From positions 62,001-126,000 of the forward strand of contig JACIWW010000005.1 in the NCBI GenBank assembly GCA_014360905.1: a DNA stretch of 64,000 nt, written 5' to 3'. The notes beneath the pieces were generated by a model. That model was not told the origin of the DNA. It did not search any database and worked only from the letters and a program-made list of their open reading frames with translations. Of the stretch, positions 1 through 64,000 are shown piece by piece. Source of the DNA: Chloroflexota bacterium (GTDB lineage: Bacteria > Chloroflexota > Anaerolineae > UBA2200). The position numbers were made by a program, and so were the translations under genes. Each line of letters opens with the position of its first letter. Position 1 is the first letter of the stretch.

Positions 1-116
1 AGCGCGGCCGTCGTAAAGCTGCCCGCTACGACTGGTCTATTATTGCTCGCCAAGTGCTTGATGTCTACGAAGAGCTCCTACAACAGAAAGCTGAGGGCAA
101 ACTTCATGTTGAGTGA
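1..116 (+). CDS. C-terminal end of a glycosyltransferase (GT4-like), partial
   Basis: The reading frame is open from base 3 and stops with TGA at 114-116, giving about 37 residues. The end contains a YDWSIIARQVLDVYEEL stretch. This resembles the last helix of GT4 glycosyltransferases such as the phosphatidylinositol mannosyltransferase group, where a 'YDW..VA..V..VYEEL' ending is common. The next gene, a CDP-alcohol phosphatidyltransferase, overlaps it by 11 bases, so the two are probably one operon for lipid or glycolipid synthesis. Nothing of the catalytic domains is in the window, so the family call rests on the tail and the neighbour only. Confidence 0.55.
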   Translation, partial: RGRRKAARYDWSIIARQVLDVYEELLQQKAEGKLHVE

Positions 117-687
117 CAAATTCCGAAATTGGACTCGTGCACTGAGTGCATTCATTGCTCGCCTGCTTGGACGCCTGGGTGTCCCGCCGAATGCCTTAAC
201 TGTGTTGGGTTATCTGCTTCATTTGCCCGTGATGTACGAGTTGGCAATTGGACATCTGCGCCTTGGAGGCATTCTGTTGGCTTTGGCCAGTATATTCGAC
301 AACCTGGATGGTTCTTTAGCCCGCGAAATGGAGCAGGTAACGATCTTTGGTGCATTCCTTGACTCCGTAACTGACCGCTTCTCAGAGGGTACAGTGCTTG
401 CAGGACTTTTACTTTGGTATGTGCAGGGCGGAGCCAAAGTCGAGATTGTCCTTGTATATGCCGCTTTGTTCGGCTCACTCATGGTTAGTTACACCCGAGC
501 ACGTGCAGAAGGGGTGGGCGTTGCCTGTAAGGAGGGGCTATTTACTAGATTCGAGCGGGTAATCGTACTCGTGGCAGGTCTTATCCTGCAACAGGCACAG
601 TTAACCCTCTGGGTGTTAGCAGTTCTAACCAATGTTACGGCATTACAGCGCATCTATCATGTCTGGCAAAAAACACGAAGCAGGTAA
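106..687 (+). CDS. CDP-alcohol phosphatidyltransferase family protein
   Basis: A membrane enzyme that joins a CDP-activated lipid to an alcohol (glycerol phosphate, inositol phosphate or similar) in phospholipid synthesis. The family signature D-x2-DG-x2-AR-x8-G-x3-D-x3-D is complete in the first third of the protein (DNLDGSLAR, then GAFLDSVTD). Hydrophobic segments follow on both sides, as in PgsA-type proteins, and 193 aa is a normal length. I chose ATG 106 because GAGGG lies about 8 bases upstream; an in-frame TTG at 43 would add 21 residues without homology. The overlap with the glycosyltransferase tail suggests a phosphatidylinositol-phosphate-type synthase, but the alcohol substrate cannot be read from sequence. 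Confidence 0.9.
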   Translation: MLSDKFRNWTRALSAFIARLLGRLGVPPNALTVLGYLLHLPVMYELAIGHLRLGGILLALASIFDNLDGSLAREMEQVTIFGAFLDSVTDRFSEGTVLAGLLLWYVQGGAKVEIVLVYAALFGSLMVSYTRARAEGVGVACKEGLFTRFERVIVLVAGLILQQAQLTLWVLAVLTNVTALQRIYHVWQKTRSR

Positions 688-753
688 CGCCTGGCAAGCG
701 CCTGATCCGGCATTCACTCACCACTCATTACTCGTCACGCTGCGAGGCAATCC

Positions 754-1512
754 ATGGCTACCTTGACTTTTCTTGGCACAGGAGCAGCGGTGCCCGCGAT
801 AGGTCACGACAACACTTACCTAGCGCTTGAGGGCGAACAGTCCACGTTGCTCATTGATTGCGCCGGCAGCCCATTGCTGAAAGTGCAACTAGCAGGTATC
901 GAACCCTGTCAACTGCAGTATGTGATTCTCACCCACAGACACCCGGACCACATCTATGGGCTCCCTGTATTAGTGCTGGGGCTTTGGTTACTGGGCTGCC
1001 AAACACCCCTCCAAGTGCTGGGTGAGGCAGAAGGGCTGCGGGCTGCTCAAGCCTTATTGAATGCTTTCCGACCCTCAGAAGAATGGCCTGGATTTTGCCC
1101 GCCAACCTATCGCGAAGTACAATTACAAAATAGTAGTATGGTCCTTGACCTGCCAGATTTGCTCATCACGGCTTCTCCGGCAGCTCACGTCATTCCTAGC
1201 CTGATGATCAAAGTTCAGAACAAGGCTTCAGGGCGTGCTATCGTCTATTCTGGCGATACGGCGCCTTGTGAGAACTTGGTGCGCTTGGCCTATGGCGCAG
1301 ATGTGCTCATCCATGAGGCTTCTGGCGAGCACGCTGGCCACTCGTCGGCAGCTCAGGCAGGGCAGGTTGCACAACGTGCTGGCGTGAAAAAGCTCTATTT
1401 GATTCACTACCCAGCCCTAACTGCCAATCTGAATGCACTGCTTGCCCAGGCAAGGCAGGAATTCACTGGGGAGGTAGAACTAGCACGCGACTTCGGAACT
1501 TGCGAGTTCTAA
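754..1512 (+). CDS. MBL-fold metal-dependent hydrolase, RNase Z-like
   Basis: A 252-aa metallo-beta-lactamase-fold hydrolase. The N-terminus (FLGTGAAVPAIGHDNT) resembles RNase Z/arylsulfatase-type members. The zinc-binding motif HRHPDH lies near residue 63, and a later GDTAPCENLVRLA segment followed by IHEAS carries the bridging Asp and is typical of RNase Z relatives. A final histidine lies in YLIHYPAL. It could process tRNA 3' ends or hydrolyse a small phosphodiester; sequence alone does not separate these. ATG 754 has GAGG about 6 bases upstream. It stands alone between the lipid genes and the lactate group. Confidence 0.8.
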   Translation: MATLTFLGTGAAVPAIGHDNTYLALEGEQSTLLIDCAGSPLLKVQLAGIEPCQLQYVILTHRHPDHIYGLPVLVLGLWLLGCQTPLQVLGEAEGLRAAQALLNAFRPSEEWPGFCPPTYREVQLQNSSMVLDLPDLLITASPAAHVIPSLMIKVQNKASGRAIVYSGDTAPCENLVRLAYGADVLIHEASGEHAGHSSAAQAGQVAQRAGVKKLYLIHYPALTANLNALLAQARQEFTGEVELARDFGTCEF

Positions 1513-1594
1513 TGCATGGAAAGCAACGAGTGCAACGTGATGCTCGGCACTACGCAGTTCACACATCACCCGTCATACCACTTGGTAGGTACAC

Positions 1595-2977
1595 ATGCAT
1601 ATCACAAGCGAGACTATTGAGTTCTTAACCAACCTACTTGGTCCAGAGCGCGTCTCGACGCGGCAGGCTGATCTCGATGCGCACGCACAAGATGAATCCT
1701 TCCACGGGCCACATCCGCCTGATGTCGTAGTCTGGCCACAAAACGCACAGGAGATCAGCGCCATCTTGAAGCATGCCAACGAAAGACTGATCTCAGTCAC
1801 ACCCTGGAGCGGCGGATCCAGCCTGGAAGGCAATCCCATACCGGTGCACGGTGGCATCCTGCTGGCACTGTACCGCATGAACCAGATCATCGAAATACGC
1901 GAAGCCGACCTGCAAGTGGTCGTACAACCAGGCATCATCTATGACGAATTGAACCAGAAACTGGCCCGCTATGGTCTTTTCTTCCCTCCTGCTCCTGGCT
2001 CCAGCGATGTGGCGACCATTGGAGGCATGGTGGCGAATAACTCCAGTGGCATGCACGCGGTCAAGTATGGGGTTACCAAAGACTATGTGCTGCAACTGGA
2101 GGTGGTGCTCCCAACAGGCGAAATCGTACGCATAGGACGGCCAGTGCTCAAGTCGTCCAGTGGCTATGATCTGTGCCGTTTGATTGTAGGGTCCGAGGGC
2201 ACTTTGGGCGTAGTTACCGAGATCACCCTGCGGTTACGCATCCGTCCGGAGGCTATGGCTGCTGTGGCTGTGTTCCCATCTATGGAGGCTGCAGCGGAAG
2301 CAATCTATGCCATTAATCGCTACGGGCCTACGCCTGCAGCACTGGAACTGATGGATCCAACCATTGTACGCATTGTGAACCAATGGACGGGCTCATCGCT
2401 AACCGAAGCGCCCACGTTGGTGATGGAATTCCACGGCCTGCCGGCAGGCATCGCACAGGAAATCGAACTAATTGAAGAGACTTGCCGCGATGCCGGCTGT
2501 CTTTCTTTCGAAAAAGGGCTAACACCACCGGAGCGGGAGCGCCTGTGGTATGCCCGTAAGCAGGCGCACGAAGCAGTCAAACAACTCAACGCTGGTTGCA
2601 GAGCAGAGATTGGCGACATCGTGGTGCCCATCTCCCGCTATACGGAAGCAGTAGCCAAGGCCTATGCTCTGGCCGAGGAACTGAATGTGCGCATCGCCAC
2701 CTTCGGACATGCTGGCGACGGCAACTTGCACGTGGAGATGCTTTCCGACAAGTGTGACCCTCAAGAGCAAGAGCGTGCTCATGCCTTCAACCGGCGTCTG
2801 GTACAATGGGTGCTGAGCGTAGGCGGGACATGCACTGGCGAGCACGGTGTGGGCATTGGCAAACGAGAGTTCATGCGCGCAGAACACGGCTACAGTTTGG
2901 AGATCATGCGCAAAATCAAGCAAATCCTTGATCCAAATGGCATCATGAACCCGGGCAAAATGTTCCCAGAGGAATGA
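1595..2977 (+). CDS. glcD: FAD-binding oxidase, GlcD family (D-lactate/glycolate dehydrogenase type)
   Basis: A 460-aa flavoprotein oxidising a 2-hydroxy acid such as D-lactate or glycolate. The N-terminal PCMH FAD domain shows PWSGGSSLEGN, APGSSDVATIGGMVANNSSG and VGSEGTLGVVTEI. The C-terminal FAD-oxidase domain has FGHAGDGNLHVEM and the CTGEHGVGIGKREFM motif near the end. Length and domain order fit GlcD/DLD proteins. The next gene encodes a LarA-type lactate racemase, so D-lactate is the likeliest substrate. No iron-sulphur partner (GlcF/LldE type) lies next to it, so its electron acceptor is unknown. Confidence 0.9.
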   Translation: MHITSETIEFLTNLLGPERVSTRQADLDAHAQDESFHGPHPPDVVVWPQNAQEISAILKHANERLISVTPWSGGSSLEGNPIPVHGGILLALYRMNQIIEIREADLQVVVQPGIIYDELNQKLARYGLFFPPAPGSSDVATIGGMVANNSSGMHAVKYGVTKDYVLQLEVVLPTGEIVRIGRPVLKSSSGYDLCRLIVGSEGTLGVVTEITLRLRIRPEAMAAVAVFPSMEAAAEAIYAINRYGPTPAALELMDPTIVRIVNQWTGSSLTEAPTLVMEFHGLPAGIAQEIELIEETCRDAGCLSFEKGLTPPERERLWYARKQAHEAVKQLNAGCRAEIGDIVVPISRYTEAVAKAYALAEELNVRIATFGHAGDGNLHVEMLSDKCDPQEQERAHAFNRRLVQWVLSVGGTCTGEHGVGIGKREFMRAEHGYSLEIMRKIKQILDPNGIMNPGKMFPEE

Positions 2978-3053
2978 TACTGATTGTGCATCAAGCCCTA
3001 TGATAACTGTCCGAACAACCGATAGGAAAAACCAATGAGGTGCAACAGAGTGT

Positions 3054-4349
3054 ATGCATGCAAATATCGTGGATAAAACACGTATGATCGACATTGCCTA
3101 TGGGCACGGTACGATTCCCTTTTATGCCAATCCAAAATTAGCCGAATGGCACATTATCCGTCCTGCTTTCGCCCCGCCATTGCCCAATGCCGAGCAAGCC
3201 TTCCATGTTGCCTGCCACAATCCCATCGCCAGCAAACCTTTGCGCGAAGTGATTCGTCCGGGAGATCGCGTGGTCATCGTCACCTCAGATGGTACCCGAC
3301 CAGTGCCCAACCGTCAGCTCATCCCTTGGCTTTTGCAGGAACTGCCAGTACCAGCCAAACAGGTGGCCATACTTCTGGGCAATGGCAGCCATCGCGCCAA
3401 TACACCAGCGGAAATCGAAGTTATGTTCGGCAAGGATGTAGTCAAAGAGGTAGCGATACTCAATCACAATGCTTTTGACCCGCAACAAAATGTGTGCATT
3501 GGCCAAACGGCTAAAGGTCACAAGGCGTATCTGAACAAAATATACGTGGAAGCGGACAAGCGGATTGTGGTTGGCTTTATCGAACCGCACTTTTTCGCTG
3601 GTTTCTCCGGCGGTGCCAAGGGCATTATCCCTGGCATAGCCTCGATTGATACAATTCTGCACATTCACAGGTTTGACCTCATCGCGCACCCGCTGAGCAC
3701 ATGGGGAACGGTGGAAGACAATCCGATACGCCGTGAAATTGAAGCAATGGTCAGCCTTTGCCCACCCGATTTCATGGTCAATGTCACGCTGAATTCGGCC
3801 AAAGAGATCACCGCCCTCTTCGTAGGCGACTATATCGAAGCACACCGCGCAGGCTGCCAGCGGGCAAAAGAGGAGGTAATGCAGCCAGTACCACATGCAT
3901 TCCCTATTGTCGTTACATCCAACAGTGGTTACCCGTTGGATCAAAATCTCTATCAGACGGTAAAAGGCATTTCCGCTGGAGCCCGCATTACGGAACCAGG
4001 AGGTACCATCTTTGTAGCAAGCGAGTGTAGTGACGGCATCCCTGACCATGGTAATTTTGGCGAACTGATGTGCGTGGGTACGTCAGCGGATGACATCCTG
4101 GAACACATTGTCAACCTAGAACAGACCATCCTTGATCAATGGGAAGCACAGGTGTATGCCTACCTCATGCAGAAATATGACATACGCATTTACTGCGCTA
4201 TGGACCACGCCGTGGTGAAAGCTTGTAAACTGCAGCCGGTGGATGACCTGCAGGCAGCAGTGGAAGAGCAGATTCGAGCAATGGGTTATCGCCCACGCGT
4301 AGCCGTGTTGCCAGATGGACCACTAACCATCCCATATATAGCCAAATGA
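3054..4349 (+). CDS. larA: Nickel-dependent lactate racemase family protein (LarA-like)
   Basis: A 431-aa LarA-type racemase. LarA uses a nickel-pincer cofactor bound to a lysine to interconvert D- and L-lactate or related 2-hydroxy acids. All four key positions of characterised LarA can be aligned by spacing: His in NGSHRAN, His in EPHFFAGFSGGAK, the cofactor Lys ten residues later, and a His sixteen residues after that in TILHIHRF. The N-terminal SDGTRPVPN corresponds to the DHTRP loop. It follows the GlcD-type oxidase by 76 bases, so a racemise-then-oxidise lactate module is likely. The cofactor genes larB, larC and larE are not in the window. Substrates other than lactate are known for the family. 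Confidence 0.85.
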   Translation: MHANIVDKTRMIDIAYGHGTIPFYANPKLAEWHIIRPAFAPPLPNAEQAFHVACHNPIASKPLREVIRPGDRVVIVTSDGTRPVPNRQLIPWLLQELPVPAKQVAILLGNGSHRANTPAEIEVMFGKDVVKEVAILNHNAFDPQQNVCIGQTAKGHKAYLNKIYVEADKRIVVGFIEPHFFAGFSGGAKGIIPGIASIDTILHIHRFDLIAHPLSTWGTVEDNPIRREIEAMVSLCPPDFMVNVTLNSAKEITALFVGDYIEAHRAGCQRAKEEVMQPVPHAFPIVVTSNSGYPLDQNLYQTVKGISAGARITEPGGTIFVASECSDGIPDHGNFGELMCVGTSADDILEHIVNLEQTILDQWEAQVYAYLMQKYDIRIYCAMDHAVVKACKLQPVDDLQAAVEEQIRAMGYRPRVAVLPDGPLTIPYIAK

Positions 4350-4461
4350 GGAGGTGAGACCGAGAAAACCGCTCTTCTGCATGTTTTAGGGAATCAAGGT
4401 ATGTGATAGATGCCTCTTGCATCTACCTGGGGCTATAATTCCAAAGGAGGAAATGGAGACA

Positions 4462-6147
4462 ATGGAGAAGCCCTGGTTGAAAAATTATGAACCCGGAGTT
4501 CCAGCTACTATCCAGTATCCAGAACGTCCATTACATACCAATCTAGAAGAATCTGCACGCAAGTACCCCAACGCAACAGCCACTATTTTCCTGGACGCCA
4601 AGTTGACCTACGCGCAGCTCAACGCCCTGGCCGGCCGCTTTGCCGCTGCCCTGCAACAACTGGGAGTCAAGAAGGGCGACCGCGTGGGCATCTATATGGC
4701 GAACTGCCCCCAGTTCATCATTGGCTACTATGGCGCACTCAAAGCTGGAGCCATCGTTGTCTCGTTCAATCCACTCTATGCTGCGCGCGAGGTGGAGCAC
4801 CAACTCAAGGATTCGGGAGCGGAGACGATGCTGGTGATGAGCCGCTTCTATCCCATCGTCAAGCAGGTGCGTGCTCGTACTGCACTGAAGCATGTCATTG
4901 TGACTAATATCAAGGAGTACTTCCCCCCGCTGATCAAGCTGCTCTTCACGTTGGCCAAGGAGAAGCACGAAGGGGATCGGCAGGACATCTCAGGCGATGC
5001 CAATACCTACTGGCTTCAGGATTTGCTCAGCAAGGCGCCTGCTAAGCCTACGCCGGTAGAGGTCAGGCCCAGCGATACTGCGTGTCTTCTGTACACAGGT
5101 GGTACTACGGGCGTGCCCAAGGGAGCCGAACTCAGCCATGCGAACATCATGTCCAACGCTGTCATGTGCAGGCGTTGGGTACCGGATATCAGGGAAGCGG
5201 GAGAAGTCATTCTGACTGCGCTGCCACTGTACCATAGTTTCGGCATGACTACCTGTATGAACCTGGGCATCTATGCAGCAGCAGCCCTGCTGCTCATCCC
5301 CAATCCGCGCGACATCCCGACCCTGATGCAGAACATCAACAAGCATCACCCAACCTTCTTCCCCGGTGTGCCCACCATGTACGTGGCGTTCAACAACTTC
5401 TCCGATCTCCACAAGTACAATGTCAAGTCCATTCGCGCCTGCATCAGTGGCGCGGCAGGGCTGCCGGTGGAGGTGCAGACCAAGTTCCAGGAGTTGACCG
5501 GTGGACATCTCGTAGAGGGTTATGGTCTGAGCGAGGCTTCACCGGTGACCCATGCCAACCCGATCTACGGCAAGAACAAGATTGGCACCATTGGCGTGCC
5601 TTTCCCCGATACGGATGCCAAGATCGTGGATTTGAAGACGGGCACCAAGGAGTTGCCGCCAGGTGAGATAGGGGAACTGATCGTGCGTGGGCCACAAGTG
5701 ATGAAAGGCTACTGGAACATGCCGGAGGAGACAGCGCTTGCCCTGCGCAATGGCTGGTTGTACACAGGGGACATTGCCAGGATGGATGAGGAGGGCTACT
5801 TCCAGATTGTGGACCGCAAGAAAGACATGATCATCGCTGGTGGGTTCAATATCTATCCGCGGGATGTAGAGGAAGTGCTCTACCAGCATCCCAAGGTGAA
5901 AGAGGCAGTAGTGGCAGGCATTCCTGATCCGTATCGCGGCGAGACGGTGAAAGCCTACATCGTGCTGAAGGAAGGGGAGAGGGCCACAGCGGAGGAGATC
6001 ATTGAATTCTGTCGCGCCAATATGGCCAAGTACAAGGTGCCGACCGCGGTGGAATTCCGCACAGAGCTGCCCAAGACGATGGTGGGCAAGGTGCTACGCC
6101 GCATGCTGGTCGAGGAAGAAAAGAAAAAACTGGCAGAGCAAAGGTAA
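4462..6147 (+). CDS. fadD: Long-chain fatty acid--CoA ligase (AMP-forming)
   Basis: A 561-aa acyl-CoA synthetase of the ANL superfamily, activating fatty acids with ATP and CoA. The AMP-binding P-loop motif YTGGTTGVPKGAELSH lies near residue 213, GYGLSEASPVTH in the middle, and the hinge region GWLYTGDIARMDEEGYF followed by DRKKDMIIAGGFNIYPRDV. The catalytic-lysine end motif PKTMVGKVLRR is near the C-terminus. A strong AAAGGAGG at 4443-4450 fits ATG 4462 (11 bases away) better than ATG 4453 (2 bases). It may form one transcription unit with glcD and larA, although substrates differ. Confidence 0.92.
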   Translation: MEKPWLKNYEPGVPATIQYPERPLHTNLEESARKYPNATATIFLDAKLTYAQLNALAGRFAAALQQLGVKKGDRVGIYMANCPQFIIGYYGALKAGAIVVSFNPLYAAREVEHQLKDSGAETMLVMSRFYPIVKQVRARTALKHVIVTNIKEYFPPLIKLLFTLAKEKHEGDRQDISGDANTYWLQDLLSKAPAKPTPVEVRPSDTACLLYTGGTTGVPKGAELSHANIMSNAVMCRRWVPDIREAGEVILTALPLYHSFGMTTCMNLGIYAAAALLLIPNPRDIPTLMQNINKHHPTFFPGVPTMYVAFNNFSDLHKYNVKSIRACISGAAGLPVEVQTKFQELTGGHLVEGYGLSEASPVTHANPIYGKNKIGTIGVPFPDTDAKIVDLKTGTKELPPGEIGELIVRGPQVMKGYWNMPEETALALRNGWLYTGDIARMDEEGYFQIVDRKKDMIIAGGFNIYPRDVEEVLYQHPKVKEAVVAGIPDPYRGETVKAYIVLKEGERATAEEIIEFCRANMAKYKVPTAVEFRTELPKTMVGKVLRRMLVEEEKKKLAEQR

Positions 6148-6297
6148 GGATCATCTTCCAATCGTTGGTTGTCAATAGAGATGAGCAGCCACTATAAAGG
6201 CGACCTCTTTTCTCCTGCAGTAGGAGCCGCCTTCTATTGGCTTACGAGATTTTGAGTGGAATAGCTTAGAAGAATCTACCAAATTAGAGAGGGTACC

Positions 6298-6660
6298 ATG
6301 ATAAGGCTTTTGAAAATGGGTATCTTGGTAGCCTTTGTCTTCGCTAGCTGCTCGTTTCTTGCTAGGGCACTCTTTCCACCTAGTTATCACATCTACATGC
6401 CCCTCGTTTCGCGAGCATGTCAAATCTATATACCACTGGGATTTCGCATGCCCACGCCGACACCAACGGCTACACTAACAAAGATACCTTCGCCAACGAA
6501 CACAGCATTACCCCCGCCCCCGTCACTCCCAACGCCTCCACCCACGAACACCTTAGTACCCACAATTACTCCCACGCTACAACCTACCTACACCCCGCAA
6601 CCTACACCAACGCGCACTTTGTCGCCGATACCAACACCAACCAACACGCGAAAACCTTGA
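6298..6660 (+). CDS. Small secreted or anchored Pro/Thr-rich protein
   Basis: A 120-aa protein with a hydrophobic N-terminal segment (about residues 6-26) that could be a signal peptide or anchor, then a C-terminal half made almost only of Pro and Thr with short hydrophobic spacers. The same 'PTPT' linkers occur in three other surface proteins of this window. Between them lie two similar short pieces, IYMPLVSR and IYIPLGFR, resembling the Y(L/M)PLV motif common in secreted Chloroflexota proteins. GAGAGGG sits just upstream of the ATG. It is convergent with era. No enzymatic domain is visible; it could be a fragment of a larger surface protein. Confidence 0.5.
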   Translation: MIRLLKMGILVAFVFASCSFLARALFPPSYHIYMPLVSRACQIYIPLGFRMPTPTPTATLTKIPSPTNTALPPPPSLPTPPPTNTLVPTITPTLQPTYTPQPTPTRTLSPIPTPTNTRKP

Positions 6661-6716
6661 ATAGAGCCCTGTGCGCTGGCTCGGTGAGCCAACTCAAGTT
6701 TGAAATCGCAACCAAC

Positions 6717-7640
6717 TCACAACGGATACCCCACATAGCGCAGTGCGGCTTCATCGCGCTGCCACTTGGGACGCACTTTCACCCACAGTTCCAGAAATAC
6801 TTTGGTGTCTAACATGCGTTCGATTTCTTCTCGCGCTGCAGCACCTATCTTCTTCAGCATTTCCCCTTTAGCACCAATTACAATGCCCTTCTGCGATTCT
6901 TTTTCCACATAGATAGTTGCCGCAATGTAGGTCAGCCCTGGACGGCGCTCGGTAAACTCCTCGATCACCACAGCAACGGCATAGGGTACCTCCTGGTGTA
7001 GAAAGTGCAGCACTTGCTCTCTAATCAACTCGGAGGCAATGAAGCGTTCGCTGAGATCCGTCACCTGCCCCGCAGGATAATAGCGTGGACCAAAGGGCAA
7101 GCGCGCGATGACCATATCCAAGAGTTTGTCCAGGTTTTGCCCCCGAGTTGCCGAAGTCATCATCCAATCATCGAACCGGCCAAGCGCAAAATAGGCTTCG
7201 CTATGCGCCGATACTTTGTCCGGGGGGAGCAAATCCATTTTATTGAGCACCAAGATGATCGGAGAAGAGCATTTCTTCACGAGGAATTCCGCAACCATGC
7301 GATCTTCCTCCGTAGGTGTGACACTGACATCCACCACGGACAGCACCACATCGGCATCGGGAACCGCCTTGTGCGCCGTCTTCACCATGTATTCACCCAA
7401 CTTGTGCAATGGCTGGTGAATCCCGGGCGTATCCACAAAAATGATCTGGGCATCAGGACGTGTCAGGATGCCCTGGATGCGATTGCGCGTTGTCTGAGGT
7501 TTTTTCGATACAATGGCTACCTTCTGCCCGACATAGGCATTGAGCAGCGTTGACTTGCCAACGCTTGGACGTCCCACCAAGGTGACAAATCCCGAACGGT
7601 GATCTGGGGGCAATTCTTCTTCAAGCAACAATTCATCCAT
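6717..7640 (-). CDS. era: GTPase Era
   Basis: A 307-aa GTPase needed for 16S rRNA maturation and small-subunit assembly. The G1 motif GRPSVGKST, switch region KPQTTRNRIQG, G3 DTPGIHQP and G4 NKMD are all present in the N-terminal half. The C-terminal KH domain carries the typical IVIGAKGEMLKKIG stretch near residue 260. Length matches the family. It is the last gene of a leftward group with the queuosine-precursor transporter, ttuA and ttuB, separated from the transporter by 67 bases. Confidence 0.97.
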   Translation of the reverse strand: MDELLLEEELPPDHRSGFVTLVGRPSVGKSTLLNAYVGQKVAIVSKKPQTTRNRIQGILTRPDAQIIFVDTPGIHQPLHKLGEYMVKTAHKAVPDADVVLSVVDVSVTPTEEDRMVAEFLVKKCSSPIILVLNKMDLLPPDKVSAHSEAYFALGRFDDWMMTSATRGQNLDKLLDMVIARLPFGPRYYPAGQVTDLSERFIASELIREQVLHFLHQEVPYAVAVVIEEFTERRPGLTYIAATIYVEKESQKGIVIGAKGEMLKKIGAAAREEIERMLDTKVFLELWVKVRPKWQRDEAALRYVGYPL

Positions 7641-7707
7641 GATTATCTCGCTTTTCTGTATGTTAGTTGATTCACAGTTTTCTTACCTATCCTGCGACGT
7701 TGATCCT

Positions 7708-8430
7708 CTAACTCAGACGGAACGGATTGAAATCAGTGTGATAATCGTAGTAGTCCTCATTCTCCGTGCGTTTCAGGAAATTGGTGATGGCATATGTGAT
7801 TGGCGTGGCCAGTGCTTCGATGCCCACCTTGAACACGTAATTTGAGACGATGACGCTACCTAGTAGCGCAGACGGCAACGCCCCATAGAAAGCAATCAAC
7901 ACGAACAGCAAGGTGTCCACGCCCTCACCGACAATCGTAGAGGCAACGGTCCGCGTCCACAGCCAACGACCCTGCGTCCATATCTTCATCTTGGCCAGGA
8001 CATAAGAGTTGGAGAACTCACCGGAGAAATAGGCAATCAGACTGCCCAGCACAATGCGCGGCGTGATGCCCAGGATAGCCATGTATGCTTCCTGATTGGT
8101 CCAACCCGGTGCAGGAGGCAACATTCCCACAATGGCCAGAACCACAGCCATCAAGGCTGTGCAGAAAAAGCCGCTCCAGATAACCCTGCGCGAGCGGATG
8201 TAGCCGTACACTTCCGTGAGGATATCGCCAAAGATGTAGCTGATGGGAAAAAGGATCGTTCCACCATCAAAGGTAAAAGGTCCCAACAAAAGGATTTTCG
8301 ATGAGGCGACGTTGCTGATAATCAGCACCGCCACGAAGAGAACCATCACGAAATCGAAGTACCGGTAAGGTCTTATCGCGTTGGAGTGCTCGGTTGAATT
8401 GTTTCCCATTACTCCTGGATATCCGATCAT
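7708..8430 (-). CDS. yhhQ: Queuosine precursor transporter (YhhQ/COG1738 family)
   Basis: A 240-aa integral membrane protein with about six hydrophobic segments. The pattern ISNVASSKI, DGGTILFPISYIFGDILTEV and SGEFSNSYVLAKMK is typical of the VUT/YhhQ family, which imports queuine or preQ0/preQ1 for tRNA queuosine. It lies 21 bases downstream of ttuA, itself a tRNA-modification enzyme, which fits a tRNA-modification theme. No queuosine synthesis gene is in the window, so salvage is an inference. ATG 8430 has no clear ribosome site; an ATG at 8409 has GGAG only two bases away. Confidence 0.88.
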   Translation of the reverse strand: MIGYPGVMGNNSTEHSNAIRPYRYFDFVMVLFVAVLIISNVASSKILLLGPFTFDGGTILFPISYIFGDILTEVYGYIRSRRVIWSGFFCTALMAVVLAIVGMLPPAPGWTNQEAYMAILGITPRIVLGSLIAYFSGEFSNSYVLAKMKIWTQGRWLWTRTVASTIVGEGVDTLLFVLIAFYGALPSALLGSVIVSNYVFKVGIEALATPITYAITNFLKRTENEDYYDYHTDFNPFRLS

Positions 8431-8451
8431 CTGCTGAGCAGCCTAGCTTGT

Positions 8452-9435
8452 TTATCCCATTTGGTCGTCGGGCATGCCCGCTACCTGCTCTTTCCTCTCT
8501 GCTTCTTCAGATCCTTGCACTTGATCTGTACTCTCCCAGAGGTGACAGAAGGCACACAAGTCGGGCACAGTAGTGGGCTGCCCGCAACGCTGGCATTCGC
8601 CCAATTCCACTTCGCTCGCTTCGGCAGAAAGCAAGCGCCCCTCTTGCCGCGCCTGCAGAAAACTTAGGTAGAACATCTGCTTGGCCCCAGGAGAACGCTC
8701 CTCCAGTTGATTGAGCAACTCTTTGTAGAACAGCGTTGTAGCACCTCGGGAGTATGGGCACTCTTCATAGATGTAATCAATGCCACGCACCAAGGCATAG
8801 GCAGCCATCTCACGTTCGTAGAGACGGATCAATGGCTTGACCTTGCGTACCAGCCGAGGATGCGTCGAAAGCAACACAGGCGCCTGGCGCGCGAGGTAAC
8901 CCGTGGCCCAGTGCAAGGCGTTCTGAAAGAGCACTGCGGCCTCATCGTCAAGATTATGCCCAGTAGCAAGCACGTGGTACCCGCCTTCAAAGGCTACCTG
9001 GTTCATGATGTGCCGCTTGACCAGACCACAAGTGCCACAGATGCTGCGTCCCCGTTTGTGACGCGCAACTTCTGGAATGCTCAGACCATATTCGCCCGCC
9101 ACATTGACCACCATGAAGCGGGCGTTGCGTTCGGCTGCGAACCGCTCGACCTTTTGCTGCGAAACATCGGAATAGCCGCCATTCGCAATGCCAAGGTGGA
9201 TATATAGCCCATCTGCGGCATAGCCTAGGCGCAACAAAATATCCCACAGGCTCAGGCTATCCTTGCCCCCAGAGATCGCCACCAGCACGCGTTCATCGGG
9301 CACAAACATGTGAAAATGCTCGATGGCTCGCTGCACCTGCTGTGGAACCCATTCCAGAAAATGCTCGCCACATAGGCTGAGCCTGTGCTGACGCATGTTG
9401 ATCACGGCTGTCTCGCCGCACTTCCTACACTTCAT
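8452..9435 (-). CDS. ttuA: tRNA-5-methyluridine(54) 2-sulfurtransferase, TtuA family
   Basis: A 327-aa PP-loop ATPase. It has an N-terminal zinc finger (CRKCGETAV with a later CGEHF), the PP-loop SGGKDS near residue 56, the Cys pair CGTCGLVKRH that in TtuA helps hold a 4Fe-4S cluster, and a C-terminal zinc ribbon (CQRCGQP and CAFC). TtuA makes 2-thioribothymidine at tRNA position 54, which stabilises tRNA in thermophiles. The sulphur-carrier gene ttuB lies 18 bases upstream in the same operon, which favours TtuA over the related cytidine-32 enzyme TtcA. GGGAAG precedes the ATG. Confidence 0.88.
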   Translation of the reverse strand: MKCRKCGETAVINMRQHRLSLCGEHFLEWVPQQVQRAIEHFHMFVPDERVLVAISGGKDSLSLWDILLRLGYAADGLYIHLGIANGGYSDVSQQKVERFAAERNARFMVVNVAGEYGLSIPEVARHKRGRSICGTCGLVKRHIMNQVAFEGGYHVLATGHNLDDEAAVLFQNALHWATGYLARQAPVLLSTHPRLVRKVKPLIRLYEREMAAYALVRGIDYIYEECPYSRGATTLFYKELLNQLEERSPGAKQMFYLSFLQARQEGRLLSAEASEVELGECQRCGQPTTVPDLCAFCHLWESTDQVQGSEEAERKEQVAGMPDDQMG

Positions 9436-9453
9436 CTTCCCTTTCCCAGTTCG

Positions 9454-9642
9454 CTATCCGCCGGATACCACAGCGATTAGGTGAATCGTGTCATCCGGCT
9501 TGACGATGACATCATCCGTAATCAGCCTGCCATTGCGCAGGGCCAATACTGCCTCAGGCTGCAGCCCAATTTTCTTGATGGCATCGCGCACGGTGATATT
9601 CCCTTTTAATTCCCACTCTTTATCGCGATAAATTATTTTCAT
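9454..9642 (-). CDS. ttuB: Ubiquitin-like sulphur carrier protein TtuB (MoaD/ThiS family)
   Basis: A 62-aa beta-grasp protein ending in the diagnostic Gly-Gly (VVSGG), which is activated as a thiocarboxylate. It starts with a ThiS-like MKIIYRDKEWEL strand and has the LRNGRLITDD segment. Its position directly before ttuA points to TtuB rather than MoaD or ThiS, since no molybdopterin or thiamine gene is nearby. The activating E1-like enzyme (TtuC/MoeB) is not in the window. The start codon lies only about 18 bases from the promoter's -10 element and has no clear Shine-Dalgarno, so the mRNA leader is very short. Confidence 0.88.
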   Translation of the reverse strand: MKIIYRDKEWELKGNITVRDAIKKIGLQPEAVLALRNGRLITDDVIVKPDDTIHLIAVVSGG

Positions 9643-9660
9643 ATGTGGCCAGTATCTGCG

Positions 9661-9689
9661 ATTCTACTGCAAAAACGTGCCCCAGACAA
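9661..9689 (-). promoter_or_regulatory. Promoter of the ttuB-ttuA-yhhQ-era group
   Basis: On the minus strand TTGTCT (-35) and TAGAAT (-10) are separated by exactly 17 bases. The predicted start lies about 11 bases before the ttuB ATG. Confidence 0.6.
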
Positions 9690-9740
9690 GAGCAAAATGC
9701 TTGTGTCAGGCATATGGTAACGATCTATTGGCCACCATAT

Positions 9741-9774
9741 AGCAAAAACCCGGCTTCTTTCAGAAACCGGGTTT
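9741..9774 (-). terminator. Rho-independent terminator of the malic enzyme gene
   Basis: On the minus strand an 8-bp stem (AAACCCGG/CCGGGTTT) is extended inward by four more pairs (TTCT/AGAA) around a tiny loop and is followed by five T. It lies 33 bases after the malic enzyme stop. Confidence 0.8.
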
Positions 9775-9806
9775 CCACAGCTCATCTATCGCCTTCGCTT
9801 ACTGGC

Positions 9807-11159
9807 TCACTCGTTAGGGGGAGGCGCAATCAAGCCTTCCCTCATCAACAAATGCACCTGGTCGCGTGCCGCCTTGATCATTGCTGAGGCTCTGGCATAG
9901 AGTTCTTCACGGGTAGCCTGCAGGCGGGCTACGCCCTGCTCCTGGGCTTTCAAGGCTACGGCGACAGCCTCGCGTGGAAAAACCTCCCACTCTTCCATGG
10001 TGGGAATGATATACTCCTCATGAATGCCCTTATCCTGAGCACACTGCGCCAATTCCTGTGCTGCAGCCAGGCACATTTCATCAGTAATCGTACGGGCGCG
10101 CACGTCCAGCGTGCCCCGGAAAATGCCCGGGAAACCCAGCGAATTGTTAAGCTGATTGGGCCAATCGGAACGGCCTGTTCCTACGATGCGCGCTCCGGCT
10201 TCTTTCGCCTCCCAAGGCCAGATCTCTGGAATCGGGTTAGCGCAAGGGAAAAGAATGGCATCCTTCGCCATGCCTTTCACCCATTCGGGCTTGATCGTAC
10301 CTGGCCCAGGCTTGGAAAGGGCAATGCATACATCTGCACCACGCAAAGCCTCCGCTATGCCGCCACGGCGGTTTTCGGCATTGCTTTCCTGACAGATAGC
10401 CCACTTGTCAGGGAACTGGTCTTGTTTCTCTTCGATGTCCCGGCGTTCTCGATGCAGAATGCCTTGGGAATCCACCACAATGACCTGCCCAAGATCCACT
10501 CCACTGGCTCTCAACAGACGCAACGTAGCAACATTCGCGGCGCCAAAGCCAATCATGGCAATTCGTACTGCAGATAACTCTTTGCCTACGATCTTGAGGG
10601 CATTGAGCAGCCCAGCCAACAATACCGTGGCCGTCCCCTGCTGGTCATCGTGCCAGACAGGAATCTGAATCTCTGGATCTGCACGCAGCGCATCGAGGAT
10701 GTAGAAACATTTGGGTTGGGCAATGTCTTCTAGATTGATGCCGCCAAAAGAAGGTTGAATCAGCTTGATCGCACGGATCATTTCATCTGGATCTTTAGTG
10801 TCCAAGCAAAGCGGCACGGCATCCACGCCACCCAAATATTTGAAGAGCAAAGCCTTTCCTTCCATAACCGGCAGGCCAGCCTCTGGGCCGATATCCCCCA
10901 ATCCAAGCACGCGGGTGCAGTCAGAGACGATGGCAATCACATTGGCTTTGTTGGTGTATTCGTAGACAAGCTCAGGCTGGGCAGAGATGGCCTGACACGG
11001 AGCTGCTACGCCTGGCGTATACCAGATGGCAAAATCATTCAAGTCCCGAATCGGGCACTTGGCGGTGATTGCTATCTTGCCTTGATAGAGGGGGTGCAGT
11101 CGCATAGCCTCTGCGGCAGGTTGTTTCGCTTTTGCTAGCAATTCTTCTATGCTGTACAT
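9807..11159 (-). CDS. NAD(P)-dependent malic enzyme
   Basis: A 450-aa malic enzyme converting malate to pyruvate and CO2 with reduction of NAD(P). Signatures are FAIWYTPGVAAPC, GLGDIGPEAGLPVMEGKA (metal and malate site), PVWHDDQQGTATVLLAGL, and the nucleotide-binding IGFGAANVA. It is the short bacterial form without a C-terminal phosphotransacetylase domain. AGGAG lies 5 bases before the ATG. It follows the yqhQ-like gene by 44 bases and ends at a clear terminator. With the nearby fumarase genes it would link fumarate, malate and pyruvate. The cofactor cannot be assigned from the motif alone. Confidence 0.93.
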   Translation of the reverse strand: MYSIEELLAKAKQPAAEAMRLHPLYQGKIAITAKCPIRDLNDFAIWYTPGVAAPCQAISAQPELVYEYTNKANVIAIVSDCTRVLGLGDIGPEAGLPVMEGKALLFKYLGGVDAVPLCLDTKDPDEMIRAIKLIQPSFGGINLEDIAQPKCFYILDALRADPEIQIPVWHDDQQGTATVLLAGLLNALKIVGKELSAVRIAMIGFGAANVATLRLLRASGVDLGQVIVVDSQGILHRERRDIEEKQDQFPDKWAICQESNAENRRGGIAEALRGADVCIALSKPGPGTIKPEWVKGMAKDAILFPCANPIPEIWPWEAKEAGARIVGTGRSDWPNQLNNSLGFPGIFRGTLDVRARTITDEMCLAAAQELAQCAQDKGIHEEYIIPTMEEWEVFPREAVAVALKAQEQGVARLQATREELYARASAMIKAARDQVHLLMREGLIAPPPNE

Positions 11160-11203
11160 CTTTCTCCTAGAGTAGAGAGGACATTTCTTAGCACAAGCAG
11201 CCT

Positions 11204-12079
11204 TCAGGTGCCCGCATGGTCTTCAGCCAGCACACGCTGCAAAGCAGCGATTGACACTTGCAGCATACTGTCATCCGGTTCCTGAGTTGTGAGCTGTTGT
11301 AGCCAGAGCCCCGGAGCGATGAGAAACCTCACCAGAGCATGGTCATGGTAACGAGCGGTGAATTTGATGAACTCATAAGCCAGAGCAACGACAATAGGCA
11401 CCAAAGCCAGCCGTGACAGCACGCGCCAGAGCATGGGTGGCCGGCCCAACAGCGCTGAGAGGAGAACGAAGAGGACCAATACAATCAAAAGAAAACTCGT
11501 GCCACAGCGTGTATGGGCGATGGGAAAGGGTTTGATTTCCTGAACTGTCAACGGGACGCCTGCTTCATAAGCATTGACGGTCTTGTGTTCTGCCCCATGG
11601 TAGGCAAAAACGCGTCGGATATCGGGCAAACTGCGGATGGCAAGTAAGTAAGCCAGGAAAAACAGCACCCGAACCAATCCTTCGGCCAAGTTGCTGAGCA
11701 GAGGCACAGTGATATAGCGATCGATCAAACCAACTAGCAACATCGGCAGCAGGACAAAAAGTCCAACGCCAAAGACAAGGGAAAGCAAAAGTGTTCCCCA
11801 CATCATAGGGCCACCGAACTGCACGTTTTCTTCCGCCAGAGCCACATCAGCGGAGAACATGAGCGAGCGTGTGCCAAGAACCAGAGTGTCCCACAACATG
11901 GTCAGTCCGCGCACAAAAGGGAACTTGATAAGGGGGCTGTTGTAGAGCCGAGGGGGCAATGGTTCGCTATGCACCACGATCTCGCCAGAGGGCTTGCGCA
12001 CAGCCACTGCCATGTGGCTGGCACCACGGATCATCACGCCCTCGATAACGGCTTGACCACCGTAGTGAAATTCTTTCAT
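11204..12079 (-). CDS. yqhQ: DUF1385 membrane protein (YqhQ-like)
   Basis: A 291-aa membrane protein of the DUF1385/YqhQ family. The N-terminus has the family hallmark [14 protein letters not shown], followed by several hydrophobic helices and the central [17 protein letters not shown] and [12 protein letters not shown] motifs. The biochemical role is not established. I chose ATG 12079 because it overlaps the tdk stop as ATGA and starts exactly at the conserved MKEFHYGGQ; the longer frame would add eleven Ser-rich residues. It sits between tdk and the malic enzyme, probably in one transcript. Confidence 0.9.
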
Positions 12080-12678
12080 GCTTCTGCCCTGGGACGAGCT
12101 ACTTGGTGACACACCCGGCAGCGTGCCTCATAGACCTCTTCAGCTCCCACCAGAATCACCGGGTCATCATAAGCAGCAGGTTTGCCATTGATGAGGCGTT
12201 GGGTACGGCTGGCTGGCGCTCCACACTGCTGACAAATCGCTTGCAGTTTATCCACCTGTTCGGCCTGAGCCATCAGGACGGGCATGGGGCCAAATGGCTC
12301 GCCCCGGAAATCCATGTCCAACCCGGCTACGATGACGCGCAAGCCACGATTGGCCAACTCGTTTGCTATCTCGGAAATAGCCCAATCGAAGAACTGCGCC
12401 TCATCAATTGCCACTACTTCCGTATCTGGATCGAGATGTTTTAAGATATCAGCAGCCTCTGCGACGGGCGTGGCATGAAACTGCGCACCACTATGCGAGG
12501 TTACCTTCTCATGCACGTAGCGTGTATCTAGACTTGGCTTGAACACCTGTACCTTCTGTTTGGCAATCACGGCGCGCTTGACCCGGCGGATCAATTCTTC
12601 TGTCTTGCCGGAGAACATGGAACCACAGATAACCTCAACCCAGCCCCCTTCATAACGATGGTGAGACACGGCAGTCAT
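12076..12678 (-). CDS. tdk: Thymidine kinase
   Basis: A 200-aa type II thymidine kinase for thymidine salvage. The P-loop is [15 protein letters not shown] near residue 19, followed by DEAQFFD (Walker B) and the [14 protein letters not shown] lasso. The zinc site uses CQQCG and CRVCHQV, all four cysteines present. Length is normal. AAAGGAG lies a few bases before ATG 12678. It overlaps the yqhQ-like gene by four bases and lies downstream of the rpmE terminator. Confidence 0.96.
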
Positions 12679-12700
12679 TCTCTCCTTTGCTTTGCGATAT

Positions 12701-12733
12701 GATAAAAGAGACAGAGTGGGTACTCTGTCTCTT
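12701..12733 (-). terminator. Rho-independent terminator after rpmE
   Basis: A perfect 12-bp stem (AAGAGACAGAGT/ACTCTGTCTCTT, 12706-12717 with 12722-12733) with a 4-base loop, followed on the minus strand by TTTTAT. It closes the rplU-rpmA-rpmE transcript; tdk must then be read through or have its own promoter. Confidence 0.8.
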
Positions 12734-12753
12734 CCATCTAACTAGCTGCGAGC

Positions 12754-13245
12754 CTACTCGGATGCAGGGTTTGCAGAGGATTTGGCTTTGCCTCCCGCTT
12801 GAGCCTTCTTGTCGTCCTTTGTTGGCCTACCACGGCCCGTCGTTTTGGGACGCGCCTCTGCCCTGCTCTTGCTGACTCGCGCCTTGCCACCGCCTTTGGG
12901 TTTTGCCTCCACAGCGGCCTGTTCCAAGGGAAGAGCCTCTTCTGGCGCTGCCTTCTTCTCTTCCTCGGTCACGAATTCGAAGATGCTTTCCTCTTTCTCG
13001 CGCTTCTCCATGCGGCGGCGGGCAGTTTCTTCAGCTATTCGCTCCGCCACTTCTTTGCGCCGCTGGAAACGCTCGACCTGACCAGCCGTGTCCACGATGC
13101 GCTGCTCGCCGGTAAAGAAGGGATGGCAGGCTGAACACATTTCGGTGTGGATCACTTCCTGTGTAGATCCAGTAGTCCACGTATTGCCACAGGCACAGAT
13201 AACCTTGGCTTGCGGATAATATTTGGGATGAATATCTTTCTTCAT
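12754..13245 (-). CDS. rpmE: Ribosomal protein bL31 with long C-terminal extension
   Basis: The first 70 or so residues are a zinc-binding (C+) bL31: [16 protein letters not shown] and the pair [10 protein letters not shown], closing with the usual [17 protein letters not shown] block. The protein is 163 aa against the usual 66-90, because of about 90 extra residues: a charged, probably helical stretch ([19 protein letters not shown]), an acidic patch, then a Lys/Ala/Gly-rich tail with GRGRP. I start at ATG 13245, the canonical MKKDIHP; a longer frame upstream has no support. It lies 7 bases after rpmA. Extended bL31 tails may occur in relatives, which I could not check. Confidence 0.93.
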
Positions 13246-13252
13246 TGTTTCC

Positions 13253-13513
13253 CTACTGCCTCTCTGGATAGACACTTACACGCTTTTTGTTGCGTGTGAT
13301 GTCCTCGAATTTCACATAGCCGTCAACAGTGGCAAAGATCGTATAGTCTTTGCCCATATCCACGTTCAACCCAGGGTAGAACCTGGTTCCGCGCTGACGC
13401 ACGATAATAGTGCCGCTGCGCACCAACTCCCCATCGAAACGCTTCACACCGAGGCGCTTCGATTCACTATCACGGTTATTGCGGTTGCTACCGCCGCTCT
13501 TCTTGTGTGCCAT
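13253..13513 (-). CDS. rpmA: Ribosomal protein bL27
   Basis: An 86-aa large-subunit protein near the peptidyl-transferase centre. It starts with the canonical MAHKKSGGS followed by [14 protein letters not shown] and the QRGTRFYPG core. ATG 13513 gives the canonical N-terminus; an in-frame codon two positions upstream is less likely. There is no N-terminal cleavable extension of the Firmicutes type. It lies between rplU and rpmE in the conserved order rplU-rpmA, here continued by rpmE. Confidence 0.97.
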
Positions 13514-13560
13514 GCCCAAACCTCCTCAAGAAACGCAGAATCCCGCTCTGCATAAGCTAA

Positions 13561-13872
13561 CTAGATATTGATCGCCTCAATGCGCAGGCGCGTATATGAC
13601 TGTCGGTGTCCTTTCTTGACCCGATAGCGCTGCTTGGGACGGAAGCGGAAGATAACTGCCTTACGCTTGAGACCATGCCCCAAGACTGTAGCCGTTACGG
13701 AAGCGCCTTTTACCGTCGGCTGGCCAACCTGAACTTTTTCTCCGTCCGCCAAGAGGAGCACACGCTCCAGAGTTACGCTTTGGCCTTGTGCTACCGGCAG
13801 CTTCTCCACCTCAACGGTCTGCCCCACTTCTACTTTGTACTGTTTGCCCCCTGTTTCCACAACAGCGTACAC
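13561..13872 (-). CDS. rplU: Ribosomal protein bL21
   Basis: A 103-aa large-subunit protein. It contains YAVVETGGKQYKVEVGQ at the start and the RFRPKQRYRVKKGHRQSYT signature at the end. The start is GTG 13872: TTTGGAGG lies six bases upstream and the protein then begins at the conserved (V)YAVVETGGKQ. A longer frame beginning at 13929 would run through the mRNA leader hairpin and is rejected. A strong promoter and a structured leader precede it, and rpmA follows after 47 bases. Confidence 0.96.
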   Translation of the reverse strand: MYAVVETGGKQYKVEVGQTVEVEKLPVAQGQSVTLERVLLLADGEKVQVGQPTVKGASVTATVLGHGLKRKAVIFRFRPKQRYRVKKGHRQSYTRLRIEAINI

Positions 13873-13885
13873 CAAATACCTCCAA

Positions 13886-13946
13886 AGAGAAACATTTACC
13901 CCGCTCGCAGGCACAAAAAAAGCTCGCACCTGCGTAGCGGAACTGG
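13886..13946 (-). promoter_or_regulatory. Structured 5' leader of rplU (possible r-protein autoregulation)
   Basis: Between promoter and ribosome site the minus strand has CCGCT(A)CGCAGG pairing with CCTGCGAGCGG (13929-13940 with 13901-13911), with one bulged base. The loop contains a run of seven T after GGTGCGAGC, which resembles an attenuator U-tract. rplU leaders that bind bL21 are known in Bacillus; whether this is one is inference. Confidence 0.4.
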
Positions 13947-13975
13947 AGTATAGCCAGAAGTGGCTATTTTGTCAA
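13947..13975 (-). promoter_or_regulatory. Promoter of rplU-rpmA-rpmE
   Basis: TTGACA and TATACT on the minus strand, with a 17-base spacer. The match to the sigma-70 consensus is nearly perfect, as expected for a ribosomal protein operon. Confidence 0.8.
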
Positions 13976-14045
13976 AAACCGCTAACGCCCCTGCTGGGAT
14001 AGTTCACGTGAAAACCAACTAGCGCTTGCCCAACCAGCCTCAAGC

Positions 14046-14690
14046 CTACGTCTCGCGCACGTCAACGAGTTGGATGCCCAGCTTCTCGAACTCAGGCCAC
14101 AGTTTTTCCTTGTCCACATCCTGAATTTTCATCGTGATGAGGCGGTTGCTGGGATCCTCTCCCAGGAAAGTGCCCAGTGCTACGATGTTGCCCCCCATTT
14201 TGGCCACTTCCTGTGCCATGGCAGCAAGCATTCCCTTTCTTTCAGGCACCAGCAAGGTGAAGCGAGTGCCCTGCGCACGTGCTCCCAGCAACTCGAGGAA
14301 AACTTTGAACAAATCCGTCTCCGTAATAATGCCGACTAATTGATCCCCACGCATCACAGGCAGACCACCAATCTTGTTGTCTACCATGATTCGTGCTGCC
14401 TCTTCCAAAGGGCAGTCCTCACAGATGGTGATAACCTCTTTGGTCATCAGTTCGCGGACCGTGATCTTGGATGTCAGGTAATTGATTTCCCATACGCTTA
14501 GCGAGGTGGCCGGCGATGGCGAGGCATAGAGCAAGTCTTTCTCTGAAACAATACCGACAAGCTTGCCATCCTTGTTCAGGACCGGTAACCGCCGCACCTT
14601 GTTGTCGCGCATGATCTTGAGTGCATCATATAGCGACGTATCTTCCCTGACCGTAATTGGATTGTGGGTCATTCTCTCGCGGATTAACAT
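14046..14690 (-). CDS. CBS-pair and ACT domain protein (AcuB-like)
   Basis: A 214-aa regulatory protein. Two CBS motifs form a Bateman module: MTHNPITVREDTSLYDALK with LPVLNKDGKLVGIVSEKDL, then MTKEVITI with GGLPVMRGDQLVGIITETD. A C-terminal ACT-like domain (about residues 140-214) includes TLLVPERKGMLAAMAQEV. Such proteins bind adenine nucleotides or amino acids and resemble AcuB of Bacillus; the ligand is unknown here. AGGAGG lies 7 bases before ATG 14690. It follows the fumarase beta gene by 83 bases. Confidence 0.85.
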   Translation of the reverse strand: MLIRERMTHNPITVREDTSLYDALKIMRDNKVRRLPVLNKDGKLVGIVSEKDLLYASPSPATSLSVWEINYLTSKITVRELMTKEVITICEDCPLEEAARIMVDNKIGGLPVMRGDQLVGIITETDLFKVFLELLGARAQGTRFTLLVPERKGMLAAMAQEVAKMGGNIVALGTFLGEDPSNRLITMKIQDVDKEKLWPEFEKLGIQLVDVRET

Positions 14691-14773
14691 TTGCTCGCCT
14701 CCTTCGCATTCAATATTGAATTAGTTTCTGCCGTCAGTTCAGTGCCGACAGCATTCATCTTTTTCCACAGGCT

Positions 14774-15346
14774 TTAACACCTGTACTTTGCTTTCCCTTC
14801 TTCGTAGGCATCTCCGCCATAGGCATCATTGGCTACGATTGCTGGCAATTGCTCTAGCTCCAAGCGCAAGATGGCCTCTGGCCCCAAATCTTCATAAGCA
14901 ACGAGTGCCGCCTTCTTCACTTTGCTGGCCAGCAGGGCAGCTATACCCCCTGGAACGGCAAAATAGACTGCCTTATATCGCCGCAGCGCCTCCCGCACCT
15001 CCATGGAGCGTTTGCCCTTGCCAATCATCCCCTTTAAGCCTGCTGCAAGCAACGCAGGCGTATAGGAGTCCATCCGACCACTAGTTGTCGGCCCTGCTGA
15101 ACCAATCGGCTTGCCTGGCCTTGCTGGTGATGGCCCCATATAATACACGATTTGGCCGCGTAGGTCAAAGGGCAGTGGCTCCTCCTGCTGCAATGCTTCC
15201 ACCAGACGCTTGTGTGCAGCATCGCGGGCCACATAGACCATGCCATTGATAGCGACTCTCTCTCCCGCTTTCAGCTGCGCAATCACTTCGTCCGTCAAAG
15301 GAGCAGCAATCTGCAGCGGCTTTTTGCTATGGCTTGGCTCGCTCAA
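14774..15346 (-). CDS. Class I fumarate hydratase (Fe-S), beta/C-terminal subunit
   Basis: A 190-aa subunit of the two-subunit iron-sulphur fumarase that hydrates fumarate to malate. It shows the family features RDAAHKRL, YYMGPSPARPGKPIGSAGPTTSGRMD and GKGKRSMEVREALRRYKAVYF. The partner alpha subunit is at 16033-16878, but a lipoprotein gene lies between them. The start is TTG 15346 with GGAGG nine bases upstream, overlapping the end of that lipoprotein gene by 20 bases. Related L(+)-tartrate dehydratases share this fold, so tartrate is an alternative substrate; the malic enzyme nearby favours fumarase. Confidence 0.9.
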   Translation of the reverse strand: MSEPSHSKKPLQIAAPLTDEVIAQLKAGERVAINGMVYVARDAAHKRLVEALQQEEPLPFDLRGQIVYYMGPSPARPGKPIGSAGPTTSGRMDSYTPALLAAGLKGMIGKGKRSMEVREALRRYKAVYFAVPGGIAALLASKVKKAALVAYEDLGPEAILRLELEQLPAIVANDAYGGDAYEEGKAKYRC

Positions 15347-15983
15347 TCGCCTCTACCTCCATAATCTGCGCATCGCCCTCCACCGTTTTGCTCATGACCC
15401 CAATGACTACTACTTTGCTCCTCATGTACGCATCCAGGTCCAGTCCGCTTTCCTTAGCGCTCAGCAGGCAAATGAGCTTGCCTTCGCGATCAACCAAGAC
15501 ATGGGTGCCCTGCATGTAGATCGAAGGCCCCAGTTCTTGGATATATCCCCTGCGCAGGGACAGACGACGGGGCTCAGTGGACGCCTTGACAGCCCGCACT
15601 GTGATCTCCTTCATCCAGGGGCTGAGCTCAACAATTTCCCCGGTCACTCGAGCAGTCTCACCAAGAAACTTTCTCACTTCTTCGACCTCCCCTCCCTTGA
15701 CAACGTAAGTAATCCGCGATTTGGACAGCCACTGCACGCCAATGATCAACTGCCCATCATCGCTCATCACCAGTCCCTCTACTTCGCCCCAATACGCCTC
15801 TCTAAGAGTGGGCGTAGGGACTAACGTGGGAGTGGGCGGAACGGGTGTTGACGTTGGGGGTGGTGTCAGAGATGGAGTAGCCGTGGGCTGGCGCATCGGA
15901 GCGCATGCAGCAGTAAAGAGCAAAAGTATGCCCAGCATGAGGATCATCGCCCAAGCGAAGGCGACCTTACGCCATCGGTGCAT
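15327..15983 (-). CDS. Putative lipoprotein between the fumarase genes
   Basis: A 218-aa protein with a basic start (MHRWRKVAF), a hydrophobic signal segment and a lipobox-like LLFTAAC, so probably lipid-anchored outside the membrane. A Pro/Thr linker follows the anchor Cys, then about 150 residues in beta-strand-like segments (GEVEGLVMSDDGQLIIGV, TARVTGEIVEL, VVVIGVMSKTVEGDAQIMEV). The repeated short beta motifs suggest an OB-like or nucleic-acid-binding-fold module, but I recognise no family. ATG 15983 has GAGGTG just upstream. It is inserted between the two fumarase subunit genes and overlaps the beta gene; no functional link is evident. Confidence 0.75.
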   Translation of the reverse strand: MHRWRKVAFAWAMILMLGILLLFTAACAPMRQPTATPSLTPPPTSTPVPPTPTLVPTPTLREAYWGEVEGLVMSDDGQLIIGVQWLSKSRITYVVKGGEVEEVRKFLGETARVTGEIVELSPWMKEITVRAVKASTEPRRLSLRRGYIQELGPSIYMQGTHVLVDREGKLICLLSAKESGLDLDAYMRSKVVVIGVMSKTVEGDAQIMEVEAIERAKP

Positions 15984-16032
15984 TCGCGCACCTCGTTGAA
16001 TCCATTCCACGAGCGTGGATTGCCTACACATA

Positions 16033-16878
16033 TTACAACACCGCCTCACTACGCCGCGCGGCATGACATTGCAGATTCACGGCAACAGGCAAACTGGCAA
16101 TGTGGCAAGGATGGCTGTTGACATGCACTGCCAAAGCGGTAATATTCCCCCCCAGACCCTGCGGCCCAATGCCAAGGCAGTTTACCCGTTGCAGAATTTC
16201 TGCTTCCAAAGCAGCGTCTTCGGGATCCTCGCTAGGCTTGCCTACTTCGCGCAGCAAAGCCTCCTTGGCCAGCAAAAGCGCGTAATCTGCCGTTCCGCCT
16301 ATGCCTACACCAACGATAACTGGCGGGCAGGGATCCGCACCAGACTCATCCACAACTCTGACCACAAAGTCAATGATCCCTTGCCGCCCCATGGCTGGCG
16401 CCATCATCTGTAAATAGCTCTTGTTCTCGCTGCCACCACCCTTGGGCATCACCGTAATACGGAGCCGATCTCCAGGCACGATTTTGGTATGGATAATCGG
16501 AGGCGTGTTATCCTTCGTGTTCACGCGCAGCGAATAGGGTCGCTCCACCACTGATTTGCGCAGATAGCCCTGTTGGTACCCGCGCCGCACCCCTTCCGCT
16601 ATACATTGGTTCAGATCTCCGCCAACAACGTGCACGTCTTGCCCTAATTCCAGAAAGACCACGGTGTAGCCAGTGTCTTGACATAGCGGGAACTCGCCGC
16701 GTCGGGCAATTTCCGCATTCTCGAGAATTTGACGCAAGAACTCGCGCCCTGTTGGAGACCTTTCTGTCTTAAGTGCCTTCTGCACCGCTTGTGTCACATC
16801 CTGGGGCAGATGGTAACATGCTTCGATACACAAACTCGCCACTGTCTCTGCAATTTGTCCACAATCAATCTCGCGCAT
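16033..16878 (-). CDS. Class I fumarate hydratase (Fe-S), alpha/N-terminal subunit
   Basis: A 281-aa catalytic subunit holding the 4Fe-4S cluster. Cysteines are in FPLCQDTGYTVVF, ESGADPCPPVIVGVGIGG and RVNCLGIGPQGLGG, the three positions expected for cluster ligands. NTKDNTPPIIHTKIVPG and MPKGGGSENKS are further family motifs. I used ATG 16878; TTG two codons upstream is possible. It follows trmD by 34 bases. The cluster type makes the enzyme oxygen-sensitive, in line with an anaerobic host. Confidence 0.92.
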   Translation of the reverse strand: MREIDCGQIAETVASLCIEACYHLPQDVTQAVQKALKTERSPTGREFLRQILENAEIARRGEFPLCQDTGYTVVFLELGQDVHVVGGDLNQCIAEGVRRGYQQGYLRKSVVERPYSLRVNTKDNTPPIIHTKIVPGDRLRITVMPKGGGSENKSYLQMMAPAMGRQGIIDFVVRVVDESGADPCPPVIVGVGIGGTADYALLLAKEALLREVGKPSEDPEDAALEAEILQRVNCLGIGPQGLGGNITALAVHVNSHPCHIASLPVAVNLQCHAARRSEAVL

Positions 16879-16912
16879 GCTCAATGCTTTTTACCCTTAC
16901 TCTATGAATGTC

Positions 16913-17707
16913 CTAGGACTCGGTTTTGTTCCCCACTCCCAACACGTCTCCTATCAACCCTTGCTCAATTGCCCCTCTCAAGAACTCGTAGTCCTCGGCA
17001 GTCAATTCCGCTTTGGCGAGCAAGTCGGGACGACGCTGCGCCGTACGCAGCAATGACTGTTGCCTCCTCCAGCGGGCTACTTCGGTATGATTCCCCGATA
17101 ACAGCACTTCTGGCACTACCCAGCCGCGAAAGATGGCCGGACGAGTGTAGTGCGGATGCTCCAGCAAGCCGCTGACGTGCGAGTCCTTCAATGGTGCCTG
17201 TGGGTCGCCCAATGCCCCTGGCAAAAGGCGAGTAACTGCCTCAACAATCACCATCGCCGGGATCTCCCCACCGCTGAGCACGTAATCACCAATCGAGATT
17301 TCGTCTGTAGCCAGATGTTCCCGCACCCGTTCGTCCACGCCCTCATAGCGACCGCAGATGAGCACCAAACGCTCGCGCTGCGCCAGCTCATAGGCAATCG
17401 CCTGGTTAAACAGGCGGCCTGCCGGGCTAAGCAAAATGATTTGCGTGGGATCCTCCCTATCCCGCGTTGGCATCGCATCACCTAGGATTGCTTCAACAGC
17501 ACGGAAAATAGGCTCTGCTTTCATCACCATGCCCCCGCCACCACCGTAGGGCTCATCATCGGTGACATGGTGCTTGTCCAGGGCATACTCTCGAATATTA
17601 TGCAAAGCAATCGTCACCAAGCCAGATGTAATGGCTCTCTTGAGGATGCTCTCCTCAAAAACACCTGTGAAAAGCGCTGGAAATAAGGTCAGGATATCAA
17701 AACGCAT
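16913..17707 (-). CDS. trmD: tRNA (guanine-N1-)-methyltransferase TrmD
   Basis: A 264-aa SPOUT methyltransferase making m1G37 in tRNA. The deep-knot motifs [23 protein letters not shown] and [17 protein letters not shown] are present, as is the C-terminal [22 protein letters not shown] block (given here as two parts, HPHYTRP and VPEVLLSG). ATG 17707 gives the canonical [10 protein letters not shown]; an upstream extension of 26 residues is not conserved. The usual neighbours rpsP, rimM and rplS are not adjacent, so trmD here heads the fumarase group. Confidence 0.96.
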
Positions 17708-17832
17708 GCTCACCTTCCGCGTTTGGACTTTACGAATTTTAACACTGAGACGGAAAAACGTCAACCACCGCTGGGCACAGCTCAAACCCTAAGCCCTCAG
17801 GGCCTATATGAGAGTGATATCATGAAGGACGC

Positions 17833-17898
17833 CATCAACGAATGGGGGCACGAACAAAGGAATGTCAACGCAGTACGTTCGCTGTAAGTTCGTTGATG
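17833..17898. repeat. Inverted repeat in the trmD-kinase intergenic region
   Basis: CATCAACGAA (17833-17842) is repeated in inverted form as TTCGTTGATG (17889-17898). The arms are 46 bases apart. It could bind a dimeric regulator of the divergent genes or be chance; apart from the kinase promoter I see nothing else in 17708-18157. Confidence 0.35.
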
Positions 17899-17961
17899 AC
17901 TGGTACTTAACAACTCATCCCAGATTGCACCATACCCCCCATTGACCATCGCCATCCTAAG

Positions 17962-17990
17962 TTGACTTAGCGTGTTATCCATGCTATAAT
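17962..17990 (+). promoter_or_regulatory. Promoter of the histidine kinase-response regulator genes
   Basis: TTGACT and TATAAT with a 17-base spacer, about 170 bases upstream of the kinase ATG. A near-consensus sigma-70 promoter followed by a long leader. Confidence 0.75.
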
Positions 17991-18157
17991 ATTAACAAGA
18001 TCATGCATCGTCTTGCTGGCTTTGCATCCTATGTACTCTACATACTAAGACAATTATGCTCATTAATGGACTCCATTGCTGCGGCGCTACAGCTTCCTGC
18101 CAGCAAGCTTTGAGGTCAGAGCTATCAGTCTGAGCTATCAGCGAGCGGAGGAAAGAA

Positions 18158-19819
18158 ATGGATGAAAAAGGGCATCTTATGCAAGCTAGCGACTATTCAA
18201 GCTCTGCCCTGAGCCTGGAGGAAATCATCAGCAGCGTTGAAGATGAGCTTCTTGTGGTTGATGGCGAATATCGTGTCCGCCTAGCCAATAGCGCGATGCT
18301 ACGTAAGCTTCCAGCAACTGTTGCTTCCCCTATTGGCCTGCATTGCTATGAAGTATTCGAAGGCAGAGATGAACCCTGTCATGCTCCCCTGTGGGATTGT
18401 CCCCTGACAAGAGTAATGGAAAGCGGCAATCCAGCTACGATCATCCAATTTTTGCAAGGTCCGTCTGGCGAGGCGAACGCCAACAGATACATTAAACTCA
18501 CCATGTATCCCATCAGAAACCATGAAGGGGCGATCACCGCTGCTGCCTGCGTGAAAAGGGACGTCACTGCAGAAAGACAGTTGGAATCCGAGGTCCTAAC
18601 CCGTCACCACCAACTCCTAGCACTAAACCGTATCTCCAGTGCCGTAAGTGGATTGTCCCAGTTGGATGAAATCCTGAACGTTGCCCTGGATACCGTGCTT
18701 GAAATCATCCATGGCGCCATTGGCGGCATCCTCCTCGTGGACAAGAGGACGCAGACCTTGCAATACCGAGTGCAGCGAGGCTTATCAGCAAAATTCGTCG
18801 AAGAGATGCAGCTTCAGATTGGCGAGGGTATCGCAGGGACCGTGGCAAAAACAGGGGAATCCATCCTGGTCAAAGATATCTCCGAAGACCCACGCACTGC
18901 ACGCCTTGAACTGGTTAGCGCTGAGGGCTTGCGAGGGTTCATTAGTGTGCCGTTAAAAGCAAAGAACGAGGTCGTGGGTGTGATGAATATCGCCAGCCAC
19001 ATGCCCGGCCAATTTGCCAAAGAGGATATGTACCTCCTGGAGTCTATCGGTTACCAACTTGGCACGGCCATCGAACAGGCACGGCTATATGAACGTTTGA
19101 GAAACGCTTCTGAGAGATACCAGAAGCTACTGCAACACGCCCTTACCGCTCAAGAAGAGGAGCGAAAGAGAATCGCTCGAGAGCTGCACGATGGCACCAG
19201 CCAGATGCTCACTGGCTTGGCATTGAACCTCCAAGCAGCCATGGACTTGGCAGAAATGAATGGCATCCACGATGAAAGAATCGAAGAGAGGCTGCAAAAA
19301 GCGCACTCACTGGCAGTCCAGACCAGCATCGAAGTAACCAAGCTCATCAATGACCTCCGCCCCACCTTGTTGGATTCTCTTGGTCTCGCTCCTGCAATCC
19401 AGCGTTATGTAGAAACCTGGCTTCAACCCAAGGGCATCAGGACTACTCTGAGAACCCGTGGACACGAGCGGTTGCCCTCGGAGGTCGAGGTGGCACTCTT
19501 CCGCATTAGTCAAGAAGCCATCAACAACATCATGAAACACTCTGAGGCCAAGAACGTCCTTATTGACTTGGAGTGCGATGGAGAAAAGTGCCTACTGCGC
19601 ATCGAGGATGATGGGAAAGGATTTGACGTCCAGGAAATCACCAAAGTGGACAAGACTGGGCGGGGTGTTGGCCTGTTTGGCATGAAAGAAAGGGTTACAC
19701 TAGTCGGGGGCTCCTGCACAGTGCAATCACAACCTGGCAAAGGCACAGTTATCATCTCTGAGGTTCCATTAACGGGGAGCAGAAAGGATGCTGAAGATCA
19801 GGGTGCTGGTAGTAGATGA
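18158..19819 (+). CDS. Sensor histidine kinase (PAS-GAF-HisKA_3, NarL-type)
   Basis: A 553-aa soluble kinase. Residues about 15-140 form a PAS domain with the Cys-rich loop EPCHAPLWDCPL; residues 165-310 a GAF domain (IGEGIAGTVAKTGESILV, RGFISVPLKAKNEVVGVMN). The dimerisation/phosphoacceptor motif ERKRIARELHDGTSQML has the His expected for HisKA_3 kinases, and the ATPase domain shows ISQEAINNIMKHSEA and EDDGKGFDV. No transmembrane segment is seen, so it senses a cytoplasmic signal, perhaps redox through the PAS cysteines or a ligand of the GAF domain. GGAGG lies upstream of the ATG. It overlaps the response-regulator gene by 32 bases. Confidence 0.93.
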   Translation: MDEKGHLMQASDYSSSALSLEEIISSVEDELLVVDGEYRVRLANSAMLRKLPATVASPIGLHCYEVFEGRDEPCHAPLWDCPLTRVMESGNPATIIQFLQGPSGEANANRYIKLTMYPIRNHEGAITAAACVKRDVTAERQLESEVLTRHHQLLALNRISSAVSGLSQLDEILNVALDTVLEIIHGAIGGILLVDKRTQTLQYRVQRGLSAKFVEEMQLQIGEGIAGTVAKTGESILVKDISEDPRTARLELVSAEGLRGFISVPLKAKNEVVGVMNIASHMPGQFAKEDMYLLESIGYQLGTAIEQARLYERLRNASERYQKLLQHALTAQEEERKRIARELHDGTSQMLTGLALNLQAAMDLAEMNGIHDERIEERLQKAHSLAVQTSIEVTKLINDLRPTLLDSLGLAPAIQRYVETWLQPKGIRTTLRTRGHERLPSEVEVALFRISQEAINNIMKHSEAKNVLIDLECDGEKCLLRIEDDGKGFDVQEITKVDKTGRGVGLFGMKERVTLVGGSCTVQSQPGKGTVIISEVPLTGSRKDAEDQGAGSR

Positions 19820-20441
19820 CCATACCATCGTGCGCGATGGCATCTGTTCTCTGCTTTCGCTAGTCAGTGACATCGAGGTAGTTGGTGAGGCTTCCGATGG
19901 CAAGGAAGCGGTGAAAAAGGTAAGACAACTGGCGCCAGATGTGGTGCTGATGGACATCGCCATGCCAGTTATCAATGGACTGGAAGCCACGCGGAGGATA
20001 CGAAAAGAGTTCCCCAATACCAAAGTCCTGGTGCTCACTCAATATGACGATAGGGAGCAGATTTTCTCCATGATTGAAGCAGGAGCAAGAGGCTTTATCA
20101 CCAAGGTAGCTGCCTCTTCGGAACTCGCTGTGGGCATTCGCGCTGTCTACCGTGGCGAATGCTTTCTATCGCCCTCGGTCGCCAAAGCGCTGGTCGAGGA
20201 CTATCAGCAAAGGGCGGCACTGGGCGCACGGGATGAACCATACCAGCAATTGACGGATCGAGAAAAAGAGGTGCTCAGGCTCACTGCTGAAGGGTATACC
20301 GTGCGGGAGATCGCCGACATCCTCGACATTAGCCCGAAGACAGCCGAAGGATACAAGACCAGTCTCATGGCCAAACTGGACATCCATCGCAAAGCCGATC
20401 TCATCAAATATGCCATCCGCAAAGGCCTCGTGACTTTCTGA
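19788..20441 (+). CDS. LuxR/NarL-family response regulator
   Basis: A 217-aa DNA-binding response regulator, partner of the preceding kinase. The receiver has VVDDHTIVRDGI, the phosphoacceptor Asp in VVLMDIAMP, the Thr in VLTQYDD and the Lys in FITKVAASSE. The C-terminal HTH is a LuxR type (LTDREKEVLRLTAEGYTVRE, then ISPKTAEGYKTSLMAKL). It probably regulates the downstream MetVF operon, whose last gene encodes a second receiver closely similar to this one; that is inference from position. Confidence 0.95.
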   Translation: MLKIRVLVVDDHTIVRDGICSLLSLVSDIEVVGEASDGKEAVKKVRQLAPDVVLMDIAMPVINGLEATRRIRKEFPNTKVLVLTQYDDREQIFSMIEAGARGFITKVAASSELAVGIRAVYRGECFLSPSVAKALVEDYQQRAALGARDEPYQQLTDREKEVLRLTAEGYTVREIADILDISPKTAEGYKTSLMAKLDIHRKADLIKYAIRKGLVTF

Positions 20442-20465
20442 CCATACCAATTCTTCCTCCACGAA

Positions 20466-20489
20466 CCTGGCCTCTCGGCCAGGTTTTTT
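20466..20489 (+). terminator. Rho-independent terminator after the response regulator
   Basis: A 7-bp G+C-rich stem (CCTGGCC/GGCCAGG) with loop TCTC, followed by six T, an A and five more T. Confidence 0.88.
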
Positions 20490-20544
20490 ATTTTTGGAGA
20501 TAGGGACTTTCCGGGAGAAATTTCCAAACAACACACCTAACCTA

Positions 20545-20588
20545 ACAGGGAAAAACCTGTTTTCAGAAGCCCAGGGATCCGCTATGAT
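20545..20588 (+). promoter_or_regulatory. Promoter and possible operator of the flavoprotein-metV-metF operon
   Basis: TTTTCA and TATGAT (20560-20565 and 20583-20588) are spaced 17 bases. An inverted repeat AACAGG-GAAAAA-CCTGTT at 20545-20562 touches the -35 element and may be the binding site of the upstream response regulator. Confidence 0.45.
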
Positions 20589-20632
20589 GTACTTGCAAAT
20601 CAGAAGAAAGACTATTGAGTCAAGGGTGACAC

Positions 20633-22729
20633 ATGTCAGCAAGACTTGTTTCTATGAACAGAGAGACCTCCTTCGATGACAGCCTCATGCCACCTTGCCA
20701 AACAGCCTGTCCTCTGCATATGGAGATTGGCGAATACGTGGATCTAATCGCACAGGGACGGGTCATGGAAGCGCTGCAAGTGATCCGCTCTGGCAACCCC
20801 TTCCCCGCCATCTGCGCTTACGTATGCACCCATCCATGTGAGGATGCTTGCCGCCGGGGCCAGGTGGATTATCCCATTGCCATTCGAGCACTGAAGAGGT
20901 TCGCCATCGAATTCGGCGGTGACAGGATGATCCAAGAGGAAGCCAGAACCACACACAGTGAGAAAGTTGCCGTGGTTGGCTCCGGGCCAGCAGGCTTGGC
21001 TGCCGCTTACTATCTGCGTAAGCTGGGCTATCCCGTTACTATCTTTGAGGCGCATTCTGCCTTGGGTGGCATGTTGCGCGTCGGCATTCCTCAATACCGC
21101 TTGCCACGCGAAGTGCTCGACATCGAGGTGCAAAGGCTCACTCAGATGGGAGTGGAAATTCGCACTAACACGCGTGTAGTCTCCCTGGATTTACTCTTCG
21201 AACTGGGTTACAAGGCGGTCTTTATCACCATAGGTGCGCATCAGGGCTTGAAACTGGGCATTGAGGGAGAAGAAAGCCCTGGCGTTATAGATGGGGCCAC
21301 TTTCTTGCGCGAGGTCAATCTAGGATTCCAACCCTCCGTAGGAAATAGTGTTGCAGCCGTAGGCGGAGGGAATGTGGCTATTGATGCCGCACGCACTGCC
21401 TTGCGCTTAGGGGCGAGAGAGGTCAAAATCCTGTACCGTCGCACCCGAGCCGAGATGCCGGCAGACCCAGCAGAAATAGAGCAGGCCCTGGAAGAAGGAG
21501 TGGAGATTTGCTTCTTAGTGGCTCCGGTCAAGATCACTCGAGAGAACAAGCGTTTGCGCGTAACTTGCATCCGCTTTGAGCTGGGAGCACCCGACGCTTC
21601 AGGTAGGCCTCGCCCGGTCCCGATTCCTGGTAGCGAATTCGACATGGGATTCGACACTCTGATTACCGCGATTGGCCAGGCGCCTCGTGTCCCTGAAGAT
21701 TTTCACCTGCGCATCGGAAAGGGCAGCACGATCCAGGTAGACCCCGTAACCCTCCTGACCAACCGCCCTGGAGTTTTCGCTGGAGGAGATGCTGTGACTG
21801 GGCCAGCAACGGTAACCGAGGCTCTCGCTGCAGGCAGGAGAGCCGCACAGCGTATAGATGAATACCTCCAGCACAAATATCCCTTGCCGGAGAAGGAAAA
21901 GCCAACCGTTGCCAAGGATCTCCTCTCCAAAACGATCGAGGCAATCCGCAAAGCCTACCGACTTGAGCCAGAGCGTCTTGCACCAAAGGAACGAGTGCAG
22001 GGTTTTCGCCCCATAGAACTCATTTACGACTGGCAAAGCGCAGTGAATGAAGCAAGGAGATGTCTGCGCTGTGGTATGGGCGCGGAGATTTTGTTTCAGG
22101 ATCATTGCGCCACGTGCCTCAACTGCCTGCGCGTTTGTCCATATCACGTACCTTATCTGGACGAAAGTGGCACTATTCAAATACCTGCCGACCAATGCCA
22201 GGCGTGTGGCATTTGCGTTGCGGAATGTCCTGCCCAGGCTATTGTGCTGCGCAAGCCACGTGACCGACGGTACATTGACGACGAACTCCATCATGTTTTC
22301 GCTACGGCAAAGCAATCTGGCATCCGCCCTCTGATTGTTGGGTTTGCTTGCCAATACGGGTTGTTTGGCACAGGCACTCTGTCCGGCCTGTGGAAAGAGG
22401 CACAAGCCAATATCTCGATTGTGCCTGTGCTCTGCGTGGCCACTGTGGAACCTGAGCACATCGTGCGTGCCTTTGAGATGGGCGCAGAGGGCGCATTTGT
22501 CGCCGGATGCGGGGAGCAGTGCGCCAGAGAAGACACCAGCTTCTGGGTGAGGCAACGGGTGGAAAAGGTGAGAAGAATACTGAGACAACTTGGGCTGGAG
22601 CCAGAACGCGTTCAAGCTTTTAACGTGCGTACTAAAGAGGAAGATGCGGTTCAGTGTTTGAACCAATTTACGGAACAGATTGGCCAGCTCTATCTAGCCG
22701 CTGTGCTGGCACAGGAGGTGAAAGCGTGA
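20633..22729 (+). CDS. FAD/NAD(P)-dependent iron-sulphur oxidoreductase with MvhD-like C-terminus
   Basis: A 698-aa electron-transfer flavoprotein. The order is an N-terminal Cys-rich GltD/NfnB-like domain (CQTACPLHMEI, CAYVCTHPCEDACRRG), FAD site VAVVGSGPAGLAAAYYL near residue 111, NAD(P) site AAVGGGNVAIDAARTAL near 240, and GGDAVTGPATVTEALAAGR. Two ferredoxin clusters follow (CATCLNCLRVCPYH and CQACGICVAECPAQA, about 490-535). The last 130 residues resemble MvhD, the 2Fe-2S hydrogenase delta subunit (FACQYG, VLCVATVEPEHIVRAFEMG). It overlaps metV as GTGA, so it probably feeds electrons from NAD(P)H or ferredoxin to methylene-THF reductase. Whether it bifurcates electrons is open. Confidence 0.88.
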   Translation: MSARLVSMNRETSFDDSLMPPCQTACPLHMEIGEYVDLIAQGRVMEALQVIRSGNPFPAICAYVCTHPCEDACRRGQVDYPIAIRALKRFAIEFGGDRMIQEEARTTHSEKVAVVGSGPAGLAAAYYLRKLGYPVTIFEAHSALGGMLRVGIPQYRLPREVLDIEVQRLTQMGVEIRTNTRVVSLDLLFELGYKAVFITIGAHQGLKLGIEGEESPGVIDGATFLREVNLGFQPSVGNSVAAVGGGNVAIDAARTALRLGAREVKILYRRTRAEMPADPAEIEQALEEGVEICFLVAPVKITRENKRLRVTCIRFELGAPDASGRPRPVPIPGSEFDMGFDTLITAIGQAPRVPEDFHLRIGKGSTIQVDPVTLLTNRPGVFAGGDAVTGPATVTEALAAGRRAAQRIDEYLQHKYPLPEKEKPTVAKDLLSKTIEAIRKAYRLEPERLAPKERVQGFRPIELIYDWQSAVNEARRCLRCGMGAEILFQDHCATCLNCLRVCPYHVPYLDESGTIQIPADQCQACGICVAECPAQAIVLRKPRDRRYIDDELHHVFATAKQSGIRPLIVGFACQYGLFGTGTLSGLWKEAQANISIVPVLCVATVEPEHIVRAFEMGAEGAFVAGCGEQCAREDTSFWVRQRVEKVRRILRQLGLEPERVQAFNVRTKEEDAVQCLNQFTEQIGQLYLAAVLAQEVKA

Positions 22730-23409
22730 TCGTTGCAGAACAAAAGCCTCTGGACGAAATTCAGCGCATGATCGCACCGTACGAGAAAGTGCTGATCCTC
22801 GGTTGTGGTACCTGCATGACCGTGTGCGGCGCTGGCGGAGAGAGGGAGGTCTCTTTGCTGCACAGCGCCTTGCGCCTTGCACAGGCTAGAGCAGGGAGCA
22901 ACATGCATCAGTTTTCGGAATATACAGTCAAACGCCAATGCGATCCCGAATTCATAGCCCTCCTCGCAGACCGTGTCCGGGAGGTAGATGCTATCCTCTC
23001 GCTCGGCTGCGGCATCGGCGTGCAAGTGGCGGCAGAACATTTTCCAGATACACCAGTCCTGCCTGGGGTCAACACGTCGTTTATGGGCGCAGTCAGCGAG
23101 CTAGGAGTATGGGATGAACGCTGCGCCGCTTGCGGCGATTGCCGATTGGCCGAGACAGCGGGCATTTGCCCCATCACGCGCTGTACCAAGGGCATACTAA
23201 ACGGCCCTTGCGCTGGCACCAAGAACGGCAAATGCGAGGCTAACAAGGACATAGACTGTGCCTGGATCTTGATCTACGAGCGACTGGCGAGATTAGGGCA
23301 ACTGGAGAAAATGCGCCGCTACTATCCGCCGCGTAATTTTCGCACCATCCCCAGACCCAGGCGGCTTGTGAACCTCGTCAAAGCAGATATGGGGGAAGAG
23401 CATGGCTAA
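22726..23409 (+). CDS. metV: Methylene-THF reductase zinc-containing subunit MetV
   Basis: A 227-aa protein of the MetV / methylene-THF-reductase C-terminal family that partners MetF in acetogens and other anaerobes. Conserved features are LGCGTCMTVCGAGGE at the start, LSLGCGIGVQ, and the C-terminal cluster CAACGDCRLAETAGICPITRC followed by GPCAGTKNGKCE. The Cys motifs would hold zinc or iron-sulphur. The start is GTG 22726: AGGAGGTG lies five bases upstream and the codon overlaps the stop of the flavoprotein gene. The end overlaps metF by 8 bases, so translation is likely coupled. Confidence 0.9.
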   Translation: MIVAEQKPLDEIQRMIAPYEKVLILGCGTCMTVCGAGGEREVSLLHSALRLAQARAGSNMHQFSEYTVKRQCDPEFIALLADRVREVDAILSLGCGIGVQVAAEHFPDTPVLPGVNTSFMGAVSELGVWDERCAACGDCRLAETAGICPITRCTKGILNGPCAGTKNGKCEANKDIDCAWILIYERLARLGQLEKMRRYYPPRNFRTIPRPRRLVNLVKADMGEEHG

Positions 23410-24289
23410 ATCGCTATTCGAGGAGAAATTGAACTCAGGCAAGTTTATCGTTACTGCAGAGGTCGGCCCTCAGAAGGGAGTGGATTGCTCCGACATGGTC
23501 CACCATATCAAGTTGCTCAAGGACAAGGTGGATGCGCTCAATGTAACTGATCACCAAAGCTCGGTCATGCGTTTCCCCTCCTTGGGAGGCTGTTTGCTGG
23601 TGAAGGAGCTTGGTGGTGAACCAATCCTTCAAGTAACTTGCCGTGACCGCAACCGCCTGGCACTGGAAGCAGACTTACTCTTTGCCTATTCTAGGGGCAT
23701 CTGCAATGTGCTCTGCCTCACTGGCGATTCCATTGATGTCGGAGATCATAAGGAAGCCAAGCCGGTGTTCGATCTGGATTCGGTGCAATTGCTGCGCTTG
23801 ATCCGGACGCTGGAATCGGGCAAGGATATGGGAGGCAACGACCTCAAGGGTGCGCCACAGTTTTGTATCGGGGCTTCAGTCCATCCAGCAGCGGATAGGA
23901 TTGAGCCTCAACTCATCAAGTTTGAGAAGAAAGTTGCCGCCGGGGCGCAGTTTTTCCAAACGCAGGGTATCTACGAATTGGACAGTCTGCGCCGCTTCAT
24001 GCAGTATGCCTCTCAATTCAATGTCAAGATACTGGCAGGCATCATCCTGATGGCTTCGGTCAGAATGGCGCAATACATGAACGAGAATGTTCCTGGAGTA
24101 ATTGTGCCCCAATCCGTTATTGACGAACTCGCCAGTGTTGAAAAAGGAAAAGGGTTGCAGAAAGGCATTGAGATCGCTGTAAGGACAATCAAGGCCATCA
24201 AGGAACAGAATCTATGTCATGGTGTGCACATCATGGCTGTTGGTAGAGAAAGTGTCGTGCCGGAAATCATCGAGGCGGCTGGATTGTGA
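23402..24289 (+). CDS. metF: Methylenetetrahydrofolate reductase MetF
   Basis: A 295-aa TIM-barrel flavoprotein reducing methylene-THF to methyl-THF. Visible features are the catalytic Glu in VTAEVGPQKG, NVTDHQSS, the NVLCLTGDS segment and AAGAQFFQTQGIY. In anaerobes with a MetV partner the enzyme belongs to the methyl branch of the Wood-Ljungdahl pathway or to one-carbon oxidation. It lacks a separate NADH-binding module, which the upstream flavoprotein would supply. GGGGGAAGAG precedes the ATG. No other pathway gene (CODH/ACS, formate-THF ligase) is in the window. Confidence 0.92.
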   Translation: MAKSLFEEKLNSGKFIVTAEVGPQKGVDCSDMVHHIKLLKDKVDALNVTDHQSSVMRFPSLGGCLLVKELGGEPILQVTCRDRNRLALEADLLFAYSRGICNVLCLTGDSIDVGDHKEAKPVFDLDSVQLLRLIRTLESGKDMGGNDLKGAPQFCIGASVHPAADRIEPQLIKFEKKVAAGAQFFQTQGIYELDSLRRFMQYASQFNVKILAGIILMASVRMAQYMNENVPGVIVPQSVIDELASVEKGKGLQKGIEIAVRTIKAIKEQNLCHGVHIMAVGRESVVPEIIEAAGL

Positions 24290-24337
24290 ACTCAATGGCT
24301 GTCCTCGACCTACGCTCGTATGAAGGAGGAAATGGAT

Positions 24338-25126
24338 ATGGAGCTGCAAAAGACCATCCTCGTTGTAGACAACGAACCAGAATTCCTGGAATCCTTGCGC
24401 AGGACCTTGGAGGCCAAGGGGTATCGTGTGGTCACTGCTAGCAGCAAAGCACAAGCCAAGGAAATCGTCAGCCATGGACAATTCGATGCCTTGATCCTTG
24501 GTACGCTCACACCACGGGGAGATGCTTTCGCCTTCCACCAGTGGCTCAAGCAAAACCCAACCACCAAGGAGTTGCCTTTCCTGGTCATTGACGCCCGGCC
24601 TGAAAGGAGGCTCCTCGAGGGCTGGAGGAGAGATGAAGGAATGCAGCTAGAGGCGGATGATTATGTAGCCAAGCCCATTGAGCCTGCCATGCTGGTGCCG
24701 CGCATCCAACGGTTGCTCGAGCGGGCACCGGAGAGGATCAAGGTCTTGGTGGTGGATGACCACACCGTGGTCAGGGAAGGCATTCGTGCCGTGCTGATGC
24801 TACAACGGGATATGGAAGTGGTTGGCGAAGCAGTGGATGGACGCGATGCCGTGCAAAAAGCCCTGGAACTCCTTCCGGACGTGATCGTTATGGATATCGT
24901 CATGCCGACCATGGGCGGACTGGAAGCCGCGAAGGAGATCTGCCGCGCGTACCCCAAGGCCAAGGTTTTGATCCTGACTCAGTATGATGACAAGGAAAAC
25001 CTACTCGCTGCCGCACAAGCCGGGGCCTATGGCTTCATCCCCAAGCGAGCCGCCAGTTCCAAACTCGTGGCAGGGATCAGAACCGTATACCAAGGCCAGT
25101 ACTTCGAGCCCATTATCGCCGCATGA
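24338..25126 (+). CDS. Tandem receiver-domain protein without DNA-binding domain
   Basis: A 262-aa protein with two receiver domains. In the first (about 5-125) the position of the phosphoacceptor Asp reads DALILGTLTP, with Gly in place of Asp, so it cannot be phosphorylated there. The second (about 135-258) is an intact NarL-type receiver: VVDDHTVVREGI, VIVMDIVMP, LTQYDD, FIPKRAASSK. It is very close to the receiver at 19788-20200, but the LuxR HTH is missing and the protein ends at FEPIIAA. ATG 24338 lies 8 bases after AAGGAGG. It follows metF by 48 bases. It may act as a phosphate sink or competitor for the upstream kinase. Confidence 0.85.
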   Translation: MELQKTILVVDNEPEFLESLRRTLEAKGYRVVTASSKAQAKEIVSHGQFDALILGTLTPRGDAFAFHQWLKQNPTTKELPFLVIDARPERRLLEGWRRDEGMQLEADDYVAKPIEPAMLVPRIQRLLERAPERIKVLVVDDHTVVREGIRAVLMLQRDMEVVGEAVDGRDAVQKALELLPDVIVMDIVMPTMGGLEAAKEICRAYPKAKVLILTQYDDKENLLAAAQAGAYGFIPKRAASSKLVAGIRTVYQGQYFEPIIAA

Positions 25127-25205
25127 TGACGCCCAAGCCCTCGCGCTTGTAGTGAGCACGTCACCACGGATAGGTTTGTAGTGAGCGCTTGCAGCGCCTG
25201 AAACG

Positions 25206-25259
25206 CACTGCACGTGTACATTAATGTGTGCTTCCTAGGTGTGCTCGTGCAGTGTTTTT
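25206..25259 (+). terminator. Terminator of the metV-metF operon
   Basis: A perfect 9-bp stem CACTGCACG/CGTGCAGTG with a 31-base loop, followed by five T. Confidence 0.65.
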
Positions 25260-25335
25260 GTTTCTAGCAAGTGTCTTGGCGCTTGGATGCCTCTCATGTC
25301 CAGGATTCACTGTGACAATCTGTGCTAGTCGCCTT

Positions 25336-25365
25336 TTGGCCAAATGCGCATTCCATAGGTATAAT
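25336..25365 (+). promoter_or_regulatory. Promoter of the adenosine-specific kinase gene
   Basis: TTGGCC and a consensus TATAAT with an 18-base spacer, 39 bases before the ATG. Confidence 0.5.
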
Positions 25366-25403
25366 GAAATATCTTCCAATCCATCTCAGTCTGGAGGAGC
25401 GCT

Positions 25404-25892
25404 ATGGAAATCAAAATTGTCAAGATCGAAAAACCCGATGACGTCAACTTCATCCTAGGTCAGTCGCACTTTATCAAGACCGTCGAAGATCTGTACGAAG
25501 CTCTGGTCAGCGCCGTACCAGGTATCAAGTTCGGGCTGGCCTTCTGTGAGTCATCCGGTGCTTGTCTGGTGCGCTGGATTGGCACCGATGACGAGATGAC
25601 CGAATTAGCAAAGAATAACGCCTACGCTCTTTCTGCTGGCCATGCGTTCATCATCTTCCTTAAGAACGCCTATCCCATCAATGTGCTCAATGCAATCAAA
25701 ATGGTGCCCGAGGTATGCCGCATTTACTGCGCCACCGCCAACCCGGTGGAGGTGGTCATCGCCGAGACCGAGACCGGCCGTGGCATCCTCGGTGTGATAG
25801 ATGGACTGAAATCCAAGGGCATTGAGGACGAGGAAGGCATCGCCTGGCGCACCAGTTTCCTGCGCAAGATTGGATACAAACTGGGGCAGTAA
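25404..25892 (+). CDS. Adenosine-specific kinase family protein (PF04008)
   Basis: A 162-aa protein of the small 'adenosine specific kinase' family, found mainly in archaea and thermophilic bacteria. Recognisable segments are FILGQSHFIKTVEDLYEAL, KFGLAFCESSGACLVR, AGHAFIIFLKNAYPINVLNA and ETETGRGILGVIDG. The family was named from structural and binding data; its physiological reaction is not firmly settled. GGAGGAGC lies just upstream of the ATG and the gene has its own promoter, so it is monocistronic. Confidence 0.88.
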   Translation: MEIKIVKIEKPDDVNFILGQSHFIKTVEDLYEALVSAVPGIKFGLAFCESSGACLVRWIGTDDEMTELAKNNAYALSAGHAFIIFLKNAYPINVLNAIKMVPEVCRIYCATANPVEVVIAETETGRGILGVIDGLKSKGIEDEEGIAWRTSFLRKIGYKLGQ

Positions 25893-25976
25893 TGCCTAGC
25901 CACTGGTGAGGCAATACAAACAAGCCCATTCCGGTGCTTGTCTTGCCTGGGTATTCTGTGTCTTCTGCGCCTAACG

Positions 25977-26279
25977 TTAGGATACCTTTGCAAGCACTGC
26001 CTGATAGAGTTCTGCCAGATCTACCAGTTCCACATAGCCCTTAGCTTCGCCAAGCACATCCCGCGCTGCCTCATGATCAGACTTGGGCACGATCAGCAGC
26101 ACAGGGATGTCATGGGTCATGCAAGAGAATAGGAGATCCTTAGGCTTCATCACCCTTTCCGGCACGGGCAAGAGTTTGTGGAGATACCCGATGACCACGG
26201 CAATGTGATCAGCAGGGACTAAATGGTTAATGTACTTTACCATGGCCGTCGAATCCGTTGCTAATAGGCACAGTGCCAA
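25977..26279 (-). CDS. Conserved-looking hypothetical protein, 100 aa
   Basis: I do not recognise this protein. The sequence alternates plausible beta strands and helices (HIAVVIGYLHKLL, DIPVLLIVPKSDHEAARDVLG, YVELVDLAELYQAVL), as in a small Rossmann-like or toprim-like unit. The only start covering the whole fold is TTG 26279; ATG 26243 would give 88 aa. Neither has a strong ribosome site. It lies alone between convergent and co-directional genes. It could be real or a remnant. Confidence 0.4.
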   Translation of the reverse strand: MALCLLATDSTAMVKYINHLVPADHIAVVIGYLHKLLPVPERVMKPKDLLFSCMTHDIPVLLIVPKSDHEAARDVLGEAKGYVELVDLAELYQAVLAKVS

Positions 26280-26423
26280 TGCCTCTAACTGCTAGCTAGG
26301 CAAGTACTAAGGGATCTGTGCCTTCCAGATAACCTACGTTTGCTATTTGCGTCTCCTATCCCATAGAATTCTGTATCAGGATTATAGTGGGAATCGGCTG
26401 CCTCTCAAAGAGCGCAACACTGC

Positions 26424-27227
26424 TCAGAACCACTTCTCCTGCAGCGTCAAGAGGAAGCCCTCTTTCTTCATATGCGCCAATTCATCGGCGATGCGTTTCC
26501 ACAGGTAGCCGCTGTCCGGTCGCATGGCGATGACATACTGCTCATCGCTCAAGAATTTTTTCAAGTACCGTATACCCCCGGGGTCATGGACAAAGCAATA
26601 GGCAGAGACGCTGTCCACAATCGCTGCATTCACTTCTCCCGCGCGCAACGCTTGTAATGCTTCCCACGAGGACGCGAAGGGCACGATCTGCAAGGGTATG
26701 CATGCCTGCTCTTGGATGCGTCGCGCTTCGAGATGGCCTGCACTCCCCAAGGACACGCCCACGCGCTTGTCTCCAAGGCTGTTTACACTCGCGATGCGCC
26801 GTTCTCCTTCTCTTACCGCCAGCAAAAGACCCGCATTGAAATAGGAAGGCGAGTAGAGCACATCCTCTGTCAGCGTTTCATCATAGGGCAAGGCGGAAAC
26901 CAACAGGTCGCATTTGCCGGTCAGAAGCGCATCGTAGAGGCCGTCGAAGTGGATATTGATAAACTCGGCGCGCACCCCCCAGCGCCGTGCCAGCTCCTCC
27001 ACCAAATCCACATCGTAGCCGTAGAAACGCCCGAACTCATCCTGCACCTCAAAAGGCGGGTAGGTAGCGTCCATGCCCACGCGCACCACGCCACTTTTTT
27101 GAATTTGCTCCCAGGTGGGGTCGGTACCCCCGCCAAACCAGGTGCGAATCTCGAGAAAAGCCAGCGCCCAGCAGCCCAAAGCCAGGACAAGCCATAGCCA
27201 CCGCGACCAAGTGCCCTGTACCCTCAT
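26424..27227 (-). CDS. Amino-acid-type extracellular solute-binding protein (SBP_bac_3)
   Basis: A 267-aa periplasmic-type binding protein held by an N-terminal hydrophobic segment (about residues 9-26). The mature part has the family pattern GVVRVGMDATYPPFEV, YGYDVDLVEELARRWG, FDGLYDALLTGKCDLLVSAL and GVSLGSAGHLEA. It resembles the binding proteins of polar amino-acid ABC importers. No permease or ATPase gene is adjacent, so it is an orphan here: it may serve a distant transporter or a signalling role. GGGGGAGAGG lies just before ATG 27227. Confidence 0.9.
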   Translation of the reverse strand: MRVQGTWSRWLWLVLALGCWALAFLEIRTWFGGGTDPTWEQIQKSGVVRVGMDATYPPFEVQDEFGRFYGYDVDLVEELARRWGVRAEFINIHFDGLYDALLTGKCDLLVSALPYDETLTEDVLYSPSYFNAGLLLAVREGERRIASVNSLGDKRVGVSLGSAGHLEARRIQEQACIPLQIVPFASSWEALQALRAGEVNAAIVDSVSAYCFVHDPGGIRYLKKFLSDEQYVIAMRPDSGYLWKRIADELAHMKKEGFLLTLQEKWF

Positions 27228-27430
27228 TCCTCTCCCCCGCTCAGCCCATCATTGTCCACCTGCCCTCTCCCACTGCATGCATCTTGCCCTTCATGCTTTC
27301 GCTTAGTAATACGTCAAGCGCCACGATCAACTGACCGTTCGTCGCCCTGTTGCTCGTGTCTTACCCCCTTTATGCTTTGCGCGGACCACAGTCCGCGCTA
27401 TCGCTACGGCATATTGCTGCTTCTTGCTAT

Positions 27431-28582
27431 TCATTCTATGCCCGGGAGTCCTGTCCGTGCATAATTCTGCACCTCGCTATAGATAAGCTTGGGCGTGAAC
27501 CCAGGGGTAACGAAGGTGAAACCATCCTGAAAGTTGCGCGCCGGCCGCGGATAGCGAAAAGCCCACATCGCGACCATCTGGCACCAGGGCCATTCCTCCT
27601 GCGCCTTCTCGTAAGCGCGTAGGGTGTATGCGATGCGCAACCCTGGCGGCACCGCCTTTGCCCAGCGCGGATGGTCATTCCAACCCGCCTCCGTGATGAA
27701 ACAAGGCAAATCGCCATCGCCGTTGCGCGCCATGACCTCGTGGATCAGCTCCGCGCGAGCAAAGTTGATTACGTTGGGAGCGGCTGGGTCTTCCGGGGGC
27801 AAAGTCCAACCATAAGCATGGACGGCTACTCCATCGAAGTAGCCCCGCGCTCCAGCATCGTACATGCGCTGCAGGAACTCCAAATCGTCCATGCCCCACT
27901 CACTGCCCGGCGGAGCCAGCGTCGGTGCCAAGCCAGCCGCCAGCACCATCACATTTGGATCCGCCTCCTTAGCCCGTCTGTAGGCTGCCTGCAACAAACG
28001 CGTATAGGCAGCGGGATCCGGCTGGCGATAGCCCCACTCAAAACTCAGGTTAGGTTCATTCCAGATAATGATGTAGCGGATGCGTCCGGAGAAATGCCCT
28101 ACAAAGGCATAGATGAAATCGGCATAATCGGCGAAATGCTCTTCGAGCAGATAACGCGGGGTAGTCTGTTCTGGACGCGCCCAGTCCGGTACAAAGTCAA
28201 TGCGTGCCAGCACCGCCAGGCCCTGCGCCAGGGCGTGATTCACCACCAGGTCGGGGTGTGACCAATCGTAGCGTCCTTTCTCCCGTTCGTAGTAACCCCA
28301 GGGGAAATACTCCACGATCCAAGGGGCACCCATCTCGCGCACCATCTCCAGCGTGCGCTTGATCTTCCACTCCTCGACTTCGTCGGTCAGGCGCGTGTGG
28401 ACACCCATCTTGGGATTGACCGTCTCTACCCTCTGCGGTGGCCCGATGCGCACCACCGGCTGGGGCACCCGTCCCGCCAGCCAGAGCAGAGGCAATATCA
28501 GGAGCGTGCGCACAAAGAGGGGATGTTGCGCGATCTTGCGCAGATACAGCCAGGCGTTACGGAAGAAAGAGAGACGATGCAT
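27431..28582 (-). CDS. Membrane-anchored glycoside hydrolase (clan GH-A, GH39/GH5-like)
   Basis: A 383-aa protein with an N-terminal hydrophobic anchor (about 22-40) and a TIM-barrel hydrolase domain facing outward. The acid/base Glu lies in IIWNEPNLSFEW and the nucleophile Glu in CFITEAGWNDHP, the two strand ends typical of clan GH-A. FPWGYYEREKGRYDW and DGVAVHAYGW support a GH39- or GH5-type fold. The substrate is unknown. No Shine-Dalgarno is visible, and the ATG lies six bases after a TACAAT -10 element, so the mRNA may be leaderless. Confidence 0.82.
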   Translation of the reverse strand: MHRLSFFRNAWLYLRKIAQHPLFVRTLLILPLLWLAGRVPQPVVRIGPPQRVETVNPKMGVHTRLTDEVEEWKIKRTLEMVREMGAPWIVEYFPWGYYEREKGRYDWSHPDLVVNHALAQGLAVLARIDFVPDWARPEQTTPRYLLEEHFADYADFIYAFVGHFSGRIRYIIIWNEPNLSFEWGYRQPDPAAYTRLLQAAYRRAKEADPNVMVLAAGLAPTLAPPGSEWGMDDLEFLQRMYDAGARGYFDGVAVHAYGWTLPPEDPAAPNVINFARAELIHEVMARNGDGDLPCFITEAGWNDHPRWAKAVPPGLRIAYTLRAYEKAQEEWPWCQMVAMWAFRYPRPARNFQDGFTFVTPGFTPKLIYSEVQNYARTGLPGIE

Positions 28583-28588
28583 GGCACT

Positions 28589-28617
28589 ATTGTAGCGTCA
28601 ATGCGCGGAACCGGCAA
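28589..28617 (-). promoter_or_regulatory. Promoter of the glycoside hydrolase gene, possibly leaderless
   Basis: On the minus strand TTGCCG and TACAAT are spaced 17 bases. The -10 ends six bases before ATG 28582, placing the transcript start at or next to the start codon. Confidence 0.5.
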
Positions 28618-28638
28618 TACTACATCTAGTCCAATCAT

Positions 28639-28666
28639 CCCCCCTAGCCCTCCTTACTAAGGGGGG
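28639..28666. repeat. C6/G6 hairpin repeat unit
   Basis: CCCCCCTA (28639-28646) and TAAGGGGGG (28658-28666) pair as an imperfect hairpin, followed by more G-rich sequence. Similar units are scattered in many bacterial intergenic regions. Just after it, ATCCCG-GCAAG-CGGGAT forms a second small hairpin followed by TCTTTT. Confidence 0.5.
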
Positions 28667-28764
28667 AAGGGGGAATCAGTCCCATCCCGGCAAGCGGGAT
28701 TCTTTTATTTCCACTTTTGTCAAAACAAAGTATGGGGCTATTTGGCAAATTGCCTCCCTTATAT

Positions 28765-28794
28765 TTGCCCACCCCTTTGCACCTATGCTATACT
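28765..28794 (+). promoter_or_regulatory. Promoter of the ADP-ribosylglycohydrolase gene
   Basis: TTGCCC and TATACT with an 18-base spacer, 18 bases before ATG 28812. Confidence 0.5.
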
Positions 28795-28811
28795 ATGCTG
28801 CAGGAACGATT

Positions 28812-29825
28812 ATGGACACTATGACGCGCAATCGCATCCGTGGTTGTGCCATAGGCGCTGCGGTCGGTGACGCGCTGGGCATGCCGCTGGAGGGTAGCTG
28901 GCGCCAGCCCGTTGATCGCCTGGTGCGTGACATGCGCGCCGGGCGCCTGCCGGCTGGCACGATTACTGATGATACAGAGATAGCTTTGGCACTGGCGGAG
29001 AGCCTGCTTACCCGCCGTCCCTTGGACCCTGTAGACCTCGCGCAGCGCTTTGCTGCTTGGTTTCGCGCTGGGCCGGACGACATCGGCAATCAGACCTATG
29101 CCGTGCTAGCGCGCATCGCTGCGGGAGAATCCTGGGAAGAAGCAGTAGAAGCAGTGCAGCGGCGCTGGCCTGAATCAGCCGGCAATGGTTCCGTGATGCG
29201 CTGCTGGCCAGTGGCTTTGGCGCATTGGAATGACACTGCCGCTGTCAGCCAGCCAGAGCATGGCTTGGAAGCGCTGCTCGCAGACAGCCGTCTGCAGAGC
29301 CAGGTCACCCATCCACATCCCGACTGCGTGGCAAGCAGCGCCTTTGTCAACGCCGCCATTTACTATCTATTGCACGGCATGGCGCCATCCGACGCCATCG
29401 CTCAAGCCCTGGAGACAGTAGAGATGCCAGAGCCGCTACGGGCAGTCATCGTGGCTGCTCCGAGCCGAAAGCGCGAGGAGCTCGCCAACAGCGGGTGGGT
29501 GCGCCATACGCTGGAGAGCGCGGTGTGGGGCTTGCTCAACACGGATACCTTTGAGGAAGCGCTGGTGCAGGTGGTGAACCTGGGCGGTGATGCCGATTCG
29601 GCTGGCTCGGTGGTGGGAGCATTGGCTGGTGCTGCATACGGTCTGGATGCCATCCCTCTGCGCTGGCAGCAAGCCCTGCGCGCGGAATGGCCCCTGCGCA
29701 GCGGACGCATCTGGCAAGTAGATGACTTTATTGCCTTGGCCGATGCCTTGGCCAAAGAGGCCGGCAGTGCCAATTGCCAGCTCAGGGATAACAGTATCCC
29801 AAGTACCCGCTTGTTGCATCCATAA
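28812..29825 (+). CDS. ADP-ribosylglycohydrolase family protein (DraG-like)
   Basis: A 337-aa enzyme of the family that removes ADP-ribose from proteins or small molecules. The dinuclear metal site is recognisable: AAVGDALGMPLEG and TITDDTEIALALAES at the N-terminus, NGSVMRCWPVA in the middle, and the C-terminal GGDADSAGSVVGALAGA. All acidic ligand motifs are present. ATG 28812 has AGGAA five bases upstream; an upstream in-frame TTG lies within the -10 region and is rejected. No ADP-ribosyltransferase gene is in the window, so the target is unknown. Confidence 0.9.
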   Translation: MDTMTRNRIRGCAIGAAVGDALGMPLEGSWRQPVDRLVRDMRAGRLPAGTITDDTEIALALAESLLTRRPLDPVDLAQRFAAWFRAGPDDIGNQTYAVLARIAAGESWEEAVEAVQRRWPESAGNGSVMRCWPVALAHWNDTAAVSQPEHGLEALLADSRLQSQVTHPHPDCVASSAFVNAAIYYLLHGMAPSDAIAQALETVEMPEPLRAVIVAAPSRKREELANSGWVRHTLESAVWGLLNTDTFEEALVQVVNLGGDADSAGSVVGALAGAAYGLDAIPLRWQQALRAEWPLRSGRIWQVDDFIALADALAKEAGSANCQLRDNSIPSTRLLHP

Positions 29826-29840
29826 CTTACAGTATATGAC

Positions 29841-30230
29841 ATGAAGAAACAATCGTACGAGTTCTTTGGCTTGCTTTCCTTGGCATTAGTGACTCTAAGC
29901 TATATCGCTCTTGCTCGCTACACGGCTTGGAGTTCTTATCATATCTGGGTTACTGCCTGCAGTGTAGCAACCTTTGCCATCTATGGCTTGGACAAGGGCA
30001 TCTCGAAGGTCAACGACCATCGTCCCCAAGGGAAGAGCCTGAGCCGCGCGCCGGAGAGTCTGCTGCATCTCCTCGCTTTGCTGGGTGGTTTCCCAGGAGG
30101 TTGGCTGGGCATGATCTTCTTCAGCCACAAAACTAACTTCCGCAAGCACCCCAGCATATGGTTCTTCCTATCCCTGGGAGCCGCCATTCACATCATGCTG
30201 AATAAATATCACTTCTTTGCCGCCAAGTGA
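29841..30230 (+). CDS. DUF1294 membrane protein
   Basis: A 129-aa protein with about four hydrophobic segments. The DUF1294 pattern is clear: FAIYGLDKGIS near the middle, SRAPESLLHLLALLGGFPGG, and the SHKTNFRKHPSIWFF region. Function of the family is unknown; some members are fused to cold-shock domains, which this one lacks. No ribosome site is visible before ATG 29841. It follows the ADP-ribosylglycohydrolase by 15 bases and is probably co-transcribed with it. Confidence 0.85.
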   Translation: MKKQSYEFFGLLSLALVTLSYIALARYTAWSSYHIWVTACSVATFAIYGLDKGISKVNDHRPQGKSLSRAPESLLHLLALLGGFPGGWLGMIFFSHKTNFRKHPSIWFFLSLGAAIHIMLNKYHFFAAK

Positions 30231-30292
30231 GGACAGAATCCACATACATCCCTTGTTGGCCAAAGATTTCACAACAGACTGGTTCATCGCAA

Positions 30293-31042
30293 ATGATTAA
30301 AGCATTCATCTTCGACCTCGATGGCACACTGGTACAAACTGAACCGATGAAAAACAGGGCTTACATACAGGCTGCGCATGAGTTATCTCCCAATAGCCTG
30401 AATGAAGCAGAATTGTGGCAGGCTTGCACGGAATTGATCGGCGTCCCAGCACCGGAGACAGCGATGGCACTGGTGCAACGCTTCGGTCTGGAGGAAGCGG
30501 CGCGGGCGCGCATGGCGGAGTTCGGGGTTGCTTCTCCGTGGCAGGCCTATTCGCGGTTGCAGTTGCGCTATTATAATCGGTTGTTGGATGACGTGGCGGC
30601 GTTGCGCCGCGCACAATTGCCGCACAATGTTGCGCTGCTGCACGAGGTGCGCCGGGATGGGTACAAGACGGCTCTGGCCACCATGTCCTACCGTCATGAG
30701 ACACTCCGCGTGCTACAGGCACTGGATTTGGCAGAGGCATTCGATGCCATCGTAACGCAGGATGAGGTGAAGGAAGGCAAGCCCGATCCGGAAATCTACC
30801 GGCGCGTTGCCCAGGCTCTGGGTATTGCCCCAGCAGCCTGTCTGGTCATCGAGGATTCCTTGTCGGGAGTGCAAGCGGCACTGGCCGCGGGGATGTGGTG
30901 CATTGCTGTGCCTACTTCTCTGACAAGCCAGGCGCTTCACGACGCGCACGTGCTGGATGAGCGCTGGATTGTAGATGAGCCGACTGCGCTCAGGGCAGTT
31001 GTGCAGCAAATAATTGCGGAGGGGAAGAAAACATGGAACTAG
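30293..31042 (+). CDS. HAD-superfamily phosphatase (beta-phosphoglucomutase-like)
   Basis: A 249-aa haloacid-dehalogenase-fold enzyme. Motif I is FIFDLDGTLVQTE (nucleophile Asp), motif II the Ser/Thr in ALATMSY, motif III/IV the KEGKPDPEIY and VIEDSLSGVQAALAAG blocks. The cap insertion is of the C1 helical type seen in beta-phosphoglucomutases and sugar phosphatases. ATG 30293 gives a canonical start; nothing upstream is conserved. The end overlaps the 6-phosphogluconate dehydrogenase gene by 10 bases, so the substrate may be a sugar phosphate. Confidence 0.88.
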   Translation: MIKAFIFDLDGTLVQTEPMKNRAYIQAAHELSPNSLNEAELWQACTELIGVPAPETAMALVQRFGLEEAARARMAEFGVASPWQAYSRLQLRYYNRLLDDVAALRRAQLPHNVALLHEVRRDGYKTALATMSYRHETLRVLQALDLAEAFDAIVTQDEVKEGKPDPEIYRRVAQALGIAPAACLVIEDSLSGVQAALAAGMWCIAVPTSLTSQALHDAHVLDERWIVDEPTALRAVVQQIIAEGKKTWN

Positions 31043-31941
31043 GCATGATCGGGTTGGGCAGGATGGGCGGGAACATGGCGCGGCGTCTGCTACGTGCTGG
31101 GCACCGCGTGGTGGGCTATGACAGCGACCCACAAAAGGTACAGGACCTAGTCCAGGAGGGCGTGAAGGGGGCTCGCTCCCTCGCTGATGTAGTGGACAAG
31201 CTGCGTCCGCCCCGTATCGTGTGGTGCATGTTGCCGGCCGGCGAAGCCACAGAGAGCGCGATCGAAGCACTCATCCCGCTGCTGGACAAGGGCGATGTAA
31301 TCATTGATGGCGGGAATGCAAACTACAAAGACACCCTCCGCCGCAGCGCTCATGTGCGCGAACATGGCTTGCATTTCGTGGATGTAGGAACTAGCGGCGG
31401 CATTTGGGGGCTGACCGAAGGCTACTGCCTGATGATTGGTGGCGAGGAGATCATTGTGCAGCAACTCGTCCCCATCTTCCAAGCCTTGGCCCCTGCTCCC
31501 GACAAGGGCTGGGGGCATGTGGGGCCAAATGGGGCTGGGCATTTCGTGAAGATGGTGCACAATGGCATCGAGTATGGCTTGATGCAGTCCTACGCAGAGG
31601 GATTTGAGATCCTCCATAGCAAGAAAGAGTTCCCTCTTGATTTGCATCAAATCGCCCAAATCTGGCGCTATGGCAGCGTGATCCGCTCTTGGCTGCTCGA
31701 CCTCACCGCTGCTGCTCTACAGGAAGACCAAAGCCTGAGTGGCGTTAAAGGCTGGGTGGCAGATTCGGGCGAGGGACGTTGGACGGTCGCCGAGGCCATT
31801 GACCTGGATGTGCCTGCCCCAATTCTGACCCTGTCATTGTTGATGCGCCTGGCCAGCCGGCAGGAGGAAAGCTACGCTGCCAAGTTATTGGCTGTGATGC
31901 GGAAATGGTTCGGCGGGCATGAGGTGAGACGTGAAGCGTAA
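31033..31941 (+). CDS. gnd: 6-phosphogluconate dehydrogenase, short (GndA/YqeC-like) form
   Basis: A 302-aa decarboxylating dehydrogenase of the pentose phosphate route. NAD(P) binding is by LGMIGLGRMGGNMARRLL; the substrate/catalytic motifs are DGGNANYKDT, DVGTSGGIWGL, and KMVHNGIEYGLMQSYAEG with the catalytic Lys and Asn. The 300-aa length is that of the NAD-preferring bacterial type, shorter than the 470-aa E. coli enzyme. GGAGGGG lies 8 bases before the ATG, inside the end of the HAD gene. A glucose-6-phosphate dehydrogenase gene is not adjacent. Confidence 0.92.
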   Translation: MELGMIGLGRMGGNMARRLLRAGHRVVGYDSDPQKVQDLVQEGVKGARSLADVVDKLRPPRIVWCMLPAGEATESAIEALIPLLDKGDVIIDGGNANYKDTLRRSAHVREHGLHFVDVGTSGGIWGLTEGYCLMIGGEEIIVQQLVPIFQALAPAPDKGWGHVGPNGAGHFVKMVHNGIEYGLMQSYAEGFEILHSKKEFPLDLHQIAQIWRYGSVIRSWLLDLTAAALQEDQSLSGVKGWVADSGEGRWTVAEAIDLDVPAPILTLSLLMRLASRQEESYAAKLLAVMRKWFGGHEVRREA

Positions 31942-31949
31942 TGCGTGAT

Positions 31950-31978
31950 AAGTGAGGAGTGATAGGTGAGGAGTGATG
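31950..31978. repeat. Short direct repeats TGAGGAGTGAT
   Basis: TGAGGAGTGAT occurs twice in tandem with a 3-base gap just after gnd. A similar sequence in opposite orientation lies at about 711-740 (ACTCACCACTCATTACTC), so this looks like a dispersed intergenic repeat of the genome. Confidence 0.4.
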
Positions 31979-31995
31979 CGAACGGCCTGCTCAAT

Positions 31996-33507
<1,512 letters not shown>

Positions 33508-33861
33508 ATGTTTACGCCTTGGCATCTTGTGATATGGACGCCTGAAGAAACCGTGCTAGACGCTTTTGGTGTATATTGGATACAAGTGCGCCTAGCTGAC
33601 GGGGGCGAGATCGGCATCTGGCCAGGTCATGCTCCTTTGCTAGCGGAGACCTTGACGGCACCAGTTCGGTATGCCGATAATACTGGGGAACACGCCGTGT
33701 CCATTCGCGCTGGAATATTGCACATTGCACCTGGGCAGGTGTCTATCTACACCACAGGGCTGGCAAATGCTGTAACTGTTCCATCGGAGCCTGGCGAAGA
33801 GAAGCAACGAGGGAGGCTGGTGGAAACCTTGCTCCACAGCCCGCAGAGTAGCCAACGATAG
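33508..33861 (+). CDS. atpC: ATP synthase subunit epsilon (N-ATPase)
   Basis: A 117-aa central-stalk subunit beginning one base after the atpD stop. The N-terminal beta-sandwich pattern is present: LADGGEIGIWPGHAPLLAE and AVSIRAGILHIAPGQVSI. The C-terminal helical hairpin is very short compared with the 130-140 aa of ordinary epsilon subunits, so the ATP-dependent self-inhibition of E. coli-type epsilon may be weak or absent. That is inference from length. Confidence 0.9.
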   Translation: MFTPWHLVIWTPEETVLDAFGVYWIQVRLADGGEIGIWPGHAPLLAETLTAPVRYADNTGEHAVSIRAGILHIAPGQVSIYTTGLANAVTVPSEPGEEKQRGRLVETLLHSPQSSQR

Positions 33862-33900
33862 CGATGCTCAGCATCGCCTATATAATATGGGGTTACCAAC

Positions 33901-34218
33901 ATGCCCAAAAAGGATAAGCGCAATATCTGGAGTTCGGCCTGGGCAGACGCTTTGCGAGCCATGTCCCTAGGATGGGACTTGGCCGTACCCATCGGTAGTG
34001 GAGCACTACTGGGTCACTTTCTCGACCAGCATTTCCAAACTGGCTATCAAGTAACTTTTGGGTTGCTGATGTTAGGAGCAATGATGGGTTTTTACAACGT
34101 ATGGCGCAAGCTCCAGTATGAAATCGCCCGAGACCGCTACCGGGCAGAACAAGAGCAAGAGGAGGAGGATGAAACATCTTGGCAGGAATCGGATGGTTCC
34201 TCATCGGAACGGCGATAG
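33901..34218 (+). CDS. atpQ: N-ATPase accessory membrane protein AtpQ (AtpI/AtpZ-like)
   Basis: A 105-aa protein with two transmembrane segments (about residues 24-42 and 50-66) and a charged, Glu-rich C-terminal tail. MSLGWDLAVPIGSGALLGHF and the DQHFQTGY loop resemble AtpI/AtpZ-type proteins, which help assemble the c-ring and bind Mg2+ or Ca2+. Position between epsilon and AtpR identifies it as AtpQ of N-ATPase operons. Its 3' end overlaps atpR by 40 bases. Confidence 0.82.
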   Translation: MPKKDKRNIWSSAWADALRAMSLGWDLAVPIGSGALLGHFLDQHFQTGYQVTFGLLMLGAMMGFYNVWRKLQYEIARDRYRAEQEQEEEDETSWQESDGSSSERR

Positions 34219-34487
34219 GCATATTGCATGGCGCGACATTATGGCAGACTGTTAAAGCTCTAAGACCGAAAGCCAGTCAGATACTGTTCTGGGTCTGGGG
34301 TGGCACGATGCTGCGCAGCGTGGTTGTGGCCCTGTTGCTGCTTTGGGCTTTGAAACACTCTCTGGGTTCGGGACTATGGGCTTTTGCTGGTTTCCTGATA
34401 GCACGTCTGGCCTGTAGCGGAATCATCGCGCTATCTATGGTGAGCGAAGAGACAGCACCGCCAAAACAGGAGGATAACAGTAGATGA
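34179..34487 (+). CDS. atpR: N-ATPase accessory membrane protein AtpR
   Basis: A 102-aa protein with three hydrophobic segments (about 2-20, 33-57, 62-82) and a basic residue in the middle helix (GGTMLRSVVVALLLL). AtpR is known only from N-ATPase operons and has been suggested to interact with the c subunit's carboxylates during ring assembly. Start is TTG 34179; GAGGAGG lies ten bases upstream, inside atpQ. It overlaps atpB by four bases (ATGA). Confidence 0.85.
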   Translation: MAGIGWFLIGTAIGILHGATLWQTVKALRPKASQILFWVWGGTMLRSVVVALLLLWALKHSLGSGLWAFAGFLIARLACSGIIALSMVSEETAPPKQEDNSR

Positions 34488-35137
34488 AAGACCTATTCCC
34501 GCAAGCCGCCTTCACGATCTTCGGCATTCCCGTGCATGAGACGGTTCTCTCTACATGGTTTATGATGCTCATATTGAGCGCTGCCATATATTGGCTCGGC
34601 CGAAATAGACCAGCAGCGTTGGACCTTCTTGTCGAATTCGTACTGGAAAACGTCTCCAGCGTGATGGGACGTCCCGCTGAACCTTATCTACCCTTGCTGG
34701 GCACTTTGGTCATTTTTATTGCTGCGGCCAATACGATAGGGATTGTGCCCATTGTAGTATCCCCTACCGAAGACATTAACACGCCATTTGCCCTGGCAAT
34801 GATCGTCTTCTTCTCCGTCCACTATTTTGGCATACGCGATAAGGGACTAGTCCGCTACTTGAAAGATCTGGCCGATCCTATCTTTTTGCTACCATTAGAG
34901 TTGATTGGGCAGCTCAGTCGCACCCTTTCGCTCACCCTACGCCTGTTTGGCAATGTACTAAGCACTGGCCTGATTGTTGCCGTGATCTTTTCGCTGCTTC
35001 CATTAATCGTACCGATACCGCTCATCGCTTTTAGCATCCTAACTGGCTTACTGCAGGCTTATATCTTTACCGTCCTGGCTGCAGTCTACATTGGTGCTGC
35101 TGTAGCGGCCAGTGAAACAATCCCGAGCAAAAAATAA
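34484..35137 (+). CDS. atpB: ATP synthase subunit a (N-ATPase)
   Basis: A 217-aa membrane subunit forming the ion half-channels against the c-ring. The essential Arg lies in SLTLRLFGNVLS, the strongest family signature, and ELIGQLSRTLS precedes it. Five to six transmembrane segments are visible. AGGAGG lies about 8 bases before the ATG. The gene precedes atpE by 15 bases. Confidence 0.94.
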   Translation: MKDLFPQAAFTIFGIPVHETVLSTWFMMLILSAAIYWLGRNRPAALDLLVEFVLENVSSVMGRPAEPYLPLLGTLVIFIAAANTIGIVPIVVSPTEDINTPFALAMIVFFSVHYFGIRDKGLVRYLKDLADPIFLLPLELIGQLSRTLSLTLRLFGNVLSTGLIVAVIFSLLPLIVPIPLIAFSILTGLLQAYIFTVLAAVYIGAAVAASETIPSKK

Positions 35138-35152
35138 GAAAAGGAGTTAAGT

Positions 35153-35416
35153 ATGGACTCAGGAACTCTAGTAACCATCGTTACAATCATAGCAACTGCT
35201 ACTGCCATTACCCTGGGCACTATAATGCCTGCCTGGGTCGAAGGACGGGCAGTAGTGAAGGCCTTGGAGGGCATGACTCGTCAACCCGAAGTGGCTGACC
35301 GCTTGCGGGCTACGCTATTCATATCCATGGCGCTGTTAGAGTCAACTGCCATCTACGTACTGCTGATCTGCCTGGTCCTTCTCTTTGCTAACCCGCTTCT
35401 CGATCGCTTCTTCTAG
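35153..35416 (+). CDS. atpE: ATP synthase subunit c, Na+-type (N-ATPase)
   Basis: An 87-aa proteolipid with two helices joined by the polar loop RQPE (residues 43-46). Helix 2 has Glu63-Ser64-Thr65 and Tyr68, matching the Na+ ligands Glu65, Ser66, Thr67 and Tyr70 of Ilyobacter tartaricus. In helix 1 Glu30 replaces the Na+-ligand Gln32 of that protein, giving the two-carboxylate arrangement reported for N-ATPases. Helix 1 lacks the usual GxGxGxGxG packing motif. GGAG lies 6 bases before the ATG. Na+ coupling is inferred, not shown. Confidence 0.94.
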   Translation: MDSGTLVTIVTIIATATAITLGTIMPAWVEGRAVVKALEGMTRQPEVADRLRATLFISMALLESTAIYVLLICLVLLFANPLLDRFF

Positions 35417-35426
35417 GGGCTAGAAC

Positions 35427-36203
35427 ATGTTGAACCTAGATCTGGCAACGATTGTTTTCCAGGTCATCAACTTCCTCGTGTTGGCGGTAGTGCTGAACCG
35501 CTTTGTGTTCCAGCCTGTCTTACGCCAAGCTGCGCAGCGAGCCGAGGAAAGGGAGCGGCTGATGAAGGAAATCGCCGAGGAAAGGCATCGAGTCGCTGTG
35601 CTGCGTACCGAATTGGAGCAAAGACAGACTGAGATAGATGAAGAGATAGACAAAATCCTAGCGAAAGCACGAGAGCGAGCGGAAGCAGAGTCTCAGGAAC
35701 TGTTGCAGCAGACACACGCTGAGGTAGAGCAAATGCTGGTTGAGGCTCAAGCTGATGTCTACCGCCTTAAACAACAGGCCATGGACGAGTTCCATGAGCA
35801 GTTGGTGGAGGCTATCCTGGAGATCAGCGCCAACGTTACCGCGCGTGTTGCACCGCCGGAGGTTCAAGACGCACTTATCGACGGGCTTGTCGAACGCATC
35901 CGCGAAATGGGGCGTACCGAGATGGACCGAGTGGATGCTATACGTCGTGCGCTAAGCACTCGTGAGCCCATCGCTTACGTCTCTTCTGCGCGCGAGCTGT
36001 CCGTCGAGCAACAAGGGCAACTAGCGCGGATTCTCACTGCATTGGCCGACCGCCTTGTGAGCATCCAACTAAGCATTGACCCTGCCTTGGTGGCTGGTAT
36101 ACAGGTGCGCCTTGGGGATATGGTGATGGATCACTCCCTTGCTGGCCAGTTACAGGAACTACGCGAGCAAGTCTCCAAAGCACTTAGGGAGCAGGTTGAA
36201 TAA
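35427..36203 (+). CDS. atpF: ATP synthase subunit b fused to a delta-like domain (N-ATPase)
   Basis: A 258-aa peripheral-stalk subunit. An N-terminal membrane helix (about residues 6-26) is followed by a long charged coiled coil (to about 150). The C-terminal third resembles the end of the delta subunit: IDPALVAGIQVRLGDMV then DHSLAGQLQEL, a pattern typical of delta. No separate atpH (delta) gene exists in the operon, so this fusion would supply that function. It ends one base into atpA. Confidence 0.9.
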   Translation: MLNLDLATIVFQVINFLVLAVVLNRFVFQPVLRQAAQRAEERERLMKEIAEERHRVAVLRTELEQRQTEIDEEIDKILAKARERAEAESQELLQQTHAEVEQMLVEAQADVYRLKQQAMDEFHEQLVEAILEISANVTARVAPPEVQDALIDGLVERIREMGRTEMDRVDAIRRALSTREPIAYVSSARELSVEQQGQLARILTALADRLVSIQLSIDPALVAGIQVRLGDMVMDHSLAGQLQELREQVSKALREQVE

Positions 36204-37873
36204 TGCCCAGGTCAGAGCCTGACATTGCGGCAGTGTTGCGCGCAGTGCGTCAACAACTGGCACAACTAGATAACAAGGTCCAATTCGGTCAGGTTGATGC
36301 TATCCAACTCATCAAGGATGCCATAGCGAGCGCTCCTGGCTTGCCCGAAGTAAGGCCAGAAGTGGACTCCTTGCTCACTGTATTGCGCCAAACAGCCGAG
36401 GAATTGCCGGTACAGGTGCGCTTCTACGATGTGGGCACGGTGCAACGCATTGGGGATGGTGTGGCTACCCTCTCCGGCCTGCCTCGTGCACGCACCGATG
36501 AACTGATTGTTTTTCCCACGGGAGTCAGAGGCATGGTATTGAATCTGGATCACGCCCAGATAGATGTCATCCTCCTGGGTTCGGATAGAGGCATTCAGGG
36601 CGGTGACGAAGTCATAGGAACGGGGCGACGCTTGCGTGTACCCGTAGGACGCAAGCTGCTAGGTCGCATCGTGAACCCATTGGGGGAGCCTCTGGATGAC
36701 CGGGGCCCCATCCAGGAAGCCGAGTTTCGCCTCCTCGAGCACGAAGCTCCAGGCATCATCGAACGAGCACCGGTGAGCGTTTCCTTGCACACGGGTATCA
36801 AGATCGTAGATGCATTGATACCCATTGGTCGAGGACAGCGGGAGTTGATCATCGGCAACCGACAGATTGGCAAGACGACCTTGGCTGTTGATACAATCCT
36901 CAGCCAGAAAAGTAGCGGGGTGCTCTGCGTCTATGTGGCGATTGGTCAGAAAAAATCCTCCTCCTTGGAGGTCATTGAAACATTGCGCAAGCACAACGCC
37001 CTGGCATATACCATAGTGGTAGTATCGAGCCCCGATGATCCTCCCGCTCTCCGCTACCTAGCACCTTATGCAGGCTGTACCATGGCTGAATTCTTCATGG
37101 ACGAAGGCCATGATGTGTTGATCGTTTACGACGACCTATCCAAACACGCCGATGCCTACCGAGAGTTGAGCTTGCTCCTGCGCCGCCCACCCGGCCGCGA
37201 AGCGTATCCAGGGGATATTTTCTATTTGCATGCACGACTGCTGGAACGCGCCTGCAAACTAGGCCCTGAGGCAGGAGGCGGGTCGCTCACCGCTCTACCT
37301 ATTGTGGAAACAAAAGGTGGCAACGTTGCTGCTTACATCCCAACCAATTTGATCGCCATCACAGATGGCCAAATCGTGCTGGATAGCGAACTCTTCAACC
37401 GCGGCATCAAGCCCGCGGTGAACGTTGGCCTTTCTGTGTCCCGCGTCGGTGGAGCTGCACAGTCGGCAGCTATACGCATACTCTCCGGCGCTCTCCGTCT
37501 GGAGCTGGCTCAATACGAAGAAGTCTCACGTTTTGCGCGTTTTGGGACAGAAGTGGACGAAGCAACGCAGCGACAAATCAGACGAGGTGAGCGGGTACGG
37601 GCGGTGCTCGCGCAACCACCTAACCAACCTCTGTCCCTGGCAGAGGAGTTGGTCATCCTGCTGGCGGTCAACGAGGGCTTTTTGGATGATATAGTTCTCC
37701 CTGAGGTATCTGCCTATCAACAAGAGTTATTGGAATATGTCAAAAAGATGGAGCCTGACTTGTACTATGAGCTCAATCGCACAGGAGCATGGAGCGATGA
37801 GATTCGCGATACTTTGCTGAGATTGTGCGCGGAATACTCCGCAATCCGCGCAAGGAGGGAAAAAGCGGCATGA
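36203..37873 (+). CDS. atpA: ATP synthase subunit alpha (N-ATPase)
   Basis: A 556-aa non-catalytic nucleotide-binding subunit. Walker A is GNRQIGKTTLAVDT; IGRGQRELIIG, VYVAIGQKKSS and VNVGLSVSRVGGAAQ are alpha signatures. The protein is about 50 residues longer than the typical alpha, mainly at the N-terminus (DIAAVLRAVRQQLAQLDN onward), an extension seen in N-ATPase alphas. It overlaps atpF by one base, and its stop overlaps the PII-like gene as ATGA. Confidence 0.96.
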   Translation: MPRSEPDIAAVLRAVRQQLAQLDNKVQFGQVDAIQLIKDAIASAPGLPEVRPEVDSLLTVLRQTAEELPVQVRFYDVGTVQRIGDGVATLSGLPRARTDELIVFPTGVRGMVLNLDHAQIDVILLGSDRGIQGGDEVIGTGRRLRVPVGRKLLGRIVNPLGEPLDDRGPIQEAEFRLLEHEAPGIIERAPVSVSLHTGIKIVDALIPIGRGQRELIIGNRQIGKTTLAVDTILSQKSSGVLCVYVAIGQKKSSSLEVIETLRKHNALAYTIVVVSSPDDPPALRYLAPYAGCTMAEFFMDEGHDVLIVYDDLSKHADAYRELSLLLRRPPGREAYPGDIFYLHARLLERACKLGPEAGGGSLTALPIVETKGGNVAAYIPTNLIAITDGQIVLDSELFNRGIKPAVNVGLSVSRVGGAAQSAAIRILSGALRLELAQYEEVSRFARFGTEVDEATQRQIRRGERVRAVLAQPPNQPLSLAEELVILLAVNEGFLDDIVLPEVSAYQQELLEYVKKMEPDLYYELNRTGAWSDEIRDTLLRLCAEYSAIRARREKAA

Positions 37874-38184
37874 AAATGATCATGGCCGTGATACCAAAAG
37901 CAGAGGCAAATGAAGTCATCAATGAACTAGTCGCCGCTGGTCATACGGCGACTTTTACGGAAACTCGAGGGGGCGCGCTGCGTCAGGCGAGCCAAACTCT
38001 TTTTATAGCTGTTTCGGATGAAGAGTTGGATACAGTCCTGTGTCTCATTGACCGCTATTGCCACTCTCCAGTCCCGCTAGCCAGAACAGTAGCCAGAGAT
38101 CAGCCTCCCTCCACCTACGGAACGGCTCAGGTGGGTGGGGCGATTGTCTTTGTATGGGATCTGGAACGAATTCACAGGTACTGA
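37870..38184 (+). CDS. PII-like cyclic-di-AMP receptor family protein (DarA/PstA, DUF970)
   Basis: A 104-aa protein matching DarA/PstA along its whole length: an N-terminal MKMIMAVIPKAEANEVINEL strand-helix, the T-loop start TETRGGALRQASQTLFIAV, and the end VGGAIVFVWDLERIH, which aligns with VGGATVFVLPVEQFH of Bacillus DarA. DarA is a trimer that binds c-di-AMP; its targets are unknown. The gene lies between atpA (ATGA overlap) and atpG (four-base gap), so it is co-translated with the ATPase. It could sense c-di-AMP and adjust the Na+ ATPase, since c-di-AMP controls ion balance in other bacteria. No c-di-AMP cyclase gene is in the window. Confidence 0.88.
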   Translation: MKMIMAVIPKAEANEVINELVAAGHTATFTETRGGALRQASQTLFIAVSDEELDTVLCLIDRYCHSPVPLARTVARDQPPSTYGTAQVGGAIVFVWDLERIHRY

Positions 38185-38188
38185 GCGC

Positions 38189-39067
38189 ATGGAGGAACTG
38201 GAACGCCTAACGTCGCGGCTGGAAAACATACAGGCTGTGCAGCCGATATTGGGTGCGCTGCGCACCATTTCCTTGGGCAGCCGGCTTCACGCTCTGAACA
38301 AAGGGCGCAGTGTGCAACAGTATTCTGAGCGTCTGTTGCACATTCTGGCTCTCATCACACCACATCTCCGTCAACGTTCTCCCATGCAACGCCAGGAAAG
38401 CCAGCCTATGGAAAGCCTTGCCCTTTTGGTCATCGGCAGCGAGCGCGGTCTGTGTGGAGTCTTCAATGACACCGCTGTTGCGCACGCAGAGCGCATTCAG
38501 GCCAAACATGTTGAGGCTGGCACCAAAGTAATGCTGATGACGTTGGGGAGGCGCACCGAACGCGCCTTTCGACGCTGGGAGCGTGTCCCGGTATGGTCCA
38601 AACCACTCTCCTTGACTGCTCTTCCGCCCTACAGCCTCGCTGTCGAGCTCGTCTCAGAATGGTTGCAAAGCTACGAACAAGGGACACTGGATGCAGTTGA
38701 GGTGGTTTACAACGTCCCTAGGGGGATTATGCATTACGAACCCACTGTAGTGCGCCTACTTCCTCCTGTGATTCCTTCTGCCCCCGCAGAGGAAGAGTGG
38801 CCTCCCATTATCGAGACCGATCCCTTGGGGCTTTACACCCGAGTGGTTGAGCTCTGGCTCTCTGCTAGACTCTACCAGATGCTGCTAGAATCCGCCGCAG
38901 CCGAACATTCTGCCCGCTACCAGCTTCTAGATGGAGCGACTCAGAACGCAGGCCGCTTGATCGAAGAACTCAAGCTGAGCTTGCAAATCGCAAGGCAAGA
39001 GGCAATCACTGCTGAAATGCAGGACCTGGCCAGCGGCGCTGGCCTGATCGGCCCTCGGACAGCTTGA
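38189..39067 (+). CDS. atpG: ATP synthase subunit gamma (N-ATPase)
   Basis: A 292-aa rotor subunit. N- and C-terminal long helices flank a central domain. MEELERLTSRLENIQAVQPI at the start, the GSERGLCGVFND motif near residue 80 (gamma consensus G..RGLCG..N) and the C-terminal SARYQLLDGATQNAGRLIEE are diagnostic. The start ATG 38189 lies four bases after the PII-like gene; the longer frame overlapping that gene is rejected. It is the last gene of the operon. Confidence 0.92.
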   Translation: MEELERLTSRLENIQAVQPILGALRTISLGSRLHALNKGRSVQQYSERLLHILALITPHLRQRSPMQRQESQPMESLALLVIGSERGLCGVFNDTAVAHAERIQAKHVEAGTKVMLMTLGRRTERAFRRWERVPVWSKPLSLTALPPYSLAVELVSEWLQSYEQGTLDAVEVVYNVPRGIMHYEPTVVRLLPPVIPSAPAEEEWPPIIETDPLGLYTRVVELWLSARLYQMLLESAAAEHSARYQLLDGATQNAGRLIEELKLSLQIARQEAITAEMQDLASGAGLIGPRTA

Positions 39068-39089
39068 CCGTCATCCTTTCTTTACACTT

Positions 39090-39112
39090 CCTTGCGAACC
39101 GTCAAGGTTTTT
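39090..39112 (+). terminator. Weak terminator after atpG
   Basis: CCTTG pairs with CAAGG around an 8-base loop and is followed by five T. The stem is short, but it lies between two convergent genes. Confidence 0.4.
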
Positions 39113-39137
39113 CGGGATAGCCTTGGGACGGGTATCC

Positions 39138-40019
39138 CTAACTCAGATATGCTTTTACCCTCTGCCAGACACTCCGCAGCTCATTGCTCACCGCGCAGTC
39201 AGCATAGGCGGTCACCGGTTGGCCATGCACCATGGCCTCCGTCACTATGGTATCGAAAGGAACACGGCCCACTACTTGTACCCCACACGAGGCACAAAAG
39301 GATTCAATCTCTTGCGCCTGCCTGAGATTGAGATCCGCCTTATTGAGCAATACCAAAGATGGCACGCCAAAATGCGCTGTGGTGCTCAGTATGCGTTGCA
39401 AGTCATGAATACCAGAGACCGTTGGCTCTGTCACCAATAGCGCGAGATCCACTCCTGTGGTAGCCGCAATCACAGGACAGCCAATACCTGGCGGACCATC
39501 TATCAACAGAAAGTGTGCACCTGTATCAAGTGCCCACAGCCGTGCTCGTTGTCTGACCTGCGATACCAGCTTGCCTGAATTCTCCTGACCGGCAAAGAGA
39601 TGAGCGTGGAAAAGCGGTCCAAAACGCGTCTGAGAGCGGTACCACTGGCCAGCATGCTGCTCTTCCATGCGGATAGCACCCGTCGGACATTGGTAAAAAC
39701 AAGCAGCGCAACCCTCACACGCCAAAGCATCCACCGCATATACCCCGTCATGAGGGACAACTGCATCAAAACGACAGACCTCAGTACATCTGCCACAAGC
39801 AACACATGCTGCCGTTTCGATGATTGCCAACTCGCCGCTCATGAAATCATGCTCTTCGAGCTTGACAGGAGCGAGAACTAGTTCCAGATTGGCTGCATCC
39901 ACATCTGCATCAGCCATAACGATAGGAAATTCTTGCGAAGCCAAGTCAGCCAAAGCTGCTGCTACGGTTGTTTTCCCTGTGCCACCCTTACCACTGAGAA
40001 TTACCAATTGTTTCATCAT
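39138..40019 (-). CDS. MinD/Mrp-family ATPase with inserted ferredoxin domain (1)
   Basis: A 293-aa P-loop ATPase with the deviant Walker A LSGKGGTGKTT and a two-cluster ferredoxin insert in the middle (CVACGRCTEVCRFDA and CEGCAACFYQCPTGA, about residues 70-115). DGPPGIGCPV is the Walker B/switch region. Such proteins occur in pairs in anaerobes near NifX-like or 'orange protein' genes and are thought to load or transfer metal clusters. A second copy lies at 40858-41766. It is the most downstream gene of the leftward cluster. Confidence 0.9.
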   Translation of the reverse strand: MMKQLVILSGKGGTGKTTVAAALADLASQEFPIVMADADVDAANLELVLAPVKLEEHDFMSGELAIIETAACVACGRCTEVCRFDAVVPHDGVYAVDALACEGCAACFYQCPTGAIRMEEQHAGQWYRSQTRFGPLFHAHLFAGQENSGKLVSQVRQRARLWALDTGAHFLLIDGPPGIGCPVIAATTGVDLALLVTEPTVSGIHDLQRILSTTAHFGVPSLVLLNKADLNLRQAQEIESFCASCGVQVVGRVPFDTIVTEAMVHGQPVTAYADCAVSNELRSVWQRVKAYLS

Positions 40020-40094
40020 TGCTCAACTATCAACGGTCGAGCCGATGCCAAGGCAGCACCGGCTCGACCAAGCATTAGGCTATTGTCCTAACTC

Positions 40095-40799
40095 TTAAGG
40101 CTTCCACACTTCCCAAACTTTGCCCACCAACGCTGGGCTAGGTTTGAGCGTAACTTGCCCAGGTTGCCATCCCGAAGGGGTTACCTCACCTGTAGCATAT
40201 ACATGCTGGAAAGCCTTGATTTGTCGGAGCAGTTCCTCGGGATTCCTACCCACTTCTGGCGTAAGCACTTCCATAGCACGAATCACAAAATCCGGATCAA
40301 TGATGAAGCGGCCTCGAATATCCACACCGGCATCCTCATCGTATACACCGTAAATAGCACCAATCTTGCCGCCTGCATCCGAGAGCATGGGGAAAGGCAC
40401 CCCGCCACTGACCATCTTGGACAGCTCCTGCTCCTGCCAAATCTTGTGCACGAAGCGGCTATCGGTGCTCATGGCCAAAACTTCTACGCCCAGTGCCTTA
40501 AACTGATCGTAAAGTGCAGCAACCGCTGCCAATTCTGTTGGTCAAACAAAAGTAAAGTCACCGGGATAGAAGCATAGGACAATCCACTTGCCCTTGTAGT
40601 CCGAGAGCTTCACCGGTTGGAAACCAACGCCTGCAATGAAAGCATTGGCCTCAAAATCAATAGCTTCTTTGCCTACACGTGCTAACACTTTGCTCACCTC
40701 CTGTGATGGTATAGCACCTGCAGCCGGGGTGGCTGCTCCGGGCACAGAGACGATTGGCCCCCGTGCTGGCTTGACACAACCTTCTTTCAACTCTGGCAT
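40095..40799 (-). CDS. Peroxiredoxin (AhpC/Prx1-like), probable selenoprotein: TGA codon read as Sec86
   Basis: One continuous frame of 234 codons interrupted only by TGA at 40542-40544. It encodes [18 protein letters not shown], where AhpC/Prx1 proteins have FVCPTEL, so TGA sits exactly on the peroxidatic cysteine. The frame continues without a shift to the normal C-terminus ([19 protein letters not shown], then [11 protein letters not shown]). A SECIS-like hairpin follows the TGA. The usual resolving Cys (VCPA) reads VTPS; the other cysteines are C8 in a 40-aa N-terminal extension and C76. GAGGAGGG lies upstream of ATG 40799. Without Sec decoding the product would stop at 85 aa. Sec machinery is not in the window. 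Confidence 0.88.
40516..40544 (-). promoter_or_regulatory. SECIS-like hairpin after the peroxiredoxin TGA
   Basis: On the minus strand the TGA is followed after 12 bases by GCAGC-GGTT-GCTGC, a perfect 5-bp stem with loop GGTT. The loop starts 17 bases after the TGA. A G-containing small loop about 16-37 bases from the UGA is the bacterial SECIS pattern. Confidence 0.7.
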
Positions 40800-40857
40800 A
40801 TTACCCTCCTCAGTAGATTTTTAGTTCTCCTCCACGTTCACTGCTTTCGACCTTTTC

Positions 40858-41766
40858 CTAGCACTCACCTCCTTTTCTATCCCCCTGCAGTCTCCAAAAG
40901 TCGCCAATGCGCCCATAAAGCTCAAGAAAACTTTGCTGGTATTCGGGCAGGGCATCAACCACAGGTTGACCTTCTGCGTAAGCCTCGGCGATGCGTCTGT
41001 CCAAGGGGATGCGCAGCAGAATGGGTATGCCCTCCGACTGGCAATAGCGGTCAACGCCATCATCGCCTACGCCATCGCGATTGATGACGACGACTACGGG
41101 CAGCCTCAATGCATGATGTGCTACCTCTACCGCTAAGCGCAAATCGTGCAATCCAAATGGGGTGGGCTCAGTGACCATGAGAACCAGATCAGCACCACGC
41201 ATGGTTTCCACAACAGGGCATGCAGTCCCTGGTGGTGCATCGAGAATGACCAGAGAGCGTTGTGCATCCCGCAGGATGGCAGCCTGTTTCAATTGGCGGA
41301 TCAAGGGTGTAGCCATAGTTTCGCCTATGTTCAAGATGCCATGAGCAAAGCGCACAGAGCCCCGAACGGACCCTTGCTCGATAACCCCGGTCACGCGCAG
41401 CCTCTCGCGGATAGCGCCTTCCGGGCAGTTCAAGGTGCAGCTCCCGCAACCGTGGCAAAGCTCAGGAAAGAAGAGCACCTTAGGCTGTATCACTGCAATA
41501 GCATGGTATCGACAGACTTTAGCGCAGTGGCCACAGTACGTGCAGCGGCTCAGATCTACTTCGGGCACCAACAAGCCTACTTCCCGATGTTGCTCGATGC
41601 TCGGATGCAGAAACAGTGCCGCATTGGGTTCTTCCACGTCACAATCAACGAAAGTAACTGTTGCATCCCCCAGCCCCTGTTTCTGCAATGAGACGGCAAG
41701 TGCCAGGTTGACAGCCACAGTTGTCTTGCCTGTGCCCCCTTTGCCGCTGGCTATGGTCAGAATCAT
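40858..41766 (-). CDS. MinD/Mrp-family ATPase with inserted ferredoxin domain (2)
   Basis: A 302-aa paralogue of the protein at 39138-40019. Walker A is ASGKGGTGKTT; the ferredoxin insert has CTYCGHCAKVCRYHA and CHGCGSCTLNCPEGA; DAPPGTACPV is the switch region. The two copies probably form a heterodimer, as adjacent pairs of this family do in other anaerobes (inference). The peroxiredoxin gene starts 58 bases downstream in the same direction. Confidence 0.9.
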   Translation of the reverse strand: MILTIASGKGGTGKTTVAVNLALAVSLQKQGLGDATVTFVDCDVEEPNAALFLHPSIEQHREVGLLVPEVDLSRCTYCGHCAKVCRYHAIAVIQPKVLFFPELCHGCGSCTLNCPEGAIRERLRVTGVIEQGSVRGSVRFAHGILNIGETMATPLIRQLKQAAILRDAQRSLVILDAPPGTACPVVETMRGADLVLMVTEPTPFGLHDLRLAVEVAHHALRLPVVVVINRDGVGDDGVDRYCQSEGIPILLRIPLDRRIAEAYAEGQPVVDALPEYQQSFLELYGRIGDFWRLQGDRKGGEC

Positions 41767-41804
41767 ACTCTGTGCTCTCCTCGTTGCCTGGAGATAGTTT
41801 TGCG

Positions 41805-42443
41805 CTATGGTTGTTCTATCGGCTTGGATGCTTGTATGAGAAACTGCAGCCCCTGCCCCTGGCTTTCGATTATACCAAAGCCAGCCTCTCTCAGCAAATC
41901 CGCGACCTCCTCACAGGTAAATTTGAACATGTCCAAGTGATGGAAGAAACCAAATAACTTACGCTTCCAGGTAGAAAGCCAAGCCCGGTTATAATCCTTG
42001 AGCACTAGGACACCACCAGGTTTCAAAACCCTTAATACCTCCGCGAAGGCCTTCTGGGGCTCCTCCCACTCGTGAAGCGAGGATTGTGTAACCACCAGAT
42101 CAACCGAATCTGACTCTATCGGTATCTCCTCGGCTGTTCCTACCATCGCCTCAAAATGCGACATTCCAGCTTCACGAGCATTCTGTTGGGCTATCTCGAG
42201 CATTTCAGCAGAGGGATCTACCCCGATGATCCTTGCCTCTGGCAGCAGTTTGCCGAGCTGGATGGGTAGAAGACCAGGTCCAGTGCCCAGGTCCACGATG
42301 GTGGCCTTTCCTTGCACAGGAGGTAGGCATTCCACGATTTTGCTAGCAAAAGGAGTGTGAGTTATCTTGGAGCTTATCTTGCTCCACTTGGCATATTTCT
42401 GACTTCTTTGCTCATTGCGCCAGGATTGCGATTGTGCGCTCAT
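41805..42443 (-). CDS. Class I SAM-dependent methyltransferase
   Basis: A 212-aa methyltransferase. Motif I is IVDLGTGPGLLPIQLG; the acidic end of strand 2 is IIGVDPSAEML; VDLVVTQSSLHEW is motif II and VLKPGGVLVLKD motif III. It resembles UbiE/Methyltransf_11 proteins; the substrate is unknown. Within this metal-cofactor cluster it could act on a small molecule or a metal(loid). It lies 38 bases upstream of the second MinD-like gene. Confidence 0.85.
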   Translation of the reverse strand: MSAQSQSWRNEQRSQKYAKWSKISSKITHTPFASKIVECLPPVQGKATIVDLGTGPGLLPIQLGKLLPEARIIGVDPSAEMLEIAQQNAREAGMSHFEAMVGTAEEIPIESDSVDLVVTQSSLHEWEEPQKAFAEVLRVLKPGGVLVLKDYNRAWLSTWKRKLFGFFHHLDMFKFTCEEVADLLREAGFGIIESQGQGLQFLIQASKPIEQP

Positions 42444-42497
42444 TTTTTCATTCTCCTCAACCGAACGAAGCCCACAGCCATTGCGCAGCGGTCTTTT

Positions 42498-42686
42498 TTA
42501 TTCGCGTATCATGCGCGTGCCGCACTTGGGACAAGTCATCGCTGTACATGGCTGTCCTGCGACATGTGGCTGTTTATGCCCACAATTGGGGCACACACAA
42601 TATCCGCCTGGCCCAGCGGCTTTGGGACCGCCCTTACGTCCACGACCCCCGCCTTGGCCAGCGCCATATCCTATATCACGTCCCAT
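42498..42686 (-). CDS. Small Gly-rich zinc-ribbon protein
   Basis: A 62-aa protein: a Gly/Lys-rich N-terminal half (GYGAGQGGGRGRKGG) and a zinc ribbon made of CPNCGHKQP and CPKCGTRM. Similar small proteins accompany MinD-ferredoxin/NifX clusters in anaerobes. Function unknown; a metal or nucleic-acid contact is plausible. AGGAGGTAAT lies just before the ATG. Confidence 0.7.
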   Translation of the reverse strand: MGRDIGYGAGQGGGRGRKGGPKAAGPGGYCVCPNCGHKQPHVAGQPCTAMTCPKCGTRMIRE

Positions 42687-42707
42687 GCTATTACCTCCTT
42701 CGCTCTA

Positions 42708-42947
42708 TTATTGTCTGTAGCAATTGCCACCATCGGAACAAGGCGGTCGCTCACAGCGTTCCTCGCGACCACAGCAGGTGCGCCCAACCTCGTCACTGCT
42801 TCTGGTGCCCACCACTGCCGGTGCGGAAACCTGTTTCTCCAGCAAAGTAGCACCACAGGCAGGACAGGCGACTACGTCCTGAGGGGTGCGCAACCAGACC
42901 TCAAACTTCGCACCACAAGCTTGGCAACGGAATTCGTATATAGGCAT
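42708..42947 (-). CDS. FmdB-family zinc-ribbon protein
   Basis: A 79-aa protein starting with the FmdB signature MPIYEFRCQACGAKFE, continued by CPACGATLLEKQV. The tail is Cys-rich (CCGREERCERPPC). The eponymous gene was linked to formamide/amide regulation, but most members are small zinc proteins of unknown role. I start at ATG 42947; a frame eight codons longer overlaps the stop of the ferredoxin gene and is less likely. Confidence 0.8.
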   Translation of the reverse strand: MPIYEFRCQACGAKFEVWLRTPQDVVACPACGATLLEKQVSAPAVVGTRSSDEVGRTCCGREERCERPPCSDGGNCYRQ

Positions 42948-42971
42948 CTGCGCTCCACTTTCCAGCGCCAC

Positions 42972-43445
42972 TCAGCGGCCGCGGCGCTGCCGCTGGCGTT
43001 GTCTGTGGCCGCCACCCCGCCAACCACTCAATAACGAGAGGAAATCGGTTGATCGTTCACGAAAAGCAGGTACAGCCCGCCTGCGCTCCCAGGCTTCCAG
43101 CAAGTAAGAAGCCGCCTGCGGCACAACCTCTCGCCCCAAGAAAGCCAGAGCCACGCTCAAGTTATAAGACCATGGCCGCCTTGCGGGGCGAATAGGCACA
43201 GAAACTGGCTGCTGCACCACGGGCAGGCTTTCGCGCACCCTAATCACCTCACCTTCGACCACAGTGGGGCGCTCCTCTGCTGGACCAATTGCTTTCTGTG
43301 GGCAAGCCTCTACGCAAGCCTGACATTCTTGGCACAGCTCCGCATTGATGCTGGCTACCTGATTCACCAATTGTATCGCGCCATTGGGACAGGCATCCAC
43401 ACATAAGCCACATCCTGTACAACGCGCGCTATCCACATACAACAC
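42972..43445 (-). CDS. Two-cluster ferredoxin with C-terminal extension
   Basis: A 157-aa protein. The first 60 residues are an 8-Fe ferredoxin: CTGCGLCVDACPNGA and CQECQACVEACPQKA. The remaining 95 residues are not ferredoxin-like: a proline/valine linker, a hydrophobic stretch (SVALAFLGREV) and a basic Arg/Gln/Gly tail. Start taken as GTG 43445, eight bases after AGGAGG. It lies between the NifX-like and FmdB-like genes and may supply electrons for cluster assembly. Confidence 0.82.
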   Translation of the reverse strand: MLYVDSARCTGCGLCVDACPNGAIQLVNQVASINAELCQECQACVEACPQKAIGPAEERPTVVEGEVIRVRESLPVVQQPVSVPIRPARRPWSYNLSVALAFLGREVVPQAASYLLEAWERRRAVPAFRERSTDFLSLLSGWRGGGHRQRQRQRRGR

Positions 43446-43471
43446 GTTCCTCACCTCCTAAGCAACACTGC

Positions 43472-43888
43472 TCAGGTTCGTCCTCTCCCATAACGACCAC
43501 CTCTACCACTGTCAGCCCCCCGCTTACCCAAGCCCGTATGAGCCTGCACGTTTGCCTGTGTAGCGGAGTGGAGCTTACCCGCTTTGTATGCCTCCACGGC
43601 CTGCCGTACCGTGCCCTCGCTGACCCAATAAATCGGCACATTGGCAGCCTGGAACACCCCATAAGCATTTGGCCCTACGTTGCCGCTCAACACAGCTTCC
43701 GCGCCATGCTCTACGACGAATTGGGCAGCCTGAATCCCTGCCCCGCCTGGTGCAGATAGGGCTGGATTGGGGATTGCTTCGAACGCCATCGTCTCCGTAT
43801 CCACGAAAACAAAACTAAGACAGCGTCCGAACACCAGACTGACCTGAGCGTCTAGATCATTCCCATTCGCTGTAACGACGATCTTCAT
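43472..43888 (-). CDS. NifX/NafY-type dinitrogenase cofactor-binding family protein
   Basis: A 138-aa protein of the NifX / orange-protein family, which carries metal-sulphur clusters. The family pattern is complete: MKIVVTANGNDLDAQVSLVFGR (written here as two parts, VVTANG and VSLVFGR), PGGAGIQAAQFVVEHGAEAVLSGNVGPNAYGVFQAA. The end is Gly/Arg-rich. With the two MinD-like ATPases this is the core gene set of the Desulfovibrio ORP locus, whose ORP protein holds a Mo-Cu cluster; here the bound metal is unknown. No nitrogenase gene is nearby. Confidence 0.85.
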   Translation of the reverse strand: MKIVVTANGNDLDAQVSLVFGRCLSFVFVDTETMAFEAIPNPALSAPGGAGIQAAQFVVEHGAEAVLSGNVGPNAYGVFQAANVPIYWVSEGTVRQAVEAYKAGKLHSATQANVQAHTGLGKRGADSGRGGRYGRGRT

Positions 43889-43987
43889 CTTCTGCTTCTC
43901 CGAGTTATAGTCTACAGTGGGCAGATCATAACCCTTTCGCCAACAACTGCCCCAAACTCTCCATCTCGATCACCCTAGCAAGTTCCA

Positions 43988-44269
43988 TCACCAAACTCGC
44001 ATGAAAAAGCGCCTGCCATGTCCACGGCCCATCCGCAAGGCTCGACCGCGCCTTATCCATCTCCTTGGATAGAATCCAAGCAGCGATGAGCGAATGGGTA
44101 GCGCCCCGCCGATGCGAGGGTACAACCCTACAGGCACGCCGGCCAAACCTGCAAACCCAAAAACAGGTTGCCTTGATACTGGATCAGGGAGTCGAATCGC
44201 ACAATATCCCTCACCCCGACCAGTCAATGGCCCTTCACCTCGCGGGCCAGTACCATCAAAACCCGGCAC
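43988..44269 (-). CDS. DUF5320-like Gly/Arg-rich protein (1)
   Basis: A 93-aa protein starting (M)PGFDGTGPRGEGPLTGRGEGYC, the typical DUF5320 opening, here split as PGFDGTGPRG and GPLTGRGEGYC. The rest is rich in Gly, Arg and aromatic residues. The start is GTG 44269: AAGGAGG lies eight bases upstream, while the upstream ATG would place the ribosome site inside the gene. Function unknown; members accompany NifX/MinD clusters. A second copy lies at 45126-45476. Confidence 0.75.
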   Translation of the reverse strand: MPGFDGTGPRGEGPLTGRGEGYCAIRLPDPVSRQPVFGFAGLAGVPVGLYPRIGGALPIRSSLLGFYPRRWIRRGRALRMGRGHGRRFFMRVW

Positions 44270-44300
44270 CTCATTCACCTCCTTTCCCATTCTTCCCAAG

Positions 44301-45041
44301 TCATCGGAGCATTGCTAATAGCCGTTTGCCTGGAATCTGCCGGAAGGTTGCCCCCTGACTTACAGCGCGCAAAGCACCTTCCGCATCTACCACAAGCGCA
44401 CCAGCCAACGCATTCACATTGTAGTCGAAAAACAATGGCGAAAGCGGCGTGCTACCACCCATGACAAGCACGTAGGCACTGGGTTGGCACAGAGAAAGCA
44501 GATCCTCAAAGGTGTGATTGACCAGCGTGCTACCAGTAATGCCAACTACATCGGCTTGGGGTACTATTTCCTCTGCACGAGCAGCTGGCAGATCCTCACC
44601 TCGAGGATGTAACTCCAGAACCGACAGCTTTTCTGCCACTTGGCGGACACGTGGGATAAAAGGGAAATGACCTACGATCACCACGCGCTTGCCGGCGCCT
44701 TGTTTGACGAGAATTTCCTCAGCATTCGCCTCAATACAGCACGCTTTGTCCACGTCCAAGAGGGCATTCATTGTTGCTAAGCCAACGCTTGCCTCAGTAA
44801 GGCTATCTGAGCGGATTAGCTCTGCCAATTCAAATGAGCTGCGCTCTAGCAGATAGCCAGCTCGCCGCACAGAAGGCTGTCCTTCACAGTGGCTCTCCTG
44901 TGCATGTGGCACCGCTGCAAGGCCCACACGTATTCCCCATGTCGTCCTCACAGCTACAGCTGTCCAATGTACGCCGATGCGCACATCATGCACTGGTGCG
45001 TTGACTCTCAAACTGCTCAACAGTTTGTCAATGATGCTCAC
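44301..45041 (-). CDS. DUF364/DUF4213-type protein (putative metal-chelating Rossmann fold)
   Basis: A 246-aa cytoplasmic protein. The N-terminal half matches the DUF4213 region (VHDVRIGVHWTAVAV, ATMNALL) and the C-terminal half DUF364: VVIVGHFPFIPRV, ELHPRGEDLPA, ADVVGITGSTLVNHTFEDLL and YVLVMGGSTPLSPLFFDY. The family is described as a putative heavy-metal chelation domain and often sits near molybdenum/tungsten cofactor genes. Start taken as GTG 45041 with AAGGGG five bases upstream. Confidence 0.8.
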   Translation of the reverse strand: MSIIDKLLSSLRVNAPVHDVRIGVHWTAVAVRTTWGIRVGLAAVPHAQESHCEGQPSVRRAGYLLERSSFELAELIRSDSLTEASVGLATMNALLDVDKACCIEANAEEILVKQGAGKRVVIVGHFPFIPRVRQVAEKLSVLELHPRGEDLPAARAEEIVPQADVVGITGSTLVNHTFEDLLSLCQPSAYVLVMGGSTPLSPLFFDYNVNALAGALVVDAEGALRAVSQGATFRQIPGKRLLAMLR

Positions 45042-45125
45042 TCCAACCCCTTTTCTCCACACTCATTGCACGGTTAGGAAGAAGGAGCGGACCGCTTGCG
45101 TTGCCACGGCCCGCTCCTGTTTGCC

Positions 45126-45476
45126 TCAGCCCTCCTTCCCAAGATCTTCGAGGCGCTTATTGATGGCATCAAGTTGCTCCTGCAAGGCCTTGGCCTGTGC
45201 CTTTAGCATCTCGGTTTCTTGTTCTTGGGTTACTGGTGGCACTCCCCAGCCCCAGGCTGGCCCGTACCCAAAGCGCATCCAACCTGGAAGCCCTGTGGCG
45301 TAATACCAGTGGCGCCAGCGAAAGCCTCTGCCCCAGCCACCACCAAAACCTAGACCCAAGCCACGTCCTGGCACAGGGTTCATGTAGCCAGGGATGCCGT
45401 AGCCAGCGCAGTAACCAGCTGCCCTCCCAGTCATGGGCCCCATGCCAAATGGCCCAGTGCGATCTCCTTTTGGCAT
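45126..45476 (-). CDS. DUF5320-like Gly-rich protein (2)
   Basis: A 116-aa protein beginning MPKGDRTGPFGMGPMTGR, with AGYCAG after it, a long Gly/Trp/Tyr-rich middle and a C-terminal helix (ETEMLKAQAKALQEQLDAIN) that should form a coiled coil. AAAGGAGG lies eight bases before ATG 45476. It is the first gene after the cluster promoter. Function unknown. Confidence 0.78.
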   Translation of the reverse strand: MPKGDRTGPFGMGPMTGRAAGYCAGYGIPGYMNPVPGRGLGLGFGGGWGRGFRWRHWYYATGLPGWMRFGYGPAWGWGVPPVTQEQETEMLKAQAKALQEQLDAINKRLEDLGKEG

Positions 45477-45528
45477 ACTTCTCACCTCCTTTCCTTATCT
45501 TCTCGAATAACGGTAAGAATCGTCTCAG

Positions 45529-45560
45529 TTAGATAGTCTCTAAATACTATGTGTATCTAA
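45529..45560 (-). promoter_or_regulatory. Inverted repeat in the 5' leader of the MinD/NifX-like cluster
   Basis: TTAGATAGT (45529-45537) and ACTAT-GTG-TATCTAA (45546-45560) form an interrupted dyad starting about 18 bases downstream of the -10 element. The location is typical of a repressor operator. Confidence 0.45.
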
Positions 45561-45577
45561 ATGATTTTTGCATTTAT

Positions 45578-45606
45578 ATAGTAGCACAAATTGTCCAAAC
45601 TGTCAA
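45578..45606 (-). promoter_or_regulatory. Promoter of the MinD/NifX-like cluster
   Basis: TTGACA and TACTAT on the minus strand with a 17-base spacer, about 100 bases upstream of the DUF5320-like gene. Confidence 0.7.
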
Positions 45607-46114
45607 ATCGGCGAGTTAGTAGATATGAGTGTCCTGCGTTTTACCCTCCTACCGTTTGCTATCCCTGTTTCTTGTACATATCAGCAGATTTTGTTTTTCT
45701 GTTTCCTGCCACTATAATGCAGTTGAGTTGACAACTGCTTCTGACTCGGAGGGGGCAGTGACTGTGTTCTGTGCGAAGACCGAAATCGAAGTCTCGTGCC
45801 GGGCAGGCTATTCCTCTTGGCCGGGTGCTTGCAGGCACAGGTGGCATGACGAGCTCGTTACCTGGCCTCATCTGACATGCTATTGCCACCAGTGGCTTCT
45901 TATGGCAGTATCCCTCTGTCCTATCCCCTTCGTTCTCATGTTGCGTTTTCACCTTGATGCCCATTGGCCCAATGCCGCGTCATTCAGTCTGGTTATTCTA
46001 TTTATCCTGTTCATTGTTTTCTCATGTAAGCCTTCATTGACAATAATGCCTAATCCAGCGTGAACTGGATTGTTACTATACAATAGGTTTCTACCCTATC
46101 TGTGAAGGAGAACG
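45607..46114. other. Intergenic region without a firm gene
   Basis: Open frames on both strands exist here but have unusual composition (many Cys, His and Trp) and no ribosome sites. A short stretch on the plus strand (about 45723-45760, reading TTASDSEGAVTV) recalls the start of NifX-like proteins, so a decayed copy is possible. Near the right end AATCCAG-CGTGAA-CTGGATT (46052-46071) forms a perfect inverted repeat before the acyl-CoA dehydrogenase gene. Confidence 0.4.
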
Positions 46115-47350
46115 ATGTACCGTGATGAGGTTTTGCTTGAGGTAGTGGAAGAGGGGGATTTGTTCCTGCGCGATGCCATCCGTGCTTATGTGGAAGCTGA
46201 GATTATGCCCGTACGCTTGCTTATAGATGAGGATGAAGAGCACGTGTTGGTGCGCAAGATCCTGCAGGGGTTGGCAGACATCGGCTTTCAGGCCGCTATC
46301 TGGCCAGAGAGATACGGAGGAGCAGGCATCACCAGGATGGTACCTTTTAGTCTATGCCTGGAGGAACTGTCCCGTGGTGATGGCGGTATTGCGGTGGCTT
46401 TGGCCTGCAGTCTGTGGCCTTTCATGCCTGCTATCTGGGCCGCCAACCAGGCTGTGCTCGATCGTTTTGGGCCAGAGTTCTGTAGTGGAGAGCTGAGGAT
46501 GGGCTGCTTTGCGATGACAGAGCCGGGTGGCACAACAGGAGGTGGAGGTTGTGACATCGAGAACCCTGCTTTGGAAGGTCGCATGATCCGCACCACTGCC
46601 CGTCTGGAGGGGGAGGAGTGGGTGCTCAATGGACAGAAATTGTGGGCTTCCAATAGCGGCGTAGCTGACGCTTATCTGATAGTATGCTCGACTGATCCCG
46701 AATTAGGGGATGAGGGGCTTGCTCTCATCTATGTGCCAAGCGGTGTTAAAGGGCTTTCGTTTGGTCCCTACGAGCGCAAAGCCGGCTTACATGCTGACCG
46801 CAACAGCGCAATTTTCCTAGACAATGTGCGAGTCCCCAGGGAATTTCGCGCTGCTGGCCCAGCCCAAGATGCACGCCTGTTTCACCAGAACCTAATTGTT
46901 GGACGCTTGGGCAGCGCAGCCATGTCCGTGGGCAATGCTCAAGGCATCTTTGAGACGGTCCTCAAGTTTACTGGTGCGCGGGTGGTGGCTGGGCGACCTA
47001 TCCGCGAGCACTCTATAGGCGCCTGCATGCTGGCGGACATGGCCATAGGCATCGAGACTGCACGTGCTTTCTGCTTGCAGGCAGCCTACAAGTACGATCA
47101 CCCCGAACTCTATGGGCCTCAAGACTCGACGCTGAACCTCTCACGCGCCAGCATCGCCAAGGTCTATGCCTCGGAGGTGGCGGTGATGGTGGCCAACAAG
47201 ACAATGGAGTTGATGGGTGCTTATGGCTACGCACACGATTATCACCTGGAGAAATACTGGCGAGATGGGAAAATCATGCAGCTCTGGCTGGGAGGGGCGC
47301 AATTGGGGCGTCTAGATGCGATTAGGGGTTACTACGCGCATCGCCTGTGA
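46115..47350 (+). CDS. Acyl-CoA dehydrogenase family protein
   Basis: A 411-aa FAD flavoprotein that introduces a double bond into an acyl-CoA. Motifs are IWPERYGGAG, CFAMTEPGGTTGGGGCD (FAD/substrate site), ARLEGEEWVLNGQKLWASN, GRLGSAAMSVGNAQGIFE and the C-terminal ELMGAYGYAHDYHLEKYWRD, where the aromatic 'YG' block with the following acidic residues fits short- and medium-chain members. AAGGAG lies upstream of ATG 46115. Electron-transfer flavoprotein genes are not nearby; the acyl-CoA synthetase at 4462 could supply substrates. Confidence 0.92.
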   Translation: MYRDEVLLEVVEEGDLFLRDAIRAYVEAEIMPVRLLIDEDEEHVLVRKILQGLADIGFQAAIWPERYGGAGITRMVPFSLCLEELSRGDGGIAVALACSLWPFMPAIWAANQAVLDRFGPEFCSGELRMGCFAMTEPGGTTGGGGCDIENPALEGRMIRTTARLEGEEWVLNGQKLWASNSGVADAYLIVCSTDPELGDEGLALIYVPSGVKGLSFGPYERKAGLHADRNSAIFLDNVRVPREFRAAGPAQDARLFHQNLIVGRLGSAAMSVGNAQGIFETVLKFTGARVVAGRPIREHSIGACMLADMAIGIETARAFCLQAAYKYDHPELYGPQDSTLNLSRASIAKVYASEVAVMVANKTMELMGAYGYAHDYHLEKYWRDGKIMQLWLGGAQLGRLDAIRGYYAHRL

Positions 47351-47398
47351 GATGGGGACACAGTGCAAGGTGAGAGCTTGTGTTGAGGAGGAAAAGAG

Positions 47399-48880
47399 AT
47401 GAACATTTACACCGTTTTCATCAGCAAGCCGAACTGGGAAGCAGGTTGGCCTTATGTTGGTTTTGAAAATGAGCAAGTTCAGGCAGCGACGCTGGAGAGA
47501 TTGAAAAAGAGCTTTCCAGATATAGAGTTCACCGGTGGAGAGATCGTTACCAAACATGAGCCGGCTGAGGTAGAAAGGATTAAACGGGAAATAAAGCGAG
47601 CAGATGGACTTTTTGTGTATGCCATCGGACATTATGGCGATCCAGCGATTGTACAGGCAGGGGAGGAATTTCTTCAACTTGGGAAGCTATCTATCTTGGC
47701 TAACTATGTCTATGGAGGAGACCATACATTCATCAAAACCTACGAGCGAATTAAGGGCAAGGCACTGCGGGTGCTTCCAGTCTCCTCAACGGATTTCGAG
47801 GATGTAGAATGGGCACTCCAGGTGATGCAAGCCTTGCTTCGCCTCAAGGGTAAAAAGGTCCTCGTCTATGCCCCAGATGAAATAGCCTTCAATTTGCAAG
47901 GGGTTATGGAATTGGCAGCTCCTGATCTGGCATGCATGTCACAAAAGCAGGTAGAGTACCTGATGACAATCATGGGGCAGATAAGTTCAGAGGAGGAGGG
48001 CTCTTATCTCGATTTGACGGGGGTAGATCAAGCGCATCAGTGGCGCAGGGACGAAGAGAGATATCGGAAGAACATGAAGGAAATTTTTGGTTTGGAACTG
48101 GTGAGGAGGGATCCACAAGAAATTTCTACATGCTATGAAAAAGTCAGCGAGCAAAGGGCTGAGGAAATAGCCGAGAGATGGATTAGGGAAGCCAAGAAAG
48201 TGGAATCCACGCACCAGGCTATTATCAATGCAGCAAGGCTGTACCTCGCGATAAAGGGACTAGCTGAAGAAATAGACGCTATTTCTGTCACCCCTGATTG
48301 TGGTACCTTGCTGATTGCAGGGTATCTGCCTGCTTTCCCTTGCTTGGCTTTTTCGCAACTGCTCAATGATGGCTTTACCGCTACCTGCGAGTCGGATCTG
48401 GATTCCAACATTAGCGCACTGCTGGGCCGCTCCTTGTTTGGCCGGCCTGGTTTCGTCTCCAACCATTGCCTGGATTTAGCCCACAATCAGGTCATCTATC
48501 TCCATTGTTTAGCTTCTAATAAGCTTTATGGGCCGGAGGGAATCTCCGTTGGCTATGACATTGTGCACCACGGGGAATCTCACTTCATCGGGGCCGTGCC
48601 CAGAGTGACATTCCCAGCGGGGGAAGACCTCACCACAATCAAGGTCAGCATGTTGGAGAAGAAACTTGCGCTTCGACATGGGAAGATCATCGGCCAAATT
48701 GTGGATGAAAAAGGATGTGCTACGAAGGTGCTTGTGGAAAGTGATGCGAGAAAGATCCTCGAAAACTATGACTGGATGACCTTTGGCTGGCATAGGGTTA
48801 GCTTTGTAGGAGATTGGAGAAGGGAATTCGTAGCGGCAGCTCGACTTGCCGGATTGGAGGTGGTGGAGGAAGACAAGTGA
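47399..48880 (+). CDS. L-fucose/L-arabinose isomerase-like protein
   Basis: A 493-aa protein of the FucI/AraA fold. The N-terminal Rossmann part (residues 1-170) has ADGLFVYAIGHYGDP. The C-terminal catalytic part has VTPDCGTLLIAGYLPAFPCL, ESDLDSNISALLGRSLFGR and FVSNHCLDL, with the acidic metal ligands and the C-terminal VHHGESHFIGAVPRVTFP block of the family. It fits no characterised isomerase exactly. GAGGAGG lies before ATG 47399, and a sugar symporter of the GPH family follows, so sugar isomerisation is likely; the sugar is unknown. Confidence 0.78.
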   Translation: MNIYTVFISKPNWEAGWPYVGFENEQVQAATLERLKKSFPDIEFTGGEIVTKHEPAEVERIKREIKRADGLFVYAIGHYGDPAIVQAGEEFLQLGKLSILANYVYGGDHTFIKTYERIKGKALRVLPVSSTDFEDVEWALQVMQALLRLKGKKVLVYAPDEIAFNLQGVMELAAPDLACMSQKQVEYLMTIMGQISSEEEGSYLDLTGVDQAHQWRRDEERYRKNMKEIFGLELVRRDPQEISTCYEKVSEQRAEEIAERWIREAKKVESTHQAIINAARLYLAIKGLAEEIDAISVTPDCGTLLIAGYLPAFPCLAFSQLLNDGFTATCESDLDSNISALLGRSLFGRPGFVSNHCLDLAHNQVIYLHCLASNKLYGPEGISVGYDIVHHGESHFIGAVPRVTFPAGEDLTTIKVSMLEKKLALRHGKIIGQIVDEKGCATKVLVESDARKILENYDWMTFGWHRVSFVGDWRREFVAAARLAGLEVVEEDK

Positions 48881-48925
48881 ACATTGTCCGGTAACATCAT
48901 TCTAAATCTGGAAGGAGCATTTGCC

Positions 48926-50296
48926 ATGAGAAGCAGATTCGCAAAAATAGCTTATGGCGTAGGTAATTTAGGGCAAGCCCTCTTTTTCAATACGGTGCAG
49001 ACATTCCTCATCTTTTTCTATACCGATGTTGTGCGTCTTGCTCCCCAAATGGTGAGCTTGGCTTTTGCCATTTCCTATGGCGTGTGGAACGCCATCAATG
49101 ATCCGCTCATTGGCTTGATCTCGGATCGTACACGCACTCGCTGGGGACGGCGTATCCCCTATATCGCGCTTGGCACGCCCCTTACTTTTCTGCTCTTTTT
49201 CCTGGTTTGGTCTCCGCCGTTAGGAGGGCGCCCTCTCATTAACCCATCCCATAGCGGCATCTTCCTCTATTTCGCCTTGGTCATCGCCTTGTTTGACTTA
49301 GTGTATACTGCGGTCAGCGTAACGTACACGGCTCTCTTCCCGGAGGCTTTTGAGGATCTCAGGGAAAGGACAGAAGTGTCCATCTACCGCCAGGTGGCAG
49401 CAATGATTGGCACAGCATTGGGTGTGGCGATCATGCCCGTTCTAGTAGGCTCTTTCTCTAGGCAGTTTGGCGAGCTGGGTGGATGGAAAATGGCGGGGCT
49501 AGTTCTAGGGCTTATTGGTGCCAGCGCCTTCGCATTCTCTCTTCTCGGCAGCAAGGAGCGCAAGAAGAGCAGTACAGCGGAAGCGTTGCCATTTGTGGAT
49601 GCCCTGAAGCAGACTCTTGTTAATCGCTCGTTCCTCGCATTTGTCGGTGCCAATCTGATGATCTGTTACATCTGGAGCTGGCTCTCGGCCATGGTGCCAT
49701 TCTTCACCAAGTATGTGCTTCATGCGCCAGAGGAACAGATGAGCCTGATCTTTCTCGGCATGTTCGCTACCTCGATGGCTTGTTATCCCCTGTGGAGGAA
49801 AGTTGCCCTGCGTCTGGGTTCCAGGAATACTTTGGCTTTGGCTGTAAGCCTGTTTGTCCTTTTCATGCTGCCCGTCGTGGTCGTGTCCAATCTGGTTCAA
49901 GCCCTTATCATGATCCTATGCGTTGGCGCAGCCAACTCTGGCATTACTTTGGTGCGTGATATTGTGCTCAGCGATGTGATAGACGAGGATGAGTTGCGCA
50001 CTGGCCAGCGGCGGGAGGGCAGTTATTTTGGGGTGAACGCTTTCATCGAGCGGTTGGTTATGGTGCTGATTGGTGGCTCCAGCAGTTTGGTGCTAAGCCT
50101 AAGCGGTTACAATGCTACTCTGACGATCCAACCGCCATCTGTCAGTATGGGCATCCGCATAGGCATGAGCCTGCTGCCGCTCGCCGCATTGGCGGTCTTT
50201 TGGTTCTCGCTGCGCTTCTACCCTCTGGGTAAGGAGCAGGTCGCAGCGCTCAGAGAACGACTGGATGCGTTGCATCGAGGAGCAAGCGCAATGTAG
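48926..50296 (+). CDS. GPH-family sugar:cation symporter (MFS)
   Basis: A 456-aa transporter with about 12 membrane segments. The GPH signature DRTRTRWGRRIPYIALGTP is in the second loop, and YGVGNLGQALFFNTVQTF at the start and DVIDEDELRTGQRREGSYFG in the C-terminal half are typical of melibiose/glucuronide carriers. The start is ATG 48926 with GGAAGGAG nine bases upstream; a TTG start 14 codons earlier is less likely. It follows the isomerase-like gene by 45 bases. Na+ or H+ coupling is typical of the family; the substrate is probably a pentose, hexuronide or disaccharide. Confidence 0.88.
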   Translation: MRSRFAKIAYGVGNLGQALFFNTVQTFLIFFYTDVVRLAPQMVSLAFAISYGVWNAINDPLIGLISDRTRTRWGRRIPYIALGTPLTFLLFFLVWSPPLGGRPLINPSHSGIFLYFALVIALFDLVYTAVSVTYTALFPEAFEDLRERTEVSIYRQVAAMIGTALGVAIMPVLVGSFSRQFGELGGWKMAGLVLGLIGASAFAFSLLGSKERKKSSTAEALPFVDALKQTLVNRSFLAFVGANLMICYIWSWLSAMVPFFTKYVLHAPEEQMSLIFLGMFATSMACYPLWRKVALRLGSRNTLALAVSLFVLFMLPVVVVSNLVQALIMILCVGAANSGITLVRDIVLSDVIDEDELRTGQRREGSYFGVNAFIERLVMVLIGGSSSLVLSLSGYNATLTIQPPSVSMGIRIGMSLLPLAALAVFWFSLRFYPLGKEQVAALRERLDALHRGASAM

Positions 50297-50633
50297 AGTT
50301 GACCTATAGTTAGTTGTGAGTGTATACTACAGCCACTGGGATGGGTGAAAATTAAGTAAAGATTATCTCGATCATTTGCTAAACTAAAGTGCCAGCACAT
50401 TGTCTATCCCGTTGAGAGTGATTTTGCTAGATGAAAATTCTCACAGGTCAGGCCATGGCGTACATACCAGCATAGAGAGGCTTGAGCGTATTGGACAATC
50501 TAAACTTGCAAATAGGGACATACGCCTGGTTTCTGATCGCGCATCTGTGTATGACTTTTTCTCCTTGGTTCCTATGCTTTCTGGTTTGCTCGATGCAAAC
50601 CTGGTGAAAATCTAACAAATAAGGAATTTGAAC
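50297..50633. other. AT-rich intergenic region at the left edge of the restriction-modification island
   Basis: Composition changes here to clearly more A+T than the flanks. A 71-codon frame with a TTG start (50400-50615) has no recognisable domain or ribosome site. I see no promoter or repeat that I trust. Confidence 0.5.
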
Positions 50634-51329
50634 ATGAGATTTTCTGATTTGTTAAACCTTTACGAAAAATTCAAAAAGAAATATAGGGAAGATGCTTATA
50701 AACACATCTCTGAATTGCTTAGAGAGGCAAAAATCATCCACAAGCAAGATTGGTTAAAGTCGCAGACTCCTGGCAAGGATCATGAACAGTCTTGGCGTGC
50801 TTTTAAGGGGAAAAATCTTGAGAAACTTGTTAGGCATATAATAACAGACGACATAGAAGCTCTAGGTTTAAAAATCATAGAAGGTAATGTTCTAGAAAGG
50901 GCTAATAGCAGTAACCTTCCGGAGGAACTCAGTCGGATTAAACGAAATCTTCTGGTAGATTACGGTGAGTTCGGAGCACATCTCCCAGATGTGGACTTAG
51001 TCATTTATGACCCGAAGCATTGTAATATAGTTGCTGTGGTTTCCAGCAAGGTCACTTTGCGGGAAAGGATTGCTCAAACTGGTTATTGGAAAATCAAATT
51101 GAGTCAGGATAAGGTCACCAGGCATATCAAAGTATTCTTTGTTACTCCAGATGAGGATAAAACGTTGAGCGTCAGGGAACCTATTAAGAAGGGGAGGGCC
51201 ATTGTTGAAACAGACACTGATGGGAGTTATATAATGAGTGAAGAAGAGATAGAAGAGAGTGATAAGGTCAAGAAGTTCGACAAGTTCATCTCTGATTTGC
51301 GGGAGTTGTTGGAGAGTAAAAGCAGATGA
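50634..51329 (+). CDS. Putative type II restriction endonuclease (BsaWI-like)
   Basis: A 231-aa protein, Lys-rich and encoded in AT-rich DNA. The central region resembles BsaWI-type endonucleases: SWRAFKGKNLEKLVRHII, then PDVDLVIYDPKH followed by VAVVSSKVTLRERIAQTGYW. In BsaWI the corresponding part has D-(x)n-QSKTSIRDR, where the Asp and Lys hold the catalytic metal. The Glu/Gln position reads Ser here, so activity is uncertain. AAGGA lies 8 bases before ATG 50634. The stop overlaps the methyltransferase start (ATGA), supporting an endonuclease-methyltransferase pair. Recognition site unknown. Confidence 0.65.
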   Translation: MRFSDLLNLYEKFKKKYREDAYKHISELLREAKIIHKQDWLKSQTPGKDHEQSWRAFKGKNLEKLVRHIITDDIEALGLKIIEGNVLERANSSNLPEELSRIKRNLLVDYGEFGAHLPDVDLVIYDPKHCNIVAVVSSKVTLRERIAQTGYWKIKLSQDKVTRHIKVFFVTPDEDKTLSVREPIKKGRAIVETDTDGSYIMSEEEIEESDKVKKFDKFISDLRELLESKSR

Positions 51330-52135
51330 GAACTAAGGGTCAGTTACCACTAAGTCTCTTTGCGGAAAAAGGCGAGCTAGTGGAGCAGAAAAAAATAGAA
51401 GATGAAAAACCGTCTCTTGAAACAACCACTCTTTGGGATTATCCAACGCAAAGCTATGGGAAAAAACCAAAGGGCGATAATAAATTCCAAGGCGTAACTC
51501 CTGCGTTTATTATTTGGAATATGATACAGAGGTACACAAAGCCCGGGGATTTAGTGGTTGATCCGATGGCTGGTAGCGGCACGACCGTTGACGTTTGTGA
51601 GGAAGAGGGCAGGAAAGTCATTGGGTATGATATCAATCCCAAGCATCCCAAGGTAATAAAGAATGATTCCCGCCAGATACCTTTGGAGGATAATTCTGTC
51701 GACATGGTTTTCATAGATTCTCCGTACGGGGATAATGTTAATTATTCAGATGACCCTGCTGATATCGGCAAGATCTCTGCAGAAGACCCGCGGTTTTACG
51801 AGGAACTGGAAAAGGTGGCTCTTGAGATTTATCGGATCCTTAAACCTGGGAAAGTTGTGGGGTGGTTAATTGGGGATCAATGGGTCAGAAGGAAATTTAC
51901 TCCTGTCGGTTTTAGGATATATAGTATGCTCGAGAAACGCTTTGAACCTGTAGATATAGTATGTGTAGTAAGGCGTGGTCAAAGTTCTCATACAGGCCTT
52001 TGGCATTATCGGGCAAAAAAATTTAATTTCTTCTTAAGAGGGTTCAAATATTTGCTATTGTTTAGGAAACCGCTATCTGACAAGAAGGAAAAGGAAGAAA
52101 AGCCCGAAAAGATCAAGTGGGGGAGATATAAATAG
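51326..52135 (+). CDS. Site-specific DNA methyltransferase (N6-adenine or N4-cytosine type)
   Basis: A 269-aa methyltransferase. Motif I is LVVDPMAGSGTTVDVCEE and motif IV IDSPYGDNVNYSDD, a variant of DPPY/SPPY; motif I precedes motif IV. VGWLIGDQWVRR and the C-terminal RRGQSSHTGLWHYRAKKF may carry target-recognition or later motifs. The gene overlaps the endonuclease-like gene by four bases and has the same high A+T. The methylated base cannot be assigned with certainty. The C-terminal tail is very Lys/Glu-rich. Confidence 0.82.
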   Translation: MRTKGQLPLSLFAEKGELVEQKKIEDEKPSLETTTLWDYPTQSYGKKPKGDNKFQGVTPAFIIWNMIQRYTKPGDLVVDPMAGSGTTVDVCEEEGRKVIGYDINPKHPKVIKNDSRQIPLEDNSVDMVFIDSPYGDNVNYSDDPADIGKISAEDPRFYEELEKVALEIYRILKPGKVVGWLIGDQWVRRKFTPVGFRIYSMLEKRFEPVDIVCVVRRGQSSHTGLWHYRAKKFNFFLRGFKYLLLFRKPLSDKKEKEEKPEKIKWGRYK

Positions 52136-52237
52136 TTAAGAATAGAAGGGAATGTGAACACGCTATAAAGTTGTGCAGAACCGGATGCCTGTGGCTATAA
52201 TGCTACCTTGTTCCTCTTTTTTTCGGTTAAAAAGGTG

Positions 52238-53002
52238 ATGCCAAATCTAAATCCCTTTTTCTTTCCCGGTGGGTCAGTTGGTTGTCTTCTCATCCATGGC
52301 GGTACGGGCAGCCCGCCTGAAATGCGCCCCATGGGGGAATATCTGGCTGCTAAGGGACTGACGGTGCTCGGTGTGCGTCTCGCTGGCCACGGGACCAGTC
52401 CCGAGGACCTGGCTAGGACTAGCTGGCATAACCTGGTGGCTTCCGCTGAGGAGGGGCTATACCGGCTGCAAGATCAGTGTACGTGTGTGTTTGTCGCCGG
52501 GTTGTCCGTAGGTGGCTTGCTCACCCTGTATCTGGCAGCACGCCATCCCATTGCGGGAGCCATCGTTATGGCTGCGCCGGCGTATCTCAGCGATTGGCGG
52601 TTGAAACTGCTGCCCATTATCAAGCATTTCGTCAAATGGCATCATTCCAGTGGGGAACTGGACCTGACTGATCCCAATGCCAAGGACAGAGTATTTTTCT
52701 ATCGGCGTGTCCCCCTTGTCTTTGGCGAACAGGTCAATCATCTGTTGCGGGAAGCGCGTGCCTCTCTCGGGCAGGTGAAAGTGCCCGTACTGATCATGCA
52801 GGGTCGTTGTGATCGGACCATCCCTGCCGACAGTGCCCAAATCATCTTCGATAGCCTGGGAACAGATGATAAGGAAATTGTGTGGTGGTCCAACTCAGGC
52901 CATGCTATCACGGTGGACAGCGAACGGGAGGCAGTATGGGCCCGAGCCTATTCTTTCATCACCGCACATATTGCAGATTCTCAGGGGTGTTCATTCGAGT
53001 AG
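52238..53002 (+). CDS. Alpha/beta-hydrolase (carboxylesterase, Est30-like)
   Basis: A 254-aa esterase. The oxyanion region is LLIHGGTGSPPEMRPMGEYL, the nucleophile Ser in VAGLSVGGLLTL, the Asp in MQGRCDRTIPADSA and the His in SNSGHAITVD, a complete catalytic triad. Length and order match thermophilic Est30-type carboxylesterases or monoacylglycerol lipases. I chose ATG 52238; a TTG at 52208 would add ten hydrophobic residues with no ribosome site. It lies just right of the restriction-modification island and returns to normal base composition. Confidence 0.88.
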   Translation: MPNLNPFFFPGGSVGCLLIHGGTGSPPEMRPMGEYLAAKGLTVLGVRLAGHGTSPEDLARTSWHNLVASAEEGLYRLQDQCTCVFVAGLSVGGLLTLYLAARHPIAGAIVMAAPAYLSDWRLKLLPIIKHFVKWHHSSGELDLTDPNAKDRVFFYRRVPLVFGEQVNHLLREARASLGQVKVPVLIMQGRCDRTIPADSAQIIFDSLGTDDKEIVWWSNSGHAITVDSEREAVWARAYSFITAHIADSQGCSFE

Positions 53003-53030
53003 AACACGCTTTTGTGACCAAGGAGGTTTT

Positions 53031-54890
53031 ATGAATAGACAGCCATTGATACGTCTGGTAGAGGCAACATCTATTTTCCTCTTTTTCATACAGGCTGTGC
53101 GCGTGCTTTTCTCGGTGCTATTTGGCGTCATCTACGACGCGATCTTTGCTGGCCCGTTGACACTCTATGCTATCAGCGCCAACCTATTGGTCTTTCTGGC
53201 TTTCTCGATGCCCCTCTTTGCAGGGCGAGGTTCTTCGCGGCAGTTACCTCTTATCACTGCCTGGCTGGTTTTCCTGGCCAGAATTCCCATGACATGGAAT
53301 GATCCACAGATTCGGCTCTACAGTTCGCTGTTCATCGTCGCTGCTGGTGGCTTATACACTGCTTATCTGCTGCAAGAATCTCCCGATATTTTCCCTTGGA
53401 CGTGGATTATCGCGCTGGCAGTTGACCAACTGTTGCGGGCCGCGGGGAATACCTACGACATCACGCTCCGTGCATGGTGGTTGCCTGTGCAGTGCCTGTT
53501 GTCTGGGTTGCTTTTCCTCTCAAGCCTTTTCGTTGACCATCTCTCACGAAAGGAAGCGCCGCAGGCAGGCATCGGCTTTCTGGGCGGGCTGGCTATCGGG
53601 GCATTCTTGTTCTTGGAAACCTCACTGCTTTCTCTACCCCATGCGCTAGCGCGCTGGAGTGCTTCGAGCTATGCCATGCTGATGCCTTTGCTGCTGCTCA
53701 TTACGTTATTGCCCCTCCTGTATGGGGTGCAGAGCACATCGCACTCATGGCGAGGACAAGCTAGGGCCTGGGGGGTGGTCTTCTTGCTCCTTGCCTGTGG
53801 CAGTGTGGCGGTAGGTTATCTGGCCGAGGGATTACTGGCAGCGGGTTCTCTTTTATTGATGCAGTGGGTTGCCCTGCTCGCTCTTCCTTCTATGTTGCAT
53901 GAGCGCAAGGGTGGCAAGGAGCGAGTGGGGATATATCTGGCATTGGGCTTTCTCTTTTTCCTATTGATCAACTTTGCCTATGCTTTTGCTTTCACTTATG
54001 CCTATACTCTGGATTTCTTCCGTGACGCTGGACTGCCCATATTTCTCGTGGCTACCTTGGTATACATGCTTCCTGCTACGCTCAGGGGGTTACGTTTTCC
54101 AGAACCCTTCACTTATTGCACGCAGCGGTGGGTGGTAGGAGCAATTGTGCTGCTGGTGGCCTTGAGCGTGGCAATTGCCTTCCCGCCCTCGCCAAGGATG
54201 AAGACAGCCGAACAGAACGTCCGCATAGGTACTTACAACATTCACTATGGCTACAACAGTACCTGGAGATTCTCCCTGGAAGAGATGGCAAAGACGATCG
54301 AGGAGAGTGGCGCAGATGTGGTGGCTTTGCAGGAGGTGGATACAGGCCGTATCACCAGTTACTGTGTGGATGATGCACTTTGGCTGGCCCGGCGCCTGCG
54401 CATGGAAGTATTTTACCAACCAACGATAGAGCATCTGACCGGTGTTGCCATGCTCTATCGCCTGCCACTGGAGAAGGCTGAAGGTCAGCTTCTGACCAGC
54501 CGTCTAGAGCAGACAGCCATCATGTGCACACGTCTCAAGGTTGGAGGAAAGAAACTGGATATCTATGGCACCTGGTTTGGCCTGGAACCGGGGGAAAGAG
54601 CCGTTCAGTTGAGCGAAGCCCTGGCCTTCATGGGACAGGGAGCAGCAGCTTTTGGTGGTGACCTGAATGCCACGCCTGATTCTCCCGTCTATCAGCGGCT
54701 GACCGAAGCAGGCTTTGTTGATCCCTTCGTTGCTATTGGCCTTGAGCCGCTGCCCACCTCGCCATCCGAGCAGCCAGAGGAGCGCATTGACTACGTTTGG
54801 GTGCGCGGGCTGAAGCCTATAAGCGCACAGGTATTGGATTCAACTGCTTCCGATCACCGTATGGTTGTGGTGGAAGTGCGATTAGAATGA
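53031..54890 (+). CDS. Membrane protein fused to an endonuclease/exonuclease/phosphatase domain
   Basis: A 619-aa protein. The first 390 residues contain about ten to twelve hydrophobic helices. The last 220 residues are an EEP (exonuclease-endonuclease-phosphatase) domain: RIGTYNIHYGYN, VVALQEVDTGR (metal-binding Glu), AFGGDLNATPDSPVY and the end RIDYVWVR with ASDHRMVVVEV (catalytic Asp-His). Such domains hydrolyse nucleic acid, phosphoinositide or sphingolipid phosphodiesters. ATG 53031 follows AAGGAGG by four bases. The role is unknown; a membrane lipid phosphodiester is a reasonable guess. Confidence 0.85.
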   Translation: MNRQPLIRLVEATSIFLFFIQAVRVLFSVLFGVIYDAIFAGPLTLYAISANLLVFLAFSMPLFAGRGSSRQLPLITAWLVFLARIPMTWNDPQIRLYSSLFIVAAGGLYTAYLLQESPDIFPWTWIIALAVDQLLRAAGNTYDITLRAWWLPVQCLLSGLLFLSSLFVDHLSRKEAPQAGIGFLGGLAIGAFLFLETSLLSLPHALARWSASSYAMLMPLLLLITLLPLLYGVQSTSHSWRGQARAWGVVFLLLACGSVAVGYLAEGLLAAGSLLLMQWVALLALPSMLHERKGGKERVGIYLALGFLFFLLINFAYAFAFTYAYTLDFFRDAGLPIFLVATLVYMLPATLRGLRFPEPFTYCTQRWVVGAIVLLVALSVAIAFPPSPRMKTAEQNVRIGTYNIHYGYNSTWRFSLEEMAKTIEESGADVVALQEVDTGRITSYCVDDALWLARRLRMEVFYQPTIEHLTGVAMLYRLPLEKAEGQLLTSRLEQTAIMCTRLKVGGKKLDIYGTWFGLEPGERAVQLSEALAFMGQGAAAFGGDLNATPDSPVYQRLTEAGFVDPFVAIGLEPLPTSPSEQPEERIDYVWVRGLKPISAQVLDSTASDHRMVVVEVRLE

Positions 54891-54943
54891 AGCACGAATC
54901 TGACGGATAGGGCCAGACTGTAGTCCAGCTCAAGCAGCAGCTT

Positions 54944-55600
54944 CTAATCCCTATTGGGCAATTTCCCGGCAAGATAGCCAGCATGGCTGATGCCCAAGAG
55001 GGTGGTCAATTGGCTGCTGAATCCGGGCAACTTGCAAGTCGCAGCGTATACCTCGCTGGGCACAAATACAGTGATGGCAACCCCGGCATAGGCCACAACC
55101 ACGATCAGAGTGAGCCAGAGGTTTTGGAACTTGGTGGGATCGATCCTCTCGACTGCACCGGGATTGCCCTCTTCTGTCATAATGAGATCCCAGAACGAAC
55201 GGGTTATCTTCGTCGTTGCGGCGTGAAAAACCGGTTCATTTGATCGGGCTTGCCTCGTTCTGATCTTGGCTGCCCTCGTGGCGTCTTTGTTGGCTTTAAT
55301 GGCACTGGCGATGGTGGTGGTGCCTACGCTAATCCCCATCACAATCAACAACTCGTCTGGGATTTCAATGGCCAGTGGGTTGGCTACGGAGCTGGGTGCA
55401 AACTTGCGCGCGAAGAAAACGCCAAACAGCAAGGACAGCACGAGGATGGTCCACAGCACAATCTGGAACTGACTGAGGCTATAGCGGTTGCGTTCATCGA
55501 TCAGGATGAAAAAGGGGTCTTTCTTTTTTATGCCGATCCAAATCACTGGCAGAACGATCAGTGCTGCTGAAATTGCCCACCATATAACAGGGTTGCGCAT
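54944..55600 (-). CDS. Hypothetical membrane protein
   Basis: A 218-aa protein with about five hydrophobic segments (near residues 4-23, 45-64, 82-100, 166-187 and the C-terminal end). The segment RNRYSLSQFQIVLWTILVL recalls a family of uncharacterised bacterial membrane proteins with a conserved 'S.S..Q...W'. A basic cytoplasmic loop lies between helices 3 and 4. AAGGAG lies 8 bases before ATG 55600. Function unknown. It is downstream of the AhpD-like gene with a gap of 33 bases. Confidence 0.75.
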   Translation of the reverse strand: MRNPVIWWAISAALIVLPVIWIGIKKKDPFFILIDERNRYSLSQFQIVLWTILVLSLLFGVFFARKFAPSSVANPLAIEIPDELLIVMGISVGTTTIASAIKANKDATRAAKIRTRQARSNEPVFHAATTKITRSFWDLIMTEEGNPGAVERIDPTKFQNLWLTLIVVVAYAGVAITVFVPSEVYAATCKLPGFSSQLTTLLGISHAGYLAGKLPNRD

Positions 55601-55633
55601 CTTTTTGGCTCCTTCTAGTTATGAGCTTTTGGG

Positions 55634-55990
55634 CTACTTGGCACCCGACTCCTGCAATTCATGCCATGCTTGTAGAGCACGGCGCAGATGGGGGATCGTA
55701 ATGGAGCCTCCCACCACCAGACCTATACCAAGAGCTTCAACCAATGCTTCGCTTGACACGCCCTCTTCGTGGCAGCGAATAATGTGATAGCGAATGCAAT
55801 CATCGCATCTCAGTACTAAAGAAGCGACGAGACCCAGCAGTTCCTTCACATCTCTTGGGAGCGCACCTTCACGATAGGCTTGGGAATCCAGGCTATAGAA
55901 CCTCTTGATGTTCAAATCTGCGTACTGCATTACGAGTTCGTTCAATGCTGCTCGTTCTTTCTGGAATTCGGTGATGATTTTGCCTGGCAT
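55634..55990 (-). CDS. Carboxymuconolactone decarboxylase/AhpD-like protein
   Basis: A 118-aa all-helical protein of the AhpD/CMD family. The redox pair is in VLRCDDCIRYHIIRC with the following His, the AhpD active-site pattern CxxC-x2-H. KELLGLVASLVLRC and EALGIGLVVGGSITIP complete the fold. Members act as peroxidase partners or disulphide reductants. GAGG lies upstream of ATG 55990. There is no peroxiredoxin adjacent. Confidence 0.88.
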   Translation of the reverse strand: MPGKIITEFQKERAALNELVMQYADLNIKRFYSLDSQAYREGALPRDVKELLGLVASLVLRCDDCIRYHIIRCHEEGVSSEALVEALGIGLVVGGSITIPHLRRALQAWHELQESGAK

Positions 55991-56072
55991 GACCTCTGTC
56001 CTCCTCGTTCTATCAGTAGGGTAAGGTTTCGTGTGCTTATGCCTGGGTGTGTGGACCCATGTTGTGCTCCAA

Positions 56073-57611
56073 CTATTCTACAGGCTCGATTTCTGTCACC
56101 AGAATCCGCCGCCCTTCGACATCAGATACATTATAGAATATCTGCCCCCATATGCTCACCTTGATGCCTTCCGTACGAAGTGCTTCTAGCCGCGCCGCCA
56201 GTTTCGCATCTTTCGCTTCAATGCCATAGCGCTGGCCATCATCGCGCTGGAAGCAATCATCGTATTGTGTCCCCGGGTCTAGCGCAATGATCTTGCCTAC
56301 CCAGCCTTCCGCCACCATCGCTGAAGGTGTGGGCTGTTGGGAACCACCAAGCACCTCGATAGCCGTCACCTGAATCTGCGAGCGATTCACATCCGTGATG
56401 CCGCAGGTGAGTTGTCCCCACACTCGTATAGCGGTTCCGGTGTCACGCAGGTTCTGCAACTGTGCATCAAGCGCTGCGTCACTGCTGTCAATACCATACC
56501 GCACCGGGAAATCGCCTGCCAAGATGAAACAGTCATCGTATTCCGCCGCAGGGATACTGATAATCTTTCCTTCCCACCGCTCCACTTTTTCCGGAGGAGA
56601 AGGCGTGTCCAGTCCTTCTCGTCGTAAGCGGGTTACGACAAGCTGACACCCACCGTAATCGGGCACATCGCAGGTGAGCGTGCCCCAGAAATGCGCGTAG
56701 GTCCCCAAGGTGCGCAGTTCCTTAAGTTGGGCCTCGATTGTCGGATTTGCACCCTGCAAGCCGATCTTGCCCGTGCCCTCTGGCTCCAGGGCGAGGTAAT
56801 CATCGAACTGTGCGTCCAGGGGCAGGCCAATGGCCCGACCATACCAACCCACAACGGGTTTACCTCTCCCTTGACTGGTGCCTTCTTTTACCTCCCCATC
56901 TGTTCCGATTTCGCCCTGCCACTGAAAGCCAGTGCTTTCGTTCACAACGCTCACCTTGTAAGTAACTTGGCCAGGTGCGACTATAGGATAGGAAATGGTA
57001 ACTACCCACTCACCAGCACGGTATTGGTATGTTTCTGCACCGACCAAGCCCTCTGGAGTAATGCGCGTCCGTGTCCACGTCAATTCGGCCAAGGGAATCT
57101 GCACTTTGTACTGCGCACTGAGGTAGGTCAAAACCAGGTCGCGGGCAGCCAGAACTGGATCAGATATCTCAGCAGCGGGCTTTTTGACGTTGCCCGTTGC
57201 GTCAACTGCACCCAACCACTGAAAGCCCGTGGATAAATTGGTGATCACAACCTGATACAATACCATTTCCGGGGATGTGATCGGATAAGAGATGGTGATA
57301 ATCCAATCTCCCGCAATGTAGCGGTAAGTCTCCGCCCCGATCAACCCGGGTGGGGTAGCGCGTTCTTCAGACCAAGGCAATCCCACCGCTGGTGCATCCG
57401 CGCCGAGTTGCTCTCTGAGGTAGGATAGTACAGCCTCTCGGGCAGTGTGAACTTCTTGGGGTGCTGTTATAGTGCCTTCCGTTGGGGTTGGCTGTACAGC
57501 CGCCTGGGTCGGGGTTGCAGTTGGTGTAGGGGCGATTTTCTTGCACGCACTAATAACTAGGATGCTTATCAAAACAATTAGAAATCGCAGAGCACAATGT
57601 TTCCATTTCAT
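56073..57611 (-). CDS. Lipoprotein with two kinds of internal repeat
   Basis: A 512-aa extracellular lipoprotein: signal segment with lipobox-like VISAC, then a PT-rich linker. Residues about 55-245 contain two copies of a unit of about 90 aa (A-VLSYLREQ, PPGLIGAETYRY, GDWIITISYPI, STGFQWLGAV in the first; VLTYLSAQ, PEGLVGAETYQY, GEWVVTISYPI, STGFQWQGEI in the second). Residues about 260-512 contain three copies of a unit of about 85 aa (GWYGRAIGLP, RWEGKIISIP, GWVGKIIAL, each with a later 'W.G.L' or 'WGQ' strand). The repeats look like beta-rich binding modules. No known family recognised. Confidence 0.85.
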   Translation of the reverse strand: MKWKHCALRFLIVLISILVISACKKIAPTPTATPTQAAVQPTPTEGTITAPQEVHTAREAVLSYLREQLGADAPAVGLPWSEERATPPGLIGAETYRYIAGDWIITISYPITSPEMVLYQVVITNLSTGFQWLGAVDATGNVKKPAAEISDPVLAARDLVLTYLSAQYKVQIPLAELTWTRTRITPEGLVGAETYQYRAGEWVVTISYPIVAPGQVTYKVSVVNESTGFQWQGEIGTDGEVKEGTSQGRGKPVVGWYGRAIGLPLDAQFDDYLALEPEGTGKIGLQGANPTIEAQLKELRTLGTYAHFWGTLTCDVPDYGGCQLVVTRLRREGLDTPSPPEKVERWEGKIISIPAAEYDDCFILAGDFPVRYGIDSSDAALDAQLQNLRDTGTAIRVWGQLTCGITDVNRSQIQVTAIEVLGGSQQPTPSAMVAEGWVGKIIALDPGTQYDDCFQRDDGQRYGIEAKDAKLAARLEALRTEGIKVSIWGQIFYNVSDVEGRRILVTEIEPVE

Positions 57612-57719
57612 GGCTGTCCTCCTCTTCCGGCATTGCAGGGACAGCTTTATTTTACTGCGTTATGAACGGTTGTCAAAAGAGGTTCTGGGCTATGATGTAC
57701 TTCTGGACCAAAAGTTGGC

Positions 57720-60566
57720 TCATGCTCTGCTAGGGCTAGGCGCACTCCGCGCTTGGCGAGATAGGATCCACTTGGCCAACTCGGCAGCAATGGATGGGAT
57801 TAGCGTCAGAGGCAGGATGGTTAACCAATCGCGCAAGGGCAACTCAAAAGTGTAGAAGATGGGCTCGAGCAGCGGCAAATAGACCACAGCCAGCATAAGC
57901 AAGAATGAGCTGAGCGTAGCCCAAACCATATAGCGATTGCTAAAAACGCCAAGTTTGAGCAAGGGATAACGCTCCGAGCGCGACGTGTAAGCCCGAAATA
58001 GTTCGGCTGAAATGAGGGTGACGAAGGCGATCGTTTGTGCTGCGATCAAGGAATCCGGGTAAAGGCGCAGGCCAAGCACGAATCCACCTAGCGTGGATGT
58101 GGTGATAGCCACTGCCTGAACGGTGGTGTTCCAGATCATTTCGCGGTTGATAATTGGTTCGCGCGGCGGGCGTGGCGGCCTGTCCATGATATCCGGTTCA
58201 CCTGCCTCCAGCCCCAAGGCTAAGGCAGGCAGGCCATCGGTGACGAGGTTCAGCCACAGAAGGTGGATAGGACGTAATGGTATAGGTAAGCCCGCCAACA
58301 TGGAAAGGAATATGACCAAAATCTCGCCAACATTACAGGACAGCAGGTAGTAGACAAATTTGCGAATATTGGAGTAGATGATGCGTCCTTCCTCAACGGC
58401 GGCGACGATAGAAGCAAAGTTGTCGTCGGTAAGGATCATGTCGGCGGTCTCCTTGGCTACATCAGTGCCCGTAATGCCCATGGCAATGCCGATATCGGCC
58501 CTTTTCAGGGCAGGGGCATCGTTTACTCCGTCGCCCGTCATGGCTACTACATGGCCAATCGTTTTCAATCCATCTACAATGCGCACCTTATGCTCTGGCG
58601 AGACACGGGCATAAACGTCCACATTGCCTACGACTTGGATAAAATCCTCATCGCTTATCCGATCCAGTTCTGATCCGGTAAGAGCCAGGTGACCACTGGT
58701 AAGAAAGTTTAGCTCTTTGGCGATGGCAACGGCTGTATCTTGATGGTCACCTGTAATCATCACCGCTTTGATTCCTGCTCGCCGGCAGGTAGCAACAGCA
58801 TCATAGGCCTCAGGACGGGGTGGGTCGATCATACCGGTCAGGCCCAGGAAGACCAAGTTGCGCTTTTCAGTCCAATCCAGCGGTTTTCCCTCGTGTATTG
58901 GGCGATAGGCTACTGCTAGCACACGCAATGCCTGGCTGGCCATGGCGTCGTTGGCCGCGAGGATCTTGGAGCGCATCTCCTCTGTCAAGGGGCGCAACTG
59001 CCCATCATCTTGAACGTGACTGCATAGTTGCAGCAAGATATCCGGAGCACCCTTGACATATGCTCTGAAGGGAGGATTCTCTCCATGCACAGCGTGTACT
59101 GTGGTCATGCGCTTGCTGGCAGAATCAAATGGCACTTCCGCCACACGCGGCTGCTCTTTTTCCAATTGCTCTCGCCACAGGCCCGCCTTTGCCGCGAGCA
59201 CTACGAGAGCGCCTTCCGTGGGATCGCCGACCATGCGCCAGCTCTCTTTTGCTTCGCTGTTGTTCTGCTCAATGCGCTCCAGATGCGCATCATTGCATAG
59301 CAGGGCACCTTGTAGTAGGAGCCATAGTGGTGGGATAGAGCGTGGCTCAACGGGCTGGCCATCCAATTTGAATTCGCCATATGGGGAGTATCCTTGGCCA
59401 GTAACATGATATAGCTTGTCATTAACCCAGACCTGGGTTACGGTCATTTCATTTTGGGTCAATGTGCCTGTCTTGTCGGAACAGATTACAGTAGCGGTGC
59501 CGAGCGTTTCCACAGCAGGAAGACGGCGCAGCAGTGCATGCCGGCGAACCATGCGCTGCATGCCCAAAGCCAAACAGATGGTCACCACGGCAGGCAGTCC
59601 TTCGGGCACAGCCGCAATGGCCAAACTGATAGCAGTCATGAACAACTCCAGGATTTCCCCTTGATGAGTGCTAAAGTACGAAACAAGTCCCTGGGTGAGG
59701 ACAACACCTGGCTGCGTATCACGAATGATACCTATCAAGAAGATGAGGCCGCAGATAGCCAGCGCAGCGGTTCCTAATACCTTGCCTAACTCGGCCAGGC
59801 GCCTTTGCAGCGGCGTCTCCTCGGCACTGACCGAGCTCAGCATCTGGGCGATCAACCCGAACTGGGTATGCATTCCCGTTGCGGTAACAATGCCCTTGCC
59901 ACGACCGTAGGTCACCACGGTACCCATGAAGGCGCTATTGCTGCGGTCTCCAACTGGGATATCGGCATCGAGCACTACCGAAGCGTTCTTTTCAACGGGA
60001 GTAGATTCGCCTGTCAGCGAGGCCTCCTGAATGCGCAGGTTGACACTCTCGATCAGACGCAAGTCCGCAGGGACATTGTTGCCCGCGGTGAGCACAACCA
60101 GGTCACCAGGAACCAATTGCTCCGATGGGATGGTTTCCTGGTGGCCATCGCGAATGACCACTGCAGTGGGAGCAGCCATGCGCTTTAATGCCTGCAGTGA
60201 TTTTTCGGCGCGCCATTCTTGAAGCACTCCCAGCACTGCATTGATGGTGACAATGGCGAGAATAGCGGCTGCATCAACCCACTCGCCAATGGCCATCGAA
60301 ATCAGGGCTGAAGCGATCAGCAGCAATACTAAAAAGTCCTTGAATTGATCAAGGACGAGCTTCCAAAAAGAAACGCCTGCCGCCTCTTGTAACTTATTGG
60401 GGCCATAGATTGCCAAGCGCCTTTGCGCTTCTTGTGTGCTCAGCCCGAGATTGAGATCCGTGTGTAGGGCGCGGACTAGGGTATCCAATGGCTGGGCGTG
60501 CAATTTAGCCGAGCCATTGGGCAGCTCTTCATTATGTCTGGCTGCGGTTGTCTTGTTATTTGTCAT
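57720..60566 (-). CDS. P-type cation-transporting ATPase (PMR1/SERCA type), Mn2+ export candidate
   Basis: A 948-aa type IIA/B pump. TGESTPVEK is the actuator motif, AVPEGLPAVVTICLALG the M4 ion-binding region, VICSDKTGTLTQNEM the phosphorylation site and MTGDGVNDAPALKRADIG the hinge. In M5-M6, NVGEILVIF and NLVTDGLPALALGLE supply further ion ligands, as in Ca2+/Mn2+ pumps. The start is ATG 60566 with CAGGAG seven bases upstream; a longer frame from 60587 is not favoured. A yybP-ykoY riboswitch precedes it, so Mn2+ is the likely cargo and inducer. Ca2+ transport is also possible. Confidence 0.93.
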   Translation of the reverse strand: MTNNKTTAARHNEELPNGSAKLHAQPLDTLVRALHTDLNLGLSTQEAQRRLAIYGPNKLQEAAGVSFWKLVLDQFKDFLVLLLIASALISMAIGEWVDAAAILAIVTINAVLGVLQEWRAEKSLQALKRMAAPTAVVIRDGHQETIPSEQLVPGDLVVLTAGNNVPADLRLIESVNLRIQEASLTGESTPVEKNASVVLDADIPVGDRSNSAFMGTVVTYGRGKGIVTATGMHTQFGLIAQMLSSVSAEETPLQRRLAELGKVLGTAALAICGLIFLIGIIRDTQPGVVLTQGLVSYFSTHQGEILELFMTAISLAIAAVPEGLPAVVTICLALGMQRMVRRHALLRRLPAVETLGTATVICSDKTGTLTQNEMTVTQVWVNDKLYHVTGQGYSPYGEFKLDGQPVEPRSIPPLWLLLQGALLCNDAHLERIEQNNSEAKESWRMVGDPTEGALVVLAAKAGLWREQLEKEQPRVAEVPFDSASKRMTTVHAVHGENPPFRAYVKGAPDILLQLCSHVQDDGQLRPLTEEMRSKILAANDAMASQALRVLAVAYRPIHEGKPLDWTEKRNLVFLGLTGMIDPPRPEAYDAVATCRRAGIKAVMITGDHQDTAVAIAKELNFLTSGHLALTGSELDRISDEDFIQVVGNVDVYARVSPEHKVRIVDGLKTIGHVVAMTGDGVNDAPALKRADIGIAMGITGTDVAKETADMILTDDNFASIVAAVEEGRIIYSNIRKFVYYLLSCNVGEILVIFLSMLAGLPIPLRPIHLLWLNLVTDGLPALALGLEAGEPDIMDRPPRPPREPIINREMIWNTTVQAVAITTSTLGGFVLGLRLYPDSLIAAQTIAFVTLISAELFRAYTSRSERYPLLKLGVFSNRYMVWATLSSFLLMLAVVYLPLLEPIFYTFELPLRDWLTILPLTLIPSIAAELAKWILSRQARSAPSPSRA

Positions 60567-60651
60567 GATGTATCTCCTGGCAATCAAAAGTCACACGATA
60601 TTTCCTATGCCAAGCTTTCATATTACAGCGCATGCCTAAAGGGCTTTGCGT

Positions 60652-60810
60652 CAAAAGACCTTCGGCTCTTCCGCAGACAACAGAAGAAACCGAAGGTCTC
60701 GCTTATTAGTAGAGCGCATTGGAAACCCCTATATTTGCTCTACCAACCAGCGGGCCGGGCGACACGCGCCGTGCTGACGGCCTCGCTGTGGGAAGCTACT
60801 CCCCTTCGCA
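60652..60810 (-). ncRNA. yybP-ykoY (manganese) riboswitch with terminator/antiterminator
   Basis: On the minus strand the aptamer shows GGGGAGTAGC (60804-60795), CCGTCAGCACGG, GCCCGGCCCGCTGGTTGG and GCGAGACCTTCG, the conserved pieces of the yybP-ykoY class in order. The 5' CGAAGG can pair with the 3' CCTTCG (aptamer P1). The same 3' strand can instead pair with downstream CCGAAGG, giving AGACCTTCGG/CCGAAGGTCT (60699-60690 with 60665-60656) followed by four T, a terminator. Mn2+ binding would favour P1 and read-through into the P-type ATPase gene 85 bases downstream. Confidence 0.88.
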
Positions 60811-60863
60811 TGCTCGTCATAGATCCGCAGGAGTCACTGCCTTGTGCTCCCCTGCTTGAAAGG

Positions 60864-60937
60864 TAGCGCATGGGGGATTCGAACCCCCGATCTCCTCCTT
60901 GAGAGGGAGGTGTCCTAGGCCGCTAGACGAATGCGCC
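60864..60937 (-). tRNA. tRNA-Glu (anticodon CUC)
   Basis: A complete cloverleaf on the minus strand. The acceptor stem pairs GGCGCAT with ATGCGCT (one G-U), the anticodon arm CCTCC-CTCTCAA-GGAGG gives anticodon CTC, and the T arm is GGGGG-TTCGAAT-CCCCC. The CCA end is not encoded. It lies 53 bases upstream of the riboswitch on the same strand. Confidence 0.95.
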
Positions 60938-61005
60938 ATACAACAACAAACATTGTAACCGCAAAATTTCGCTTTGTCAAATTTTCATGGCTCGGGTTGG
61001 TCTTG

Positions 61006-61039
61006 TTGACTTGTGCATATTGTATTCATATGCTACAAT
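61006..61039 (+). promoter_or_regulatory. Promoter of yraN-miaA
   Basis: TTGACT with TATGCT (17-base spacer), or the overlapping TTGTGC with TACAAT (also 17). Both lie 40-70 bases before the yraN start. Confidence 0.5.
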
Positions 61040-61080
61040 TAGCGCCAGTTTGCGGGGAACAGTTGTATGAGGATAGAGCG

Positions 61081-61455
61081 GTGCCCAATACAAGACAAAC
61101 CCTCGGACAGCGGGGCGAAGAATTGGCAATGCGCTATCTGCAGCAACTTGGCTACGTGATTGTGGAGCGGAATTACCGCTCTCCAGAGGGTGAAATTGAC
61201 ATAATTGCACATGATCAGGGGCGCCTTGCTTTTGTTGAGGTGCGTACACGCCGGGGTACGGCTTTTGGGACGCCAGAAGAATCCATCACCTTTGAGAAGC
61301 AAGCAAGACTGGCGACTGTGGCACGCCAATATTTGCAGGAAAAGGGTGATTGGGATGTGGAGTGGGGCATTGATGTGGTGGCCGTGGAGTTCTCGGCGGG
61401 TGGAGTCCTGCAGCGCATTGATTTGATTCGCAACGCGGTCATGGAGAAAGGATGA
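61081..61455 (+). CDS. yraN: YraN/UPF0102 family putative endonuclease
   Basis: A 124-aa protein of the UPF0102 family with a PD-(D/E)XK nuclease-like fold. The conserved block is LGQRGEELAMRYLQQLGY, then RSPEGEIDIIAHDQGRLAFVEVRTR with the Glu-Asp and Glu-x-Lys-type acidic residues, here EVRTR. The start is GTG 61081 with GAGG eight bases upstream, giving the usual length; a longer frame runs into the tRNA region and is rejected. It overlaps miaA by four bases (ATGA). Confidence 0.9.
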   Translation: MPNTRQTLGQRGEELAMRYLQQLGYVIVERNYRSPEGEIDIIAHDQGRLAFVEVRTRRGTAFGTPEESITFEKQARLATVARQYLQEKGDWDVEWGIDVVAVEFSAGGVLQRIDLIRNAVMEKG

Positions 61456-62390
61456 CCTCAACGGCGGATGGGCTTCTCCTTATTGCCATTGTAGGTCCAA
61501 CAGCAATTGGTAAGACAGCGCTAGCCATACGGCTGGCTGATGAGTTGCCTGTGGAGGTGGTCTCTGCCGATTCTCGTCAGGTCTACCGCTATATGGACAT
61601 AGGCACAGCCAAGCCGACGGTAGAAGAGCGTCAGCGGGTACGGCATCATCTTCTGGATATCGTGGACCCTGATGAAGTATTTACTTTGGCGCAGTACCAG
61701 CAGTTAGCCTATGCAGCGATAGACGACATCCAGCGCCGCAGGCGAATCCCATTGCTCGTGGGTGGAACTGGGTTGTATGTAAAAGCGGTGTTAGAGGGAC
61801 TTAGCATCCCGCGAGTGCCGCCAGATCAGCGTCTGCGCGAGCAGCTCTATGCCGAAGCAGCAGCCAAGGGTTATGAGGAATTGCACCGCCGCCTGAGCGA
61901 GCTGGATCCAGTGGCCGCTGAGCGCATCGATGCGCGCAATGTACGACGGGTGGTGCGCGCTTTGGAGGTCTGTTATTTGATGGGGCGGCCCATTTCCAGT
62001 GCGCAGGAGGTGCGGCCGCCCCCATACTCGGTCTTGTCCATTGGCCTGACCATGCCACGCCAGTTGCTCTATCAGCGCATTGATCAGCGAGTGGAGCGGA
62101 TGCTGGCTGCTGGCCTGGTCGAAGAAGTGCGCTCTTTGGTCGCACGTGGCTATGGCTACGATCTGCCATCTATGTCTGGGCTGGGCTATCGCCAGATTGG
62201 TATGTATCTCCGTGGTGAGGTAACCTTAGAGGAAGCTGTAGCGCTGATCAAACGTCATACCCGTCGCTTTGTGCGTCATCAAGCGAATTGGTTCCGAGAG
62301 GATGATCCAGCGATTGTTTGGTTCAATGCTGCCGATGATATCTTCGAGGCAGTGCTGAGGAGAATCAAGGGATTCCTGGGGATGATCTAA
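61452..62390 (+). CDS. miaA: tRNA dimethylallyltransferase MiaA
   Basis: A 312-aa enzyme adding a dimethylallyl group to A37 of tRNAs reading UNN codons. The P-loop is IVGPTAIGKTALAIRLA, followed by the signature SADSRQVYRYMDIGTAKP, then LLVGGTGLYVKAVLEGL and the zinc-free C-terminal half with SGLGYRQIGMYLRGE. ATG 61452 overlaps the yraN stop. Length is normal. Together with ttuA/B, trmD and the queuosine transporter it is the fourth tRNA-modification function in the window. Confidence 0.96.
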   Translation: MTSTADGLLLIAIVGPTAIGKTALAIRLADELPVEVVSADSRQVYRYMDIGTAKPTVEERQRVRHHLLDIVDPDEVFTLAQYQQLAYAAIDDIQRRRRIPLLVGGTGLYVKAVLEGLSIPRVPPDQRLREQLYAEAAAKGYEELHRRLSELDPVAAERIDARNVRRVVRALEVCYLMGRPISSAQEVRPPPYSVLSIGLTMPRQLLYQRIDQRVERMLAAGLVEEVRSLVARGYGYDLPSMSGLGYRQIGMYLRGEVTLEEAVALIKRHTRRFVRHQANWFREDDPAIVWFNAADDIFEAVLRRIKGFLGMI

Positions 62391-62425
62391 AAATACAAGA
62401 CAAGGTGGGTTTTTGCAGAGAGCCT

Positions 62426-64000
62426 ATGGGACTGAAAGCAGGGGATGTATTAGCAGGCAAATTCAAGGTAGTCACTGAGATTGGCGAAGGCGGCTTTGGC
62501 AAGATATACCTGGGTTACGACGAAGGCATGGATCGCTATGTAGCAATTAAGGAGTTGCTGCATGAGAGTGCCGAGGTAAGCCCCGAGGACTATGAGGACT
62601 ATAAACGGCGCTTCCGCAAGGAAGCGCAGGTCGTCAGCAAGTTTTCTCACCCCAATGTGGTCACCGCTTATTCGTTAGAATCAGACGACGAAGGCGATCT
62701 CTATCTCATCCTGGAGTATGTGGATGGCGGCAGTCTGAAAAGCTTGCTTGCTCAAGGTCCATTGGAGCCAGCCCGCGCAGTAGCCATTGCCCTAGACCTT
62801 TGTGAAGCGATTGATGCAATCTGGAAGTGGGACATTGTCCACCGTGATATCAAACCCAGCAATATCCTGCTTACGAAGGAAGGGCAGGCCAAACTTACGG
62901 ACTTTGGCGTTGCCCAGGTAGGACATGAAACAAGGCGCACGCAGGAAGCACGTGCTCACCCCGGCACTCCGGCGTACAAGTCGCCGGAACAGGCCAGCAG
63001 TACCGGCTACTTGGATCAGCGCTCAGACTTGTATGCATTAGGTCTCGTGTTGTATGAAATGCTGACGGGCAAGCTATACTTGCGCAATCGCGTGCCTCCT
63101 CACCGTTTGAACCGCAAGGTATCGCGAGCACTAAGCGCGGTGGTGATGAAAGCACTGCAGGAAAATCCTGCTGACCGCTATCAGTCTGCACAAGAGATGC
63201 GCGCTGCTTTGCAGGAAGCGATCAAGGGTGGGCAATTTGCCAACATACGTAGCGCATTGGGCACGCTGCGTGAGATTCCTGTGCGCGGTGTTGCTTTTGC
63301 CATGGCGTTGCTGGCATTGGCGGCCGCAATCTACCTGGGGACACGAACTTATGATGGGTCGCGTGGCGTGACTGTCGGCTTGACTGCCACAGCGGAAACG
63401 CGACGGGAGACATTGCGTGCACAGTTGCTGGCTACGCCCACGTTCACCATGTCGCCTACACCGGTCTTTACGGATGCCTTTGAGCCAGACGATGTCAATC
63501 CAAAGGCAATTGCCCTGGGCGAGACCCAGCGACACAACTTCTACCCGGACGGAGATGCGGACCGGGTTAGCTTTCGCGTCAAAGCTGGTCGGGTCTATGG
63601 GGTGATTACTAGTGACTTGGCTATTGGTGTGGACACCGTGGTCGTCGTGTCCGTAGCTGGACAGCGCTATGAAAACGATGATGCGCAGGCAGGAAGCCTG
63701 GGCTCTGAAGTCTACTTCAAGGCGCTGGCGGAGGCAGTTGCCGTGGCTACAATTAGCAACAAGGGGGTCTATAATCCGGATGCCAGTTATGATTTGACTG
63801 TGATAGAACTGCCTCCTACGCCCCTGCCTACGCCAACAGGCACGCAATCGCCATCAGTGACTCCGACAAGCACACCCACGCCGACCGGCACTCCAACGAC
63901 AACCCCCACGCCTACGCCTACGGAGACCAGAACTCCCACACCGACAAGTACACAGACTCTCACGCCAACCTATACGCCTACACCGACCATTACCAGGACA
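62426..64000 (+). CDS. Membrane Ser/Thr protein kinase with extracellular domain, partial at 3' end
   Basis: 525 codons are open to the window end without a stop. The kinase domain (about 10-265) has IGEGGFGKIYLG (Gly loop), VAIKELL (Lys), VHRDIKPSNILL (catalytic loop) and TDFGVAQVG, all essential residues present. A transmembrane helix lies near residues 290-310. Outside it follows a domain of about 120 aa beginning DAFEPDDVNPKAIALGETQ and containing DGDADRVSFRVKAGR, which resembles bacterial pre-peptidase C-terminal (PPC) domains. The visible end is a long Pro/Thr repeat. Start ATG 62426 has only a weak GAGAG site. Confidence 0.9.
   Translation, partial: MGLKAGDVLAGKFKVVTEIGEGGFGKIYLGYDEGMDRYVAIKELLHESAEVSPEDYEDYKRRFRKEAQVVSKFSHPNVVTAYSLESDDEGDLYLILEYVDGGSLKSLLAQGPLEPARAVAIALDLCEAIDAIWKWDIVHRDIKPSNILLTKEGQAKLTDFGVAQVGHETRRTQEARAHPGTPAYKSPEQASSTGYLDQRSDLYALGLVLYEMLTGKLYLRNRVPPHRLNRKVSRALSAVVMKALQENPADRYQSAQEMRAALQEAIKGGQFANIRSALGTLREIPVRGVAFAMALLALAAAIYLGTRTYDGSRGVTVGLTATAETRRETLRAQLLATPTFTMSPTPVFTDAFEPDDVNPKAIALGETQRHNFYPDGDADRVSFRVKAGRVYGVITSDLAIGVDTVVVVSVAGQRYENDDAQAGSLGSEVYFKALAEAVAVATISNKGVYNPDASYDLTVIELPPTPLPTPTGTQSPSVTPTSTPTPTGTPTTTPTPTPTETRTPTPTSTQTLTPTYTPTPTITRT

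Follow-up and report, generated by a model that had tools for sequence, protein, structure and literature searches.

A yybP-ykoY-type riboswitch of compact form behind a tRNA-Glu gene in Chloroflexota and its proposed role as a shared conditional terminator

In the 64,000-nucleotide stretch of DNA analyzed here (the window), a gene for a P-type cation ATPase is preceded on the minus strand by an RNA element of the yybP-ykoY class, and directly upstream of this element lies a tRNA-Glu gene (Table 1). We think it likely that the element is a Mn2+-sensing three-way-junction switch that uses the promoter of the tRNA-Glu gene and acts as a conditional terminator, the tRNA's included, with high Mn2+ allowing expression of the ATPase. 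Under this model, RNA polymerase would initiate at a single promoter ahead of tRNA-Glu(CUC) and transcribe first the tRNA and then the aptamer. When Mn2+ is low, a downstream hairpin would take the 3' strand of P1.1 and transcription would stop at UUUU; the conditional terminator would thereby also end the transcript of the tRNA. When Mn2+ is high, L1 and L3 would dock and so stabilize P1.1, the terminator could not form, and polymerase would read on into the ATPase gene, whose product would remove Mn2+ and probably also Ca2+. Comparison with relatives established the homology of the aptamer, its covarying helices, a conserved overlapping terminator, and the tRNA–aptamer–ATPase order, with no promoter-like or terminator-like site between the tRNA and the aptamer. 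Such an arrangement offers a plausible route by which a stress-response pump could be driven from an always-on tRNA promoter, with a metal sensor as conditional terminator.

Table 1. Features of the proposed unit, in the order of transcription (positions in the window)
Feature	Position	Strand	Remarks
Promoter-like site TTGACA-17-TACAAT	60952..60980	-	11/12; no other strong site precedes tRNA, riboswitch, and ATPase
tRNA-Glu (anticodon CUC)	60862..60937	-	ARAGORN; Rfam tRNA 62.7 bits
Spacer from tRNA to aptamer	60811..60861	-	Sequence diverged among relatives; neither promoter nor intrinsic terminator recognizable
yybP-ykoY (Mn2+) type aptamer	60689..60810	-	Three-way junction without P2; model R2 78.5 bits, model R1 116.8 bits
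P1.1 5' strand CGAAGG	60803..60808	-	Partner of CCUUCG 60696-60691
P1.2 5' strand	60794..60796	-	Pairs with 60701-60703; both sides changed in relatives
P3.1/L3/P3.2 arm	60748..60788	-	P3.2 is GGCG/CGCC; L3 with UCA, invariant A at 60775
P4 hairpin	60706..60746	-	Length variable
P1.1 3' strand CCUUCG	60691..60696	-	Common to aptamer and terminator
Intrinsic terminator GACCUUCGG...CCGAAGGUC-UUUU	60653..60698	-	-27.5 kcal/mol alone
P2-type cation ATPase (PMR1/SERCA-like)	57720..60566	-	Start ATG 60566 after AGGAG

The original prediction had assigned this RNA to the yybP-ykoY class and had named the public covariance model as a check. That check failed on the window copy at every threshold tried: RF00080 gave no match at its gathering cut-off (45 bits, a database cut-off rather than a biological criterion), at E ≤ 1 (401 bases), or at E ≤ 10 (151 bases). 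Across 199 genomes of the class, none passed the cut-off and 11 had weak matches, while relatives within the window's family were matched below threshold (L011 with 22.9 bits, E 0.0076; L005 with 15.3 bits, E 1.4). We therefore turn to models rebuilt from the group itself. R1 was made from six family members and used to search the phylum and the class; 26 matches outside the family were placed in a model-guided alignment (A7), and R2 was built from A7 alone. R2 matched the window with an E-value of 1.6e-16, its sole match in the 64 kb, and it also recovered two riboswitches that lie above the Rfam cut-off (L096 and L105). The 26 loci were mostly picked with R1, although four (L020, L023, L024, L030) were first found with the Rfam model; because most were chosen with a model of the window's family, the selection behind R2 is not entirely independent. 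In A7, 94.9% of cells are paired, and 187 cells are changed on both sides, where shuffling gives 57.7 and sliding no more than 39; some P2/P3 regions in this alignment (L050, L102) look misassigned by eye. MAFFT alignments of the P2-containing loci (A4-A6) misplaced P3.2 and were discarded in favor of A7, and DNA-similarity matches L010 and L012-L019 were rejected as having no aptamer. Only one such element was found in the window's genome.

We read the failure of RF00080 as a limit of that model, because relatives match it below threshold and R2 finds both kinds of element, and because none of the 199 class genomes passes and the part of the RF00080 consensus that is printed holds no 3' GCGAGACC block. 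One side of L1/P1.1 seems to be lacking from the public model. The class assignment is upheld by the held-out R2 match and covariation, by the conservation of the terminators, and by the families of the downstream genes, and by these comparisons the window RNA is a real riboswitch of the known yybP-ykoY class, in a compact variant. In a large bacterial group, this Mn riboswitch class escapes the public Rfam model, while the rebuilt models find it before the expected transporters.

All conserved aptamer blocks had been predicted to occur in order on the minus strand, and all were found there: CGAAGG (60808-60803), GGAGUAG, CCGUCA (60780-60775), AAGCGAGA, and CCUUCG(G) (60696-60690). The internal loop L1 (GGAGUA/GAGA) is present between P1.1 and P1.2, and L3, between P3.1 and P3.2, reads GUCA. 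The CA of the L3 UCA is invariant in 10 aligned sequences, and by homology its adenosine would be the counterpart of A41/A48 in solved structures. The folding energy of the leader is -79.4 kcal/mol; dinucleotide shuffles give -57.0 ± 4.2 (z -5.3, 0/200). At the tip of P3 the minimum-energy pairing was mispaired, and the comparative P3.2 was taken instead. Crystal structures of yybP-ykoY RNAs have a four-way junction (PMC6754395, PMC11087558). In the window aptamer, only about 6 nt occupy the position of P2, which leaves a three-arm junction, and 14 loci outside the family likewise have at most 7 nt there, many of them preceding TerC or GDT1 genes. Because P2 is missing, as in these 14 loci, we file the window element as a three-way-junction variant rather than the canonical form.

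The claim that the 3' strand of P1 alternates between aptamer and terminator was also borne out, as both pairings were found. In the terminator stem, GACCUUCGG (60698-60690) pairs with CCGAAGGUC (60665-60657), followed by UUUU (60656-60653), and a terminator overlapping the 3' strand of P1.1 was present in 7/7 leaders examined. In L054, a C replaces U in this strand and is matched by a G in both partner strands. For the full window leader, the terminator fold (-80.9 kcal/mol) is favored over the fold with P1.1 forced (-64.5 kcal/mol), which fits a switch that needs its ligand for the ON state. The published mechanism of the class is transcriptional ON with Mn2+ (PMC6754395, PMC11087558), and by analogy both Mn2+ as ligand and the ON polarity would apply at this locus. 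A close likeness is to the Lactococcus lactis switch upstream of yoaB (PMC11087558, PMC9190785), in which the 3' strand of P1.1 is also shared with an intrinsic terminator. The ON response was established by experiment for yoaB and is a matter of modeling here; moreover, the L. lactis switch has a four-way junction with P2, whereas the window element has three arms at its junction and lies directly behind a tRNA-Glu gene. A different pattern is seen in the leaders of L034, L035, L038, L044, and L045, where the 3' strand of P1.1 can pair with a GGAG immediately ahead of the start codon and the terminator U-run is mostly absent; this suggests translational rather than transcriptional control at these loci.

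The original prediction mentioned neither the tRNA-Glu neighbor nor that the riboswitch apparently lacks a promoter of its own. The tRNA-Glu(CUC)–aptamer–ATPase order is found in 6/6 sampled family genomes, representing all four sampled genera, with 22-56 nt between tRNA and aptamer; one of the six tRNAs (L008) was missed by ARAGORN at an N-containing gap and found by Rfam. Each genome, including that of the window, has one tRNA-Glu(CUC) match over the cut-off. All six have an 11/12 sigma-70-like site at an equivalent position ahead of the tRNA, and their spacers contain no T-run terminator and no sigma-70-like site of at least 8/12, in a search by the sigma-70 consensus that may miss Chloroflexota promoters. 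Outside the family, many copies of the same tRNA, though not all, have an ordinary terminator behind them (for example, L070, L071, L073, L079, L081-L084, L087, and L091). Because no promoter of the riboswitch's own is in sight behind the tRNA, the switch probably also serves as the terminator of tRNA-Glu. The transcription unit is then likely to consist of tRNA, conditional terminator, and pump, and from the sequence layout we infer a single transcript across tRNA and mRNA. Operons that join tRNA and mRNA are known in bacteria, as in thrU-tyrU-glyT-thrT-tufB of E. coli, where tRNAs and a protein gene are under one promoter. The proposed unit would share this feature, judged by its layout, and would differ in having a metal-sensing conditional terminator between the tRNA and the coding sequence. 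No described tRNA–riboswitch unit was found in the literature searched, which included few subscription papers; as a matter of gene layout the linkage is conserved, and it appears to be undescribed.

The association of the switch with a P-type ATPase had been predicted as well, and the downstream gene families and the conserved gene order support it. Behind related RNAs, 45 proteins were read, and 40 of them are members of cation-transporter families (16 TerC, 13 P-type ATPases, 6 GDT1, and 5 Na/Ca exchangers). None of the four other P-type ATPases in the window's genome was found with such a switch. The window ATPase carries DKTGTL, TGES, TGDGVNDAP, and a membrane cation site, and is nearest to PMR1/SERCA-type pumps: it scores 705.4 with TIGR01116 (SERCA-type), above the cut-off of 703.4, and 779.2 with TIGR01522 (PMR1-type), below the cut-off of 798.3. 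It retains E322, N745, E748, N773, T776, D777, and E855, which we take, from their roles in SERCA, to be the residues of both Ca2+ sites; E748 and E855 differ from LMCA1. Since SERCA-type site residues are kept, we prefer a Mn2+/Ca2+ pump, which is probably a better description than a pure Mn2+ exporter, with the substrate read from sequence. The Mn2+ exporter of the earlier proposal is therefore better called a probable Mn2+/Ca2+ pump. The model for this reading is pneumococcal MgtA, a Mn2+/Ca2+ pump as described in PMC11434433. There, a yybP-ykoY switch controls a Ca/Mn-type P-type ATPase in Streptococcus pneumoniae (mgtA; Martin et al. 2019, as summarized in PMC11434433); the likeness between the pumps is one of type, from that description, and the summary makes no mention of a tRNA neighbor in the passages concerned. 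Among the other genes behind riboswitches, some encode proteins of about 93-97 aa whose match to the TerC profile is confined to its first half (L034 1622-1903, also L035-L038, L044, and L045; L041 1882-2175), perhaps half-size TerC proteins that dimerize. Unusual targets behind Mn-type aptamers, if real, are genes for an MgtC-family protein (L049 1601-2158), a neutral zinc metallopeptidase (L066 632-1327), and a response regulator (L048 1673-2353).

Other readings of the locus place the weight elsewhere. The riboswitch could have its own promoter outside the sigma-70 consensus, perhaps inside the tRNA gene, and the tRNA would then be an incidental neighbor. Chloroflexota promoters are poorly known, in L106 a 10/12 promoter does lie ahead of the riboswitch, behind a tRNA 3' fragment, and a terminator separates tRNA-Phe from the riboswitch in L103. 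However, the short family spacers are diverged and lack even an 8/12 site, while the site before the tRNA is kept in every family member and the gene order in every sampled genus, so we regard a separate promoter as quite unlikely. It is very unlikely, in our estimate, that this aptamer, though of yybP-ykoY architecture, senses another divalent ion, such as Ca2+, and that the ATPase is a Ca2+ pump. Variants of yybP with changed ion specificity are anticipated in PMC7266159, the pneumococcal switch is called Mn/Ca-sensing in PMC11434433, and the conserved SERCA-type sites and the Na/Ca-exchanger targets would suit such a ligand; against this, L3 UCA and L1 GGAGUA/GAGA are kept, and most other targets (TerC, GDT1, P-type ATPases) are linked to Mn2+ in other bacteria. 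Finally, the absence of any Rfam match in the window could be taken to mean that there is no riboswitch and that the hairpins arose by chance, with an ordinary terminator behind the tRNA, but this is scarcely credible, being refuted by the held-out R2 match and the covariation, and also by the downstream transporter families and the conserved overlapping terminators. The Mn2+ switch that shares the tRNA-Glu promoter thus remains our preferred reading.

A pattern scan of GTDB genomes for tRNA–riboswitch neighbors found similar arrangements in other lineages, although the pattern is rare (3/301 sampled phylum genomes). A tRNA-Lys gene is followed by a Mn switch and an exchanger gene in L099, and is also the neighbor in L026 and L029; tRNA-Leu and tRNA-Val genes precede a Mn switch and a P-type ATPase gene in L107 (Chloroflexi GWB2_49_20) and L102 (Actinobacteria), respectively. 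A weaker case is that of Selenomonas montiformis (L103 5868-6079, minus strand), in which tRNA-Phe is followed by a terminator, a Mn riboswitch, and a GDT1-like gene, with no clear promoter between the tRNA-Phe and the riboswitch. A broader proposal would be that a metal riboswitch replaced the tRNA terminator, that Mn2+ sets both read-through to the pump and the making and maturation of the tRNA-Glu precursor, and that tRNA promoters (Glu, Lys, Leu, Val) were taken over repeatedly; we consider this tentative and rather unlikely. Several matches of the scan were set aside: L097 and L101 are tRNA-Pro genes, GGGGAGTAGC being the tRNA-Pro 5' end; L096, L100, L105, L108, and L110 are riboswitches, but a tRNA was not recognized at that place; and L094, L104, L109, L111, and L112 show, on visual inspection, nothing that suggests a riboswitch. 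In Rubrobacteraceae (L106 1071-1252 and 7738-7811), a Mn riboswitch follows what by eye resembles the 3' half of a tRNA-His, with a complete tRNA-His some 6.5 kb farther upstream; this is the layout that would be left if an element had integrated into the tRNA.
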